64,000 nucleotides of DNA from Rhodothermales bacterium (GTDB lineage Bacteria > Bacteroidota > Rhodothermia > Rhodothermales > VXPQ01): the NCBI GenBank assembly GCA_022821845.1, contig JAJECT010000024.1:66393-130392 (forward strand). The letters are read 5' to 3'. The notes under the pieces were generated by a model, which saw only the letters and a program-made list of their open reading frames with translations, was not told the origin of the DNA and did not search any database. The position numbers and the translations under genes are program-made. Shown here piece after piece: positions 1 through 64,000 of this stretch; position 1 is the first letter of the stretch, and every line of letters begins with the position of its first letter.

Positions 1-534
1 CGCGCCCATCTCGATCTGCCGGTGGAGGACATGTTCGCCGCCATTACGAAGGATCTAGGCGAACGCTATCCGGGCCTGATCGAGACCGAACGCGAGTGGT
101 TCCTGTCCAACGCAGGCGGCGCGATGGGACAGCTCTCGATCCTCTACGCCTCGCTGCGGGAATACGTGATTTTTTTCGGCACGCCCATCGGGACGGCGGG
201 ACACACGGGCCGGTATTCGTTCGCCGAAGACTACGCGATGATTCTGGATGGAGAAATGTGGCACTACGGCCTGGGAAGTACGCAGCGGGAGGAATATCGC
301 CCGGGCGACGTCGTGCATTTGCGGCGACGCGAGGCCAAGGCCTACCGCATGGTTGATCACTGCTGGATTCTTGAATACGCGCGCGGATCGGTGCCTTCCA
401 TGCTGCCCTTCGGCGTTGCAGACACCTTATTTAGCACGCTCGACATAGCGACCCTGTTCCGCACGTTTCGCATCTACGGCAAGCAAGCGCTGCGTTCCGC
501 TCGAAGACGCCGCGCGGCGCGCAGGGGACGCTAA
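1..534 (+). CDS. ERG2/sigma-1-receptor family C-8 sterol isomerase (5' end lies outside the window)
   Basis: Frame is open to the window edge. Protein carries family hallmarks: EWxxxNAGGAMGQ, EYVIFFGTPIGTAGHTGR, EDYAMILDGE, LEYARGSVPSMLPFGVADTLFSTLDIATLFRT, closely matching yeast ERG2. Confidence 0.92.
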   Translation, partial: RAHLDLPVEDMFAAITKDLGERYPGLIETEREWFLSNAGGAMGQLSILYASLREYVIFFGTPIGTAGHTGRYSFAEDYAMILDGEMWHYGLGSTQREEYRPGDVVHLRRREAKAYRMVDHCWILEYARGSVPSMLPFGVADTLFSTLDIATLFRTFRIYGKQALRSARRRRAARRGR

Positions 535-3500
535 GGACACGCTGGACAAAACGCCTGTTTCCGCGTCGGCGGCGTCGCAGGCAGGGAGCGGGGACGTCTC
601 CGGATTGAGCCGCGCCTGCCGCCGCCGCTCGTAAACGCCCAGCGCGTACAAGGGGAAATACTGTCGATACAAGGCATAGTCCAGCATCGCCGTGCGGAAA
701 AACACGCCGGCCATGTCTTGCCTGGGCCATGTCCCGTCCGCCTGCTGCGCGTCGATCAAAAACCGGACGCCCCGCGAAATCGCGGTCCAGTTCGGATCGT
801 CTGCTTCGAGGAGCGCGATCAACGCCCAGGCCGTCTGGATGACCTGGCTTTCCTCATGCGGAACGTATTGGCCAATCAGGCAGCCGGTGTGGCGCTCGCC
901 CCACCCCCCGTCCGCCAACTGACGGTCCAGAAGCCAGCGGCAGGCCAATCGAATCGCCGGATCGCCCGGACGGGCCCCGGCAGCCAACAGGCCCCGGATC
1001 CCGAAAAGGGCGCCGTACACGAATTGTACCCCCCATACGCCGCGCCATGCCCCGTCGCTTGCCTGGGCCCGGCGAAGCCAGGCTTCGCCCCTTGCCATGG
1101 CGTTCGCCGCCGCCGGGTCCGCACCCTGCGGAAAATGTTTCTTGCACGCAGCAAGCGCCGCAAGGCAGGAAGCGGTGCATTCGACCCAGGAATGCTCGGT
1201 CATCGACTCGCCAAACATTTCGGCTGGATTCAACCACTCAAGGCCGATCGCCGCGCGGCGCGCTTCGTAACTGCCGAAACCGCCGTCGCGGTTCTGGCCG
1301 CGCAGCATGAACCGGACCGCATCCCCGACCGCCTCGGCGGATATGGCCTGCGGATTGGCCGCCAGAATGCCCAGCAGCGCCTCTGCGGTACAGTCGGTCA
1401 CCGGCCAGCCATGCCATTTCCCCGGGAAACACCAACCGCCCTTCGGATCGGTCCGATACGCCTCGCGGAATCCTTCGAAGCGGGCGTCGATTTGTTGTCG
1501 GCGCAGGAAAGCGGCTCCTCGCTGGAGGGCGTTGCGGACCCCGTCGGACGTGGGCGCCAGCGCCAGCGCCTGCAAGGAAAATCCGGTGTCCCACGAAGAA
1601 CTTCGGGCTCCGGTGACCCGCGCGCCAAGCGCCTCGTCCTCCCATATCCAGTCATCCAGCTTGTCGAACGCCTTGCGGCAATCGGCGTCGTCTGGATTGC
1701 GCAGCCACAAGGCAAGGATGTTCAGGAACCCGCTGACCGGAGAGATGCTCGCATGGCTGGTGGTGCGCAGCTCCCATTTGACGCGGCGGATTAACGCTTC
1801 CGTACATCGGGCGCGCAGGCGTTTGCCATGGAATCGTTCGAAGACCCGCGCAAATCCATACCCGGCCCGAAGCCACGCGCTGGGGCGGGCATACAGGTCG
1901 GCGTCCCGCAAACGATTGCGTCCCGAGGCAAAATCGACGCGGGCGAAGCCTTCGGGGTACAACTCCTCCCGAAGCGATGCAATCAGGGGCGTGCGCGGCG
2001 CCTGGAACCGATGCGGATACATCGCCGCCATCGCCATGTAGATGAGCCGGGTATGGCAATACCAGTTCGACGGATGCAGCGGAATCCAGCGCGGCAAGCG
2101 CCACAATTCCGGCAGGATGACGCGCACGCCGCGCCAGTCGTAGAGATTGAGGAGCGCCAGCCAGAATTTGCCCCAACTCGGAATGTTGAGAACCTGCTCC
2201 GCGCGCAGGAAGCGGCGGGCCGGTTCTATCAGCGGATCGCCTTGCTCGACGCCCAGCGTTCTCGCCGCGACATACACCAGCGTGGTGACGAACAGGTTGG
2301 GCCGGGCCTGCTCGTGCAAACCCCACAAGCCTCCTTCGAGGCGGGTCTGTTCGAAGGAGCGGAGCAGGCGCCTGCGGCGTTCGGGCGCAATCGGGCGCGC
2401 CATAATGTAGTGCAACAGCGCATATTGCGCGGTGAGCATGGAACACCAGGTCATTTCGCCTTCCCAGGCGCCCTCTTCGCTCTGGAGGCGCAGCAAGCGC
2501 TCGGCGGCGCTGCGCAACGCCGGCGCGGCGTCCGGCGACGCGACGTCCTTCGGGCGGACGGGCGGGGGCGCGCGAAAACTCGACGGCAAGGAGATCAGAA
2601 GCGCGCGGGCGAAGGGGTACGGGGATTGATCGCCCTTGTTTTCGCCCTTTTGTTCGGTCGCGCCTTGCGCTTTGCGCAGCTGCCGAACGCCCCGCAGGAG
2701 CCACTTCACGCGAAAAGCGAGCGCGTTCGCCACGTCGCGAACCCGGCGCCAGGCGAACCGGTTCAGGGAGCGCGGAACCTCTGAGGCCACCGCCCGGACC
2801 ACGATCATGAAACCCGACAGCCCCAGACGAGCCGTCGAGGTGTCTTCGCAAGCAAGCAGGCGCATGGTCCGATTCCGAAACGCGGAACTTGCCCGCCACC
2901 GCCGGTAGACCATACGCCGCACCGCCACGGTCTCGACCCGATGGTCGGCGAACACTTCGTAGATCTCCATGGCGAGCAGTTCCGGCGTGCGGACCGCCTG
3001 GAAGCGTTTGGAGACAAAGCCGCGGAAATCCCCGTTTTCGGCGAGTGCAAGCGCATCGCCGAAACCCAGCGTCATCCCCACGGCCGTCAGAGGGTGGTAA
3101 TACCCGGCCGCATCGCCAATAAGCACGCGTTCCGGGCTTCCGTACGTAACGCGCGGACTCAGCGCATTGGCCGCCGCGTGGAATTCGCCCGCCCGCAGCG
3201 CTTCGACGAACGCCGCCCTGAGCGTTTCCGGCAAAAAACCGACCGCGTCCGAGAGGAAGCCAACCCGGTCCCCCGGCGCCCAGTATTCCAGCGGGATATC
3301 GACGATAACCCGAATGCGATGCGGCCCCAGGCGGTATATAAAAATGGGACCCGGCCCGCCGCAAACCAGATGACCATACCCCTCCACCGGCAACGTTGCG
3401 TCCCGCACCGTAACCCCCACCATCCGGGAGCAGGTCATCTCTTTGGGGTTTATCGACAAGCCCAGCGATCTGCGCACGATGGAGGCCCGCCCGTCCGCCC

Positions 3501-3966
3501 CGACAATGCGATCGGCGGTCACGGATTTCATGGCGCCCTTATGGGCGAAATCAACCCGCTTGTCTGCGACCGCCCGCACCCGCGCATAGGAAATAAAGTC
3601 GATATCCGACTCGTTCTGGACGGCGTCGCGCAAAGCCGAGATAATCGCTGTATGCTCGCACGCCAAACCGTGAGATCCGTTCGGATAAGGAAGCACGATC
3701 GGGGCCGAGTTGTCTTCCGGCAACACGACGAACCCCCTGCCCGCGGCGCTATGCGGCGGCGTACCGAGCGCGATCCCCATGTCTTGCAATATCCGCACGG
3801 CGGGCGGGTGGAGCCATTCCCCCGCCATTCGCCTGGTGGAATTGGGGCTTGCTTCGAACAAGGCGACCCGCGCGCCCTTTCGCGCGTGCGCGAGCGCGCA
3901 CAGGCTGCCCACCGGACCCGCGCCAACGATGGCTACGTCATAGTGCGGCAATGCGGCGTCGCTCAT
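427..3966 (-). CDS. Squalene monooxygenase-oxidosqualene cyclase fusion protein
   Basis: Uninterrupted ORF. N-terminal half is an FAD monooxygenase (DVAIVGAGPVGSLCALAHARKG, GADGRASIVRRSLGL, VLIGDAAGYYHPLTAVGMTLGFGDAL). C-terminal half is a triterpene cyclase with QW-type repeats and the OSC motif GWPVTDCTAEA. The ORF track starts at 4035; the ATG at 3966 overlaps the P450 stop (ATGA). Confidence 0.92.
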   Translation of the reverse strand: MSDAALPHYDVAIVGAGPVGSLCALAHARKGARVALFEASPNSTRRMAGEWLHPPAVRILQDMGIALGTPPHSAAGRGFVVLPEDNSAPIVLPYPNGSHGLACEHTAIISALRDAVQNESDIDFISYARVRAVADKRVDFAHKGAMKSVTADRIVGADGRASIVRRSLGLSINPKEMTCSRMVGVTVRDATLPVEGYGHLVCGGPGPIFIYRLGPHRIRVIVDIPLEYWAPGDRVGFLSDAVGFLPETLRAAFVEALRAGEFHAAANALSPRVTYGSPERVLIGDAAGYYHPLTAVGMTLGFGDALALAENGDFRGFVSKRFQAVRTPELLAMEIYEVFADHRVETVAVRRMVYRRWRASSAFRNRTMRLLACEDTSTARLGLSGFMIVVRAVASEVPRSLNRFAWRRVRDVANALAFRVKWLLRGVRQLRKAQGATEQKGENKGDQSPYPFARALLISLPSSFRAPPPVRPKDVASPDAAPALRSAAERLLRLQSEEGAWEGEMTWCSMLTAQYALLHYIMARPIAPERRRRLLRSFEQTRLEGGLWGLHEQARPNLFVTTLVYVAARTLGVEQGDPLIEPARRFLRAEQVLNIPSWGKFWLALLNLYDWRGVRVILPELWRLPRWIPLHPSNWYCHTRLIYMAMAAMYPHRFQAPRTPLIASLREELYPEGFARVDFASGRNRLRDADLYARPSAWLRAGYGFARVFERFHGKRLRARCTEALIRRVKWELRTTSHASISPVSGFLNILALWLRNPDDADCRKAFDKLDDWIWEDEALGARVTGARSSSWDTGFSLQALALAPTSDGVRNALQRGAAFLRRQQIDARFEGFREAYRTDPKGGWCFPGKWHGWPVTDCTAEALLGILAANPQAISAEAVGDAVRFMLRGQNRDGGFGSYEARRAAIGLEWLNPAEMFGESMTEHSWVECTASCLAALAACKKHFPQGADPAAANAMARGEAWLRRAQASDGAWRGVWGVQFVYGALFGIRGLLAAGARPGDPAIRLACRWLLDRQLADGGWGERHTGCLIGQYVPHEESQVIQTAWALIALLEADDPNWTAISRGVRFLIDAQQADGTWPRQDMAGVFFRTAMLDYALYRQYFPLYALGVYERRRQARLNPETSPLPACDAADAETGVLSSVSLASPARRAASSSGTQRLLAVDAKRAEQGRYVERAK

Positions 3967-5375
3967 TGGAACAGGCTCGCTTCCGGGCGGCGGCGATAAC
4001 GGACTCGGCATGGCGCCCTGGGACCCGTCACCCAACTACCGTAATTCGGGGCGGGAATCGCAGCGTCCAGGCGGAAATCGAAGCGATCCAGCAACAGGGT
4101 CCAGATTGCTTTCAATTGCATGTACGCAAAATGTTTTCCCATGCATCGGTGCTTGCCGCCGCCAAATCCAATCAGGGCGTAGTGGTGTTGCTTGTCCTCG
4201 GCGGCGGGGGGCGCGAAACGATCCGGCGCAAACCGCTCCGGGTTCGCGAAAACATGGGGCAACCGGTGGGAAACGGCGGGCGACACCATCGCCAACGCGC
4301 CGGCGGGCACGACATGCCCCCCGTATCGCATGGGTTTGAGAACCTTGCGGATTAACAAAATAAGCGGCGGGTGCAGCCGTTCGTTCTCCCGTATGGCGCG
4401 TTCGAGGGCCGCCTGTCGCTTGAGCGTCTCGAAATTCATGGTTGCGCCCGGCGCGCGGTAAACGTTTTGCATCTCGTCTCGCACCTGCGCCAGAGAGGCG
4501 GGCGCATTCAGCAGTTCCAGCCCGGTCCAGGTTGCGAGCACCGCGCTGGTATGCTGGCCTGCGAACAGCACCGTCAGCAGGATCCCGGTAATCTCGTCGT
4601 CGCTCAAGGCGCGACCGTCCTTGTACCGCGCGCGCAGGAGCGTCTGCATGAAATCGTCGGGCTCGGCTCCAGAAAGCCGGCGGCCAGCCATGATGCGGCT
4701 AAAGAGTTCGGCCACCTTGCGGCGGGCCCGGTCGCGGCTTCGGTGCGACGGGACAGGGAGTCTGGGGAGAAAAAATCCCAGCGCGTTGATGCCTTTCTGC
4801 AGATCGCGATAGGCCTCGGCGAAGCCCGCGTCCAGCTGATCCCGGATTTCCTCGCCAATCAGGCAATGGCTGGCGATATTGACGGTCAACGCGTTCATCG
4901 CCGCGGGCAGATCGATTTCTCCCTCTTCGCCAAGGGCGTCGGCGAACTGCTTCGTCTCTTCGAACATGATGCGCGCAAACCGGTGCATCGCGGTTTCCCG
5001 AAGCGCCGGGACAAGAAAACCCAACTGCTCGGACATGATTTCGGGGGCAACGTCGTAGGCCACGCCGCGACCGAAGATGGGGACCGTAAACTGATAGACT
5101 GCCTTGGCGTCCAGTTGATCCTCGGGCGCTCTGAAGTACGCGTCGTGGGCCTCCGGCCCCGTGAAAAGAACGCACTCGCGGGGACCGAGCCGGAATCGGA
5201 CCAGTTCGCCTTGCTCTCGCCATCCCCGCCGCATCATGGAGACAGGATCCTTGCGGAAATCCAGCAAGTGCCCGATCAACGGCCACCCGCCCGCAAGCTC
5301 GGGAACAGCCTCTGGCGCCCGCCGCGTTCGCTGCGCGGAAAGCGGGGTTCCTTCATGGAGAGCTGTATGCGCCAC
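3963..5375 (-). CDS. Cytochrome P450, CYP51-like (sterol 14-alpha-demethylase)
   Basis: I-helix LLTVLFAGQHTSAVLATW (AGQHTS is typical of CYP51) and heme loop FGGGKHRCMGKHFAYMQLKAIW. Confidence 0.9.
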   Translation of the reverse strand: MAHTALHEGTPLSAQRTRRAPEAVPELAGGWPLIGHLLDFRKDPVSMMRRGWREQGELVRFRLGPRECVLFTGPEAHDAYFRAPEDQLDAKAVYQFTVPIFGRGVAYDVAPEIMSEQLGFLVPALRETAMHRFARIMFEETKQFADALGEEGEIDLPAAMNALTVNIASHCLIGEEIRDQLDAGFAEAYRDLQKGINALGFFLPRLPVPSHRSRDRARRKVAELFSRIMAGRRLSGAEPDDFMQTLLRARYKDGRALSDDEITGILLTVLFAGQHTSAVLATWTGLELLNAPASLAQVRDEMQNVYRAPGATMNFETLKRQAALERAIRENERLHPPLILLIRKVLKPMRYGGHVVPAGALAMVSPAVSHRLPHVFANPERFAPDRFAPPAAEDKQHHYALIGFGGGKHRCMGKHFAYMQLKAIWTLLLDRFDFRLDAAIPAPNYGSWVTGPRAPCRVRYRRRPEASLFQ

Positions 5376-5384
5376 CGCGTATCC

Positions 5385-6485
5385 TCAATAGATGAATGGC
5401 AACATGTAGTAAGGCACGCGCTGCGTGTATTGTTCCCACAACGCGCCGTACTTGGCGCGGCATCGGCGTTCGTCGCGGCGCGAACGATGCCACAACAAGC
5501 CCGCCAGCCACGCAGGCAGCAGGTAGGGCGCCCAGGACGCGAACCCGGTGGTAAGCGCGAACGCCAGATAGACGCATATCTCGCCGGTATAGTTCAGATG
5601 GCGGGCAATGCCCCAAAATCCGGAAACCAGCAAGCGGCCCTCGATGGACTCGGCAGGCTTGCCCCAAATCGCGACGCGGGAATCGCGCTTGAAACGATGC
5701 TTTTGCTGGTTGGCGCCGCGAAAAACCCAGAAGCCGAGAACAAACAGCAGCGCGATCATGGCGGCGGCGAAAGGAGACAGCGAAGGCGATGCATGGACCA
5801 GCCACCAGCCGGGGAGGCAATAGAAAAAGGGCACCAGAACGTAGTCTCCCCAAACCAGCATCCATCCGAAGCGCTCGCTAACCATGTCCCAGGTGTACGC
5901 CATCCCGTGTTCGAACTGGAAATAGTTCAACGCATACAAAAAGACGAATCCCTGATAAAGCGCCATAGCGAGGGTCAATCGCCCGTATAACTCGTACTGC
6001 GCAACCGCAAAAGACGCATTGAACAACGCCAGGCCAATAAGGGAAGGGCGGTAGCTGAAAATCTTCAAATCCACTCCGAGCAACGTCGGATTGAATTCCG
6101 ATCCAAAGAAGAAACGTCGCCGTCCCCCCGACGAGGCCTCCCTAACCGCTGTTTTGCGAAAATACAACCAGGCGGAAAAGGCGAAGGCGAAAATATTGGC
6201 CGCCACAAACAGCGCGGCGAAATGCGTATACAGCGCGGAAAGAGAAAACAGGCCGAATGCCTGGGCCAGACACACCCCGACCGCCGTCATAAGAAAGAGG
6301 GCAAGGCCGTTGAATGTATAGGTCCGCGATCGTCCCGCTATTTCCGGCCCTGCAAGACGATGTCCGGGAACCACCTTCGAACCCAGAAACAAAACGCCGA
6401 CAAACGCCAGCGTCATGGCCGCCGCCGCAAGCAGGCCGCCGGGCGACAGCGAAGACCACAGGAAGTGCGGTTCAACCGCTGACAT
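5385..6485 (-). CDS. ERG4/ERG24 family sterol reductase (putative C-14 sterol reductase)
   Basis: Multi-pass membrane protein with C-terminal GFWGIARHLNYTGEICVYLAFALTTG...HRSRRDERRCRAKYGALWEQYTQRVPYYMLPFIY, diagnostic of ERG4/ERG24/DHCR7. Confidence 0.88.
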   Translation of the reverse strand: MSAVEPHFLWSSLSPGGLLAAAAMTLAFVGVLFLGSKVVPGHRLAGPEIAGRSRTYTFNGLALFLMTAVGVCLAQAFGLFSLSALYTHFAALFVAANIFAFAFSAWLYFRKTAVREASSGGRRRFFFGSEFNPTLLGVDLKIFSYRPSLIGLALFNASFAVAQYELYGRLTLAMALYQGFVFLYALNYFQFEHGMAYTWDMVSERFGWMLVWGDYVLVPFFYCLPGWWLVHASPSLSPFAAAMIALLFVLGFWVFRGANQQKHRFKRDSRVAIWGKPAESIEGRLLVSGFWGIARHLNYTGEICVYLAFALTTGFASWAPYLLPAWLAGLLWHRSRRDERRCRAKYGALWEQYTQRVPYYMLPFIY

Positions 6486-7596
6486 TGGCGTCCTCCGCCT
6501 CGCGGGCCAAATGCTCTTGCCACTTGCGCACAGTTACCTTTTGAAAAGCCCGCACCACGGGATTAACCTCGATGGGCGGAGCGTCCCAGTGTTTTTCGTA
6601 CCCTTCCTGTTCTGCTTCGACCGCAACGCGATCCTCGGAAAGCAGGGGGCTAATCAGTAAGCGGTTTGCGAACTTCAACACCGTGGTCATGGCCCAACGG
6701 GGAATGCGCGCAGGCAGATAGGGTATCTTCAACGACCTGAAATAGAAGAGGAAGAACGCCCGGGTGGTGCGCTCGTCCACCGGCAGTACGAAAAGCCAGT
6801 GCTTGATCTCGTCATCGGTGTTCGACCACTGATAGGGATATTCATAGCATAGATCCATGTGGTTGGTGTCCACCCGGTCGTGCTCCACAAACAGCCCGGA
6901 GATGCGCCCGCGCCCAACCTGCGTATTGTACGCAAGGTGTACGTTGTCGCCGATGGTCTCGTTGCGGGTAAGCTCGGCGCCCGTGAAAGGACGGTATCGA
7001 CGGTGCAAATACGCGTGGGAGAAGTCGCTCACATTGTCGATCACCATGGAGTGGTGAGCCGAACAGGTAAAACTTAGCGGTACGCAGGACCACCGCTTGG
7101 GGCCCTCAAGTTCGGGAATCTCCGGAATCTTGCGCGACTGCGCCATCTCCGGCCTCCCGGGAAACAACCAGACCAGACCGTAACGAACCTGCACAGGATA
7201 ATGTCTGACCCAGAGTTTCGGCAGTTTTTTCCGTCCGAAGAGATCGGGAATCGCGGCGACGCGTCCGTCTCCATCGTACTCCCAGCCATGATAAGCGCAC
7301 ACAAGCCTGCACCCTTCCACCTCGCCCATCGAGAGTTTCAGCTGGCGATGAAGGCAACGGTTCTCAATGGCGTGAAACGAGCCGTCTTCCGTGCGATACA
7401 ACGCAATGGAACGTTTCCAGAAAGTGACCTCTATCGCGGTCCCCGGTTTGATTCGCCGCGCTTCTGCCACGGCGTACCAGTAATCCGGATCCATACCTGC
7501 CGCGCGCGCTTGCTGGCGCAAGGTGCGGGCTTCTTCGAAACCGGGCGGCGGCGCCAGCGCCGGATTCGCATGCAACATCGGTTGAGCGTTAGGCAT
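6472..7596 (-). CDS. Rieske non-heme iron oxygenase, SdmA-like (putative sterol C-4 demethylation)
   Basis: Rieske motif CLHRQLKLSMGEVEGCRLVCAYHGW and mononuclear Fe motif DNVSDFSHAYLH. Start set at MPNAQPMLHAN; the ORF track extends upstream into the neighbouring gene. Confidence 0.85.
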   Translation of the reverse strand: MPNAQPMLHANPALAPPPGFEEARTLRQQARAAGMDPDYWYAVAEARRIKPGTAIEVTFWKRSIALYRTEDGSFHAIENRCLHRQLKLSMGEVEGCRLVCAYHGWEYDGDGRVAAIPDLFGRKKLPKLWVRHYPVQVRYGLVWLFPGRPEMAQSRKIPEIPELEGPKRWSCVPLSFTCSAHHSMVIDNVSDFSHAYLHRRYRPFTGAELTRNETIGDNVHLAYNTQVGRGRISGLFVEHDRVDTNHMDLCYEYPYQWSNTDDEIKHWLFVLPVDERTTRAFFLFYFRSLKIPYLPARIPRWAMTTVLKFANRLLISPLLSEDRVAVEAEQEGYEKHWDAPPIEVNPVVRAFQKVTVRKWQEHLAREAEDANVSG

Positions 7597-7621
7597 TAGG
7601 GGGGTATGCTGATTATTTCGA

Positions 7622-8701
7622 TTAGCGGGGGCGTTTCGCGCGCGGATTCGTAATCGCGTTGCGATGGTAATGAAACGCATAGGCTTCATGCACCGCATCG
7701 CGTATGCTGGTTGGCTGATAACCAAGCTCCTGCCGCGCCTTGCTGGTGTCCGCATGACGGCGCTTCTTCAGCAGCCGGATGGCGCCCGGCGTAAACCGCT
7801 GGGGAAAATTCGGGTGAAACCGGCTCAGATAAAAGCTGGCCACTTCCGAAAAGACGAGCATCGCCTGGGTTGGAATCCGCCGACTCGAACGCAAAATGCC
7901 CGAAACCTCCTCAAATAAATCCAGAATTTCGGAAATGGTCTTGTACTCGCTGCTGAAAATATATTTTTCGCCCGCGCGGCCCCGGCGCATGCACAACAAA
8001 TGTCCTTCTACGATGTCTCGCGCCGCGACAAACTCGAAACCGCCGTCCACGTACGCGCGAACCTTGCCGCGGGTATGATCGCACAAGGTTCTTCCCAGTC
8101 GCGAGGGAAAATAATCGTGGCCTCCAATGACCGCGCAACACGTCGCCACAATAACGTCCTGTCCCTTCGCCGCCGCTTTCCAGCACTCGTGCTCAACCAG
8201 GGCCTTGCTTCGCTCGTAGGGCATCGTACGCTCCATGGGATAGAACTGCATGGTCTCGTCGCTGGGGGCGGACGGATCGTCCAGATCGTACCCGACCGCG
8301 CTGAAAGAGCCGGTCACCACCACCCGCCCGGCGCCCGCTTCCCGCGCCGCCTGCAACACGTTGCGGGTGCCAAGCACGTTGCACTCGAACACCTCCCGAC
8401 GATGGGCGCGGTTGCCTTCGATGGTTGATATCCGGGCGGCGACGTGATAGACCCCCTGGCAGCCTTCGAGCGCGCGCCGGGTGGCGTCCAGGTCCCGAAT
8501 GTCGCCAAACACGCGTTCCACGTCAAGCCCTTCCAGTCCTTCGTTGTTGTCCTCATGCCGCAACAACACCCGGACCCGAACGCCGTCGTCAAGCAATCGA
8601 CGCAAAAGATTGGCCCCGACATGCCCGGCCGAACCCGTCAAAAAAACCGGGGCGGGCGATACGCTGGCGGATATATTCGAAACGGACATACTACTGGACA
8701 A
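7622..8701 (-). CDS. NAD(P)-dependent 3-beta-HSD/epimerase family protein, SdmB-like
   Basis: TGSAGHVGANLL nucleotide-binding motif and YERSK active site; first gene of the sterol operon. Confidence 0.82.
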   Translation of the reverse strand: MSSSMSVSNISASVSPAPVFLTGSAGHVGANLLRRLLDDGVRVRVLLRHEDNNEGLEGLDVERVFGDIRDLDATRRALEGCQGVYHVAARISTIEGNRAHRREVFECNVLGTRNVLQAAREAGAGRVVVTGSFSAVGYDLDDPSAPSDETMQFYPMERTMPYERSKALVEHECWKAAAKGQDVIVATCCAVIGGHDYFPSRLGRTLCDHTRGKVRAYVDGGFEFVAARDIVEGHLLCMRRGRAGEKYIFSSEYKTISEILDLFEEVSGILRSSRRIPTQAMLVFSEVASFYLSRFHPNFPQRFTPGAIRLLKKRRHADTSKARQELGYQPTSIRDAVHEAYAFHYHRNAITNPRAKRPR

Positions 8702-9245
8702 CGATTACGACCTGGCCTGCAAAAAAGGGCCGAAAAACAAGACGATTCCTTGTGTTTTTTACGTGCTGGGTTGCGGCGGGTTGCACCGCCTTCGAGAGCA
8801 GCTTGCGTCTTACAGAATACGTCATCGAACGGCATTTTTCAAGGGGCTCATGCGATGCGGTGCATGGCCATGTTTTGCAGGCCGCATTTTACGGAGCATG
8901 CGTTTGCGGATTATCTGCTTTGGGTCTTATCTGGCGAGGGGTCGTCGCGGCGCCGCCAGTTCGCCAGCGCCGAGCCGGAAATGTTCATCCATGGGCCGAA
9001 AATAGCCGGCGCCAACCCGACCGTAGCAACCTTTCCCGTCTCCACGGCGATGCCGGGAAAATATAGGCCCTGGAGCACACATATGACAGTCCGGCGGCCT
9101 CGAAAACCCTGATCCGCGCGCGAATTCGAATTTTTCAGGAAATCTTTGATTATATTTTTGCCTGCTTCCCAAGCAGATCGCCGAGGCGCCGGATGCGCCT
9201 TGAAGCGCATGCCGCTAAAGGATATTAAACAAAAAAGCGCGCCCC

Positions 9246-12200
9246 ATGAAAAACCGTTCGCTCCGTTCGCGTCTGCCGCTCCTCTTTGCGCTCTGCTGCG
9301 CGGCAACCATGTTCTCCTCGGGCCTCGGTACGCCCAGACAGGATCGCGTCCTGGTGTTCTCGAAAACGGAGGCATTCCGGCACGGATCCATCGAAACAAG
9401 CGTGGAGGCCATCCACCAGCTGGGCGCAGCGCACGGCTTTGGCGTGGACGCAACCGAAGACGCGGCGCTGTTTACGGAAAAGAATCTGAAGAACTACCGC
9501 GCCGTGATCTTCCTGAACACGACGGGAGACGTGCTCGATCCGGGGCAACAGGCCGAATTCGAGCGATTCATCCAGGCGGGGGGCGGCTACGTCGGCGTCC
9601 ACGCGGCCACCGATACGGAATACGACTGGCCCTGGTACGGAAAACTTGTGGGCGCATACTTTGATGGCCACCCCAACAACCCGAACGTGCGGAGCGGCGT
9701 CTTTCGGGTGCTTCGCAAAGACCATCCTTCGACGGAGGGGCTTCCAGACCGATGGGAACGCGAGGACGAGTTCTACAACTTCCGTTCCATCAACCCCGAT
9801 ATCCATGTCCTGATCGATATTGACGAGACCACATACGAAGGGGGAACGAACGGCGAGAACCATCCGATGAGCTGGTACCACGAATACGACGGCGGACGGG
9901 CGTGGTACACCGCCATGGGGCATACGGACGAAACGTTTGCGGAGCCGCTATTCCTGCAACATCTGCTGGGGGGGATTCGGTACGCCATGGGCAGCGAGGC
10001 GCTGGATTACGCCCGCGCCCGCCCGCAAGAGAACCGCTTTACCAAAATCGTGCTTGCCGAGCCGCTCGCCGAACCCATGGAACTGGTCGTGCTGCCGGAC
10101 GAGCGCGTACTGTTCATCGAGCGGGGCGGCGCCGTGCGTCTCTATCGTCCCGATACGGAACAGGTCGCGCAGATTGCGACGATCCCGGTTAGCACGCAGT
10201 ACCTGAATGGCGACGTTGCAGAGGATGGCCTCCTTGGCGTCGCCGCCGACCCTGGCTTCGCGGAAAACGGCTGGCTCTATCTTTACTATTCCCCCGCCGG
10301 GGACGATCCGAAGAATGTGCTTGCCCGCTACCGCATGCAAGGCGACACGCTGGACCTGGAAACGAAACAGACGATCCTGGAGGTAGCCGTGCAACGAGAC
10401 GAATGTTGCCACACGGGAGGCTCCATGGCCTTCGACGCGGACGGCAACCTGTATCTTTCCACGGGCGACAACACGAATCCGCATGCAACAGGCTACGCGC
10501 CCATTGACGAGCGGCCCGGACGAGGCGCCTGGGACGCCCAGAAATCCTCCGGCAACACAAACGACCTGCGGGGCAAGATTCTCCGCATTACGCCGCAACC
10601 GGACGGTACGTACGCCATTCCCGAAGGGAACCTTTTCCCGCCCGGCACGCCCGGCGCGCGTCCTGAAATCTACACGATGGGCCACCGGAATCCGTTCCGC
10701 ATTTCGGTAGACCGGCGCACGGGCTTTCTGTATTGGGGGGACATCGGGCCGGACGCCAGCCGCGACTCCACGGACCGAGGCCCCGCCGGCTACGACGAGT
10801 TCAACCAGGCGCGCGCCGCAGGCAACTACGGCTGGCCCTATGTCGTCGGCGACAACACGCCCTACCACGACTACGATTTCGTTGCGCAAGCGCCCGGCGC
10901 CGCCTTCGATCCGGCCCGCCTCGCAAACGATTCTCCGAACAATACGGGCCTCGCCGAACTGCCTCCGGCCCAGCCTGCGTTCCTGTGGTACGCCGCCGGA
11001 CCCTCGGAGGAATTTCCGCTCCTTGGCAGCGGCGGCCGCTCGGCGATGGCCGGACCCGTTTTCTATCGGGACGATTTCGCGGGCGCCGACCGACCGTTCC
11101 CGGCCTGGTACGACGGCAAACTCTTTCTGTACGAATGGATGCGCGGCTGGATTATGGCCGTGACCATGAACGAGGAAGGCGACTTCCTGTCGATGGAACG
11201 CTTCATGCCGAGCCATCGCTTCAGCAACCCCATGGACATGGCGTTTGGGCCCAATGGCGACCTGTACGTGCTGGAGTACGGCACAGCCTGGTTCACGGCC
11301 AATGACGACGCCCGGCTTGTCCGCATCGAATACAACGAAGGCAACCGCAAGCCCGTTGCCCGGGTCGCCGCGGACCGGACCGCCGGCGCCACGCCCCTCC
11401 GCGTTGCGTTCTCTTCCGAAGGAACCGTCGACGCCGACGGGGATGCGCTTCGCTACGAATGGACCCTGGCCGCCCAAGACGGAACCGTCCTCGACCAGGC
11501 GAGCGAACCGCATCCCGCGTATACGTTCGAAGAGCCGGGGATATACGCCGCCACGCTGACCGTAACCGACGCGCAGGGCGCAAGCACGACGGCGATGGCG
11601 CAAATCGTGGCGGGGAACGAACCGCCGGAAGTGCAAATCGACCTGGCGGCGGGGAACCGCTCGTTCTTCTTTCCCGGCGCCCCGATCCGCTACGCCGTCC
11701 GCGTAAGCGACCAGGAGGACGGCTCGTTGCAAGACGGACGGATTGCCGCGGAGAATGTAGCGGTCACGGCAAACTACCTGCGGGAAGGATACGACCTCGT
11801 AGTGATCGCGCAGGGGCATCGCGCGGCGGACGCTTTGGCGGCGCAGGCGCCCGGACGAACACTGGTGGAAGGGGAAACCTGTCTCGCCTGCCATCAGGTC
11901 GATCAGCCTTCCGTCGGGCCTTCCTATATGGCTGTGGCGGAGCAATACGAGGGCGAGGCGGACGCCGCGGAGCGCCTGACGACCAACATCCTGGAGGGGA
12001 GCGCCGGCGTCTGGGGCGACATGGCCATGCCGCCGCATCCGCAGCTCTCCGAAAACGAGGCGCGACAGATGGTAGAATACATCCTGAGCCTGACGGAGGA
12101 ACCCGATACGCCCGCGTCTCTGCCCATCGAGGGAAGCTACGCGCCGCCGGGCGCAGGGGACGGCGCGGCGGAAGGCATTGTCGTGCTCCGCGCAGCGTAC

Positions 12201-12917
12201 ACAGACCGGGGCGGCAACGGCTTGCCCGGCGCGTCCAGCGAGGAAACGCTCGTGCTCCGCGCCCCGACCGTCGTGGTCGCCGACGGCGAATTGGGCGACG
12301 GCGTCATGAAATTCGCCGCCCCCCAGTTCCCGACCCCCATGACCGTCGTATTGTTGCCAGATTCGTACGTTCGGCTCGGAAAACTGGACCTGACCGGAAT
12401 TTCGGAGGTGCGATTCACTGCGCTGACGCCCGAACAACTTCAGGCGCAAGGGGGCAAGGTGGAAATTCGACTGGACGCGCCGGACGGGCGGCTCGTGGGC
12501 GCAACCGACTTCATCAAGGGCATTGCAATGCCCGCGCCCTTCTCCGCCGCGCTCGAGCCCGCAACCGGAATACACGACGTATACCTCACGTTCAAAAATG
12601 ACGAACACGAAGGGGGCGGAGGGCTTTTCGTCCTCATGACCGCGGAGTTCGTCAGCGGCGAGGCGACGGCGGAAAATACGCAGCCAACGCCGGCACAGGC
12701 GGCGTCTGCGGGCCTGAGTACGCATAGTCCGTTGCGAGACATTCTGGACCGCGAAGAGGCCAAGGCAGTCCTGGACAAGCATGTCCCCGGCATGGCGGAG
12801 AATCCGCAGCTCCAGCAAGCGCTGAACATGTCGCTGCGAGAGATTGCGCCCTACGCGCCCGAAACCTTCACCGAAGCATTGCTCGAAGCCATCGACGAGG
12901 ACCTGGCCGAGTTGTAG
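9246..12917 (+). CDS. ThuA-like / PQQ-type sugar dehydrogenase / PKD / cytochrome c multidomain secreted protein
   Basis: N-terminal ThuA-like segment (KTEAFRHGSIETSVEAIHQLG), sorbosone dehydrogenase-like propeller (GLLGVAADPGFAENGWLYLYY), PKD-like segment, heme site CLACH. Confidence 0.85.
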   Translation: MKNRSLRSRLPLLFALCCAATMFSSGLGTPRQDRVLVFSKTEAFRHGSIETSVEAIHQLGAAHGFGVDATEDAALFTEKNLKNYRAVIFLNTTGDVLDPGQQAEFERFIQAGGGYVGVHAATDTEYDWPWYGKLVGAYFDGHPNNPNVRSGVFRVLRKDHPSTEGLPDRWEREDEFYNFRSINPDIHVLIDIDETTYEGGTNGENHPMSWYHEYDGGRAWYTAMGHTDETFAEPLFLQHLLGGIRYAMGSEALDYARARPQENRFTKIVLAEPLAEPMELVVLPDERVLFIERGGAVRLYRPDTEQVAQIATIPVSTQYLNGDVAEDGLLGVAADPGFAENGWLYLYYSPAGDDPKNVLARYRMQGDTLDLETKQTILEVAVQRDECCHTGGSMAFDADGNLYLSTGDNTNPHATGYAPIDERPGRGAWDAQKSSGNTNDLRGKILRITPQPDGTYAIPEGNLFPPGTPGARPEIYTMGHRNPFRISVDRRTGFLYWGDIGPDASRDSTDRGPAGYDEFNQARAAGNYGWPYVVGDNTPYHDYDFVAQAPGAAFDPARLANDSPNNTGLAELPPAQPAFLWYAAGPSEEFPLLGSGGRSAMAGPVFYRDDFAGADRPFPAWYDGKLFLYEWMRGWIMAVTMNEEGDFLSMERFMPSHRFSNPMDMAFGPNGDLYVLEYGTAWFTANDDARLVRIEYNEGNRKPVARVAADRTAGATPLRVAFSSEGTVDADGDALRYEWTLAAQDGTVLDQASEPHPAYTFEEPGIYAATLTVTDAQGASTTAMAQIVAGNEPPEVQIDLAAGNRSFFFPGAPIRYAVRVSDQEDGSLQDGRIAAENVAVTANYLREGYDLVVIAQGHRAADALAAQAPGRTLVEGETCLACHQVDQPSVGPSYMAVAEQYEGEADAAERLTTNILEGSAGVWGDMAMPPHPQLSENEARQMVEYILSLTEEPDTPASLPIEGSYAPPGAGDGAAEGIVVLRAAYTDRGGNGLPGASSEETLVLRAPTVVVADGELGDGVMKFAAPQFPTPMTVVLLPDSYVRLGKLDLTGISEVRFTALTPEQLQAQGGKVEIRLDAPDGRLVGATDFIKGIAMPAPFSAALEPATGIHDVYLTFKNDEHEGGGGLFVLMTAEFVSGEATAENTQPTPAQAASAGLSTHSPLRDILDREEAKAVLDKHVPGMAENPQLQQALNMSLREIAPYAPETFTEALLEAIDEDLAEL

Positions 12918-12942
12918 GGGCCAGGTTGCGCGAACCGCAACG

Positions 12943-13026
12943 TACCCGGGGTGGGACTCGAACCCACAAGACCCGAAGGCCATCGGATTTTGAGTCCGAC
13001 GCGTCTACCAATTCCGCCACCCGGGC
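12943..13026 (-). tRNA. tRNA-Leu(CAA)
   Basis: Minus strand gcccgggtggcggaattggtagacgcgtcggactcaaaatccgatggccttcgggtcttgtgggttcgagtcccaccccgggt folds as a class II tRNA; anticodon loop CTCAAAA. Confidence 0.93.
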
Positions 13027-13140
13027 AGGGGCATGGGCGCAAGGCGCGTTTAGCATAGCATCCGGCGCGCCTCCGCAAACCCTTCCGTACTACGACAAGC
13101 AGGGGCGCGGGATCCGCTGCGCTGCAACTTGATTGTATTT

Positions 13141-13398
13141 GAGGATGCTCTGATTAAAACCACTGCGCTCAGCGCGTCACGTTCGCCCATAAAAGCCGTC
13201 ATGCCTGAATCATTGAAATCAGCAAAAAACACCGTAGATTCTGTATGCCGTGGACGTGACGCGCCCTTCGGGAGGCTGCGAGGGGCACGCTGGCTGCGTC
13301 ATTCCTCATTACAAGGGGCCTGCCATGCTGCTTCGTCATTCCTTTCCAGCGCACCCCACGCAGCCGCGGAGCTTTGTGGACTTAATCAGAGCATCCTC
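13141..13398 (+). mobile_element. MITE-like repeat, copy 1
   Basis: 258 bp flanked by perfect 17-bp inverted repeats GAGGATGCTCTGATTAA...TTAATCAGAGCATCCTC; interior matches copies at 17995 and 27972. Confidence 0.85.
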
Positions 13399-13545
13399 GA
13401 GGACAGATTGTTCTTGTTGTTATTGCGTTCCGTTTCGCCTCGTCCGTTTGCGATTCGCCGCTGCATTGCGCAATTTCCGCAGGGACGCCATGCTGGAACG
13501 CAGCCAAAGCGTCCAGCCGCTTTCGATACTTCATTCCCCGCGCCC

Positions 13546-14745
13546 ATGCCCACGGAACCAGCCCCGCTCGGGTCTTTCGAAAAAGACCTTCTTGTCGAAT
13601 CCTTTGAATTATTCGCCGTACCCCCGCGCTGGCTTTTTCTGAAAATAGCGACCCGGGGAGGCCTCATCGGATGGGGCGAGCCGGTCGTGGAGGGCCGCCG
13701 CGGCGCCGTGCGCGCCGCCGTCGAAGAACTGGGCGAATATGTGATCGGGCGGCCTGCGAACCGCATCGAAGATATATGGCAGGTCCTGTACCGGGGCGGA
13801 TTTTATCGAGGCGGGCCCGTGCTTATGAGCGCTCTCGCGGGCATCGATCAAGCCTTGTGGGACATCAAGGGCAAGGCCCTCGGCGTCCCGGTATACGAAC
13901 TGCTTGGCGGCGCGGTGCGGGGCCGCGTCTCCGTATACGGCTGGATAGGCGGGGATAGCCCGGACGGAATAGCGGAAGCCGCGCAACGCCGGGTGCGACA
14001 AGGATTTCGGGCGGTCAAAATGAACGCGTCGGGCCGAATGGGGTGGATCGACAGTCCGCAACGCATCGCGGAAATAGCCGAACGAATGCAGGCGGCGCGC
14101 GAAGCGGCGGGACCGGATATCGGCGTCGGCGTGGATTTCCATGGACGCATCCATCGCGGACTGGCAAGGCGGGCCATAGAAGCCCTGGAGCCGTATGCGC
14201 CCATGTTCGTGGAAGAACCGGTTGCCCCGGGGCACGAAGACTTGTTACCCGGCCTCGCGACGGGATTGCGCGCGCCGCTCGCGATGGGCGAACGGCTCTA
14301 TTCCCGATGGGATTTCAAAAAGGTCCTGCCGCATATCGACGTGGCGCAGCCCGACATAAGCCACGCCGGAGGCGTATCCGAAACAAGGCGGATCGCAGCG
14401 ATGGCCGAAGCCTGGGACGTCGCGCTGGCGCCGCATTGCCCGCTGGGGCCCCTTGCGCTGGCCGCGTCGCTGCATGTGGATTTCGCGTCGCCCAACGCCT
14501 TCATCCAGGAAACCAGCCTGGGAATGCACTACCACGATCAGGCCGGCGTGGAATTGCTGGATTACGTAGCCAACCCGGAAGTATTCGCCGTGCAGGAAGG
14601 CGCGATGGCGCTGCCCGAAAAACCGGGGCTGGGCGTGGACATAGACGAGGCGGTCGTACGCAAGGAAGCAGGCCGCGCATCCGGGCAAAGCGCCTGGAAA
14701 AACCCCGTATGGCGCCTGGACGACGGATCGGTTGCAGAATGGTAG
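13546..14745 (+). CDS. Mandelate racemase/enolase superfamily protein, D-galactonate dehydratase-like
   Basis: SALAGIDQALWDIKGKALGVPVYELLGG, FVEEPVAPGHED, QPDISHAGGVSETRRIAAMAE, APHCPLGPLALAASLH. Start trimmed to exclude the upstream repeat. Confidence 0.85.
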   Translation: MPTEPAPLGSFEKDLLVESFELFAVPPRWLFLKIATRGGLIGWGEPVVEGRRGAVRAAVEELGEYVIGRPANRIEDIWQVLYRGGFYRGGPVLMSALAGIDQALWDIKGKALGVPVYELLGGAVRGRVSVYGWIGGDSPDGIAEAAQRRVRQGFRAVKMNASGRMGWIDSPQRIAEIAERMQAAREAAGPDIGVGVDFHGRIHRGLARRAIEALEPYAPMFVEEPVAPGHEDLLPGLATGLRAPLAMGERLYSRWDFKKVLPHIDVAQPDISHAGGVSETRRIAAMAEAWDVALAPHCPLGPLALAASLHVDFASPNAFIQETSLGMHYHDQAGVELLDYVANPEVFAVQEGAMALPEKPGLGVDIDEAVVRKEAGRASGQSAWKNPVWRLDDGSVAEW

Positions 14746-14837
14746 GACGGTCCTGCGACGATTCCGCAGCGCCGCAACGATCGGGATGATAGCGCGTCGC
14801 AAACAGGCCGGGGGCCGCGCGTTCGTTGCGGCATGCG

Positions 14838-15356
14838 CTACAATTCGCTTTCGTCCCGCCACCGGAGCAGCCGCCAGACAGCAGACGTATCTTCCCGAAC
14901 AATAAGAAAGTTTACGTTCCCGTCTCCCCGAAACACATCGCCGCCCTCAAGCGAAATAGTCAGGTTGAAGGGACGCACGACGCGGGCGCGCAAATCCTCC
15001 TCGAACAGGGTTTGCGAAAGAATCTGGTTCCACCGCAGGTTCACCAGCGTCGCATTTTCAAAAAGGCGCCGCGTGGATTCAAGTTCCTGGGCGAATCCCC
15101 ACTCGCGATCAACCTGGGCATCCAAATCATAGTAGATAAAAATGAAAGAAGAATCCAGCAACGATTCGTAAAGCGACAGGTCCCGGAGTTCGTAGGCGTG
15201 CCGGAAATTGGCGAAAAAGCCATCGACGGTGGTGGGATCCCCCAGCAAATCGCCGAAAGCCCCGCCCTCTTCAAGCGCAGGCGCAAAGGGGTTGCAGGCC
15301 GCGACAAGCGCGACCGGCGCCAGTACCGAAAACAGGGCGGGCCACCGTATCCCCAT
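14838..15356 (-). CDS. Putative lipoprotein of unknown function
   Basis: MGIRWPALFSVLAPVALVAAC lipobox-like signal; ends at 14838. Confidence 0.6.
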   Translation of the reverse strand: MGIRWPALFSVLAPVALVAACNPFAPALEEGGAFGDLLGDPTTVDGFFANFRHAYELRDLSLYESLLDSSFIFIYYDLDAQVDREWGFAQELESTRRLFENATLVNLRWNQILSQTLFEEDLRARVVRPFNLTISLEGGDVFRGDGNVNFLIVREDTSAVWRLLRWRDESEL

Positions 15357-15367
15357 TGAATCGTCGC

Positions 15368-15925
15368 TTATTTGATGAAGGCCGCCTTCAGGTCGCTCCA
15401 GGAAGCCGCCTCCCCAACCGAATGGTCTGTCCAGCTTGCAATATACCACAGACCGTCCTGGCCTTTTTCTATCGACCAGGCCACGCGCCCGCGCAGCGCG
15501 TTCGGCAGTTCGGGCCTGCGATGGTTGAACGCCAGCACATACGCCGCGTCCACCGTATACCGATCCGGCCCCGCCGTTTGCTCCACGTCGGTCAAACGCA
15601 ACTCGTTGCCGCTGGTAAGGCGAGCCGCCTCCACCAGGGCGCGGAAATAACTTTCCTCTTCCTGGGCGCTCCACCCGTTCCAGATGGCAGGGTCCTTGGC
15701 CTCTGCTTCCGCCGTCGGCTGGAACTGGAACGCGTTCGCAAACGACCGCCGATAGTTGGCGGCGTTCAATTCGGAGATCGCGGAACGCAAATTGTCCAGC
15801 ACCTGATCGGGCGTATCCGGCTGAAGATAGGTCCCGGTCTCCGTCCCCGGCGCGTCCGGCGTGCGCGTGGCGAACAAGTCGCACCCCGCCGCAAACGCCA
15901 GCGCGACCAGCATGCACGGCAGCAT
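15368..15925 (-). CDS. Putative lipoprotein of unknown function
   Basis: MLPCMLVALAFAAGC lipobox-like signal; adjacent to and co-oriented with the previous gene. Confidence 0.6.
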   Translation of the reverse strand: MLPCMLVALAFAAGCDLFATRTPDAPGTETGTYLQPDTPDQVLDNLRSAISELNAANYRRSFANAFQFQPTAEAEAKDPAIWNGWSAQEEESYFRALVEAARLTSGNELRLTDVEQTAGPDRYTVDAAYVLAFNHRRPELPNALRGRVAWSIEKGQDGLWYIASWTDHSVGEAASWSDLKAAFIK

Positions 15926-15938
15926 GGCCGGGCAGGAA

Positions 15939-16682
15939 TCAACACGTATCCGTCTCTGGCTTCTCTGCATGCAAAATGAGCCGGGGGCTGGCGTTCGAAT
16001 AAGGATGTCCTTCGTAGTCGCCGTACGTATGCCGCAGGCGCAGGCCCGCCGAGGCGTACATCGCCCGAAAATCCTCCAGCGTATAGAGGCGTACGGATTC
16101 GACGAAGGTCTGTTCGCTGGCGCCGGCGCGAATCGTAATCCGCTTGTTGACGCGCCCGTTTTCCACCCAGCGCTGCTGTCGAATGACCGAGCCGGCCCGC
16201 TCGAATCGATCTTCCGGAACCAGGTTTTCGAGCACGCAGGGCACATTGAAAAAATCCTGTACGAACCATCCGCCCGGACACAGCGACCGGTGCATGGCCC
16301 GCAGCGCGCGCACATGGTCTTCGTCGTTCTCGAAATACCCGAAGGCCGTAAAGACGTTGATCACGCCGTCGAAGCAGCAATCGCACACCGGGTTGCGCAT
16401 GTCGCCGCGGCGAAAAAGGACCGTAAGCGCTTCTTGCGCCGCGCGGCGGGCGGCCTCTTCGATGGCGTAGGCAGAAAGATCCACCCCCGTCACATGATAC
16501 CCCCGACGGGCAAGGGCGCGCGCATGCCGCCCGCGCCCGCATCCCATATCCAGAATGGACGCGCCGGGGGCGGGCCGGACGATGCGCTCCAGCAAGTCCA
16601 CCATGCGCTTCGCTTCGTCTTCGTCCCGATCCTGATAAACGAGCTCGTATTCAGGATGATCGAACCACTCCTCGTACCACAT
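15939..16682 (-). CDS. Class I SAM-dependent methyltransferase
   Basis: ILDMGCGRGRHARALARRGYHVTGVDLS motif I; start at MWYEEWFDHPEYELVY. Confidence 0.85.
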   Translation of the reverse strand: MWYEEWFDHPEYELVYQDRDEDEAKRMVDLLERIVRPAPGASILDMGCGRGRHARALARRGYHVTGVDLSAYAIEEAARRAAQEALTVLFRRGDMRNPVCDCCFDGVINVFTAFGYFENDEDHVRALRAMHRSLCPGGWFVQDFFNVPCVLENLVPEDRFERAGSVIRQQRWVENGRVNKRITIRAGASEQTFVESVRLYTLEDFRAMYASAGLRLRHTYGDYEGHPYSNASPRLILHAEKPETDTC

Positions 16683-16695
16683 GGAATCGCCCGGT

Positions 16696-17937
16696 TTACG
16701 CCGCCTTTCCAGAGGCGAAAGGCGCCAGCGCATCTTTCAGGGCGCGCGCATCCTCCGTCCATCCGATCATCTTGCGAATGACTTCGTCAAGCAAGGCGTC
16801 CGGGCAGGAAGCGCCTGCGGTGAGCACGATGTCCAAGGGACGGCGGGCGGGGAGCCATCCGTTCGTAACCCGGAGCTCCCCCGCTTGCGGATCGAAATGC
16901 CGGAGGGTTTCGGAAGATACGAGTTCGCTGGCGTCGCGCACGAAATAAGCGGGCATCTTTTCTGTGCAAAGATCCAGCAAGTGCGTGGTGTTGGACGAGT
17001 TGTAGCCGCCCACGACAATGCCCAGATCGCCCCCGGACGCAATCAGTTCCAGCGTGGCGTTCTGGTTCTCGTTGGTCGCGTAGCAAAGCGTATCGCTGGT
17101 GTCGGCGAAACGATGGGGCAATTCCGCCTCGCCGTACCGATCCAGGATGGCCTGCCGAAACAGGCGAGCGATGGCTTGCGTCTCGGTGGCCAGCATGGTG
17201 GTCTGATTCACCACGCCGATGCGTTGCAGGTCGCGGCGCGGATCGAAGCCGGGCGAATACCTGTCGCGAAATCGATCAAAGAAAAACGCTGCGTCGGCTT
17301 CGCCCCGGACAAGCCGGGCCAGGTCTTCCGCTTCGCGCAGATCCCGCACCACGACAGCGGGCGCATTCCGGCTGGCGCGGGAAAACGTGGCCCGCATTTC
17401 TTCGTGGTACCGTTTGCCGTGTATGATCACGGTATACCCGTCCCCGCCAATCCGCTCGCTCTTGTTCCATACTTTTTCGACGAACGGACAGGTCGTGTCG
17501 TAGGTCATGGTGTCCACGCCGCATTCGGCGAGTTTGCTCTCGACCTCGAGCGAAGCGCCGAAGGCAGGAATGATCACCACGTCGTCGGGGGTCAACGTCT
17601 CGAACGGAATCAATTGCTCGCCGGTGGTCGTCCGCAGGAACTGCACGCCCGCCGCCCGCAAATCGCCATTCACGCGCGGATTATGAATCATCTCCGAGAG
17701 GAGGAAAATGCGGCGTCCAGGGTTTTCCTCCAAAGCCCGCCAGGCAATGTCGATCGCATGTTCGACCCCGAAACAAAACCCGAAATGGCGGGCGATCTTG
17801 AAGCGAAGCGGGCCAAAGTCCACTATGGACGGCGAAAGGTCTCGCTTGCGCGGATCGGCGGCGCTGCGCGCATTTTTCACGATCGATACGATAGAGCTCG
17901 CGTAGGCGCCGGGAACGTTGAACTTGCGCGCAGCCAT
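16696..17937 (-). CDS. ispH: 4-hydroxy-3-methylbut-2-enyl diphosphate reductase
   Basis: FGFCFGVEHAIDIAWRA, SEMIHNPRVNGDLRAAGV, DTTCPFVEKVW, typical of IspH/LytB. Confidence 0.92.
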   Translation of the reverse strand: MAARKFNVPGAYASSIVSIVKNARSAADPRKRDLSPSIVDFGPLRFKIARHFGFCFGVEHAIDIAWRALEENPGRRIFLLSEMIHNPRVNGDLRAAGVQFLRTTTGEQLIPFETLTPDDVVIIPAFGASLEVESKLAECGVDTMTYDTTCPFVEKVWNKSERIGGDGYTVIIHGKRYHEEMRATFSRASRNAPAVVVRDLREAEDLARLVRGEADAAFFFDRFRDRYSPGFDPRRDLQRIGVVNQTTMLATETQAIARLFRQAILDRYGEAELPHRFADTSDTLCYATNENQNATLELIASGGDLGIVVGGYNSSNTTHLLDLCTEKMPAYFVRDASELVSSETLRHFDPQAGELRVTNGWLPARRPLDIVLTAGASCPDALLDEVIRKMIGWTEDARALKDALAPFASGKAA

Positions 17938-17994
17938 GGTTACCGAGGGTTGACAGGGGCGTTTTTCAAGGCAACAAACAAGGGGTTTACATTT

Positions 17995-18252
17995 AAGGAT
18001 ACTCTGATCAAAGCCGCTTCGCTCAGCGCGTCACTATTGCCCGCAAAGATCGTCATGCTTGCATTGTTGAAATCAGCAGAAAATACCGCAGGTTCGGTAC
18101 GTTACGTACGTGACGCGCCCTTCGGGAGGCTGCGAGGGGCACGCTGGCTGTGTCATTCCTCATTATGTGGGGCCTGCCACATTGCTTCGTCATTCCTTGC
18201 CAGCGCACCCCTCGCAGCCTCTGAGCTTCGCGGCTTTAATCAGAGTATCCTT
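17995..18252 (+). mobile_element. MITE-like repeat, copy 2
   Basis: 258 bp flanked by AAGGATACTCTGATCAAAG...CTTTAATCAGAGTATCCTT; internal similarity to copies 1 and 3. Confidence 0.88.
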
Positions 18253-18309
18253 AACGCCGCCAAACGATACAAGTTCAATCGGAAACGTCAATCCCCGGAC
18301 GGATCCCGA

Positions 18310-19440
18310 TCACAACCTGCGGCTGACGCGAGGAAGGGTCTCCTCCTTCCAGGAAAAAAACGAACCGCCAAGAATCGCTTCGCGCGCCTTGCGCATCAGC
18401 GAAACGTACAGGGACAGGTTCTGCACAGACGCGATATGCAAACCAAGAATTTCGTTCGCCACAAAAAGATGCCGGACGTACGCCTTGGAAAAAGTCCGGG
18501 AAACATAGGCGTCCAGGCCAGGATCGAGCGGCGAAAAATCGTCGCGCCATTTCCGGTTCCGAATGTTGACGATCCCCTCCGTCGTAAACAGCATGCCGTT
18601 GCGTCCATTGCGCGTGGGCATGACGCAATCAAACATATCCACGCCCCGCGCTATGTTTTCCAGCAAATTGACGGGCGTGCCCACGCCCATGAGGTACCGC
18701 GGCTTGTCCGCGGGCAATATCTCGTTGACAACCTCGACCATGGCGTACATCTCATGGTCCGGCTCGCCCACCGAGAGCCCGCCGATCGCATAGCCCGGAA
18801 AATCCATATCCACCAGGCGCCGGGCGGACGCCCGCCGGATGTCCGCAAACGCCGCCCCCTGCACAATGGGGAAAAGCGCTTGCCCATGTTCGTACAACGG
18901 CGCGGTTTCCTCGAATCGCTTTTTGCAGCGCGCCGCCCAGCGCAGGGTCATTTCGTGCGAGGCGCGGGCATATTCCCGGGACACGTCCGCCGCCGGGCAT
19001 TCGTCCAGCGCCATCATAATGTCCGCCCCGATGCTGCGCTGAATATCCACCGCCGATTCCGGCGTAATAAAATGGGACGAGCCGTCGAGGTGGCTGCGAA
19101 AGGCCACGCCCTCTTCGCTCAGCGTCCGGTGGCTGGCCAGCGAAAAAACCTGGTACCCCCCGGAATCCGTCAGCATCGGGCCAGGCCATCCCATGAAACG
19201 ATGCAACCCGCCCGCCGCTTCGAGCAGCGACGCGCCGGGACGCAAGTACAAATGATAGGCGTTCCCAAGGATAATCTGCGCCCCCGCTTCCTGGCGCAGC
19301 GTACGCGCGTCGACGCCCTTGACGCTGCCGAGCGTACCCACTGGCATAAAAACCGGGGTCTGGATGGGGCCGTGGTCGGTTTCGATCTGTCCGGCCCGCG
19401 CCGCCGTGCGGGAATCCCTGCCGGATAAGGAAAATCGCAT
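18310..19440 (-). CDS. tgt: tRNA-guanine transglycosylase
   Basis: GPIQTPVFMPVGTLGSVKGV, GNAYHLYLRPG, MLTDSGGYQVFSL, RYLMGVGTP. Confidence 0.95.
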   Translation of the reverse strand: MRFSLSGRDSRTAARAGQIETDHGPIQTPVFMPVGTLGSVKGVDARTLRQEAGAQIILGNAYHLYLRPGASLLEAAGGLHRFMGWPGPMLTDSGGYQVFSLASHRTLSEEGVAFRSHLDGSSHFITPESAVDIQRSIGADIMMALDECPAADVSREYARASHEMTLRWAARCKKRFEETAPLYEHGQALFPIVQGAAFADIRRASARRLVDMDFPGYAIGGLSVGEPDHEMYAMVEVVNEILPADKPRYLMGVGTPVNLLENIARGVDMFDCVMPTRNGRNGMLFTTEGIVNIRNRKWRDDFSPLDPGLDAYVSRTFSKAYVRHLFVANEILGLHIASVQNLSLYVSLMRKAREAILGGSFFSWKEETLPRVSRRL

Positions 19441-19447
19441 GGCCGAA

Positions 19448-20710
19448 TCAGGGCATGACGTCCACTTCGGCGTCCTTCAGCTCGAACCGGATATGCTCCC
19501 GATAGGTCCTGTACGCAGCCATAAGCAGCGCCGTAACGGGAACCGCGATCAGCAAGCCGATCCACCCCATGAAATGCGCGAAAATGAAGAGCGAAAGGAT
19601 GATCAGAACAGGGTGAAGCCCCATCTGCTGGCCCATTACGTTCGGGACCAGCACGGCTTGTTCGAGAATGGACTGCCCCATCAGCACCGCCACGATCTTG
19701 AATACGTCGATAAACCAGGGATCGCCAAAAAACAGCCCGATCCCTATCCCGACGACGTTCGTAACGATGATGCCGATGTTTGGAATCAGATTCAGGAGGC
19801 CGCCCACGATGCCGATCACAAGGGCGAACGGAACGTCCAGAAGCATGAGCGCCACCGTAACGTTGAACCCCGCAATGGCGCAAATGATGAGCTGGCCGCG
19901 CAGGTAATTTCCGACCACTTCGCCGGTCTGGAACAGGTAATCGCGGCGGCCGCCGAGCGTGGGGAACAGTTCCACGAGGCGTTCCTTGATGTGCGGAAAG
20001 TCCTTCAGCAGGTAGTAATGCACCACCGGCAGCACGGCGATCAGCGCCACCGCCCCCAGCACCGTGCCGATCGAAGTCATAACATACTGCAAAACGTTCG
20101 GAATGCTCGTAGCCAGAATCGTGGCCTGTTCTTGCAAAAACGTGGTCAGGTCCCGCACGATTTGCTCCCGATCCACGCCCACCCTTTCGAGATTGTCCAG
20201 CAGCGTGGCGGATTGCAGCCAGGCGCGAAAATCGTCCATGGTGTCCGTCAGGCGCACAAACAGAATTTCGAACTGGGTGAGCAGGGTAGGCAACACGAGA
20301 AAGGCGAACGAAGCCACAACGCCAAGCAGGACCGCCGTCATGGCGAACGAAGCGATCCCCCGCCGAATGCGAAACCGACCGTGCAGCATCGTAACCAGCG
20401 GATCGAACAAATACGCAAATAAATAGACGGTCGCGAAAGGAATCAGAATGACGGCAAGGTCCTTGAGCGCCCACAGGAGCAACATCAGCGCGCCCGCCAC
20501 CAGCAAGGTCCGCACCGAGCGGATTTTTCGCAAAGGCCACAACAACACCATCCCGGCGAAAGCGATCAGCGGCGGCCCCAGAAAATCGCTGCTTATCTGG
20601 TAGGTCATCCCCAGAAACAGGAGTACGCCGCCCGCAAGCAGCGCAATCCGGAACGGAGTCATCCGTTGGGACGGCGCAGGGGCGTTGCTCGTTGGGGACG
20701 CGTCGGACAT
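19448..20710 (-). CDS. AI-2E family transporter (PerM/YdiK-like)
   Basis: Multi-pass membrane protein with C-terminal LHPVLIILSLFIFAHFMGWIGLLIAVPVTA. Confidence 0.85.
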   Translation of the reverse strand: MSDASPTSNAPAPSQRMTPFRIALLAGGVLLFLGMTYQISSDFLGPPLIAFAGMVLLWPLRKIRSVRTLLVAGALMLLLWALKDLAVILIPFATVYLFAYLFDPLVTMLHGRFRIRRGIASFAMTAVLLGVVASFAFLVLPTLLTQFEILFVRLTDTMDDFRAWLQSATLLDNLERVGVDREQIVRDLTTFLQEQATILATSIPNVLQYVMTSIGTVLGAVALIAVLPVVHYYLLKDFPHIKERLVELFPTLGGRRDYLFQTGEVVGNYLRGQLIICAIAGFNVTVALMLLDVPFALVIGIVGGLLNLIPNIGIIVTNVVGIGIGLFFGDPWFIDVFKIVAVLMGQSILEQAVLVPNVMGQQMGLHPVLIILSLFIFAHFMGWIGLLIAVPVTALLMAAYRTYREHIRFELKDAEVDVMP

Positions 20711-20740
20711 GTCTGCGAGGGCTAATGCGACGGCGGCCTG

Positions 20741-22000
20741 CTATGCGCTCGCCTTGCGCTTTTCGTACACGGGGTCGGCGCCGTGCAGCACCGTATCCCG
20801 CGTCACCCGGCAGGTTGCCGCATTGGGCTGGGCATGCAGATCATACATGATTTCGAGCATGATTTGCTCCATGACGGAACGCAATCCGCGCGCGCCGGTG
20901 CCAAGTTTTTTCGCCCGCTGCACAATGATCTCCAGCGCGTCGTCGTCGAACGCGAGTTGCACCCCGTCCATGGCGAACAATTTCTGGTATTGCTTCACCA
21001 GCGCGTTCTTGGGTTCGAGCAAAATCTGCCGCATCGCGGCGTCGGTAAGCGGCTTCAGAGACGCCATGACCGGAACGCGCCCCACGAGTTCGGGAATGAT
21101 CCCGAATTTCAGGAGATCGTCCGGCTCCACGCTTTGTAAAATCGCAGGGTCGTTGCGATCAAACACCTTCCGCCCCTCCGACATGAACCCGATCGTGTTC
21201 ATGGAAAGCCGGTGCGCGACGATTTCCTGCAACCCGTCGAACGCGCCGCCTACGATGAAAAGAATATTCCGGGTGTCAATGTTGATGAGGCTCTGCTCCG
21301 GGTGCTTGCGACCGCCCTTCGGCGGCACGCCCGCCACAGTGCCTTCCAGGATTTTCAGCAAGGCCTGTTGTACGCCTTCCCCGGACACGTCGCGCGTAAT
21401 GGACGCATTGTCGCTTTTGCGCGCAATCTTGTCGATCTCGTCGATATAGATAATGCCCTGTTCGGCGCGCTCGACGTTGAAATCGGACGCATGCAAAAGG
21501 TGGGTCAGGATGCTTTCGACATCCTCGCCGACATATCCGGCTTCCGTCAGCGCCGTGGCGTCCGAAATGGAAAAAGGCACGTCCAGAATGCGCGCCAGGG
21601 AGCGGGCAAGCAGCGTTTTTCCGACGCCGGTAGGTCCGAGGAGCAGCACATTGGATTTTTCCAGTTCCACCTCCTCGTACTGGTGCACGTACCGATCCTT
21701 GTCTATCCGTTTGTAATGGTTGTACACGGCGACGGCAAGCGCCTTTTTCGCGTAGTCCTGGCCGATGACATATTCGTCCAGCGCCCCCTTGATTTCGCGC
21801 GGAGCAAGCAGGCGCGGCTTGAACGGCGACGGTCGAAAAGCAACCTCCGTTTCCGGAACGCCCCCGATCACGGTCGCCGCTTCGCCGATGCACCGGTCGC
21901 AAATGTATACGCCGGGTTCCCGAGCCTGAACCATGGATTCGGCGCTGTCCACCGATTGTCCGCAGAACGAACACCGGATGATGTTATGTCTTCTGCTCAT
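20741..22000 (-). CDS. clpX: ATP-dependent Clp protease ATP-binding subunit ClpX
   Basis: N-terminal zinc finger CSFCGQS...CDRCI, Walker A GPTGVGKTLLARSLA, IYIDEIDKIARK. Confidence 0.96.
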   Translation of the reverse strand: MSRRHNIIRCSFCGQSVDSAESMVQAREPGVYICDRCIGEAATVIGGVPETEVAFRPSPFKPRLLAPREIKGALDEYVIGQDYAKKALAVAVYNHYKRIDKDRYVHQYEEVELEKSNVLLLGPTGVGKTLLARSLARILDVPFSISDATALTEAGYVGEDVESILTHLLHASDFNVERAEQGIIYIDEIDKIARKSDNASITRDVSGEGVQQALLKILEGTVAGVPPKGGRKHPEQSLINIDTRNILFIVGGAFDGLQEIVAHRLSMNTIGFMSEGRKVFDRNDPAILQSVEPDDLLKFGIIPELVGRVPVMASLKPLTDAAMRQILLEPKNALVKQYQKLFAMDGVQLAFDDDALEIIVQRAKKLGTGARGLRSVMEQIMLEIMYDLHAQPNAATCRVTRDTVLHGADPVYEKRKASA

Positions 22001-22163
22001 AAGCGCATCAATTCGCTTGGCGGTGTAATGGTCGTCTCAATGCAGGGCGCACTGAATGAATCAGGTCCACAAGAACCAGAACGCCCTAAGGTAAAATATA
22101 CTTTACAGGAATGCGCTGGCAAAGTTGCGAAAATACGGGATACGCCGCAACATGCGCCCGAAA

Positions 22164-24200
22164 TTATCCGAGTATCGGCCAGTGTACGCCGAAACGAAAA
22201 CGCCCCGCGGGAAGCGGGTACACAGGCGCCAGCATGGTCCCCGGAATAAGCGAAGCGCCGGCCGGCAGGTGATCGTACGCGAAGAAAAGACGCGCCGTGC
22301 GAACGCGCGCTTCCGCCACGATATTCGCCGTATTCGAGGGGCCAAGCAAGAGGGAAGACGCCTCCGGCACGGCAAGCAGCCCGGAAGGCGCATGCAGCGA
22401 ACGGCTGCGAAAGGAAGACCACGCCATGCCTTCCGCATACAGATCGAACCGCAAGTCGCCCTCGAAAAGCATGTACCGTACGCCAAAGCGCGCCCGGGCG
22501 AACCACCGGGGCAACGTATCGGCGCGCCGCGCATCGAGCGGGGCGTCGCCCGCCGCCGCAACGTACATAAACGTGGGACGCGCCAGGGCGTAGAACCCGC
22601 GCCGGGCCGAACGCCGCCAGCCCAGGTCCGCGTACAAAGCGACCTGCCGGAGCGGCGAGCCCGCCGTCGCCGCGACCACGCCGTCCCCTTCGACAAACAG
22701 ATCGACCGGGCGGGCGGCCCGATGCCCAAGCGCCCCGATCCCCAAGACGAACGGCGCAGCCTGTATGGCGCCTTCCATATGGACCGTAACGGTCCGCCCC
22801 GGCTCCGCGTCGCGCCGTGCGCGCAAGGTGGCGAACCCGGTATGGTACAGCGTGGCGACGCGGGGCCTGACGGTCGAAACGCTCACGCGCAAAGCCGTTC
22901 GGAGCCCGGTCCGCGCAAGGCGGACAGCCCCCGCCGGACCGCCGCTCCGGTGAAAAAACCAGCTTGCTTCCGGCGCCAGAATCCATCGCGGGGCCGTCGC
23001 TCCCGCGCCCGCCCGCCCCAAACGAAGCGAATCGCTCACCTGCGCGTCCAGCGCAAAACGTCGTTGCGCGCTTTCCCGAAACGATGCGCGGGGCGACACA
23101 TGCTCCGACCACGCCGCTACGCGAAGCGCAAGGCGGCTCCTCGCCGTGCGCAACAAGGGCTGGCGAATATGCGCTCCGGCGCGTATCGATCGAACGCCCA
23201 GCGTATCAAGCGCATTGTGGTACCGGAATTTTTCCGTGGAACGGTACAGGGCGACGGACGTCGCGCCGGCGGCAAACCACTGCGCGCGCACGACGCCCGC
23301 CAGGTCGTTTCGCACAATGCGGCGTTCGGCTTCCGGCTGAACGACTTCGGCGATATCGCTCTGGTAAATCGCGTTCGGATCGCCGGACCGAATCACGACG
23401 CCGCCGTGCGCGCCCACGCGGCGGCGCTGGCTCATATACAATATCTCCGCGGACCAGGCGCGCTGCGCGTACCGGACGCGCAAAAGACTGCGTCGCCCGC
23501 GCGTCAGGTTGCTTCCCGGATACGGAATGCTCGTGGCGCGCCCGCCATACGACCCAAGCGCGTGCAGCACTCCAGGGCGCCCCCGAAGCGACCGCCGCCG
23601 ACGCTGGGCATGGACCACGTCAATGCTCTGGAGTCCTTCTCCGTCGCGCCAGTAGGTGGCCTCCGTCCGCGGCGGCGCGCCTTCGAACGACCGCAATTGC
23701 GTACGCACCCCGGCCTCGACCGGATCGAACCGGGGCGGCGCGACAAGGGCGAGCGGAATCAGGTCCCAGGCCGGGCGCCCGGTGAAAATATCCGTAAACG
23801 GAATGGCGCCGAGCGAAAGCGGGCGCGCGTTGGGAGACAAGCCGAACGGACTCCAGCCGTCGGGCCAGCCCGGACGATCGAACAGATAGGTAAAACTGCC
23901 GGGCGCGTCGGCGATCAGTTCGGTCAGGCGGATATCGGGCCGTAGCGCCGGAAGCGAATCGGAAAGCGCCCATCCGAATGCGCCCGCCGCAAGCGGCGCG
24001 TCCCCGAATCCCATAAGTTGCAACGGCGCCTGGTCAAGAGAATCCGCCGGGGACAGAGCAAGGGAGTCCGCTGGGGGCAGAGCAAGGGAGTCCGCCGGGA
24101 ATGGGACATTGCCCGATGCCGTCGTATCCGGTTCCTGGGCGAGGGCGGCGGGGCACAGCAAACACCCGGCCAGCGCAATGCATCGAAGCGAGGCGTTCAT
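22164..24200 (-). CDS. Putative outer-membrane beta-barrel/porin-like protein
   Basis: Signal peptide, 678 aa with alternating aromatic/polar segments; family not recognised. Confidence 0.5.
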   Translation of the reverse strand: MNASLRCIALAGCLLCPAALAQEPDTTASGNVPFPADSLALPPADSLALSPADSLDQAPLQLMGFGDAPLAAGAFGWALSDSLPALRPDIRLTELIADAPGSFTYLFDRPGWPDGWSPFGLSPNARPLSLGAIPFTDIFTGRPAWDLIPLALVAPPRFDPVEAGVRTQLRSFEGAPPRTEATYWRDGEGLQSIDVVHAQRRRRSLRGRPGVLHALGSYGGRATSIPYPGSNLTRGRRSLLRVRYAQRAWSAEILYMSQRRRVGAHGGVVIRSGDPNAIYQSDIAEVVQPEAERRIVRNDLAGVVRAQWFAAGATSVALYRSTEKFRYHNALDTLGVRSIRAGAHIRQPLLRTARSRLALRVAAWSEHVSPRASFRESAQRRFALDAQVSDSLRLGRAGAGATAPRWILAPEASWFFHRSGGPAGAVRLARTGLRTALRVSVSTVRPRVATLYHTGFATLRARRDAEPGRTVTVHMEGAIQAAPFVLGIGALGHRAARPVDLFVEGDGVVAATAGSPLRQVALYADLGWRRSARRGFYALARPTFMYVAAAGDAPLDARRADTLPRWFARARFGVRYMLFEGDLRFDLYAEGMAWSSFRSRSLHAPSGLLAVPEASSLLLGPSNTANIVAEARVRTARLFFAYDHLPAGASLIPGTMLAPVYPLPAGRFRFGVHWPILG
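24035..24106 (-). repeat. 24-bp tandem repeat encoding (PADSLAL/D-x) x3
   Basis: Protein segment PADSLALP-PADSLALS-PADSLDQA; bounds approximate. Confidence 0.6.
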
Positions 24201-25117
24201 GCCGACCCCGGCTTGCGGCGCCGGTTCAGATACGACAAATTTTCGGGCGAAAACGGCTTGAATACCACGTCGAAATCGCGATAGAACGCCGTGTTGTCGC
24301 AGGTATTCCCTTCCAGAAGCATGTCGAACTGGTCGAGGGAAACAGGCAACAGGCCCGTTCCGTCGAAAAAACGCACCAACGGACGCGCAAGCCGGACCGG
24401 TTGGGGGATTTGGGGCTTGCGGGCATGCCCTGTCGCATCAGTTATGCGGTCAAGCAAGGCGGAAAAAGCCAGGCGTTCCCGCCCCCCGACGCAATACGTT
24501 GCGCCCTGCGCCGCCTCCAGCGTAAGCGCCTGCGCGAACGCCGCCGCGACTTCCTCGACGGAAACGGGTTGCATTTCGTAGCGCCCGTCGCCGAAAACGG
24601 GCAAGACGGGCCAGGGACGAACCAGCGTACGGGCCAACTCGGAAGCGAATTCGAACCCGCCCGGGCCGGGATCTCCGAAAATGAGGGAAGGACGAAAAAT
24701 CGTCCAGCGGGCGAAACCCGCCCCCCGAACATATTCTTCCGCCCGCCATTTCGAGGTCTGGTACGCGGATACGCCATCCGGGCGGGCGCCATTGGCGCTC
24801 ATGTGCGCGAATCCCGGGACGCCTGCCTTGCGGGCTTCGTCCGCCACGTTTTTCGTCCCCTCGAAATGCAGCGCGTCGAAGGTGACGCCGCGGGCGGGGT
24901 TTTCCCGAATAATGCCCACGAGATGCACGACGGCGTCGCAACCGTCCATCAGGCCGCGCAACGTTTCCGGGTCGGTTACCGAGCCGACCGCCTGCTCCAC
25001 GCGAGGCGACAGCGCCTTGTCGCGCGTCAGGCAACGCACGGCATGCCCCTGCCGGATCAATTCGCGAAGAACGTAGCTTCCGACGAAACCCGTGCCTCCG
25101 GTAAGAAAAACCTTCAT
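24197..25117 (-). CDS. NAD(P)H-binding SDR, complex I NDUFA9 subunit-like family
   Basis: MKVFLTGGTGFVGSYVLRELIRQGHAVRCLTRD; ATGA overlap with the downstream gene. Confidence 0.82.
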   Translation of the reverse strand: MKVFLTGGTGFVGSYVLRELIRQGHAVRCLTRDKALSPRVEQAVGSVTDPETLRGLMDGCDAVVHLVGIIRENPARGVTFDALHFEGTKNVADEARKAGVPGFAHMSANGARPDGVSAYQTSKWRAEEYVRGAGFARWTIFRPSLIFGDPGPGGFEFASELARTLVRPWPVLPVFGDGRYEMQPVSVEEVAAAFAQALTLEAAQGATYCVGGRERLAFSALLDRITDATGHARKPQIPQPVRLARPLVRFFDGTGLLPVSLDQFDMLLEGNTCDNTAFYRDFDVVFKPFSPENLSYLNRRRKPGSA

Positions 25118-25129
25118 TCAGCGTGTCCT

Positions 25130-26254
25130 TCAGAGTATCCCTTGCATATGAGAACTTTCGATGCGGCAATCGAAGTCGCGCAAGCCAAAAGAAACCCCGG
25201 TGGCGTGGGCCGTAGCGATCATCGGATGATTCAGCGGAATCATGCGGGTTTTGTTGGCGACCTCTTCGAACGGAACGCTTGCGAGCCGGTTGTTCTGCAA
25301 GGCAATCATGTGCCCGAACCGCCCCTCGGCGACCATGGCGCCGGCGTACACGCCGAAGACGGTCGCCAGATCGCGGTCGAACGCCGTCGGGGTGCCGCCC
25401 CGCTGCATGTGCCCGGGAATCGTGGTGCGCACCTCGCTATCGATCTGCGCGCTGAGCGCCTGTTCGAGCGCCTTCCCCACGCCCCCAAGGCGCACGGGGT
25501 CCGGACTGTTTTCGACAACCTGCTTGACGACCAGATCGCCGCCCTGGACCCGGGCGCCCTCGGCGATCATGATAATCGTAAAGTTCTGCCCCCGGGCTTC
25601 CCGTTGCCGGCAGACCCACGCCACGTCTTCCACCGTATACTCGATTTCGGGAATAAGAATGACGTCGGCGCCGCCCGCCAGCCCGGCGTACAGGGCGATC
25701 CACCCCGCATAGCGCCCCATCGTCTCAATGATCATCACCCGGTCGTGGCTCTGCGCGGTCGTATGAATGCGATCCACCACCTCCGTAACGATCGAAACGG
25801 CGGTGTCGAAACCGAACGTACGCTCGGTGCCCATCAGGTCGTTGTCGATCGTCTTGGGCACGCCGATGATGTTCATGCCCATCTTCGCCAGGCCATTTGC
25901 AATAGACATCGTGCCGTCCCCGCCGATGACGACCAGCGCGTCCAGTCCGATCAGGCGACAATATTCGCAGACCTGTTCCGAGACGTCTGCGTTGTCCTGT
26001 TTGTAGTAGCTGAATGGATTGGCTATGTTGCTGGAGCCAAGAATCGTGCCGCCAAGCGTAAGAATGCCGCTAACTTCGCGGTAGGGAAGCGGACGGGTGC
26101 GCCGCTCGATCAGCCCCAGAAAGCCATCCTCGACGCCGACCACTTCGGCGCGGTGGTGCAAAATGAGGCATTTGGCGACGCCCCGAATGACGGCGTTGAG
26201 GCCAGGACAGTCGCCGCCGCCGGTGAGAAGGCCTACGCGCATGGAACTGGACAT
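25130..26254 (-). CDS. pfkA: 6-phosphofructokinase
   Basis: GLLTGGGDCPGLNAVIRGV, VIGGDGTMSIANGLAKMG, GVPKTIDNDL, IETMGRYAGWIAL. Confidence 0.93.
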   Translation of the reverse strand: MSSSMRVGLLTGGGDCPGLNAVIRGVAKCLILHHRAEVVGVEDGFLGLIERRTRPLPYREVSGILTLGGTILGSSNIANPFSYYKQDNADVSEQVCEYCRLIGLDALVVIGGDGTMSIANGLAKMGMNIIGVPKTIDNDLMGTERTFGFDTAVSIVTEVVDRIHTTAQSHDRVMIIETMGRYAGWIALYAGLAGGADVILIPEIEYTVEDVAWVCRQREARGQNFTIIMIAEGARVQGGDLVVKQVVENSPDPVRLGGVGKALEQALSAQIDSEVRTTIPGHMQRGGTPTAFDRDLATVFGVYAGAMVAEGRFGHMIALQNNRLASVPFEEVANKTRMIPLNHPMIATAHATGVSFGLRDFDCRIESSHMQGIL

Positions 26255-26406
26255 AATGACAGGCGATAAAGGGTGAAACGAAAGATAGCAAGCATAACGA
26301 CGAACCCGATGGCTCGCTATGAAAAGGAGGAACGTCCCGTTACGTTCCGCCCCGCAACCCGGCGGCGGGTCGTCCGGGCAAGATTCCCCGAAAACGCAGC
26401 GGCGCC

Positions 26407-26952
26407 ATGACAGTCGGACACATTTCCTCCGCGCCGACCCGCCGCGCGCTGGTCGCGGTGCTCATGGGCGTATCCGGCGTGGGCAAAACGACGGTTGGGC
26501 AAGCGGCGGCGGCGCATTTCGGATGGCCCCTCTTCGACGGAGACGATTTCCATTCGGCGGCCAATATCGACAAAATGCGTCGAGGCGTCGCCCTGGACGA
26601 CGCCGACCGCGCCGACTGGCTGAATGCCTTGCGCGCCCGCATCGGGCAGTGTCTGAACGAGCGGCGTCCGGCCATCGTAACGTGTTCGGCGTTGAAAAAA
26701 AAGTACCGGGACGCGCTCCGGCAGGATAGCCGCGAAGTCCTGTTCGTCTACCTGCAGGCAGAACGGAACGTCGTTGCAAAAAGAATAGACGCCCGACGCG
26801 GTCATTATTTTGGAGAAAATCTGCTCGACAGCCAGTACGCGGCGCTGGAGGAGCCGGAAGAGGCCCTCGCAGTCCAGGCGGGAGAACCGCTCGACCGCGT
26901 TACGGCCGCCGTGATAGCCCTTCTGGAAAACGCCCTGCAAAACGCCCGCTAA
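26407..26952 (+). CDS. gntK: Gluconokinase
   Basis: VLMGVSGVGKTTVGQAAAAHFGWPLFDGDDFHSAANIDKMRRGVALDDADRADWL; CSALKKKYRDALR. Confidence 0.93.
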   Translation: MTVGHISSAPTRRALVAVLMGVSGVGKTTVGQAAAAHFGWPLFDGDDFHSAANIDKMRRGVALDDADRADWLNALRARIGQCLNERRPAIVTCSALKKKYRDALRQDSREVLFVYLQAERNVVAKRIDARRGHYFGENLLDSQYAALEEPEEALAVQAGEPLDRVTAAVIALLENALQNAR

Positions 26953-26989
26953 ACGCATACCAAACCGTCCGCCGCGCCCGGCGCGCATA

Positions 26990-27901
26990 TCAGACATCCT
27001 CTTCTTTTACGGAATGTCCCCCGAACCGGTTGCGCATGGCCGAAAGAAGGCGGTGCGCAAAGGACCGGTCGTCGCGGGACTGAATGCGCTGAAGCAGCGA
27101 AGCGGTAATAACCGGCGCGGGAATATTCAGGTCGATCGCTTCGCGGACCGTCCATCGCCCCTCGCCAGAGTCGGGCACGAAGGGCGCAATGCCGCCAAGG
27201 TCCGCATCCTCTTTCAGCGCGTCCGCCGTCAGGTCCAGCAACCAGGACCGAACCACGCTTCCGTGACGCCAGACCTCCGCAATGGCCTGCGCGTCCAGAT
27301 CGAAACGGTCGCTTCCCGCCAGGATCGCGAACCCCTCTGCATACGCCTGCATCATGCCGTACTCAATGCCGTTGTGCACCATTTTCGCGAAATGGCCCGC
27401 CCCGGCAGGCCCGACATGCGCCCAGCCGTCCGCGCCGCCAGACGCCAGCGCGTCGAAAACCGGCGCAAGCGGTTCGATAGCCTCTGCATCCCCGCCCGCC
27501 ATCAGGCAATACCCCTCCGCAAGGCCCCAGACGCCCCCGCTGACCCCCGCATCGACCAGGCGCAGGCCGCGTTCCTTCATGGCAGCGGCGCGCCGAACCG
27601 TATTGCGATAATCGGAATTGCCGCCGTCGACCACGACGTCGCCTGCTTCAAGCAGCGGCGCAAGCGCGGCAAGGGTCTCGTCCACCGCCGCGCCGGCGGG
27701 CACCATCATCCAGATGCGCCGGGGCGCGGCGCACCGGTTCGCCAGGGCTTCCAGCGAATCGGCGGCGACCATGCCGGATTGCTCGTATTCCGAAACGACC
27801 TCGGGCGAAAGGTCGAATCCAGCGACGCGGTGTCCATGCCGGAGAAGCCGGAGCGCCATATTGCCCCCCATTTTCCCCAGTCCAATCATGCCAATTTCCA
27901 T
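26990..27901 (-). CDS. gnd: 6-phosphogluconate dehydrogenase, decarboxylating (GndA type)
   Basis: MIGLGKMGGNMALRLLRHGH, VVDGGNSDYRNTVRRA, VDAGVSGGVWGLAEGYCLMAGGD, HFAKMVHNGIEYGMMQAYAEGF. Confidence 0.92.
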   Translation of the reverse strand: MEIGMIGLGKMGGNMALRLLRHGHRVAGFDLSPEVVSEYEQSGMVAADSLEALANRCAAPRRIWMMVPAGAAVDETLAALAPLLEAGDVVVDGGNSDYRNTVRRAAAMKERGLRLVDAGVSGGVWGLAEGYCLMAGGDAEAIEPLAPVFDALASGGADGWAHVGPAGAGHFAKMVHNGIEYGMMQAYAEGFAILAGSDRFDLDAQAIAEVWRHGSVVRSWLLDLTADALKEDADLGGIAPFVPDSGEGRWTVREAIDLNIPAPVITASLLQRIQSRDDRSFAHRLLSAMRNRFGGHSVKEEDV

Positions 27902-27971
27902 ATCCAGCCCCCGTTGAGCAGGAAAAAAACCATACGCGTTCCACAGGAAGATAACGCCCCCGATCTACTTT

Positions 27972-28230
27972 AAGGATACGCTGATTAAGTCCACGAAGCG
28001 CAGAGGCTGCGAGGGGTGCGCTGGCAAGGAATGACGAAGCAGCGTGGCAGGCCCCACGTAATGAGGAATGACGCAGCCAGCGTGCCCCTCGCAGCCTCCC
28101 GAAGGGCGCGTCACGTCCGCAACATACCGAATCTACGGTTTTTTCTGCTGTTTTCAATGATTCAGGCATGATGTTCTTTGGCGGGCAATAGTGACGCGCT
28201 GAGCGAAGTGGTTTTGATCAGCGTATCCTT
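27972..28230 (-). mobile_element. MITE-like repeat, copy 3 (inverted relative to copies 1 and 2)
   Basis: 259 bp flanked by AAGGATACGCTGATTAA...TTGATCAGCGTATCCTT; shares internal GAGGCTGCGAGGGG...CCCCTCGCAGCCTC block. Confidence 0.88.
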
Positions 28231-28352
28231 TAACCGGCCTATCCGACGGATACCGTACAACCCGTTTGATTCTTCGCCTGTTCTTGCGCTATTTTCGGGT
28301 ATGCGCTCCGTTTGGACGCAATCGCCGACCCTGCCCGTCGAAATAGTACGCC

Positions 28353-30419
28353 ATGAATACGCCTACCGGAAAGCAGTCCCCCGCCTTTACGCCCTATATC
28401 CCGGCGTCGAAGACCTTGCCTGAAATTACGGTCAAGGCCGTGATTCTCGGTTTTATTCTGTCCGCCGTGCTGGCCGGAGCCAACGCCTACCTTGGACTCA
28501 AGGTCGGACTCACCGTGTCCGCCTCCATTCCCGCGGCGGTCATTTCCATGGCGATCCTGCGCTTTTTCCGCGAGTCGAATATCCTCGAAAACAATATCGT
28601 GCAAACGGCGGCCTCGGCGGGCGAATCGCTTGCGGCGGGCGTCATCTTTACGCTCCCCGCCCTGCTGATGCTGCAATACTGGCAGGGATTCGACTTTCTG
28701 GCCACCATGTCCATCGCGCTTACGGGCGGCGTGCTGGGCGTGTTGTTCACCATACCCTTGCGGCGGGCGCTCATTATCGAGGCCCAGCTCCAGTTCCCGG
28801 AAGGCGTGGCCACGGCCGAAGTGCTCAAGGCGGGCGCGGAAGGCGGGGAAGGCGCCCGGTATATCGCGCTGGCGGGCGTGGCGGGCGCGCTCCTGAAACT
28901 GTTCCAGACCGGATTCCGCCTTGTGGCGGACTCGGCAGCCGGAGCGGTTCAGGCAGGGCGGGCCGTTTTCGGATACGGCACCGAACTGGGCGTGGCGCTG
29001 CTGGGCGTAGGGTACATCGTGGGGTTGAACATCGCCGTCCTGGTGTTTGCGGGCGGCCTGATTTCGTGGCTGTTCGGCATCCCCCTCTATACGGCGATGG
29101 CCTCGCCGGAAGCGCTGGCGGCCCTTACGGAAGGCGCCACGGGATACGAAGCGGCGCTTGCGGTGTGGAGCGGGCGCATTCGGTACCTCGGCGTGGGGGC
29201 CATGGCGCTCGGGGGCGTCTGGGCGCTGCTTTCGCTGGTCAAGCCCATCCGGGACGGCATCCGTTCGTCGCTGTCCGCCGTCCGGGAGGCGCGGTCGGGA
29301 GATCGGTCGGGCATCGCCCGAACCGAACGGGATACCCCCATTCACATCGTACTCTGGGGAACCTTGGCCATGTCCCTCCCCATTTTCGTCAGCTTCCTGT
29401 TCATCGTGGATCAGGAAGCCCTGGGCATTACGGCAGGATTGTACTGGGGCACGCTGGCGGGCGGTCTGGTCTTCGCGCTCCTCGCCGGGTTCCTTTTTGC
29501 ATCCGTAGCCGGGTACATGGCCGGTCTCGTGGGATCGTCGAACAATCCCATCTCTGGCGTCACCATCGCAACCATCCTGAGCACCTCCTTGCTTCTGCTC
29601 TGGGTTCTGGGGTCGCAAATCAATTTCGCCGTCGATGCGATGCAGGCCACCACGGCGGCGGCGACGGCTATCCTGGTCGGGGCGGTCGTATGCTGCGCGG
29701 CCGCCATCGCCGGGGACAACATGCAGGATCTGAAGGCCGGGTATCTCGTAGGCGCCACCCCCTTCAGACAGCAAATCATGCAGGTGGTGGGCGTCGTGGC
29801 CGCTGCGCTGGCGCTGGCCCCCATCCTGGACCTGTTGTTTCAGGCGTACGGCCTGGGCGACATATTTCCGCGGGAAGGCATGGACCCGTCGCAAGCGCTT
29901 CAGGCGCCGCAAGCCACGCTCATGAGTTCGGTGGCCGACGGCGTATTTCGTCAGGACCTGCCATGGAACATGATTACGATCGGGGCGCTCATCGCCGCCG
30001 CCATCATTGTCCTCGACAAATACCTGGAGCGGCGCGGCGGCGCGTTTCGCGCGCCGGTGCTGGCCGTCGCCGTGGGCGTCTATTTGCCGCTGGAATTGAC
30101 CGTCCCCATTTTCGTCGGCGGGCTGATCGCGTTCCTGGCCCAGCGGTCGCTAAGGCGGCGCAAGGACCAGATCGGGGGCGAAGTCGCGTACGAAGAAGCC
30201 GTGCAAAAGGCGAAGCGGCGGGGGCTGTTGTTCGCTTCCGGCTTGATCACCGGCGAAGCCCTCGTAGGCATCCTTCTGGCCATTCCGTTCGCGGCGGCGC
30301 AGAGTACGCAAGTGCTTGCCCTCGCACCCGAGGGCTTCGCGCCCGTCGCCGACGCGCTTGGGCTGGTCGCCTTCGGCTGCTTCATTGCGTGGCTGTACCG
30401 CGTGGCGCGGCGGGCATGA
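28353..30419 (+). CDS. OPT family oligopeptide transporter
   Basis: ITVKAVILGFILSAVLAGANAYLGLKVGLTVSASIPAAVISMAILR and multiple TM segments. Confidence 0.9.
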   Translation: MNTPTGKQSPAFTPYIPASKTLPEITVKAVILGFILSAVLAGANAYLGLKVGLTVSASIPAAVISMAILRFFRESNILENNIVQTAASAGESLAAGVIFTLPALLMLQYWQGFDFLATMSIALTGGVLGVLFTIPLRRALIIEAQLQFPEGVATAEVLKAGAEGGEGARYIALAGVAGALLKLFQTGFRLVADSAAGAVQAGRAVFGYGTELGVALLGVGYIVGLNIAVLVFAGGLISWLFGIPLYTAMASPEALAALTEGATGYEAALAVWSGRIRYLGVGAMALGGVWALLSLVKPIRDGIRSSLSAVREARSGDRSGIARTERDTPIHIVLWGTLAMSLPIFVSFLFIVDQEALGITAGLYWGTLAGGLVFALLAGFLFASVAGYMAGLVGSSNNPISGVTIATILSTSLLLLWVLGSQINFAVDAMQATTAAATAILVGAVVCCAAAIAGDNMQDLKAGYLVGATPFRQQIMQVVGVVAAALALAPILDLLFQAYGLGDIFPREGMDPSQALQAPQATLMSSVADGVFRQDLPWNMITIGALIAAAIIVLDKYLERRGGAFRAPVLAVAVGVYLPLELTVPIFVGGLIAFLAQRSLRRRKDQIGGEVAYEEAVQKAKRRGLLFASGLITGEALVGILLAIPFAAAQSTQVLALAPEGFAPVADALGLVAFGCFIAWLYRVARRA

Positions 30420-30447
30420 CCGTTTTCCAAGGCAACCGGACAGACTG

Positions 30448-30933
30448 GTGAAAATCGGAATTATCTCGGACACGCACGGTTATTTGCATCCGGCGGTCGC
30501 AACGCATTTCGCCGGCGTGGACTGCATTCTCCACGCCGGGGACGTAGGCGATGCGGCCATTCTGGATCGCCTCGAAGAAATCGCGCCGGTCAAGGCTGTC
30601 TGGGGCAACGTGGACGGACCCGGCGTCCGGTTTCGGACCACCGAAGTCTTGCGCGAGGAAATGGACGGCGTCCGCCTGTGCATGACCCATATCGGAGGCC
30701 GGCCCGGGCGCTGGGACCCCGCCATCGCCAACGCGCTCGCCGCCGACCCGCCGGACATTTTCATCTGCGGGCATAGCCACATCCTGCGCATCGAACGGGT
30801 GCGCCAGCCCGCAGGCATGTTGTACGTTAACCCCGGCGCGGCGGGCCGACAAGGGTTGCACCAGGTCAAGACCTGCGTGTTGCTGGAAATAGCCGACGGA
30901 AGCGCCCGCAAAGCAGACGTCGTGCATCTGTAA
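30448..30933 (+). CDS. YfcE/MJ0936-type metallophosphoesterase
   Basis: GTG start; VKIGIISDTHGYLHP, HAGDVGD, GNVDGP, CGHSHILRIE, VNPGAAG. Confidence 0.88.
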   Translation: MKIGIISDTHGYLHPAVATHFAGVDCILHAGDVGDAAILDRLEEIAPVKAVWGNVDGPGVRFRTTEVLREEMDGVRLCMTHIGGRPGRWDPAIANALAADPPDIFICGHSHILRIERVRQPAGMLYVNPGAAGRQGLHQVKTCVLLEIADGSARKADVVHL

Positions 30934-30951
30934 AACAGGCTCCCGCCGCGC

Positions 30952-32709
30952 ATGTCCAATCCAGACCCATCTCCCATGCGAAGCGAACGCTTCGACCTGC
31001 GGGCGCTATACGAAACGAGCCGCCTGCTAAGCACGTCGCTCGACCTGAAATTCGTGCTGAACAGTTTGCTCCTCACCGTCATGAGCAAACTGCTGACGAC
31101 CCGGGCCGCCGTGCTGATGCGCGATCCGGTCGAGAACGGATACCGCGTGGCCGCCACAAGGAACATCAAGACGCTTCAGGAAGGCGTCGTGCTCGAAACG
31201 CCGGACCTGCCGGAGGACGCCGTGCTGACGGGCCAGGACGCGCCGCCCGCGCTGCGGGAGCACGGCCTGGAACTGGCGGCGCCTATCCGGTTCGGAAGCC
31301 GGGAAATCGGCATGCTCGCCGCCGGGCGCAAAGCGACGGGCGAACCCTACGATCCATTCGAACTGGAATTCGTCCGGTCGCTGGTGCATATGTCCTCCAC
31401 GGCGGTGCACAACTCGCTGATGGTGGAAGAACTGCAACTGGCGAACCGCGACCTGGACGCGCGAATCCAGGAGCTGAATACGCTTTTCGAGCTGTCGCAG
31501 GAATTCAACGCCGCCATCGACCGGGAGCGGGTCGTGAAGTTGCTCTCCTTCGCCCTGATGGGACAAATGCTGGCGTCCCGACACCTGTTTCTGGTGCGAC
31601 GAAGCCGGACGAACGAGGATCCGACCCGACCGGACCTGTTCGTCGCCGCCTCCGGGGACTTGTCGGAGCGGATGCCCCCCGACCTGGCGCAGCAGCTGTG
31701 CGCGCTGGAACGCCTCGTCCCGCCAGACGACGAGACGACGCCTCCCGACGCGCTCCGGCAGGGACTCCGGGACCTTGGACTGATCCTTGCGCTGCCCCTG
31801 AAACAACAGGGACAGCCGTGCGGGGCCTTATGCCTCGGCCCCAGGCAAAGTGGGCAATCGTACACCCCCGCAGACATCGAATTCCTGTCCGCCCTGGGCA
31901 ATCTCACCCTCGTTTCGGTGCAAAATTCGTTTCTGGTCGAAGAACAGATCGAGAAAAAACGCCTGGAGGAAGAGATGCGCATTGCGCGGCGCATTCAGGA
32001 ACGGCTCTTGCCCCGGGAAACCCCCGGCACAGACCCCTACGAAGTCGCCGCGCTCGCCAGGCCAAGCCGCGTCGTAGGCGGCGACTACTACGACGTGGCG
32101 CGGCTCAAAGGCGAACGACTCCTGCTCGCTATCGCCGACGTAACAGGCAAGGGCATGCCCGCCGCGCTCCTCATGGCGAATTTGCAGGCCAGCTTGCATG
32201 TCGTGCTGCCCATGGACATGACCATCGAGCAGGCGGTGGGACATATCAATCGCGTCACGTGCGAAAACACCGACGCGGACCGGTTCATTACGTTCTTCAT
32301 GGCCATCCTGCACCTCGATTCCGGCTATATGGAATACGTGAACGCGGGGCACAATCCTCCCCTGGTCGTGCGGCGAAACGGGGCTACGGAATTGCTAAGC
32401 AGCGGCGGACTGCTGCTGGGCGTAATGGATGGGGCGGGCTACGAACGCGGCGCGGTCCGCCTGGAGCCGGGGGACGTCGTGGCGCTGTTTACGGACGGCG
32501 TAACGGAGGCCATGAACGCTTCCGGCGAAGAATATCTCGAAGAACGCCTTGAAGCCGCGCTCCAGCGGGCGCATACGAAATCGGCGGCGGACATCGTGGA
32601 CCTGGTCCACAAGGACATTGCGAAATTTACGGGAAATGTCGAGGAATTGTCCGACGACCTCACCATGCTGGTGGTCAAGCGGGCCGCGGACGCGGAGCCT
32701 CCCGCATAA
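30952..32709 (+). CDS. GAF domain / SpoIIE-type PP2C protein serine phosphatase
   Basis: GAF-like region then RRIQERLLPRETPGTDPYEVAALARPSRVVGGDYYDV, DVTGKGMPAALLMANLQA, YVNAGHNPPLV, LFTDGVTEA. Confidence 0.9.
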   Translation: MSNPDPSPMRSERFDLRALYETSRLLSTSLDLKFVLNSLLLTVMSKLLTTRAAVLMRDPVENGYRVAATRNIKTLQEGVVLETPDLPEDAVLTGQDAPPALREHGLELAAPIRFGSREIGMLAAGRKATGEPYDPFELEFVRSLVHMSSTAVHNSLMVEELQLANRDLDARIQELNTLFELSQEFNAAIDRERVVKLLSFALMGQMLASRHLFLVRRSRTNEDPTRPDLFVAASGDLSERMPPDLAQQLCALERLVPPDDETTPPDALRQGLRDLGLILALPLKQQGQPCGALCLGPRQSGQSYTPADIEFLSALGNLTLVSVQNSFLVEEQIEKKRLEEEMRIARRIQERLLPRETPGTDPYEVAALARPSRVVGGDYYDVARLKGERLLLAIADVTGKGMPAALLMANLQASLHVVLPMDMTIEQAVGHINRVTCENTDADRFITFFMAILHLDSGYMEYVNAGHNPPLVVRRNGATELLSSGGLLLGVMDGAGYERGAVRLEPGDVVALFTDGVTEAMNASGEEYLEERLEAALQRAHTKSAADIVDLVHKDIAKFTGNVEELSDDLTMLVVKRAADAEPPA

Positions 32710-32745
32710 TTCGCCTGTCTTTCCGCGAAAATCCTCGAATCCCAT

Positions 32746-32788
32746 CGCTGCGTTGCGTATCATATAGCGCTGCGTTGCGTATCATATA
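32746..32788. repeat. 21-bp tandem direct repeat, period 22
   Basis: cgctgcgttgcgtatcatata occurs twice, separated by one base. Confidence 0.9.
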
Positions 32789-32823
32789 CGTCGTATCGTT
32801 TCCGCTCACATTGTCCCTTCGCC

Positions 32824-33483
32824 ATGAAATTTTTCGTAGACACCGCGGACCTGGAGGAAATCCGCGAGGCCGCCTCGCTGGGCGTACTGGACGGCGTAAC
32901 CACGAATCCGTCGCTCATGAGAAAGGCGGGCAACGTGAATTTTCACGAGCACATCTACCGCATTTGCGAGCTGGTGGATGGGGACGTGTCCGCCGAAGTT
33001 ACCGCCGTCGATTACGACGGCATCATGGAACAGGCGCGGCAACTGGCGCCCATTCACAAAAATGTCGTGGTGAAAGTGCCGCTCATTCCCGACGGAATCA
33101 AGGCCCTGAAAACCTGTTCGGAAGAAGGCATCCGGACCAACTGTACGCTTTGTTTCTCGCCGACGCAGGCGCTGATCGCCGCCAAGGCAGGCGCCAACTA
33201 CATCAGCCCGTTTATCGGACGCCTCGACGACATCTCGACGAACGGCATGGAGCTCATTGAGCAAATCGTCCAGATATACCGGCAATACGACTTCGCCACC
33301 GAGGTGCTGGCGGCCTCCATCCGGCACCCGCTGCATGTGGTCGAGGCGGCCCTCGTGGGCGCGGACGTAGCCACCATGCCGCTTGGCGTGATCAAGAAGC
33401 TGCTCCATCACCCGCTCACAGACATCGGCCTGGAGCGGTTCCTCGCCGACTGGCGGGAATACGAAGCAGCCGCATCGACGTAA
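32824..33483 (+). CDS. fsa: Fructose-6-phosphate aldolase / transaldolase
   Basis: [68 protein letters not shown]. Confidence 0.92.
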
Positions 33484-33496
33484 CGGCGGGTACGGA

Positions 33497-34897
33497 ATGC
33501 AGTTTGTTTCTCTGGGGAAAACAGAAGCCATCGGGGCCAGCTGTCACCTTGCGCTGATCGGCGATACGGGCCTCCTCATCGACGCGGGCGCCGACCCCGA
33601 CGAAGAAGGGCCGGACTCGTTGCCGGATTTCGCCGCGATCCACCAGCGACCCGAATGGCCTGTGGACCATGCGCTGGTTACGCATGCGCACCACGACCAC
33701 ATCGGTTCGTTGCCCGTGCTGATCCAGCATTTTCCGCATGTGCGCGTCCATATGACGCGGGCTACGCGCGATTTGACGGATTTCGTGCTTCCCGCCTCCG
33801 CGCGCCTGCAACAGCGCAAACTTGAGGAAGGCACGTCGATTCATGCGCCCCTTTTTGACGAAGAGGAACTGGAAGGGCAACAATTCCTGTACGCTCCCCG
33901 CGACCTCAACACCGATTTCGACGTAACCGGACTTCGCGGCCAATGCCGGATCACGGCCCGGTTTTACCATGCCGGACACGTGCTGGGCGCCGCCGGCGTC
34001 CTTTTATCCTGGGAAGTCGATGGACGAACCCGGCGGGCGTTCTACACCAGCGACACCAATCGGCATGCGCAGGCCATTGTTCCGGGCGGAGCGTATCCGG
34101 ACCCTCCCGTAGATATATTGATCCTCGAATCCACGCTGGGCGCCGACAAGGACGCCGAATCGACCACGCGCAAGGCAGAGGAAAAGAAATTCGGCGACGC
34201 CCTGGCGAGGGTGCTGGAGCGGGGCGGCACGGCGCTGATCCCCTCGTTCGCATTCGGGCGCGCGCAGGAAGTCCTTGCGCTCATTGACCGGTTCAAGAAG
34301 CGGAAGCGCATTCCGGCGGACATTCCGGTCTATACCGCCGGTTCCATGCGGGCGTTTGCCGAAATCTATGATCGTACGCGCTTCAACACGCCCCGCCTGG
34401 ACGAGGAATTCAAGGTATTCGACGTGGAGCAAATGCGCCTGCCCCGCAAGCCGGCGCTACTCAACCGGGCGTTGCAGGGACCGGCCATCCATCTGGCGGC
34501 CAGCGGCATGATGTTCGAACGCACCTTGTCCAACATGCTGGCGCGCCGCCTCGTCGAGGACGAAAAAAACGCCATCTTTCTGGTGGGATTCGCCAAGGAA
34601 GATTCTCCGGCGGCCCAACTCCTCGCCGCCGCAGATGAGGAGGGCGAAAACGCCGAGGTCCAGCTCGACCGGACGAAACCGAAGCAACCCGTCCGGTGCG
34701 AAGTCCGGAAATTCCGCTTCAGCGGGCACAGCCACCGGGGCGATCTCATCAAACTGGTCGAACGCCTGTCGCCCGCAACCGTCGCGCTCGTGCACGGCGA
34801 AACGGACGCGCGAAACTGGATGGCCAAGAAGATTCGAAAGAAGTACCCGAACATCGACGTCGTAATACCCGAGGAAGGCATACCCGTCGAATTGTAA
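33497..34897 (+). CDS. MBL-fold hydrolase with beta-CASP/RNA-specificity domain
   Basis: ALVTHAHHDHIGSLPVLIQ; ALIPSFAFGRAQEVLALI; GHSHRGDLIKLVERLSPATVALVHGE. Confidence 0.88.
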   Translation: MQFVSLGKTEAIGASCHLALIGDTGLLIDAGADPDEEGPDSLPDFAAIHQRPEWPVDHALVTHAHHDHIGSLPVLIQHFPHVRVHMTRATRDLTDFVLPASARLQQRKLEEGTSIHAPLFDEEELEGQQFLYAPRDLNTDFDVTGLRGQCRITARFYHAGHVLGAAGVLLSWEVDGRTRRAFYTSDTNRHAQAIVPGGAYPDPPVDILILESTLGADKDAESTTRKAEEKKFGDALARVLERGGTALIPSFAFGRAQEVLALIDRFKKRKRIPADIPVYTAGSMRAFAEIYDRTRFNTPRLDEEFKVFDVEQMRLPRKPALLNRALQGPAIHLAASGMMFERTLSNMLARRLVEDEKNAIFLVGFAKEDSPAAQLLAAADEEGENAEVQLDRTKPKQPVRCEVRKFRFSGHSHRGDLIKLVERLSPATVALVHGETDARNWMAKKIRKKYPNIDVVIPEEGIPVEL

Positions 34898-34906
34898 GTC
34901 TACAGC

Positions 34907-37810
34907 ATGAACGACGCCTTGCAGGACTTTCGGCATGCGCTTGCGCCCCGCATTGCGGGCGAGCTGCTTTTGGACGAGATGTCGCGGGCGTTGTACGCGA
35001 CCGACGCCAGCATCTACCGCATGAAGCCGCGCGCCGTGCTGATTCCGCGCACGATGGACGACGTGCAAGCGGCGATCGAGGAAGCCGGGCGTTTCGGCAT
35101 GCCGGCGCTGCCGCGCGGCGGCGGGTCCTCCCTGGCCGGACAAACGGTGGCGGAAGCCCTGGTCATCGACTTTACGAAGCATCTTGACCGTATTCTGGAA
35201 ATAGACGAGGAAGCGCGGCAGGTTCGCGTAGAGCCCGGGCTGGTGCTGGACCGCCTCAACGCCGCGCTGGCGCCCCGCGGACTGATGGCGGGACCAGACC
35301 CCGCGAGCAGCAACCGCGCCACGCTCGGAGGCATGGTTGGCAACAACGCCACAGGCGCCCATTCCATTCTGTACGGAAATACGATAGACCATGTGCATGC
35401 GCTGGACGTCTTCCTTGACGACGGCGTCCTGGTCCGCCTCGAAGAAACCTCCCTCGAACGCTGGGATCAACGCGCCCGCGCCGGCGGAAGCGAAGGACGT
35501 ATTTTTCGCGGGCTGGGCCAGCTCCTCGAAACCCATGCGGAAACGATCCAGCGGGATACGCCCCGGCACTGGCGCCGCAACAGCGGATATCGGCTGGAAC
35601 ATCTCGTGGGCAAGGCGTCCCGGAACCCTGCGCGCCTCCTGTGCGGCAGCGAAGGCACCCTGGCCGTCACCAGGGAAATCCGGTTGCATGTGGTCGAACG
35701 CCCGAAGCGCTCGGCGCTGGGCGTCGCGCACTTCGCCACGTTGCGGGAAGCGCTCGAATCCGTAACCGCCATTCTGGAAACTGGCCCGTCGGCGGTCGAA
35801 CTCTTCGACGGCATCGCCATCGAACAGACCCGTCGCGCGCCGGGGTTTGCGCATCGCCTCACGTTCGTCGAGGGCGAGCCGGAAGCAGTCCTCATCACGG
35901 AATACTTCGGCGAGAGCGACCAGGAACTGACCGCCCGGCTGAACGACCTTAAACAAACGCTTGCCCGCAACCATGCCGGGTACGCAGTCGCCCTCGCCCG
36001 TACGCCGGAAGAAATCGCCAACGTATGGGCCGTCCGCAAGGAGGGCCTGGGCCTGATCATGGGCGTACAGGGAGAGCACAAACCCATCGCCTTTATCGAA
36101 GACGCGTCCGTGCCGGTCGAGCATCTCGCCGAGTACGTAGCGTCGCTTCTGTCGCTTTTGCAGGGGACCCGCACCGTCCTGTACGCCCACGCCTCCGCCG
36201 GCACCCTCCATATTCGCCCATTCATCAATACCAGGGACGCCGCGGACGTGGCGAAAATGCGCGACATTGCGCAAGGCTCCATGGAACTCGCCCGGCGATT
36301 CGGCGGAACGATCTCCTCGGAGCACGGAGACGGACTCGCCCGCAGCGAATTCATCGAACCGCTGCTCGGCACGGACCTGTACCGGGTCTATCAGGAAACG
36401 AAACGGCTCTTCGACCCCCGCGGATTGCTCAATCCGGGCAAGATCGTCGAGGCGCCGCCCATGACCGAAAACCTGCGCATCGGCCCGGGATACGAAACGC
36501 TTCCGGTCGTCGAACGGCTCGATTTTTCCGATCAGGGCGGGTTCGCGCGGGCGGTCGAATTGTGCAACGGCAACGGCGCCTGCCGCAAACTCGACGCCGG
36601 CGCGATGTGTCCTCCGTTCATGGTCACGCGCAACGAGCAGGACAATACGCGGGGGCGGGCCAACGCCCTGCGCGAAGCCCTCTCCGGCGGCCTCCCGCAG
36701 GGGGCGCTGACGGGCAAACGAATGTACGAAGTGATGGACCTGTGCATTCAGTGCAAGGCATGCAAAACGGAATGTCCGTCGAACGTGGACATGGCCCGGA
36801 TCAAGTCCGAATGGCTGGGCATGTACTGGGAAAAACAGGCGCCGCCCTTGCGTACGCGGCTTCTTGCGCAGATGCCGCAGACGATCCGCCGAATGCCCGC
36901 AACCGCGGCCCGCCTCGCCAACAGACTGCAAGGCAACCGGAGCTTCCGGCGACTGCTCGAACGCGCCCTGGGGCTTTCCGCCCGCCGCGCACTGCCCTCG
37001 TTCGCCCCCGAACCGTTCACGCAATGGTTTGCCAAACAGGCGAAACAGGCGCAACAGGCGCCCCAACGCGCCCCGGCGAACGCCCCGCCCGTCCTGCTTT
37101 TCGTCGATACGTTCAACAACTGGAACCACCCCGAAACAGCCCGGGCCGCCGCGGAATTTCTGCGCCGGACCGGCTTCGCCGTACAGGTCGCTTCGGAAAC
37201 GCTTTGTTGCGGGCGCCCCCTCTTCACGAAAGGGTTTCTGGAGGCCGCGCGGCAGCAAGTCCGGCAAGCCGCCGACGCGCTGTATCCATGGGCCGAGCAG
37301 GGGCTTCCCGTGGTCGGCCTCGAACCCAGCTGCATCCTTACGTTCCGGGACGAAGCCCGCATCCTCTTGCCCGGCGACGCCCGCGTAGCCCGCCTCGCCG
37401 AACAGGTATTTACCTTCGAGGAATTTGTGATCGACCGGGCGGACGCCTTTGCCGCCGGCGCGGCGCAATGGACGGACGAAACCCGCGACGTACTCCTGCA
37501 CGAGCATTGCCACCAGAAAGCGCTAAAGGGCGCGGGCGCCACCGCAGCGTGCCTGGAATTGCCCCCGAACTACACGGTGCGCCCCGTCGATTCGGGATGC
37601 TGCGGCATGGCGGGCGCCTTCGGCTACGAAGCGGAGCATTACGATCTGTCCATCGCCATGGCGGAGCGGCGGCTTGCCCCGGCGGTCCGCAATGCGCCGC
37701 AAGACACGCTCATCGCCGCCGCAGGCGTTTCGTGCCGCGCCCAGATTTTCGATACCGCGAAGCGGCAGGCGCTGCATCCGGCGGAAATTCTGCTGGACGC
37801 GCTGCGGTAG
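34907..37810 (+). CDS. FAD-linked oxidase fused to Fe-S/CCG domain (GlcD-GlcF type)
   Basis: FAD-binding PRGGGSSLAGQTV, GGMVGNNATGAHS, SSEHGDGLARSEF; Fe-S CIQCKACKTECPSNVD; CCG-type CCGRPL and DSGCCGMAGAFGYE. Confidence 0.9.
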   Translation: MNDALQDFRHALAPRIAGELLLDEMSRALYATDASIYRMKPRAVLIPRTMDDVQAAIEEAGRFGMPALPRGGGSSLAGQTVAEALVIDFTKHLDRILEIDEEARQVRVEPGLVLDRLNAALAPRGLMAGPDPASSNRATLGGMVGNNATGAHSILYGNTIDHVHALDVFLDDGVLVRLEETSLERWDQRARAGGSEGRIFRGLGQLLETHAETIQRDTPRHWRRNSGYRLEHLVGKASRNPARLLCGSEGTLAVTREIRLHVVERPKRSALGVAHFATLREALESVTAILETGPSAVELFDGIAIEQTRRAPGFAHRLTFVEGEPEAVLITEYFGESDQELTARLNDLKQTLARNHAGYAVALARTPEEIANVWAVRKEGLGLIMGVQGEHKPIAFIEDASVPVEHLAEYVASLLSLLQGTRTVLYAHASAGTLHIRPFINTRDAADVAKMRDIAQGSMELARRFGGTISSEHGDGLARSEFIEPLLGTDLYRVYQETKRLFDPRGLLNPGKIVEAPPMTENLRIGPGYETLPVVERLDFSDQGGFARAVELCNGNGACRKLDAGAMCPPFMVTRNEQDNTRGRANALREALSGGLPQGALTGKRMYEVMDLCIQCKACKTECPSNVDMARIKSEWLGMYWEKQAPPLRTRLLAQMPQTIRRMPATAARLANRLQGNRSFRRLLERALGLSARRALPSFAPEPFTQWFAKQAKQAQQAPQRAPANAPPVLLFVDTFNNWNHPETARAAAEFLRRTGFAVQVASETLCCGRPLFTKGFLEAARQQVRQAADALYPWAEQGLPVVGLEPSCILTFRDEARILLPGDARVARLAEQVFTFEEFVIDRADAFAAGAAQWTDETRDVLLHEHCHQKALKGAGATAACLELPPNYTVRPVDSGCCGMAGAFGYEAEHYDLSIAMAERRLAPAVRNAPQDTLIAAAGVSCRAQIFDTAKRQALHPAEILLDALR

Positions 37811-37815
37811 AAAAA

Positions 37816-39822
37816 TTACTCGCCCGCCTCCTCGAAAGGCCAACTATTGTTCGAACCGTCCACATCCGGCAACAGATTTTCCGGATCGATCACGACGCGC
37901 GCGACCGGGCTGTCCGTGGCCAGCGTAAACGAAGCGGTGGTAGCGCCATTCAGCCAGGCGGTAACGGGAATCCGCCTTCCGATCACCTCGCCGGACGCCA
38001 GTTCGATGGCAAGGAACACCGGCATGGGCGCCAACCCCTTGTCGCGCACCGTAATGGTCGTTTCGTTCCCTTCGGCGCGCACCGCCTCGATGGCCTGGTC
38101 AAGCGTCCAGGTTTCGTAATACCACGACCGCCAGAACCAGTCCAGGTCGCGCCCGGAAACCCGCTCGAACGTATTGAACAAGTCCCACGGGTACGGATGC
38201 TTGTACGCCCACTCGGCAATGAACGCGCGGGTGGCCTCGTAGAACGTCTCGTCGCCCAGCACGGCGCGCAAGGCCGCCAGCATCGCAGCGGGCTTCATAT
38301 AGGAAGCGACCGTGAACGCGACAGACGTAGCGTGGTAGCCCGAAGGCTGCATGATGGCCCCCTCGCGGCCCTGCCGGGCTACCGAAACATAGATTTGCTG
38401 ATCCGGAAAATGATGGTCCAGGCCCGGGTGGTAGTCCATGCGGGCGTCGTTCTCGTGGAAGGTGGCAAACCCCTCGTCCATCCAGCTGAATCGCCGTTCG
38501 TTCGCGCCAACAATCATCGGAATCCACATATGGGCCAGTTCGTGGGCCGTCACATTATACAATGCGCTGTCGCCGCGCGCAGTATAATCCCCCATCAGGG
38601 TCATCATGGGATATTCCATGCCTCCGCCCATGATCTCCGCCCCCTCTACGGCCGTCATGTGGGGCCACGGGTACGCAAAACCGGTGTTTCGGGAATGGTA
38701 CCGGATGGCATGCTGCTGATACGCCGTCACGTTCGCCCAAAGCGGGGCCGCCTCGCGATAGAACGTGTTGATCCGGGTAAAATCCTCTTCGCCGTCGCCG
38801 TCGCGGTCGCCTGTGGACGTACGACCCGCCTCCCAGATGGATTCCTTCGTCGCGGCAAAGGCCACGTCGCGCACATTGTCCGCCGCGAAACGCCACCGCA
38901 ACAAACCATCTTCCGTTACGGCCGTCCCCGCCTCTGCGAAGTCGTCGGGGCCGATCACCTGCACGAGGCTATCGCTCTCCCACGCCGCCTCGAGCCGGTC
39001 CAGAATGGCCGGCGCCAGCGTTTCTTCGGGGTTCTGCAAGGCGCCGGTAGCGCTTACGATCCATCCCTCCGGAATCTCCACCGTAAGGTCGTAATCGGCG
39101 AAACCGTGATAAAACTCGGATACGCCCGTAAAGTCCTCGGTGTGCCAACCCGCCACGTCGTCGTACACCGCCATAACCGGATACCAGTAGGCAAGAAAAA
39201 GCAGGTTGTCCCCGCCGCGTCCCATGCGCCCTCCCGCGCCGGCCTGCGGAATGTTGAAATGCCATTCGATATCGATGGTCGCCGTTTCTCCCGACGCGAT
39301 CGGTTGCGGCAACGTCACCATCATATTGGTCCCGCCGATCTGGAAATTCGGCCCTTCGGGAACGGGCCCAAGCGGAAGCTCCTGGCCCTGCGCCGCCACG
39401 CGGCGGATCGCCATGCCCCCGGTCACTTCCGCCGCCTCGGCCCGGCGGACCCCCGGCGCATGAAAATTCTGCGCAATCTCCAGGTACAGCCGGGAAAGCG
39501 TGTCCGGCGAACGGTTCGTATACGTAATGGAGCCGCTCCCGTCCAGCAAGCCGGTTACCGGAAAGACGCGGGCGGTCAGCGCGTATTGCGTTTCCTGCGT
39601 CCAGTAATTCAGGCCAGGCTCGCCCGTCGCGGAACGCGTTCCCCGGAGGATCGCCTGCCGATACGGGTCGGGCGGGGTAATCTCCCAGGGAATGGGCCGA
39701 TTGGCGACCTGTTCGATATGGGTGGTTTGCGCTACGCCCACCATATTGGCCGGGGCGCACCCGGCGAGCGCCACAGCCCCAAACGCTGCAAAACACCGAG
39801 CAAACAGAAAACGAAAAGTCAT
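37816..39822 (-). CDS. M1 family metallopeptidase (lipoprotein)
   Basis: Zinc site HELAHMWIPMIVGANERRFSWMDEGFA; GGGMEYPMM; start at MTFRFLFARCFAAFGAVALAGC. Confidence 0.9.
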   Translation of the reverse strand: MTFRFLFARCFAAFGAVALAGCAPANMVGVAQTTHIEQVANRPIPWEITPPDPYRQAILRGTRSATGEPGLNYWTQETQYALTARVFPVTGLLDGSGSITYTNRSPDTLSRLYLEIAQNFHAPGVRRAEAAEVTGGMAIRRVAAQGQELPLGPVPEGPNFQIGGTNMMVTLPQPIASGETATIDIEWHFNIPQAGAGGRMGRGGDNLLFLAYWYPVMAVYDDVAGWHTEDFTGVSEFYHGFADYDLTVEIPEGWIVSATGALQNPEETLAPAILDRLEAAWESDSLVQVIGPDDFAEAGTAVTEDGLLRWRFAADNVRDVAFAATKESIWEAGRTSTGDRDGDGEEDFTRINTFYREAAPLWANVTAYQQHAIRYHSRNTGFAYPWPHMTAVEGAEIMGGGMEYPMMTLMGDYTARGDSALYNVTAHELAHMWIPMIVGANERRFSWMDEGFATFHENDARMDYHPGLDHHFPDQQIYVSVARQGREGAIMQPSGYHATSVAFTVASYMKPAAMLAALRAVLGDETFYEATRAFIAEWAYKHPYPWDLFNTFERVSGRDLDWFWRSWYYETWTLDQAIEAVRAEGNETTITVRDKGLAPMPVFLAIELASGEVIGRRIPVTAWLNGATTASFTLATDSPVARVVIDPENLLPDVDGSNNSWPFEEAGE

Positions 39823-39869
39823 GAAGAGGCGCTCCGGGGCGGGCTGCATAGGGACCACAGGAAAGTGCG

Positions 39870-41591
39870 CTATCGGCGGCCTGCCGGACGATCCGGTTCC
39901 TGCGGGAGCGATTCCGGCAAGGTCGCAAGGTGCTCGGCAAGCCCCCATAAACCCAGCGCGGCGTTCAATTCCGGGTCCACTTCCTTGTAGACGCCATACC
40001 AGGCCTTGTGTCCGAAGAATTCCTGTGCGATGCGTCCGCGCAGGTGCACTTCCAGCGTCCCCCGATGCGCTTGCAAGGCGTCCGCCATCGCCGTACGCGC
40101 GCTGTCCGCCTCCGCGGAAACCTCCATCAGCGAATCGTCCGCCTCGGGGTCGGCGGCAAACGCTACGAAAGCCGTCCACAGATCGTCGGAAACGTCGAAC
40201 GCAGAAGCGAATTCCTTTTCCCGGTCCCGCCACAGGTCGCGCAAGCGGCGTTCGTCCTCGCGGAACCATTTGCGGGCAAAGCGCCTGTCAAGGCCGCGTC
40301 CCAGCACCTGGCGGAGGGGCCCCAGCGTATCCGGCTTCACAATATAATCGGGGAGGATGCCGCCCCCGCCGAACACGTCGCGGCCATGGGCGGTTTTGTA
40401 GCGCAGCGAATCGGGAATGCTGTCCGAGTATTCGCCGGGACGATACGTCGCATCCTCGAGCGAAGCAAATTTCTCTTCGTAATAATCTTCCTGATCGCCG
40501 TCGTCGTACGGGGTCTGGATGAGTCGCCCCGAAGGCGTATAGTAGCGCGCAACCGTCATCTGGAGCACGCTCTCGTCCGGCAGAGCGAACTGGTGTTGCA
40601 CAAGCCCCTTGCCGAAGGTGCGTTGTCCCACGATCAGCGCGCGATCATGATCCTGCAAGGCGCCCGCCACAATTTCGCTGGCCGAGGCGGAATAGGCGTT
40701 CACCAGCACGATCACCGGCTCTTTTTCGAGAATGCCCGTGCGGCGGGTCCGATACGTGCTGGTGGTTTCCGGTCGGCGGCCCCGCGTGTACACCACGGTC
40801 TTGCGCCCGGGCACCATCTCGTCCACGATTTCTATGGCCTCGCTCATATACCCGCCCGTATTGGAGCGCAAATCCAGCACCAGCCGCTCCATGCCCTCGT
40901 CTTTCAGCGCGCGCGCGTGCTCTATGAATTCGTTATAGGTTTCCTGGGAGAAGCGCGAGACGCGAATGTACCCCGTCTCGTCGTCCACCATGTACGAGGC
41001 GTCTACCGTGTATAGCGGAATGGCGTCGCGGGTAAGCGTGAATTCGAGCGGCGCCCCCGCGCCGGGCCGCTGGATGGTAACGTCTACTTGCGTTCCGATT
41101 TCCCCCTTCAGCCTGGAAGTAACCTCGTCTTCCGACAAGCCGACCGCCGTGGAATCGTCGATGCGGACAATGCGGTCCCCCGCCATCAGGCCAGCCCGTT
41201 CGCTGGGACCGTCCCCAATGACAGACATCACCCGCACGGTGTCGTCGCGCAAATCGTCGTCGTTGCGGGCAATCTCGAACCAGATGCCGATGCCGCCGAA
41301 CGACCCCTGGAACCGTTCCTGCATATCCTGGGCATCCTCGGCGGAAACATACACCGAATGCGGGTCCAGATCGTCCAGCATGCTGCGGATCGCCTCCTCC
41401 GCCAGCGTCGCCGGATCGACGGGTTCCACATACTGCTTGTTGATGAGCAGAAACGCATCCTCGAGTTTGCGGAGTTGCGTAAGCGTATCCTCTCCGAACA
41501 ACGTGGACCGAACGGCGCCCCCAAGCAGTACGCCCGCCAGCAGCAGCGCCGCCGCGGGCAGGATCCGAAATCGTTTGGAAGAAGCGGGCAT
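39870..41591 (-). CDS. S41 family C-terminal processing peptidase
   Basis: PDZ-like segment then VNAYSASASEIVAGALQDHDRALIVGQRTFGKGLVQ. Confidence 0.93.
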   Translation of the reverse strand: MPASSKRFRILPAAALLLAGVLLGGAVRSTLFGEDTLTQLRKLEDAFLLINKQYVEPVDPATLAEEAIRSMLDDLDPHSVYVSAEDAQDMQERFQGSFGGIGIWFEIARNDDDLRDDTVRVMSVIGDGPSERAGLMAGDRIVRIDDSTAVGLSEDEVTSRLKGEIGTQVDVTIQRPGAGAPLEFTLTRDAIPLYTVDASYMVDDETGYIRVSRFSQETYNEFIEHARALKDEGMERLVLDLRSNTGGYMSEAIEIVDEMVPGRKTVVYTRGRRPETTSTYRTRRTGILEKEPVIVLVNAYSASASEIVAGALQDHDRALIVGQRTFGKGLVQHQFALPDESVLQMTVARYYTPSGRLIQTPYDDGDQEDYYEEKFASLEDATYRPGEYSDSIPDSLRYKTAHGRDVFGGGGILPDYIVKPDTLGPLRQVLGRGLDRRFARKWFREDERRLRDLWRDREKEFASAFDVSDDLWTAFVAFAADPEADDSLMEVSAEADSARTAMADALQAHRGTLEVHLRGRIAQEFFGHKAWYGVYKEVDPELNAALGLWGLAEHLATLPESLPQEPDRPAGRR

Positions 41592-41835
41592 CGTCTTCGA
41601 GCGCGAAAAAGCGTTTTAACCCTTAGCCAATTTTATTTACGAAATCATTCCGGTAAAGTGCCCGTTCGGGTCGGGAATTCATGCGAAAAGTGCCTCCGGG
41701 GAAGCGGGCGCCTGAAAATCCCCGCAACTCCGACGGCGCCTTGTCGTACCTTATGTTCGCGGGAACGCGCTGGCGTCCGCCGCCCTTGCTTCAGTCCCTC
41801 CTTCTTTCTCCATACGCTCAACAACGCTTGTAACG

Positions 41836-42438
41836 ATGCGCAGCAACGGAACGATCATCCTTCTCGTCGCGCTTCTGGTCGTGCTTTTCGGCGGATGCAT
41901 GGGATGCAACGCATACAACGGCATGGTGGGAAGCCAGGAAACCGTCGAGGCGTCCTGGGCCAATGTCGAAACGCAGTATCAGCGCCGCGCCGATCTGATT
42001 CCCAACCTCGTCGCCACGGTGCGCGGGGCCGCCGACTTCGAACAGGAAACGCTCCAGGCGGTTACCCAAGCGCGGGCCGAGGCCACCTCGATTCAGCTGA
42101 ACGTGGACGATCTCGAAGACCCGGCTCGCCTGCGCGCATTCGAAGCGGCCCAAAGCCGACTCAGCGGCGCGCTGGGCCGATTGCTCGCCGTTTCCGAGAA
42201 TTATCCGCAACTGCGCGCCACGGAAGCGTTCCGGGATTTGCAGGCGCAGCTCGAAGGCACCGAAAACCGGATCACCGTAGCCCGGCGCGACTACAACGAA
42301 TCGGTTCGGGGCTACAATACGCAGATACGCCGCTTCCCCGCCGCGATCTTCGCCGCGATCTTCGGGTTCGAACGCCGTACGCCCTTCGAGGCGGAAGCCG
42401 GGGCCGAAGAAGCCCCCACCGTCGATTTTTCCTCTTGA
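41836..42438 (+). CDS. lemA: LemA family protein
   Basis: YNGMVGSQETVEASWANVETQYQRRADLIPNLVATVRG; RRDYNESVRGYNT. Confidence 0.95.
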   Translation: MRSNGTIILLVALLVVLFGGCMGCNAYNGMVGSQETVEASWANVETQYQRRADLIPNLVATVRGAADFEQETLQAVTQARAEATSIQLNVDDLEDPARLRAFEAAQSRLSGALGRLLAVSENYPQLRATEAFRDLQAQLEGTENRITVARRDYNESVRGYNTQIRRFPAAIFAAIFGFERRTPFEAEAGAEEAPTVDFSS

Positions 42439-42458
42439 CAACGACCCTCGGATACCCA

Positions 42459-43340
42459 ATGGGCAGGCAGGACGACGCGGGCGCAGCGACAAAAACGCGG
42501 GCAGGCCATGGGCCCCGCCGCTGGTCGCAATGGATTCGGGGCCGGTTGGCGCTGGTCGGACTATGCATTGCGGGCATGGCGGGATTGTGCTATCCAATGG
42601 CCGCATTCGCCCAGCAGAGCATAGACGTCATTCCTTCCGCCGGAAGCCTGGTGGCGGACGAGGCGAACTTGCTTACCCCCTCCGAAGAGCGGCGACTCGC
42701 CGAAAAACTGACGGCGTACGCAGACACGACCTCCACGCAAATCGTGGTCGTTACGATTCCGTCGCTCGAAGGCGTTCCGGCGGCGGAATATGCGTTGGCC
42801 CTGGGCCGCGCATGGGGCGTAGGGCAAGAAGGCAAGAATAACGGCGTCGTGGTCCTCGTGTCCCGCGACGACCGCGAAGCGCGCATCGAAACGGGATACG
42901 GCCTCGAAGGCGCGATTTCCGATGCGGTCGCCGCCCGCATCTATCGCAACGTCATGGTCCCGTATTTCCGCGAAGGACGGTTCTACGAAGGACTTTCCGC
43001 GACGACGGACCTCTTGATCGCCGCGGCGGCGGGCGAATATACGGCCGAGCGGACACAGGCGCGCCGCGCCGCGCCCCCCATCGATCCGTCCACGCTCTTC
43101 ACGCTAATCATCGTAATCTGGTTCGTTGTTGCGACCATCCGGCGGCGCCGGGGCGGAAACGACGGGGGCAAACGCTATCGCCGCCATGCGCACGGCCCCC
43201 ATTTCATTGTCTGGGGAGGCGGGTTCGGCGGCAGCGGGGGAGGATTCGGAGGCGGACTGGGCGGCGGCGGGCTGGGCGGAGGTTTCGGCGGATTCGGCGG
43301 GGGCGGGTTCGGCGGCGGCGGCGCAGGCGGCGGATGGTAA
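42459..43340 (+). CDS. TPM domain protein (YgcG-like) with Gly-rich C-terminus
   Basis: LLTPSEERRLAEKLTAYADTTSTQIVVVTIPSLEG...YALALGRAWGVGQEGKNNGVVVLVSRDDREARIETGYGLEG; poly-Gly tail. Confidence 0.92.
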   Translation: MGRQDDAGAATKTRAGHGPRRWSQWIRGRLALVGLCIAGMAGLCYPMAAFAQQSIDVIPSAGSLVADEANLLTPSEERRLAEKLTAYADTTSTQIVVVTIPSLEGVPAAEYALALGRAWGVGQEGKNNGVVVLVSRDDREARIETGYGLEGAISDAVAARIYRNVMVPYFREGRFYEGLSATTDLLIAAAAGEYTAERTQARRAAPPIDPSTLFTLIIVIWFVVATIRRRRGGNDGGKRYRRHAHGPHFIVWGGGFGGSGGGFGGGLGGGGLGGGFGGFGGGGFGGGGAGGGW

Positions 43341-43385
43341 ACCTGCCCGAAGAATATTTCAGCGTATTCTTTATTCCCCGCTGCG

Positions 43386-43718
43386 ATGCAGAACGACCGG
43401 TTACAAGCGCTGCGCGCATTCCATGAAGAAGACCCGGACGACGCATTCGTCCGATTTGCGCTGGCGCAGGAATACCGCAAGCGAGGCAACGCCAAGGAGG
43501 CGCTTCGGTTTTTCGAGGGCCTGATTGCAGAAAATCCCGAGTATGTGGGCACATGGTACCACCTCGGAAAATTGTACGAGGAACTGGGCCGGAAACAGGA
43601 TGCCGTGCGAACCTGGCGCGAGGGCGTCGCCGTGGCCGGGCGGCAGCGCGACGCGCATGCGCAGGCCGAACTCCGGGACGCCCTGATGCAGATAGACGGA
43701 GCGGGGTTCGATGACTGA
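43386..43718 (+). CDS. Tetratricopeptide repeat protein
   Basis: FVRFALAQEYRKRGNAKEALRFFEGLIAENPEYVGTWYHLGKLYEELGR. Confidence 0.85.
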   Translation: MQNDRLQALRAFHEEDPDDAFVRFALAQEYRKRGNAKEALRFFEGLIAENPEYVGTWYHLGKLYEELGRKQDAVRTWREGVAVAGRQRDAHAQAELRDALMQIDGAGFDD

Positions 43719-44439
43719 GAACGTCTGGAGTCGATACCACTCGACCTCCCGCTCGGCTACGTACGGATTTCTGGCGGCGCTTCCGCTCCTGGTCCTGTAT
43801 GAACTGCTGATCGTTTTCGCAAACCGCAGCGCCGTGGCGCAGGTACGCGTTTCGTCCGAAATGTGGCTCAAGCAGTTGTTGCTGGTGGTCGGGGATCACG
43901 GCCTGATCGCGTTTGGCGGCGCCATACTGGTTGCGGGGATCGCCGTATTCTGGCGCGACCGCAAGAAAAATATCCCGTTCCGCCCCCGCTATTTTCTGTG
44001 GATGCTGCTCGAAAGCGCCGCGTACGCCGTCGTGATCGCGCTCCTCGTCGCGAACCTGGTGCAGGCGATTCTGCCCATGCTGGCCCAGGCTGCCCCCATC
44101 GAAGGACTGGCCATGAAACTGGCTCTTTCGGTCGGGGCGGGCCTGTACGAGGAACTGCTGTTTCGGGTGCTGCTGGTCGGCATGCTATTCTGGGCGCTGC
44201 GCCGGATCATGGGCAGCCGGGCGCTGGCCTACGCCATAGCAGCGCTCGTCGGGGCCTTTCTTTTCAGCCTGATGCACTACATAGGCCCGCTGGGAGATCC
44301 ATTCCAGCCGGGTTCGTTCCTGTTCCGAATGTTTTTCGGACTGGCGCTGAATGTCGTGTTCCTCTGGCGGGGATTCGGCGTCGCGGCTTGGACGCACGCC
44401 CTCTACGACGTCATGGTGCTGGTCCTGCTGGACGGATAA
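43711..44439 (+). CDS. CPBP family intramembrane metalloprotease
   Basis: Multi-TM protein with GAGLYEELLFRVLLVGML motif. Confidence 0.87.
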   Translation: MTENVWSRYHSTSRSATYGFLAALPLLVLYELLIVFANRSAVAQVRVSSEMWLKQLLLVVGDHGLIAFGGAILVAGIAVFWRDRKKNIPFRPRYFLWMLLESAAYAVVIALLVANLVQAILPMLAQAAPIEGLAMKLALSVGAGLYEELLFRVLLVGMLFWALRRIMGSRALAYAIAALVGAFLFSLMHYIGPLGDPFQPGSFLFRMFFGLALNVVFLWRGFGVAAWTHALYDVMVLVLLDG

Positions 44440-44646
44440 GGGACGTCGCGCAGCCCTCTATTTGCCGGAGCCGAAAAAAAAGCGAAGCGCGAGGGTATAT
44501 TCGCCGGATTTTTGTGTCTATAGGGGGAAATTGCGCTTGGTGCGCAGACCAGCGCGCGCAGAACCGTTTCCGGGATCCGAGCGACCCGGTCACGGTTCAA
44601 AAAAGCGCAGGTCAACCTATCGTCCATAAGCCGGAGGCAAAACGCC

Positions 44647-44832
44647 ATGTTCAAAAAGCCGACCAAAACCCCCGACAACCTTGAGGAACTGTTGCGGGAA
44701 GCAGCGAAGAAGAAGATGACCCTGGAGGAAAGGAGAGAGCAAAGGGTTTCGTTCGTTATGGGAATGCTACCCGTGGACAGTCCCTTGACAAAAGACGAGG
44801 TACGAAAAATGCTGAATAAAACCTGCTTGTAA
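44647..44832 (+). CDS. Small Fic-associated protein (possible antitoxin)
   Basis: 61 aa, charged; stop lies 3 nt upstream of the Fic start, same strand. Confidence 0.6.
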   Translation: MFKKPTKTPDNLEELLREAAKKKMTLEERREQRVSFVMGMLPVDSPLTKDEVRKMLNKTCL

Positions 44833-44835
44833 ACG

Positions 44836-45438
44836 ATGGATTTATTCGAACTCTTTGGCGATGAACAGCATCCGGCCTATCAGAAACTGTCTGTGGCGAA
44901 CGGAAACAGGCATTACAGTTTTTTAGAATCCATGGCGACCACGGCCCTGGAAGTCGAACGGCCTATGCTGTTTCAATCCATCATCAAGGCGCTCAATTTT
45001 CATGCAATTGTCGGCTTGCATCACTCGGCGGGCAAATATCGCTCGCATCCAGTCGAGGTAGGAAAATACAAACCGCCAGCACATTACAGCGTTCCTCCGC
45101 TCATGGACGACTTTGTGAATCTGGTGAATCGGTACTGGGAAACCACCGATCTTTTTTTCCTTGCTGCATTCGCGCTATGGCGCATTAATAATATCCACCC
45201 CTTTGTAAATGGCAATGGCCGGACGGCAAGGGCCGTTTGCTATTTTATTCTCTGCGTGAAATCCGGAGGATTGTTACCGGGCGACACCATCCTCCCCGAA
45301 GTGCTCAGAACCGAGCCTAATCGAACGCGATACGTCCGGGCCCTGCAACGCGCGGATCAAGGAGATGAAAATCACCTTGACGACTTGATCCAACTGATAC
45401 GCGAATTGCTGCACAAGCAAATAACCGAGCGCGCCTGA
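44836..45438 (+). CDS. Fic/DOC family protein
   Basis: Canonical motif HPFVNGNGRTAR. Confidence 0.92.
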   Translation: MDLFELFGDEQHPAYQKLSVANGNRHYSFLESMATTALEVERPMLFQSIIKALNFHAIVGLHHSAGKYRSHPVEVGKYKPPAHYSVPPLMDDFVNLVNRYWETTDLFFLAAFALWRINNIHPFVNGNGRTARAVCYFILCVKSGGLLPGDTILPEVLRTEPNRTRYVRALQRADQGDENHLDDLIQLIRELLHKQITERA

Positions 45439-45547
45439 ACCGCGCTCGTCGGCGCAGGAATCAAGCCCAGCAGGCGGCAATGGAAGCCGCGGGTGTCCAT
45501 CCGAATCGACAAGGCGCTTCGGCGACGCCAGTGTCGGCAAGGGTCTC

Positions 45548-45991
45548 CTATTCCATCGCCTCGCCGTCCCCTTCTTCTTCGGGCGCGCCGACCCGTTGCC
45601 AGATTTCTTCGAGCCGGAAATCGAGGATATGGCCCACATGGCGCCACGTGTCCCCTTCGACGCGGGCTTCGAACGTAACGGATTGCCCTGCCAGGCCTGC
45701 CGAACTATGCCACGTGATGTGCTCGGTGTAGGTTTCGCCGTCGAACGAATAGGTCCCCCCGCCCGCGAACACCTCCTCGTCCAGAATCTGCCGTCCGAAG
45801 GCGAAATGCGTGGAATTGAGAATCTTTATCGTATACGGAATCTGATCGGTTCGGTCTACGGTGCTGTCCGGATAGACCACCCGCTGGGAGACCATCTCCC
45901 AGGTGCCCTCCAGGGGGGTGGCGGGCAGTTGGGCCAGCGCGCCGGAGGCGGCGAACAGGGAAATCATTCCGATAAACAGTGCGCGTTTCAT
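45548..45991 (-). CDS. Secreted lipocalin-like/hypothetical protein
   Basis: Signal peptide MKRALFIGMISLFAASGALAQ, then LEGTWEMVSQRVVYPD. Confidence 0.65.
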   Translation of the reverse strand: MKRALFIGMISLFAASGALAQLPATPLEGTWEMVSQRVVYPDSTVDRTDQIPYTIKILNSTHFAFGRQILDEEVFAGGGTYSFDGETYTEHITWHSSAGLAGQSVTFEARVEGDTWRHVGHILDFRLEEIWQRVGAPEEEGDGEAME

Positions 45992-46154
45992 GCAAAAACC
46001 TCCTTGTCGTTACGGGGTAGCGTTGGAGACATATTACGCAAGCTTTTCTTCAATAACAATTCACGATAAAGAAAATGACGCGCTTTGCCGCCCCCGTCCG
46101 GCGACAGAAGCGTAGCAGCCTGCCGATCGCCGCAGCAAGGCCCCGCCGAAGACC

Positions 46155-46931
46155 CTACTTGCTTGCGTAGAGCGCGAAACCGGCCCCTTGCGGATCAATG
46201 CAATGGGTAACCTTGCCCCCGCCGGGAACCTCCTGGGGGTCCATGACCACCTGCCCGCCGCACTCCTCGACGGCTGCGAGCGTCTCTTCAATATCTTCGA
46301 CGCGCACATACAAGGCCCACCAGGGCGGCGGAGGGCCGGGCATGTCGTCGGTCTTGGTGAATATGCCCCCGTACACCAGATCGTTCTGGCCGTACATGCG
46401 GTAGATGCCCGCGTCGCCCATGTCCATTTCGCTGGTAATTTCCCAGCCGAACAGGGCCTGATAAAAATCGAAGGCGGCCTCGTAATCCGAGGAGGCCAGT
46501 TCGCGCCAGGCAAATTCGCCGACGCCCGGCTGCGCTTCCATCTCCGGCTCGGGGACGCTGGACGCGAAGATCGCAAAGAAGCCGCCCTGCGGGTCGGTTA
46601 CTATGGCGAAGCGGCCTGCGTTCGGAATGTCCTGCGGCGGCACATGGAGCCCCCCGCCCAGTTCCTGGATGCGTTCGACGGTCTCGTCCACGTCCTCCAC
46701 GGAAATGTACGGAAGCCAATGGGGCGGCACCTCACCCATCTCTGGCGAAATTTCCATAAGGCCGCCGAAGGGCGCCCCCTCGTTGGTCCACATCGTGTAG
46801 GGCATGTCGCCCCCCGGGAACGGCTCGGTTCCCCAGCCTATGACACTGCCGTAAAATTCGATGGCCGCGGCGGAATCCCCGGTGTAAAGGTCGTACCATA
46901 CGAAGCGACCCGACTGCTTGTGCATTGCCAT
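46155..46931 (-). CDS. VOC family (glyoxalase/bleomycin resistance) two-domain protein
   Basis: GRFVWYDLYTGDSAAAIEFYGSVIGW repeated as GEFAWRELASSDYEAAFDFYQALFGWE. Confidence 0.88.
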   Translation of the reverse strand: MAMHKQSGRFVWYDLYTGDSAAAIEFYGSVIGWGTEPFPGGDMPYTMWTNEGAPFGGLMEISPEMGEVPPHWLPYISVEDVDETVERIQELGGGLHVPPQDIPNAGRFAIVTDPQGGFFAIFASSVPEPEMEAQPGVGEFAWRELASSDYEAAFDFYQALFGWEITSEMDMGDAGIYRMYGQNDLVYGGIFTKTDDMPGPPPPWWALYVRVEDIEETLAAVEECGGQVVMDPQEVPGGGKVTHCIDPQGAGFALYASK

Positions 46932-47048
46932 AATTGCCGTTGTTTGAGGGGTTGCGCGAACCCGGATGACAGAAAAACGAGGCGAAAAACAAGCCGGACG
47001 CATTGCATGAAAACAGCGGCAGCGCCCGGCCCAGGTCCTTCGCGAAAT

Positions 47049-47205
47049 TATTCTCCGCAAATTTTGCGTAGATTACGGAAACACGTCAAAAAACGGTGCC
47101 TTCCGCAAGTTTATTCGCCGCAAAACATGCGTAGATTACGGAAATGCGTCAAAAATGACGCCTTCCACAGGCTTATTCACCGCAAAACATGCGGCGATTG
47201 TGGAG
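47049..47205. repeat. Degenerate ~62-bp tandem repeat (about 2.5 units) next to tRNA-Ala
   Basis: tattcNccgcaaaacatgcgtagattacggaaaNgcgtcaaaaa... starts at 47049, 47112 and 47174. Confidence 0.85.
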
Positions 47206-47273
47206 CTAAGCGGAGTCGAACCGCTGACCTCTGCAGTGCGATTGCAGCGCTCTACCAACTGAGCTATAGCCCC
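47201..47273 (-). tRNA. tRNA-Ala(CGC)
   Basis: Minus strand ggggctatagctcagttggtagagcgctgcaatcgcactgcagaggtcagcggttcgactccgcttagctcca folds as a cloverleaf; loop ATCGCAC. Confidence 0.92.
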
Positions 47274-47446
47274 GGGGGTCTCATTTACTTTAGCGGGGCG
47301 GGGGGGTTCCGGGGGATTGGGGGGCCTTGGCAACTTGACACGCAACAACGTATTCTGCAAGCGAAAGCCGCTGCCCTCAACACAGCGACGACGACTGCAA
47401 ACACCAGAACACCGCCGGATTGATCGGACCCGTTCAAACAAGGGGA

Positions 47447-47806
47447 TTACGGGATGGTTGCGGACTGTCTGTCTGTCAGTCTGGCTTCGACCGCAAACCT
47501 GCAGCCCGTAATTGGACAAGGCGCTCTTCTTGCATATTTCAGATAACGTTCGACCTGCTGGAAAGGTGTCTCTCCCTTTTCTCTGGCTTGCCGTTGGTGC
47601 GGATCATCAACCAAGCCAACAGCCTTCGTCTCAATGAACACTCGGCGCCTTGGCAGATATATGTCGGCAGGTCCAGACGATGTTCTGCAGGACAAAAGAC
47701 TCTCAATCCCCATGCCATCAAGCAGCCTTGCGATGTCTTGCCGTACGCCATCTTCCGGGCGTTGAGGATCGGCATGCAACAGCCGGTGTGCGGCGCTTTC
47801 AGGCAT
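47447..47806 (-). pseudogene. Truncated N-terminal fragment of a type IIG-like restriction/methyltransferase protein
   Basis: GPADIYLPRRRVFIETKAVGLVDDP...ETPFQQVERYLKYA resembles an N-terminal nuclease region of much larger proteins; ORF ends after 119 aa. Confidence 0.5.
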
Positions 47807-48024
47807 TAGTCAATTCGCTTTTCGCGTAGCTGGAAATCTTCGAACATCTCGCCTCATACACCACCCTCCCCTCGTTGAGCGCAGGCTTGATCACCAGCGC
47901 ATGGCTGTCCCGGTAGCGCGCAATGTCGCCCGGCGTGACAACAACCCCAATCGCCTCCCCCTTCCGAACCTTCCCCCCGCCCGCGCCGTTTAGGAGCCGC
48001 CCCTGAAAGACATTATTCGACTTC

Positions 48025-49209
48025 ATGCCGGCCCAAGGCGCCATCACCTACGTAGAAACGCATGACGCGGCCCGTCGCATCGAACATGCGGTCCACGGTG
48101 TCCGCACCCTGGGGCTGGACTGCGAGGCCGCCGGACTCCATCGCTACTCGGACCGCCTCTGCCTCGTCCAACTCTCCGTCCTGAGCGAAACCTTTGTGCT
48201 GGACCCCCTCGCCCTCGACCTGAAGCCCTACCTGAAACCGCTTCTTGAGGACCCGCAGCGACGCATCGTCCTGCATGGCGGCGACTTTGACCTGCGGCTC
48301 CTGGCCCGCGATCTGGGCGTCGCGGTGGCCAACCCGGCAGACACCCAAATCGCAGCGAGCCTCCTCGGCGAACCCGCCCTCGGGCTTCAGGACCTGCTGG
48401 CTCAGCGCCTGAACATTCGCGTTTCCAAGAGATTCCAGAAAGCCGACTGGGCCCGCCGCCCCTTGCCCCGCAAGATGATCCACTACGCGGCGGGCGACAC
48501 GCGCCACCTGCACCGCCTGATAGCGACCCTTGAAAAGGAGCTCAGCAAGCGAGGACGCCTCCACTGGGCCAAGGAAGAATACCGCCGCCTTGCAGCAAGC
48601 GCGGCAAACGCCCACGAAGACGCCGCCGAACCCGATCCGGTAACCCGTTTCAAAGAGGCCCAGCGCATGGACGACCGGTCCGTCGCCGCGCTCCGGGAAA
48701 TCATTGCCTGGCGAGACCGGATCGCCCGCGCGCGAGACCGGGCGCCAGGCCGTATCGTGAACAACGCCGCGCTCGTCGAGGTCGTCGCCATGCGTCCCGC
48801 CTCCGTAGAGGCCCTCGCCGCCATCAGGGGGTTTCCGGCTCGCCTCGCCGAGACCCAGGGGCCAGCACTGCTCGGCGTCCTGGACCAGGTCGCCCGCCTG
48901 CCCGATTCGGCGTTGTCCCCCTACCCGCCCGCCCCCCGCGCTACCCGGCCAACCGAGGACGAAGAAGCCGCCTTCGACCGCCTGAAAAAAGCGCGCAACC
49001 GCGCGGCGGAACGCCTGCAACTTGATCGGGGAATCGTCATGCCGAACCATGCGCTACAAAACATCGCCGCCGCCGCGCCAAAGAACCTTGCCGCCCTGAC
49101 GGCCATTCCCGAAGTACGCCAGTGGCAAGCGGAAACCATCGGCAAAGAACTGCTTGCGGCCCTGCGCCAAACCCCGGCCACTCCAAGCCAACCAAATAGC
49201 CCTCCTTAA
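48025..49209 (+). CDS. rnd: Ribonuclease D (3'-5' exonuclease with HRDC)
   Basis: LGLDCEAAGLHRYSDRLCLVQLSV; VLHGGDFDLRLLARDLG; KADWARRPLPRKMIHYAAGDTRHL. Confidence 0.92.
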   Translation: MPAQGAITYVETHDAARRIEHAVHGVRTLGLDCEAAGLHRYSDRLCLVQLSVLSETFVLDPLALDLKPYLKPLLEDPQRRIVLHGGDFDLRLLARDLGVAVANPADTQIAASLLGEPALGLQDLLAQRLNIRVSKRFQKADWARRPLPRKMIHYAAGDTRHLHRLIATLEKELSKRGRLHWAKEEYRRLAASAANAHEDAAEPDPVTRFKEAQRMDDRSVAALREIIAWRDRIARARDRAPGRIVNNAALVEVVAMRPASVEALAAIRGFPARLAETQGPALLGVLDQVARLPDSALSPYPPAPRATRPTEDEEAAFDRLKKARNRAAERLQLDRGIVMPNHALQNIAAAAPKNLAALTAIPEVRQWQAETIGKELLAALRQTPATPSQPNSPP

Positions 49210-49413
49210 TTTTTTAGGAGCCGATTTTCGCCGCCTTAATTATTTAGGATACGAATGGACGGAAGCGACGGAGACGGCATGTTTTTACAATCATAAGTTA
49301 TTTATTTTCAATTATTTATAACATAAAAATTTTTTTCTTTCGCGGCCGGAACCTGCGGCGCGCTATGCCGCTATAATAATCAAGCAGCAGTCAACCCGTG
49401 ATTACAGGACGCC

Positions 49414-49911
49414 GTGAGCGAGACGATAAAATACTGGACCAACCTGGGGACTATCCTGACGATCGGGATCGCCTTGTTCGTCGCAGTCCTTAACATGCAT
49501 TCGTCGCTCAATGCACAAATGTCGGACTTGCGCGGGGAAATGGTAAACATGCGGGGGGAAATGGCGGACATGCGGGAACGTCTCGCCCGCATTGAAACCC
49601 GCCTTGATCATCTTGAAGGCCGCGTTGACCGCATTGAGAACCACCTCGGCATTGTCGCCGCCGCGGACACGGGCGCGGAAACGCCGGCAGTAACGCCCGC
49701 GCGGGAACATACTGGTGAAGCAATCGGGGCCGCGCAGCCACCCGCCCGGAATGTAGCGCCGGCGCATAGCCCGCAAGTCTGGAGCCGCAGCCGAAATAGC
49801 CGCATCGTCCTGCTGCTTGCCCGGCATGCGGAAAACATACGCTCTATTCTGGCGCCCGGCTCATTGCCCCGCTTCGTCCCCGGCAATCAGGGCCTGCACT
49901 GCGTCGCGTAA
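49414..49911 (+). CDS. Membrane-anchored coiled-coil hypothetical protein
   Basis: GTG start, one TM helix then heptad-like MSDLRGEMVNMRGEMADMRERLARIETRLDHLEGRVDRIENHL. Confidence 0.6.
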   Translation: MSETIKYWTNLGTILTIGIALFVAVLNMHSSLNAQMSDLRGEMVNMRGEMADMRERLARIETRLDHLEGRVDRIENHLGIVAAADTGAETPAVTPAREHTGEAIGAAQPPARNVAPAHSPQVWSRSRNSRIVLLLARHAENIRSILAPGSLPRFVPGNQGLHCVA

Positions 49912-50152
49912 CCCCGCCGGGAACGCGAAAACAGGGCGCAACCCGCATGGCGGTTTCCCGGCGGCGCATCTCATCCGTCGCCCCGCATCGCGGAGCCGTA
50001 CGCCCGCGAATCGCCGGAAAGAAAGCGCCCTCCCGAAACGCCTCTATGCGCCGCGCCCCCTGAGTGCCTCTCATAGTTGCGCGCTGCAATCATGAGGCTT
50101 TCCTCCCGAACCCCCTCTGCGCATCGTCCCTCCCGGAATGTATTCATTTATC

Positions 50153-50187
50153 CATGAAAATCCATAATACGATTTTAGATTTTCATG
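50153..50187. promoter_or_regulatory. Inverted repeat in AT-rich region upstream of the ATPase gene
   Basis: CATGAAAATC-15 nt-GATTTTCATG, perfect 10-bp arms; followed by tactataatcat (-10-like). Confidence 0.5.
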
Positions 50188-50318
50188 TATATTATACTAT
50201 AATCATGCCCTTTCGCCCTGTGCCGTGTCCCATCAAATAGCATATACTACGCGACCAACGCGAAGCGGCGGACGACGCGGTCTTGGTCAGCGTACCCCTA
50301 ATCAACGCATCTTGCAAG

Positions 50319-51479
50319 ATGATACCGCGCAACGAACACGAAACCGCCCTCCGGGACCTCCTGCGTCAATTCCCCGTCGTGGGCATCGTAGGCGCCAGGC
50401 AGGTCGGCAAAACCACGCTTGCGCGCCGCCTGACGAGCGACTGGCCGACCCCCGTCCATTTTTTCGATCTGGAAGACCCGACGCACGAAGCGGCGCTCGC
50501 CGACCCAAAACTGGCCCTCGAATCCCTGCGCGGACTCATCGTCATCGACGAGGTACAGCGGCGCCCCGAACTCTTTCCCCTGCTGCGCGTGCTGGCGGAC
50601 CGCAGGGGCCATCCCGCGCGCTTTCTTGTGCTCGGCAGCGCAAGCCCGGACCTGTTGCGCCAATCCTCGGAGACGCTTGCCGGGCGCATCGTTTATTACG
50701 AACTGCCGCCATTTCGCGCAAACGAAGTCGGCGCCGACAACATCGAAACACTTTGGCTGCGCGGGGGATTTCCAAACTCCTTTCTCGCCGAAGACGATAC
50801 GCAGAGCCTGGTCTGGCGCAACGCATTCGTCCGCACCTTCCTGGAACGCGACCTGCCGCAACTCGGATTTTCCGCGCCCGCCGCAACCATGCGCCGCTTC
50901 TGGACCATGCTGGCGCATTATCACGGCAACCGCTGGAGCAGCGCCGAACCAGGACGCGCCCTCGGGTTAACCGGCCCCACCATCAACGCCTGGCTGGACG
51001 CGCTCGTCGATGCGCTGATCGTGCGCAAACTGCCTCCCTGGCACGAAAATCTCAAAAAGCGACAAGTCAAGGCGCCCAAAATATATATCGAAGACGCCGG
51101 ACTGCTCCATGCCTTGCTGGGCATCGACTCCCGGGAAGCGCTCATGGGACACCCAAAGTCCGGCTCCTCCTGGGAAGGATTCGCCATGCAGGAAATTATT
51201 CGCCTGACCGGGGTCGCCTGGGAGCAGTGCTACCACTGGGCAACCCATCAGGGCGCGGAACTGGACTTCCTTGCGATACATAAAGGACAGCGCATCGGAT
51301 TCGAGTTCAAACGCACGAGCGCCCCCTCCATGACCCGCTCCATGCACTCCGCCCTGAACAGTCTCCAGCTGGACCGCCTGTTCGTCGTCTTCCCGGGAAA
51401 CGCCCGCTTTGCCCTGCACGAACGAGTCGAAGCCACAGGCCTTTCTCTTGCCCTCGCCGAAGGCTTCCGCTACCTGTGA
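50319..51479 (+). CDS. ATP-binding protein (AAA + DUF4143 type)
   Basis: [48 protein letters not shown]-terminal nuclease-like [22 protein letters not shown]. Confidence 0.9.
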
Positions 51480-51637
51480 TCCGGCGCATTGTCCCGGACC
51501 ATTTCGGCCTTTGGGGCGTAATTACAGGATACCCCTTTTTTATTCCGGCCCTGCGCGGCGCGGCGTTCGGGGACCTCCCGAAACCGCCCTCCAGCCCGCC
51601 CGAACGCTCCGCCGCCGGATACATCCACAAGAACGCC

Positions 51638-54355
51638 ATGAAAGACCCCTTCGGCGCCCGCGACACGTTCGACACAGGATCGGGCAACGCCTACCTCTAC
51701 CGGCTCGACCGCCTCGCCGACCGCGGTCTCGGCGATCCGAACCGCCTCCCCTTCTCCATCAAGGTGCTGCTCGAATCCGCGCTCCGGGAGTGCGACGGAC
51801 GCGCCGTCACGCCGGAAGACGTCGAACGCCTCGCGACGTACGACCCGAAGCGCCCCGCCCGCGAGGAAATTCCCTTCGCGCCCGCCCGCGTCCTGTTGCA
51901 GGATTTCACGGGCGTGCCCGCCGTGGTGGACCTGGCCGCGCTCCGCTCCGCCGTAGCCCGCCTCGGCGGCGACACCGACGCCATCAACCCGAGGGTGCCC
52001 GTGCATCTCGTGATCGACCACTCCATTCAGGTGGATCATTTCGGAACGCACGAAGCCCTGCGCCTGAATTCGGACATCGAGTTTCGGCGGAACCAGGAAC
52101 GGTACGCCTTCCTGCACTGGGGACAAAAAGCCTTCGAGAATTTCTCGGTCGTGCCTCCGTCCGGCGGCATTTGCCACCAGGTGAATCTGGAATATATCGC
52201 CCGCGGCGTATGGACCCGCCCGGAGGACGGGTTGCAAGTAGCCTACCCGGATTCCCTCGTCGGAACGGACAGCCATACGACCATGATCAACGGGCTGGGC
52301 GTACTTGGCTGGGGCGTGGGCGGCATCGAAGCCGAGGCCGCCATGCTGGGCCAGCCGATCTGCATGCTCATGCCGGAAGTGATCGGGTTTCGGCTGACGG
52401 GACGACTCCCGGAAGGGGCCACGGCCACCGACCTGGTGCTGACCGCCACGCGCCGCCTGCGCTCCTACGGCGTCGTGGGCCGGTTCGTGGAATTCTTCGG
52501 CCCCGGCCTGGACCATATGTCCATTCCGGACCGCGCCACCATTTCCAACATGGCCCCGGAGTACGGCGCCACCATGGGCTTCTTCCCCGTGGACCGGATC
52601 ACGCTCGACTACATGCTCCGCACGGGCCGCGAACCGGCGCTCGTGGACATGGTGGAACGGTATGCGAAGGAGCAAGGCCTTTTCCGCGCGGCGGACGCCC
52701 CCGACCCGGAATTTCTAGACGTGCTGGAGCTGGACCTTGGCGACGTGGTGCCGAGCGTGGCGGGCCCGAAACGTCCGCAGGACCTCATCCCCATGCCCGA
52801 ACTCGGCAAAACCTTCGCCGCCACGCTGACCGCCCCGGCCGGTCCCCAGGGCTTCGGCCTGCAACCGGGCGCGCTCGCCCGCGCCGGACGCTACCGGGAC
52901 GAACAGGGCAACGAGCGTACGCTGCGGCACGGCGACGTAGCCATCGCCGCCATCACCAGCTGCACGAACACCAGCAATCCGTCGGTCATGATCGGCGCCG
53001 GCCTGGTGGCGAAGCACGCCGTGGAACGCGGCCTGCGCGTGCCCCCGTACGTCAAGACAAGCCTGGCGCCCGGCTCCCGCGTCGTTACTCGCTACCTGCA
53101 CGAAGCCGGGCTGCTTCCATACCTGAATCAACTGGGGTTCAACCTGGTGGGCTACGGGTGCACCACCTGCATCGGCAATTCGGGTCCCTTGCCTGAACCA
53201 GTCGCCGAGGCCATCCGGGAGGCTGATCTCGTCGTGGCGGGCGTACTTTCGGGGAATCGGAACTTCGAGGGCCGCATTCACCCGCACGTGCAGGCCAATT
53301 TCCTGGCTTCCCCGCCGCTCGTGGTGGCCTACGCACTGGCCGGCACAGTGGATATCGACCTCGCGAACGACCCCCTCGGCAAGGATTCGGCGGGGGACGA
53401 CGTATACCTGCGCGACATCTGGCCGGATTCCGGGGAGATTCTCCGCACGATCCGCGAAGTCGTTACTCCAGACCTGTTCCGGGACGAATACGACGGCGTC
53501 GAAACGTCCAGCGAAACCTGGAACGCCATCGAAACGGCAGAAGGGTCGCTGTGCGAATGGGACGATAGTTCGACCTACATCCAGGAGCCGCCCTACTTCG
53601 TGGATATGGACCCGGAAACGCCCGCCATACAGGAAATCCGGGGCGCCCGGGTACTGGCCAAACTCGGCGATTCCACCACCACGGACCATATTTCGCCCGC
53701 CGGCGCCATCGGACAGGATACGCCCGCCGGAAAATACCTGACCGAACAGGGCGTCCGGCGACATGCCTTCAATTCGTACGGATCGCGCCGGGGGAACCAC
53801 GAAGTGATGATTCGTGGCACGTTCGCCAACATCCGCATCAAGAACCAGCTGGTTCCGGGGACGGAAGGCGGCGTCACGCGACACTTTCCCACGAACGAAA
53901 CCATGTCCATCTACGACGCCGCCATGCGCTACGGCGAGGCGGGCGTCCCGCTCGTCGTGCTGGGCGGCAAGGATTACGGCATGGGATCGAGCCGGGACTG
54001 GGCGGCGAAAGGAACGCTGCTGCTGGGCGTCAAGGCGACCATCGTGGAGAATTACGAACGCATCCACCGGTCGAACCTGATCGGCATGGGCGTGCTCCCC
54101 CTGCAATTCCGCAAGGGAGAAACCGCGGCCACCCTGGGACTGACCGGCGAGGAGACCTTCGATATTCCCGTAACCGACGCCGTAGCGCCCCGGCAGGAAA
54201 TCACCGTAACCGCCGCGAGGCCGGACGGAACGCAGACCGCCTTCCAGGCCGTCGTCCGCCTCGACACCGACGTAGAAGTGGATTATTACCGCAACGGCGG
54301 CATCCTCCACTATGTGTTGCGGGACTATCTGCGGCGAGCGCGCGTAACGGCATGA
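51638..54355 (+). CDS. acnA: Aconitate hydratase
   Basis: [74 protein letters not shown]. Confidence 0.96.
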
Positions 54356-54535
54356 GGGTCATACAGATACAGTATTTCTTGACATAATACAGAATGATGT
54401 CATGTCCTCGTATCCAGTTTTCTACCTGTGACTTGAAGCCGGGCACATCCTCGTTGCTTTATACGATCTACTGAACCGTCACGGTGCTAACCAGTTCATT
54501 CTCCGTGGCAATTCCCTGTTCAGCGCCGCCAAAAC

Positions 54536-57500
54536 CTACGGCGCCTCGCCTGAAAGTATCCGCCAGACGCGCTGATAGCCCGTGCCGTCCAGCGCAGCAT
54601 GGGCGGGTCGAACACGCCCCCAATCTTGTGGCTGCATACCTCTGAGAAAGTCTCGCGCATGGCCAATGGAATACTGAGCCTGCGTATCGGGCACAGACTC
54701 CTTGTACAAATCGCCGAGATTTACCGCCACGCTTCGAGGCACTGAATTCATGCGCATCAGAACCCCCTCCTCGGATCGGACCCCATGGTAAATCATAGCA
54801 GGTAGAACTTGCATGCGGCGGCGGTCGCGATCAGAGATGTCCTGACTTGCTCCCGCCATTGCACTCAGAGCGGAAATACCCCACGTACCACCGTTGGCGA
54901 TAGCCCTGTATATAGCCCGGCAGGTATCAGTGAGCGCCTTGGTGTCCGCAGAATCCCCGGAACCACTAAAATACCGCGTAGCGATTTCCTTGATTTGCTC
55001 CCCATTGACCCAGTCTCGGGTAATATCCGACAACGCACTCTGCCCACGCCCTCCGCCAACGATATCCGTGAACTGGCGTTCCAGTTGCGGCACCTGGAGC
55101 ATCACCCCGAAAATATCCGCAATCCGGCCAGCCTCCCCAAACAGGCTATCCGGAACCCAGTCGTCAGGTTGCAATCTATTCTCTAATCTGCCAAGCCCCT
55201 GCATGGCTTTACCCACGCCTTCTGGAGAAAAGCCCGTGGCGTCGGCAAGCGAAGCCATTCCCGACGGCATTTCGGCGATCTGCTTGGCATAATCCCGCGT
55301 AGCTTGCAAAAGAGCATCCGCATGTCCCCTCCGATCAGCATCGGCGCGAAGAGTCGTGTAGCCATAGGTAGAGCGCAACAATTGCTCGGAATCCGCAAGC
55401 ACCGCGTCCAGGTTTTTCTTCTCCGCCCACAAATGCGCCACATAACAACGAAAATCTTCCCACTGATCTGTCCAAAGCATGCCAGCAAGGCCAGCCAATT
55501 TACCCTGCCTGTCAAGGTCGTCCAGAAGAGTAACCAATCTTGATACGAGCGCCCCTGTATTTCGGCTAACAAACCTTATTATTTCTTCTCGATTCTGGCC
55601 TTCTGCAAGGCCTATCACGCCTACGCTGTCGTGTCCAATGCGCCCGGCTCGACCAGCCAGATTCCAGAATTCCCGGGGGGTCATCTCGACTTGCCCGTAT
55701 TGACCCGGGAAATGTCTTGACGCCAGAAACACAGATGAAACGGGAAAATCGATGCCTTGCGCCACAGTGGTCGTCGCACACAACACCTTGAGACGACCAG
55801 ACTCTGCAAGCCATTCCATGAGCGCGCGGGTCTCGTCCGATAAACCAGCATGATGCACTCCTATGCCGTGATCCAGCATGTCCACCAACTCGAAGTTCTC
55901 CGCTATCTCAGTGCGCAAGAAGTCCTGAACCAGCCTGGTGTCGGCATCGGGATACGCCATAACCGGCATGGACTTCTGCAGCATTCGAGCCATACCCCAA
56001 ACCGAACTGATTCGATTGGCGACGGCAATACTTGTGCCTCGCTGAGACATAATGGAGGCCATAGCGCCTGACTGAAAAGCCAGATGCGTTTGCTTGCCCC
56101 TGCCAGAAAGCACCTTGCTTCTGGGAACCTTAACAGGCGTGCATTCACCCACGCGGTGCGTCCCTTGCAGATGCATTGCCTTAGAGGTCGCCGTCAGCGT
56201 TTCGAATTCGAGGCGCCACCCCGCTCGTTTCGATTCATCCGAGACTGCTCGATAAAGGCCCAGTATTCTCTCGTTAGGTCTCCATGCCGTTGATCCCAAA
56301 CTTATTGCCTTACCCGCGTTCACGTCGTGAGCAAGCCACTTCGCCACATCGTCGGTTCCTTCAACGAATGGCATGAGGAGAAGGAAATGCGCATCCGGGC
56401 AATCCCGCTTGACCGTGGCTAAAAAGAGCTCGATCCGTAACCCGCGACCAGCGGCCTCCATGTTATGGGCTTCGTCCATAACGAGAAGCGCCATCGGGCG
56501 CGCAATTCTCTTGTTTCGAATCGCCAGAGATAGTTTTTCCGGCGTTGCAATCAATACATCGAAAGCATTCGCCTCGGCTTTCAGGAGTTCATCCTCGAAT
56601 GCATCTACCTCGACCGCAGAAGTCAACTGCTCTACCCGAAGCCCGATGGGTTCAAAATCCCTGCGCAAGCGACGGGCGATCTGGGCGCAAAGCGCCCTCG
56701 TAGGCGCCACGTAAGCAACCCAGCCTCCGCTTTCCCGAAACTGATTGAGTGCTTGCAGAATGCGAAACTGCGCCAACAGCGTCTTGCCGCCGGAGGTTGG
56801 CATCTCCACCACGATCGCCGTCTTGGCCGGATCCAAAAGACCCTCTTCAAGGAGGGCTGCCCTTTGCGGGGGAAGAAGTTGAAACATCGGACGATGTTCT
56901 CGTTTTCCCAATGACCGGACAAACTCAGAGGTCTTCGAATTGACCCTCCGCACGGCCCACCACATCGATATTCTGACCATGACATGCCCGGTGGCGTGAA
57001 GCCAGCGCAGCAAGACATACAGGCCCGCATCGCCAAGTGCAGTAGCAGCCTTGATACCCGCCTCAAAGTGCTTGTCCAGTTGAATCATCGGGTCAGGCAT
57101 GTCGCCTTGCAGCATATATCGGGCCAGTATTTCGGTCGCCTTGGCCCAATGGTACAAGGCCACTAATCTCATAGCAATAGCCCTGTTCCCTGCATCGGAA
57201 CCGCCTTCAAACTGCCGCTCCTCATGCTCGTTCTGGTCAACCCGTAATCCGGCGATGATCTCGCGCACTCTGTCCAGATCGTCCCAACCATCCTTGCGAA
57301 AAAGCCTGACCCAGCATTCGAAGAGTCGGTACAGTACTCGAGTGTCCCATGGCATATCCGCTACGCTGGGCGCAGCAAGGCTATCCGGACGCTCGTCATA
57401 CCAACGACGCAGGTCGGACCAGCGGTCTCCGCAATAAGCCAGGGCAGACAACCTCAACACAAAGAATATCCGGTCTATATTCTCCTGCGGGACCGGGAAA

Positions 57501-57844
57501 AGACGACGAAGTTCAAAGGCTTTATACGACGCAGCGACTGCTTGCTCCCGCAACGATCCGGCCTCCCCCGTTGGACTTGCCAATGCCTCCAGGCCTTCAA
57601 TGGCAGCCAATTCATAGGCAAACGCAACCCGGTCCAGCAATTCATCCTCAGCCTTATTACTCAGATCATGATGCTGTGCATGCCCTCCATCCGCAGCGAA
57701 GTCGAAAAAAATTTGACGGCCAACGGCGTGATGCGCCAGGCGTTCGTTCATTAGCCGTTCCGCCTTATCCAGATCAGCCTGGCCAATAGCCGCGATTGCC
57801 CAGTGAGAGGTCAATGCACGTAATGACTCCTGCGTAATGCTCAT
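54536..57844 (-). CDS. DEAD/DEAH-box (Ski2-like) helicase, HamB-like
   Basis: EMPTSGGKTLLAQF (Walker A), VMDEAHNME (DEAH), TTTVAQGIDFPVSSV, EFWNLAGRAGR; long helical N-terminus; translationally coupled to the upstream nuclease-like gene. Confidence 0.82.
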   Translation of the reverse strand: MSITQESLRALTSHWAIAAIGQADLDKAERLMNERLAHHAVGRQIFFDFAADGGHAQHHDLSNKAEDELLDRVAFAYELAAIEGLEALASPTGEAGSLREQAVAASYKAFELRRLFPVPQENIDRIFFVLRLSALAYCGDRWSDLRRWYDERPDSLAAPSVADMPWDTRVLYRLFECWVRLFRKDGWDDLDRVREIIAGLRVDQNEHEERQFEGGSDAGNRAIAMRLVALYHWAKATEILARYMLQGDMPDPMIQLDKHFEAGIKAATALGDAGLYVLLRWLHATGHVMVRISMWWAVRRVNSKTSEFVRSLGKREHRPMFQLLPPQRAALLEEGLLDPAKTAIVVEMPTSGGKTLLAQFRILQALNQFRESGGWVAYVAPTRALCAQIARRLRRDFEPIGLRVEQLTSAVEVDAFEDELLKAEANAFDVLIATPEKLSLAIRNKRIARPMALLVMDEAHNMEAAGRGLRIELFLATVKRDCPDAHFLLLMPFVEGTDDVAKWLAHDVNAGKAISLGSTAWRPNERILGLYRAVSDESKRAGWRLEFETLTATSKAMHLQGTHRVGECTPVKVPRSKVLSGRGKQTHLAFQSGAMASIMSQRGTSIAVANRISSVWGMARMLQKSMPVMAYPDADTRLVQDFLRTEIAENFELVDMLDHGIGVHHAGLSDETRALMEWLAESGRLKVLCATTTVAQGIDFPVSSVFLASRHFPGQYGQVEMTPREFWNLAGRAGRIGHDSVGVIGLAEGQNREEIIRFVSRNTGALVSRLVTLLDDLDRQGKLAGLAGMLWTDQWEDFRCYVAHLWAEKKNLDAVLADSEQLLRSTYGYTTLRADADRRGHADALLQATRDYAKQIAEMPSGMASLADATGFSPEGVGKAMQGLGRLENRLQPDDWVPDSLFGEAGRIADIFGVMLQVPQLERQFTDIVGGGRGQSALSDITRDWVNGEQIKEIATRYFSGSGDSADTKALTDTCRAIYRAIANGGTWGISALSAMAGASQDISDRDRRRMQVLPAMIYHGVRSEEGVLMRMNSVPRSVAVNLGDLYKESVPDTQAQYSIGHARDFLRGMQPQDWGRVRPAHAALDGTGYQRVWRILSGEAP

Positions 57845-58674
57845 CCCGCATCACCTCCCTTCATGCGTGCCAGAACGTCCTTGCCCAAATCGTTGATTCG
57901 GCCCCCGGGCAAGTATATTCCAAGGAATGCGATGTCCATTCCTTCAGGACAATCGGAAGCAAGTTCCAACACGATGCCCCGGAGATCGCGTTCATCCGGG
58001 GGTAAATCACGGACAAGGACTCCGTACAATCGAACATCGCTTTTAGCAGACAAATACCTTTCCACGGCCTGTATAAACAGGCAGGCCCAATCGGTATTCC
58101 GAGAACGAAGAAGCATATACTGGACCAAGCCATCCCGAAGGTTAACATCATTGCGCAAGTTCTCTATCTGTTGCCGAAGCCCCGACCTACCATGAACGAC
58201 GCCCGGCGGATAGCGAGTATCGGACGAGGTTTTGACTTCGGCGAATACCAATCTATAGCGCCCGCCCTCCATTGCGAATCCCACGAGATCAGCGCCAGGA
58301 AGGCTCGCCCCGAATCGCCGCTCATCCCGACTCATCGGCCACGGAAAATTACATCCGCGCCAATCCTTAAGATACGCCTCGGCGATGACTTCGCCGACAC
58401 GCCAGTTCTTGAATCCCTTTTTTACGCGTTCACTAACGCGCTCGGCGACAAAGTCCGTTGCGCCCAGTGACATCAGTGCCTCTTCAATTAGCGCCGAACC
58501 CGAATCGTCGAGAAGAATGCTTCTGACAGAGCCAGTCAAGGCTTCGTCTAATTCGCTGGAAGCCCACGTAATACCGGTTCCGGTACACGGCTCCTTGCCC
58601 AGCGTATACGCAATCACGCCTGCGGCCACCCGAGTGCCAGACCCAGGGCCGCTTCCTGCTCCCGTATTCGTCAT
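57841..58674 (-). CDS. HamA/DUF1837-like nuclease subunit
   Basis: GEVIAEAYLKD...GADLVGFAMEGGRYRLVFAEVKTSSD, PD-(D/E)xK-like; ATG/stop overlap with the downstream helicase gene. Confidence 0.65.
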   Translation of the reverse strand: MTNTGAGSGPGSGTRVAAGVIAYTLGKEPCTGTGITWASSELDEALTGSVRSILLDDSGSALIEEALMSLGATDFVAERVSERVKKGFKNWRVGEVIAEAYLKDWRGCNFPWPMSRDERRFGASLPGADLVGFAMEGGRYRLVFAEVKTSSDTRYPPGVVHGRSGLRQQIENLRNDVNLRDGLVQYMLLRSRNTDWACLFIQAVERYLSAKSDVRLYGVLVRDLPPDERDLRGIVLELASDCPEGMDIAFLGIYLPGGRINDLGKDVLARMKGGDAG

Positions 58675-58690
58675 TTCCTACAAATCGGTT

Positions 58691-58842
58691 TATGCATTTT
58701 TTGCATAATAGCGGCCTTTTCTATGCGTTTTTTGCATAGACAGAGGGTCTGCCCGGTCAGGAGATTGCTATTCTGTCCCGTCGGCGCACCATGCTATGCA
58801 TTTTTTGCATAACGATAGCCACTTCTATGCGTTTTTCGCATA
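58691..58842. repeat. Four copies of palindrome TATGCRTTTTTYGCATA upstream of the hamA-like gene
   Basis: 58691-58707, 58722-58738, 58795-58811, 58826-58842; arranged as two 48-bp direct-repeat units. Confidence 0.92.
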
Positions 58843-58903
58843 ATAACGGCTTTTGGTTATACACGCGCACATAATACAAAAACCGGGGCGCCTATGCAAC
58901 GCC

Positions 58904-60478
58904 TCAAGCGCCGTCCGCCGCGCCCCAGCCTCCGCCTCCCGGCGTTTCGATGCGCAGGATGTCCCCCGCCTCGAACCGTCGGCTGAACTTCGCGGGCAAG
59001 GGTTCTTCCGCGCCGTCCGAACGCACGAGCGTATTGCGTCCGCAGGCGCCGGATGCCCCGCCCTGCAACCCCCACGGAGGCGTCTGGCGCCGCTCGCTAA
59101 TCACCGTTACGGTGGCGGGCCGCAGCAACCGGTACGTCCGCACCAGCCCGTCCCCGCCCCGCCGCGCGCCCGCCCCGCCGCTCCCGCGACGCAGCGCATA
59201 CGTCTCGATCCGAAACGGAAACGTCATTTCCAGCGCCTCGACCGGCGTATTAAGCGTGTTGCTCATGTGCACATGCACCCCGTCCAGACCGTCCGCCCCG
59301 GCAGAAGCCCCCATCCCGCCCCCGATGGTTTCGTAGTACGCATAGGGCGACCCGTCCGCGCGAAAACCCCCGATGGTCAGGTTGTTCATCGTGCCCTGCC
59401 CGGCGGCGCACACCTGGTTTGGCAGGGCCTGCGCCAGCGCGCCAAACGCCGCGTCCACGATGCGTTGCGAGGTTTCGACATTGCCGGCAGCCACCGCGCG
59501 CGGTGGGCGGGCATGCACCAGGCACCCCGGCGGCGCCGCGACGCGAACAGGGGCGAAGCATCCTGCATTCATGGGAATGTCCACCACCGCCAGCGCCCGC
59601 GCGGCGTAGTAGCAGGCCGCCTCCGTAACCGGCAGCGGCGCGTTCAGCGAACCGTCTACGGCGGGCGACGTCCCCTCGAAATCGAACGTCACGCCGTCCC
59701 CCCGAATATGGGCCGCCACCCGAATGACGATCTTTTCCCCCGCCGCCGCACCCGCCGAATCCGGCTCCAGCGTATCCTCGAATCGGAACACCCCGTCCGG
59801 CCACGCCCGAATGCGCTCCCGCAAGAGCCGCTCGCTCCACGCAGGCAAGTAGCCCGCGTACGCTTCCGCCTCCGCCGCGCCATGCCGCTCGATCAGCGCC
59901 GCAAGGCGGGCCTCCGCCACCGCATGGGCCGCCTGCTGCGCCGCCAGATCGCCGCGCCGCTCCGCGGGCGTACGTACGTTGCGCAAGATGAGCCGCTCCA
60001 GATCGGCGACGACCTTGCCCTCCTTGCGCCACTTCACGGGAGGAATAATGACGCCTTCCTGATACAATTCGCGAGAAAGCGGCAGCGATCCGGGACTCAT
60101 GCCGCCCACGTCGGCATGGTGCGCCCGGCTCGCGGCGAAGAACGCGAGGCGCCCCTCCGCAAACACCGGAGAAATCATGGTAATGTCCGGCAAGTGCGTA
60201 CCGCCCTCGTACGGATCGTTCAGAATCGCGGCGTCTCCGGGGCGCCATGCGTCGATGGCGTTCAGCGCCGCTTCAAGGCTGCGCGGCATGGCCCCGAGAT
60301 GCACCGGAATGTGCGCGGCCTGGGCCACCAGCCCGCCGCGCCAGTCGAACACGGCGCACGAAAAATCCAGCCGCTCCTTGATATTGGGAGAATGCGCCGT
60401 CCGCCGCAGCGTCACGCCCATTTCCTCGGCGACGCCCGCAAACCGATGCCGGTACAGTTCCAGAAGAATCGGGTCCAT
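58904..60478 (-). CDS. hyuB: Hydantoinase B/oxoprolinase family protein
   Basis: GVTLRRTAHSPNIKERLDFSCAVFD, HIPVHLGAMPRSLEAAL, LNDPYEGGTHLPDITMISPVF. Confidence 0.93.
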   Translation of the reverse strand: MDPILLELYRHRFAGVAEEMGVTLRRTAHSPNIKERLDFSCAVFDWRGGLVAQAAHIPVHLGAMPRSLEAALNAIDAWRPGDAAILNDPYEGGTHLPDITMISPVFAEGRLAFFAASRAHHADVGGMSPGSLPLSRELYQEGVIIPPVKWRKEGKVVADLERLILRNVRTPAERRGDLAAQQAAHAVAEARLAALIERHGAAEAEAYAGYLPAWSERLLRERIRAWPDGVFRFEDTLEPDSAGAAAGEKIVIRVAAHIRGDGVTFDFEGTSPAVDGSLNAPLPVTEAACYYAARALAVVDIPMNAGCFAPVRVAAPPGCLVHARPPRAVAAGNVETSQRIVDAAFGALAQALPNQVCAAGQGTMNNLTIGGFRADGSPYAYYETIGGGMGASAGADGLDGVHVHMSNTLNTPVEALEMTFPFRIETYALRRGSGGAGARRGGDGLVRTYRLLRPATVTVISERRQTPPWGLQGGASGACGRNTLVRSDGAEEPLPAKFSRRFEAGDILRIETPGGGGWGAADGA

Positions 60479-60495
60479 TGATCAGCGTATCCTTA
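60479..60495. repeat. Solo MITE terminal repeat
   Basis: TTGATCAGCGTATCCTT matches the end of MITE copy 3 exactly (28214-28230). Confidence 0.75.
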
Positions 60496-62493
60496 ACTGT
60501 CTGCAAGACGGGAAAAATGCAAATTGCGCCAGGCATCCGCCTCCACGCGCCACGAAGGCGCGACGAACGCGGTCGCATCGTACTGAATCACCACGGCGGG
60601 CCCCTCGAAAGCATGGCCCCACCGCAACCGGTCCCGATCATACAGGGCCGCCATCGCCTCCTCGCCGGTATCCAGCGTCACCGGCGTCTGGCCCACCTGC
60701 GCCGCCCCGGAAGTCGCGGACGCCTCGGCCCGCTCCGCATCCCTTGGCAACGGCGCCTCCGCTCCGGGCGCCGTTCCTCGTACGCGCAACGTCACAATCT
60801 CTACGGGGGCGTCCGGCGTGGCGTAGCCGTACCGGCGGGCATGGCGCGCATGAAAACGCCGCCGGGCGTCGTCGAGGCGGGCGGGGTCTGTCGGCACGGT
60901 CAATTCGTAGCTTTGCCCCCGGTAGCGCATGTCCGCAAAGGTTTCGATGACGGGCCGCCCGCGCCCCTCCCCGGCGAAGACCTTCAGGACGCGCTCCGTT
61001 TCCCGCGCATACAGCGCCCCGAGGGCAGCCTCGTCGGCGGGCGCCGCAAGGGACGTGTCGTACGCCACGTCCGCCATCAACAAACCGAGGGCGCTCAACA
61101 CTCCGGGCTGCGGCGGCAACAAAATCCGGCGAATCGAAAGCGCGTCCGCCAGTTCGCAAGCGTGCAACGGCCCGGCGCCCCCGAACGGGACCAGCGCGTA
61201 CTCCTTCGGATCGTACCCCCGCTCGACCGATACGCGGCGCAAGGCCCGCTCCATGGATGCGTTGGCGATCCGAACGATCCCCAGCGCCGTTTCGCGCAGG
61301 GAAAGGCCCAGCGGCCGCCCTAATTGTTCCACGGCCCGGCGCGCGGCGTCGGCGTTGAGCGCGAATTCGCCTCCCAGAAATCGATCCGGCAGGATACGTC
61401 CAAGGACCACGTTCGCGTCCGTAACCGCAGGCGCTTCGCCGCCCCGTCCGTAACACGCAGGTCCCGGCGCGGCGCCCGCGCTGGCGGGACCCACGTGCAG
61501 CGCGTTCGCCGCGTCGGCATGGGCCAGGCTGCCCCCGCCCGCGCCCACCGTATGTATATCCACAGAAGGCAGGCGCAGCGGCAACCCTGCGATGGCGCTT
61601 TCGGCGGTGCGCGGTATTTCGCCGGGACACAGCGCCACATCCGTGCTGGTCCCGCCCATGTCGAGCGTGAGAATCTTGGGCGCCTCGTCGCCCAGCGCCG
61701 TTTTGGCCAGGCGAAAGGCCCCCACCACCCCGCCCGCCGGGCCGCTGAGCGCCAGGCGCGCCGGGCGCCGCGCCGCCTGTTTCGTCCCGATCACCCCGCC
61801 GTTCGATTGCATGACGCGCACCGGCCTCGGCGCCACAGCCCGCCCGAGCCGGTCCAGATACCGCGCCGCGACGGGTTGCAAATACGCATTCGCGACGGTC
61901 GTCGCCGCGCGTTCGTATTCCCGGTATTCCGGCAGAATGTCCGCGCTCAGCGAGAACCGGGCGTCGGGAAGGTATTCCTTCAGAATCTCTGCCGTCCTGC
62001 GCTCGTGTTCCGGGTACAGAAACGAAAAAAGGTATATGATCGCCACGCCCGCCACGTCCAGCCCTTGCAGCCTTTCGCCGAGGGCGGCGACGCCGCGCTC
62101 GTCCAGCGGCGTCAGGACCGAACCGTCGGCGGCCACCCGCTCCGCGACTTCGAATCGCAGGTCCGCCGGGACGAGCGGCGGCGGGCGACGCTGGGACAAT
62201 GCGTACAAGTCGGGACGATTCTGCCGCCCGATAGCCAGCACGTCGCGAAACCCCCGGGTCGCAATCAGGGCGCAGCGGGCGCCCCGGCGTTCGAGGAGCG
62301 CATTCGTCGCGACGGTGGTGCCATGCGAGATGGCAGCGTCCGCAGCAACGCCAAGCCGCCGTACGCCTTCCTCCACGGCGCGACTCTGGTCCTGCGGCGT
62401 GGTGGCCGTCTTGAAAATAACCAGCGCCCCGTCCTTCAGGCGCGCGAAATCCGTGAACGTGCCCCCCGTATCGATCCCGATGCGTTCCGTCAT
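60493..62493 (-). CDS. hyuA: Hydantoinase/oxoprolinase family protein
   Basis: IGIDTGGTFTDFARLKDGALVIFKTATTPQD, VMQSNGGVIG, TLDMGGTSTDVALCPG. Confidence 0.93.
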   Translation of the reverse strand: MTERIGIDTGGTFTDFARLKDGALVIFKTATTPQDQSRAVEEGVRRLGVAADAAISHGTTVATNALLERRGARCALIATRGFRDVLAIGRQNRPDLYALSQRRPPPLVPADLRFEVAERVAADGSVLTPLDERGVAALGERLQGLDVAGVAIIYLFSFLYPEHERRTAEILKEYLPDARFSLSADILPEYREYERAATTVANAYLQPVAARYLDRLGRAVAPRPVRVMQSNGGVIGTKQAARRPARLALSGPAGGVVGAFRLAKTALGDEAPKILTLDMGGTSTDVALCPGEIPRTAESAIAGLPLRLPSVDIHTVGAGGGSLAHADAANALHVGPASAGAAPGPACYGRGGEAPAVTDANVVLGRILPDRFLGGEFALNADAARRAVEQLGRPLGLSLRETALGIVRIANASMERALRRVSVERGYDPKEYALVPFGGAGPLHACELADALSIRRILLPPQPGVLSALGLLMADVAYDTSLAAPADEAALGALYARETERVLKVFAGEGRGRPVIETFADMRYRGQSYELTVPTDPARLDDARRRFHARHARRYGYATPDAPVEIVTLRVRGTAPGAEAPLPRDAERAEASATSGAAQVGQTPVTLDTGEEAMAALYDRDRLRWGHAFEGPAVVIQYDATAFVAPSWRVEADAWRNLHFSRLADS

Positions 62494-63142
62494 GCTCGAT
62501 AACTGCGAGGCGGGCCGTAGGTACGGTACATGCCGCTATGGTTCACATGCCCTACGTAGCGTCCGAGCACCCGAACTTCTTCGAAAACGTCCGGCTTGAT
62601 ATGAATATCCGCGTATTCCTCGTTGGCCGGTTCGAGGCGCAGCCCGTTTCCGTCGTAATATATCCGCTTCAGGGAGGTCTCGCCATCGTAGAGAATGGCC
62701 CCGATGCCCCCGTTGGGAATATCGTCGTCTATAAGCAAGACGTAATCTCCGTCGTGAATGTCCGCGCCAATCATCGACTGCCCCGATACGCGGATGGCGA
62801 AAATGCGATCCAGATTGGGAAAGAGCGTTTCGAGCGTAATGGTCCCAAGGTCGGCTTCGACGGCTTCCTGCAAATGCCCCGCCGTGATGACGCCGCGCAC
62901 GGGAATCCCCGCCGCGCTCGTCAGAAATTCGTCTTCGTCCGGGAAGCAATACCCCCGAAGGCCGCGCGTCAGGAACCCCTTTTTGCAGATCGCTTCAAGG
63001 TTCTGCGTCACGCTGTTGGTGGACCGATACCGAAAATGCTCGGCGATATCCCGGTAGGTGGGCCATACCCGATGCTTGCGCAAGTAGCCCGAGACATACT
63101 GGAGGAATTCGTACTGTTTCGAGGTCAGGTTTTTTCGAGGCA
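62490..63142 (-). CDS. lexA: LexA-type repressor
   Basis: LTSKQYEFLQYVSGYLRKHRVWPTYRDIAEHF wHTH and S24 catalytic VSGQSMIGADIHDGDYVLL. Confidence 0.9.
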
Positions 63143-63263
63143 TACCATGCGGAGGCGGTTGAATGGGATGTTTGCAAGGCGTCAGGGAGGGCGTGGCCAC
63201 GCGGCGGCGCGAACAGGCCTCCCCCGAAAAGCCCGGCGCGGCGAAACCGCAAGCGGGGCATAC

Positions 63264-63282
63264 ACATATGTACAATATATGT
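63264..63282. promoter_or_regulatory. Candidate LexA-family operator upstream of lexA
   Basis: Imperfect dyad ACATATGTACAATATATGT. Confidence 0.35.
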
Positions 63283-63356
63283 CCAAGCGCGCTCCGCGTC
63301 AAGCCCTTCGCAAAAAATATTTCAGGACGCGCCGACCAAAAGCGCCTGGGCGGCGC

Positions 63357-64000
63357 TCAGAGATCGCTAAAAAGTTGCTTCACGACGCGGCTGCCGCGCG
63401 TCGGCAAGGCGTCCTCGACGTGATACCGAAGAAAATCCTCGATGAGCTGGCCCAGTTCCGCGGCGGTGCGCTTGTCCAGCCGCATTTCCATGACCGTATC
63501 CGGGTCGGCGCGGGCCACGATGGCGAAGGCGCGCAAGGTCCGGCGGGCGGCGAAGCGCATGGTTTCGGGACTTCCCTGCCCGCTGGACGGCTCCACAGAC
63601 CCGGTTTCCAACAGCAGCGCCCCCCCGGATGCCGGGATGCGCTCGACAGCTTCCCGGTCGATGTCCGGCGAAAAGCCAAGAACCCGGGCCAAATGGAGCT
63701 GAAACAAAAAGAAGACCTGCTCGGCCCGCCCCTCGTACCGATCCAGGCGCTCCAGCGCATCCAGAAGCAGGGCGAACACGAGCGGATTTTCGTCTTCGTC
63801 CTGCATCAACGCCTGCGCGATTTCGACCACGCGCTGCCCGTAGGCCAGCGCCGCAAGATTCGTCCGCAACCGCCCGAACGTTCGGACATGGCTGCATTCG
63901 GAGAGCGTCTGCACCTGTCGAGACGCCTTCCAGTACAAAACGGCCTGCACGTACGACATGGGTTGCAAGGTCGATCCGAATCGGCTTTTGGGCCGTAGCG
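63357..64000 (-). CDS. recO: DNA repair protein RecO (N-terminus outside window)
   Basis: Frame open to the right edge: LRPKSRFGSTLQPMSYVQAVLYWKASRQVQTLSE is RecO-like. Confidence 0.9.
   Translation of the reverse strand, partial: LRPKSRFGSTLQPMSYVQAVLYWKASRQVQTLSECSHVRTFGRLRTNLAALAYGQRVVEIAQALMQDEDENPLVFALLLDALERLDRYEGRAEQVFFLFQLHLARVLGFSPDIDREAVERIPASGGALLLETGSVEPSSGQGSPETMRFAARRTLRAFAIVARADPDTVMEMRLDKRTAAELGQLIEDFLRYHVEDALPTRGSRVVKQLFSDL

Follow-up and report, generated by a model that had tools for sequence, protein, structure and literature searches.

Described counterparts of the genes considered here include the SdmA and SdmB homologues of Methylococcus, Enhygromyxa and Calothrix, all of which act at sterol C-4 in E. 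coli (PMC10202945). In Methylococcus capsulatus the two proteins are a Rieske oxygenase and an SDR encoded side by side in the order A then B, and one methyl group is removed; SdmAB of Calothrix sp. NIES-4105 removes both (PMC10202945). The Enhygromyxa salina SdmAB gave just the 4-methylaldehyde and needed a further protein, SdmC, which is 51% identical to SdmB in Enhygromyxa and was reported to occur in Nannocystaceae alone (PMC10202945). SdmAB homologues lie beside eukaryote-like C-14 and later steps in both Calothrix and Enhygromyxa, a combination reported in the same study (PMC10202945). Sterol clusters are also known from sponge symbionts: PMC10070321 describes clusters with sdmA, sdmB, SMT, other erg homologues and a fused SMO/OSC, the fusion being mentioned there in the methods, and ERG24-CYP51-LSS clusters were found in 115 of 537 Ircinia MAGs from ten phyla with evidence for horizontal transfer (PMC9531527), SdmA and SdmB being left unannotated in the latter. 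Bacterial sterols bear on how fossil steranes are read and on where the sterols of sponges come from.

Here we describe a sterol gene cluster in a stretch of 64,000 nucleotides, hereafter the window, from a Rhodothermales bacterium whose genome (2.8 Mb) is 95.8% complete and which, judging by its relatives, is probably marine and sponge-associated. On the minus strand, between positions 427 and 8701, lie in transcription order an SDR, a Rieske protein, an ERG4/ERG24-family reductase, a P450 and a SQE-OSC fusion (Table 1). We predict from sequence, with a probability of about 0.85, that the first two form a bacterial-type sterol C-4 demethylase. The layout sdmB-sdmA-ERG24-CYP51-(SQE-OSC fused) with SMT nearby is that of the sponge-symbiont clusters, and the same set of sdmAB, erg homologues, OSC, SMT and, in several, ERG2 has been described before (PMC10070321). 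The window departs from these in its Rhodothermales-like genome and in an SMT-ERG2 pair convergent to the operon, which is no difference in kind; the cluster is a further example of the published pattern, not a new kind.

Table 1. Sterol genes of the cluster (positions in the window unless a locus is named).
Gene	Position	Strand	Remarks
sdmB-like SDR	7622..8689	-	355 aa from ATG 8689; TTG 8701 possible too
sdmA-like Rieske oxygenase	6472..7596	-	374 aa
ERG24-type sterol C-14 reductase	5385..6485	-	366 aa
CYP51 sterol 14-alpha-demethylase	3963..5375	-	470 aa, GTG start
Squalene epoxidase-oxidosqualene cyclase fusion	427..3966	-	1179 aa from ATG 3966; ORF 1202 aa
ERG2/sigma-1-type sterol C-8 isomerase	1..534	+	convergent with operon; start outside window (L002:18352-18927)
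SMT/ERG6 gene	L002:17336-18355, outside window		precedes ERG2, convergent with operon

The SDR frame runs from 8701 to 7622 if read from TTG, the ATG being the likelier start. The Rieske frame opens at 7755 (427 aa), an over-long start that we rejected because homologues begin near its residue 54, which makes ATG 7596 the likely start of sdmA and leaves 25 nt after the sdmB stop. The genes that follow are equally close: sdmA and ERG24 overlap by 14 nt, ERG24 and CYP51 are 9 nt apart, and CYP51 overlaps the SQE-OSC gene by 4 nt. Since the next gene on the upstream side, at 9246-12917, is transcribed divergently, the pair heads the operon, as the preliminary description had placed it, on the same strand as the rest, and it is probably co-transcribed with ERG24, CYP51 and SQE-OSC. 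An assembly artefact is unlikely, because in a sister MAG (locus L017, on the same contig as G302) the cluster and its flanks recur with 92-99% identity.

The Rieske protein consists of a Rieske domain (78.7 bits) and a VanA_C domain (52.3 bits), and the Pfam search found no KshA_C catalytic domain (PF19298). Against NCBIfam it matches SdmA (NF052579) with 411.8 bits and E 2e-123, the next family reaching 34 bits, and SdmA is likewise the sole strong match in all 25 aligned members of its clade (E up to 1e-20). The curated cut-off of this Methylococcales equivalog is 600 bits, which the protein, at 412 bits, does not reach. Its score is intermediate between those of the Methylococcus-type proteins (675-715) and those of the remaining Rieske oxygenases found, none of which exceeds about 192. 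By Methylococcus-type we mean proteins that score above the NCBIfam Methylococcales cut-off and have the A-then-B gene order, and by Methylococcales-order those from the same order as the Methylococcus-type genomes. Identities follow the same gradation, at 64-97% inside the clade, 50-54% to a second clade, of Methylococcales-order genomes, 40-46% to SdmA of the Methylococcus type, 27-32% to the rest of the Rieske oxygenases and 17-23% to proteins with a KshA domain. By motif, the Rieske cluster ligands (CxH...CxxH) are C81, H83, C100 and H103, and the mononuclear iron ligands are H194, H198 and D322 with D191 as the bridging residue; CxH-CxxH and DxxHxxxH with its downstream D are invariant in the 25 members and aligned with the Methylococcus-type rows. 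In the tree, the window clade (support 98/99) joins this second clade (95/97) and then the Methylococcus-type proteins, with KshA far off; the branch uniting all SdmA (81/80) has moderate support, and long branches meet there. Placement with SdmA rather than with KshA or other ring-hydroxylating oxygenases thus agrees with the preliminary description. Calothrix and Enhygromyxa are likened to the window by description, not by sequence, the SdmA and SdmB trees being without their proteins.

The SDR, of the NAD(P)-dependent kind, carries the motifs TGxxGxxG and YxxxK and is recognised by Pfam as Epimerase/3Beta_HSD. It scores 294.5 bits on the SdmB model (NF052578) and 232.5 on that of HpnA, the hopanoid sugar epimerase. 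The SdmB model too is a Methylococcales equivalog with a curated cut-off of 600 bits, above the 294.5 of the SDR, and one Methylococcus-type SdmB reaches 687.6. As a control, the scores of true HpnA proteins lie near 460 with their own model and near 230-260 with that of SdmB. The tree was rebuilt after fragments and long branches had disturbed its first version, and it groups the SDR with Methylococcus-type SdmB (37-41% identity), with 97/96 for all SdmB and the HpnA rows apart (99/94); the control scores and the tree together rule out HpnA, and the SDR belongs with SdmB as had been proposed. The SdmA and SdmB trees agree in the order (Methylococcus-type, (Methylococcales-order second clade, sponge clade)). 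Because both proteins lie below the equivalog cut-offs, we file them in the broad SdmA and SdmB clades and in the sponge-symbiont cluster, not in the Methylococcales equivalogs.

The remainder of the pathway is also found in the genome. The best solved relatives of the P450 are bacterial CYP51 (PDB 7jj1/6mi0, E 1e-107), and the ERG24-type reductase, the only PF01222 protein of the genome, matches the delta(14)-sterol reductase 4quv (E 1e-69). ERG2 (PF04622, 223.9 bits) lies at the window edge and beyond, and SMT matches PF08498 with 79 bits; EBP, considered as the C-8 enzyme, is absent from the genome. No FA_hydroxylase protein, the family of ERG25 and ERG3, was found in the 95.8% complete genome. 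The preliminary description had proposed a bacterial C-4 route in place of ERG25/26/27, and the SdmA/SdmB placement together with the missing ERG25-type genes bears this out. It had also suggested a bacterial-type C-4 step joined to eukaryote-like C-14 and C-8 steps; CYP51, ERG24 and ERG2 are indeed present, with the qualification that at C-14 the closest solved relatives are bacterial CYP51 and 4quv. The combination itself is not new, having been published for Enhygromyxa and Calothrix (PMC10202945) and for sponge symbionts (PMC10070321).

Read from these genes, the route would lead from squalene through oxidosqualene to a lanosterol-type sterol, then by C-14 demethylation and reduction, C-4 demethylation and C-24 alkylation to the shift from delta-8 to delta-7. 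The fused SQE-OSC would carry out epoxidation and cyclisation, and CYP51 and ERG24 the C-14 demethylation and reduction. SdmA, with its Rieske centre and non-haem iron, would use O2 and electrons, presumably from an unlinked ferredoxin/reductase, to oxidise a C-4 methyl of the C-14-demethylated lanosterol derivative stepwise to the acid. By analogy with the characterised homologues (PMC10202945), SdmB would oxidise the 3-hydroxyl, permitting decarboxylation, and then reduce the 3-ketone. SMT would alkylate C-24 and ERG2 would shift the double bond to delta-7; as ERG3 and DHCR7-type genes are missing, a delta-7 end product is expected. The pair may remove one or both C-4 methyls; an AlphaFold model of SdmA (pLDDT 54) is too poor for inspection of the pocket. 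A bolder proposal, which we hold tentatively and at somewhat less than an even chance, is that SdmAB of the window clade removes both C-4 methyls with no third reductase, that the seven-gene cluster lets one bacterium make fully C-4- and C-14-demethylated, C-24-alkylated delta-7 sterols unaided, and that this unit has spread among sponge symbionts belonging to about ten phyla.

The Rieske protein could instead be a degradative steroid or aromatic oxygenase of the KshA kind, unrelated to sterol synthesis, given that Rieske oxygenases are numerous and diverse in function and share a generic fold. This we consider extremely improbable, as KshA rows are only 17-23% identical and distant in the tree, the C-terminal domain is VanA_C and not KshA_C, and the gene sits within a sterol-biosynthesis operon; the tree and the C-terminal domain rule this candidate out. 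Less extreme, though still quite improbable, is a sterol oxygenase working at another position, on the side chain or a ring, with the SDR a separate 3-hydroxysteroid or sugar-type dehydrogenase adjacent by chance. That both proteins score under the equivalog cut-offs, and that 40-46% identity to Methylococcus-type SdmA leaves room for altered regiochemistry, speaks for it. Set against this are the agreement of the two trees in placing both partners, the persistence of the pair across about ten phyla, the genome being without another known C-4 route, and the action at C-4 of the Calothrix and Enhygromyxa homologues (PMC10202945).

Within the demethylase reading itself, the pair may be a C-4 oxidase that is incomplete alone and relies on a further reductase from elsewhere in the genome, from the host or from other symbionts. 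Enhygromyxa SdmAB, which stopped at the 4-methylaldehyde and did not demethylate without SdmC (PMC10202945), is the precedent, and it means that homology is no guarantee that a pair suffices. We regard this as unlikely here, since the next-best full-length SDR of the genome is only 31% identical to the SdmB-like SDR, which leaves no SdmC candidate, and no SdmB paralogue exceeds 36% over a stretch; none was seen near the clusters of relatives save one partial 63-bit match at the edge of L018, and SdmC has been reported just in Nannocystaceae (PMC10202945).

A genome scan for relatives of the window Rieske protein returned 80 loci (64-97% identity), some of them from genomes named as sponge bins, in Rhodothermota, Bacteroidota, Verrucomicrobiota, Acidobacteriota, Chloroflexota, Binatota, Nitrospirota, Actinomycetota and Pseudomonadota, that is about ten phyla. 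Of these loci, 63 keep the five-gene order sdmB-sdmA-ERG24-CYP51-(SQE-OSC) unbroken, which excludes chance adjacency. Both SQE and OSC were found at 72 loci; they form one polypeptide in 68 and are separate in four (L022, L023, L092 and L096). Over 66 loci the distance matrices show correlations of 0.77-0.92 among the five genes, against a permutation maximum of 0.27, indicating that the genes evolve together and are transferred as one block; spread over many phyla and horizontal transfer were argued earlier for such clusters (PMC9531527, PMC10070321). Plasmid records held just unrelated Rieske proteins, at most 36% identical over most of their length. With C-4 genes fixed in a cluster mobile between phyla, symbionts could produce C-4-demethylated sterols independently of their host.

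In the phylum of the window SdmA is rare, occurring in 5 of 396 sampled genomes, which belong to two genera of one order. G353 (L201), of the same genus, conserves both flanks on a single contig at 79-87%, with other genes instead of sterol genes between them, and in G377 (L202), likewise of that genus, one gene per side was found (78-81%), again with no sterol genes between. This pattern is consistent with the cluster having been gained or lost at a variable site. Compared with C36:51538-79309, about 10-12 kb of other genes lie between the conserved flanks in G353 and G377, a variable chromosomal slot.

The second SdmAB clade (L123-L138, L151-L155) comes from the order that also holds the Methylococcus-type pair. 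It is the sister of the window clade, with 47-54% identity and the same sdmB-then-sdmA order. An OSC above the family cut-off was found in 11 of the 12 genomes tested, so that the clade as a whole tracks sterol synthesis; in five larger regions examined, neither ERG24 nor CYP51 nor OSC adjoins the pair, and a literature search found no published function. Together with the window clade it makes up a set of uncharacterised homologues of the SdmAB enzymes that remove one methyl or two.

Other genes lie next to or near the clusters of relatives. An amine-oxidase-type flavoprotein (20 loci, e.g., L069:16897-18297) and a squalene/phytoene synthase (15 loci, e.g., L091:16077-17168) are among them, neither being seen beside the cluster of the window. 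At 12 loci, ORFs such as L087:4528-6618 encode an unusual pair of domains, GPP34 (Golgi phosphoprotein 3) followed by a P450. Genes similar to L058:1795-4149, at 11 loci, encode an MMPL/RND transporter with similarity to sterol-sensing domains, which may transport sterols, as do the products of the Methylococcus bst genes.
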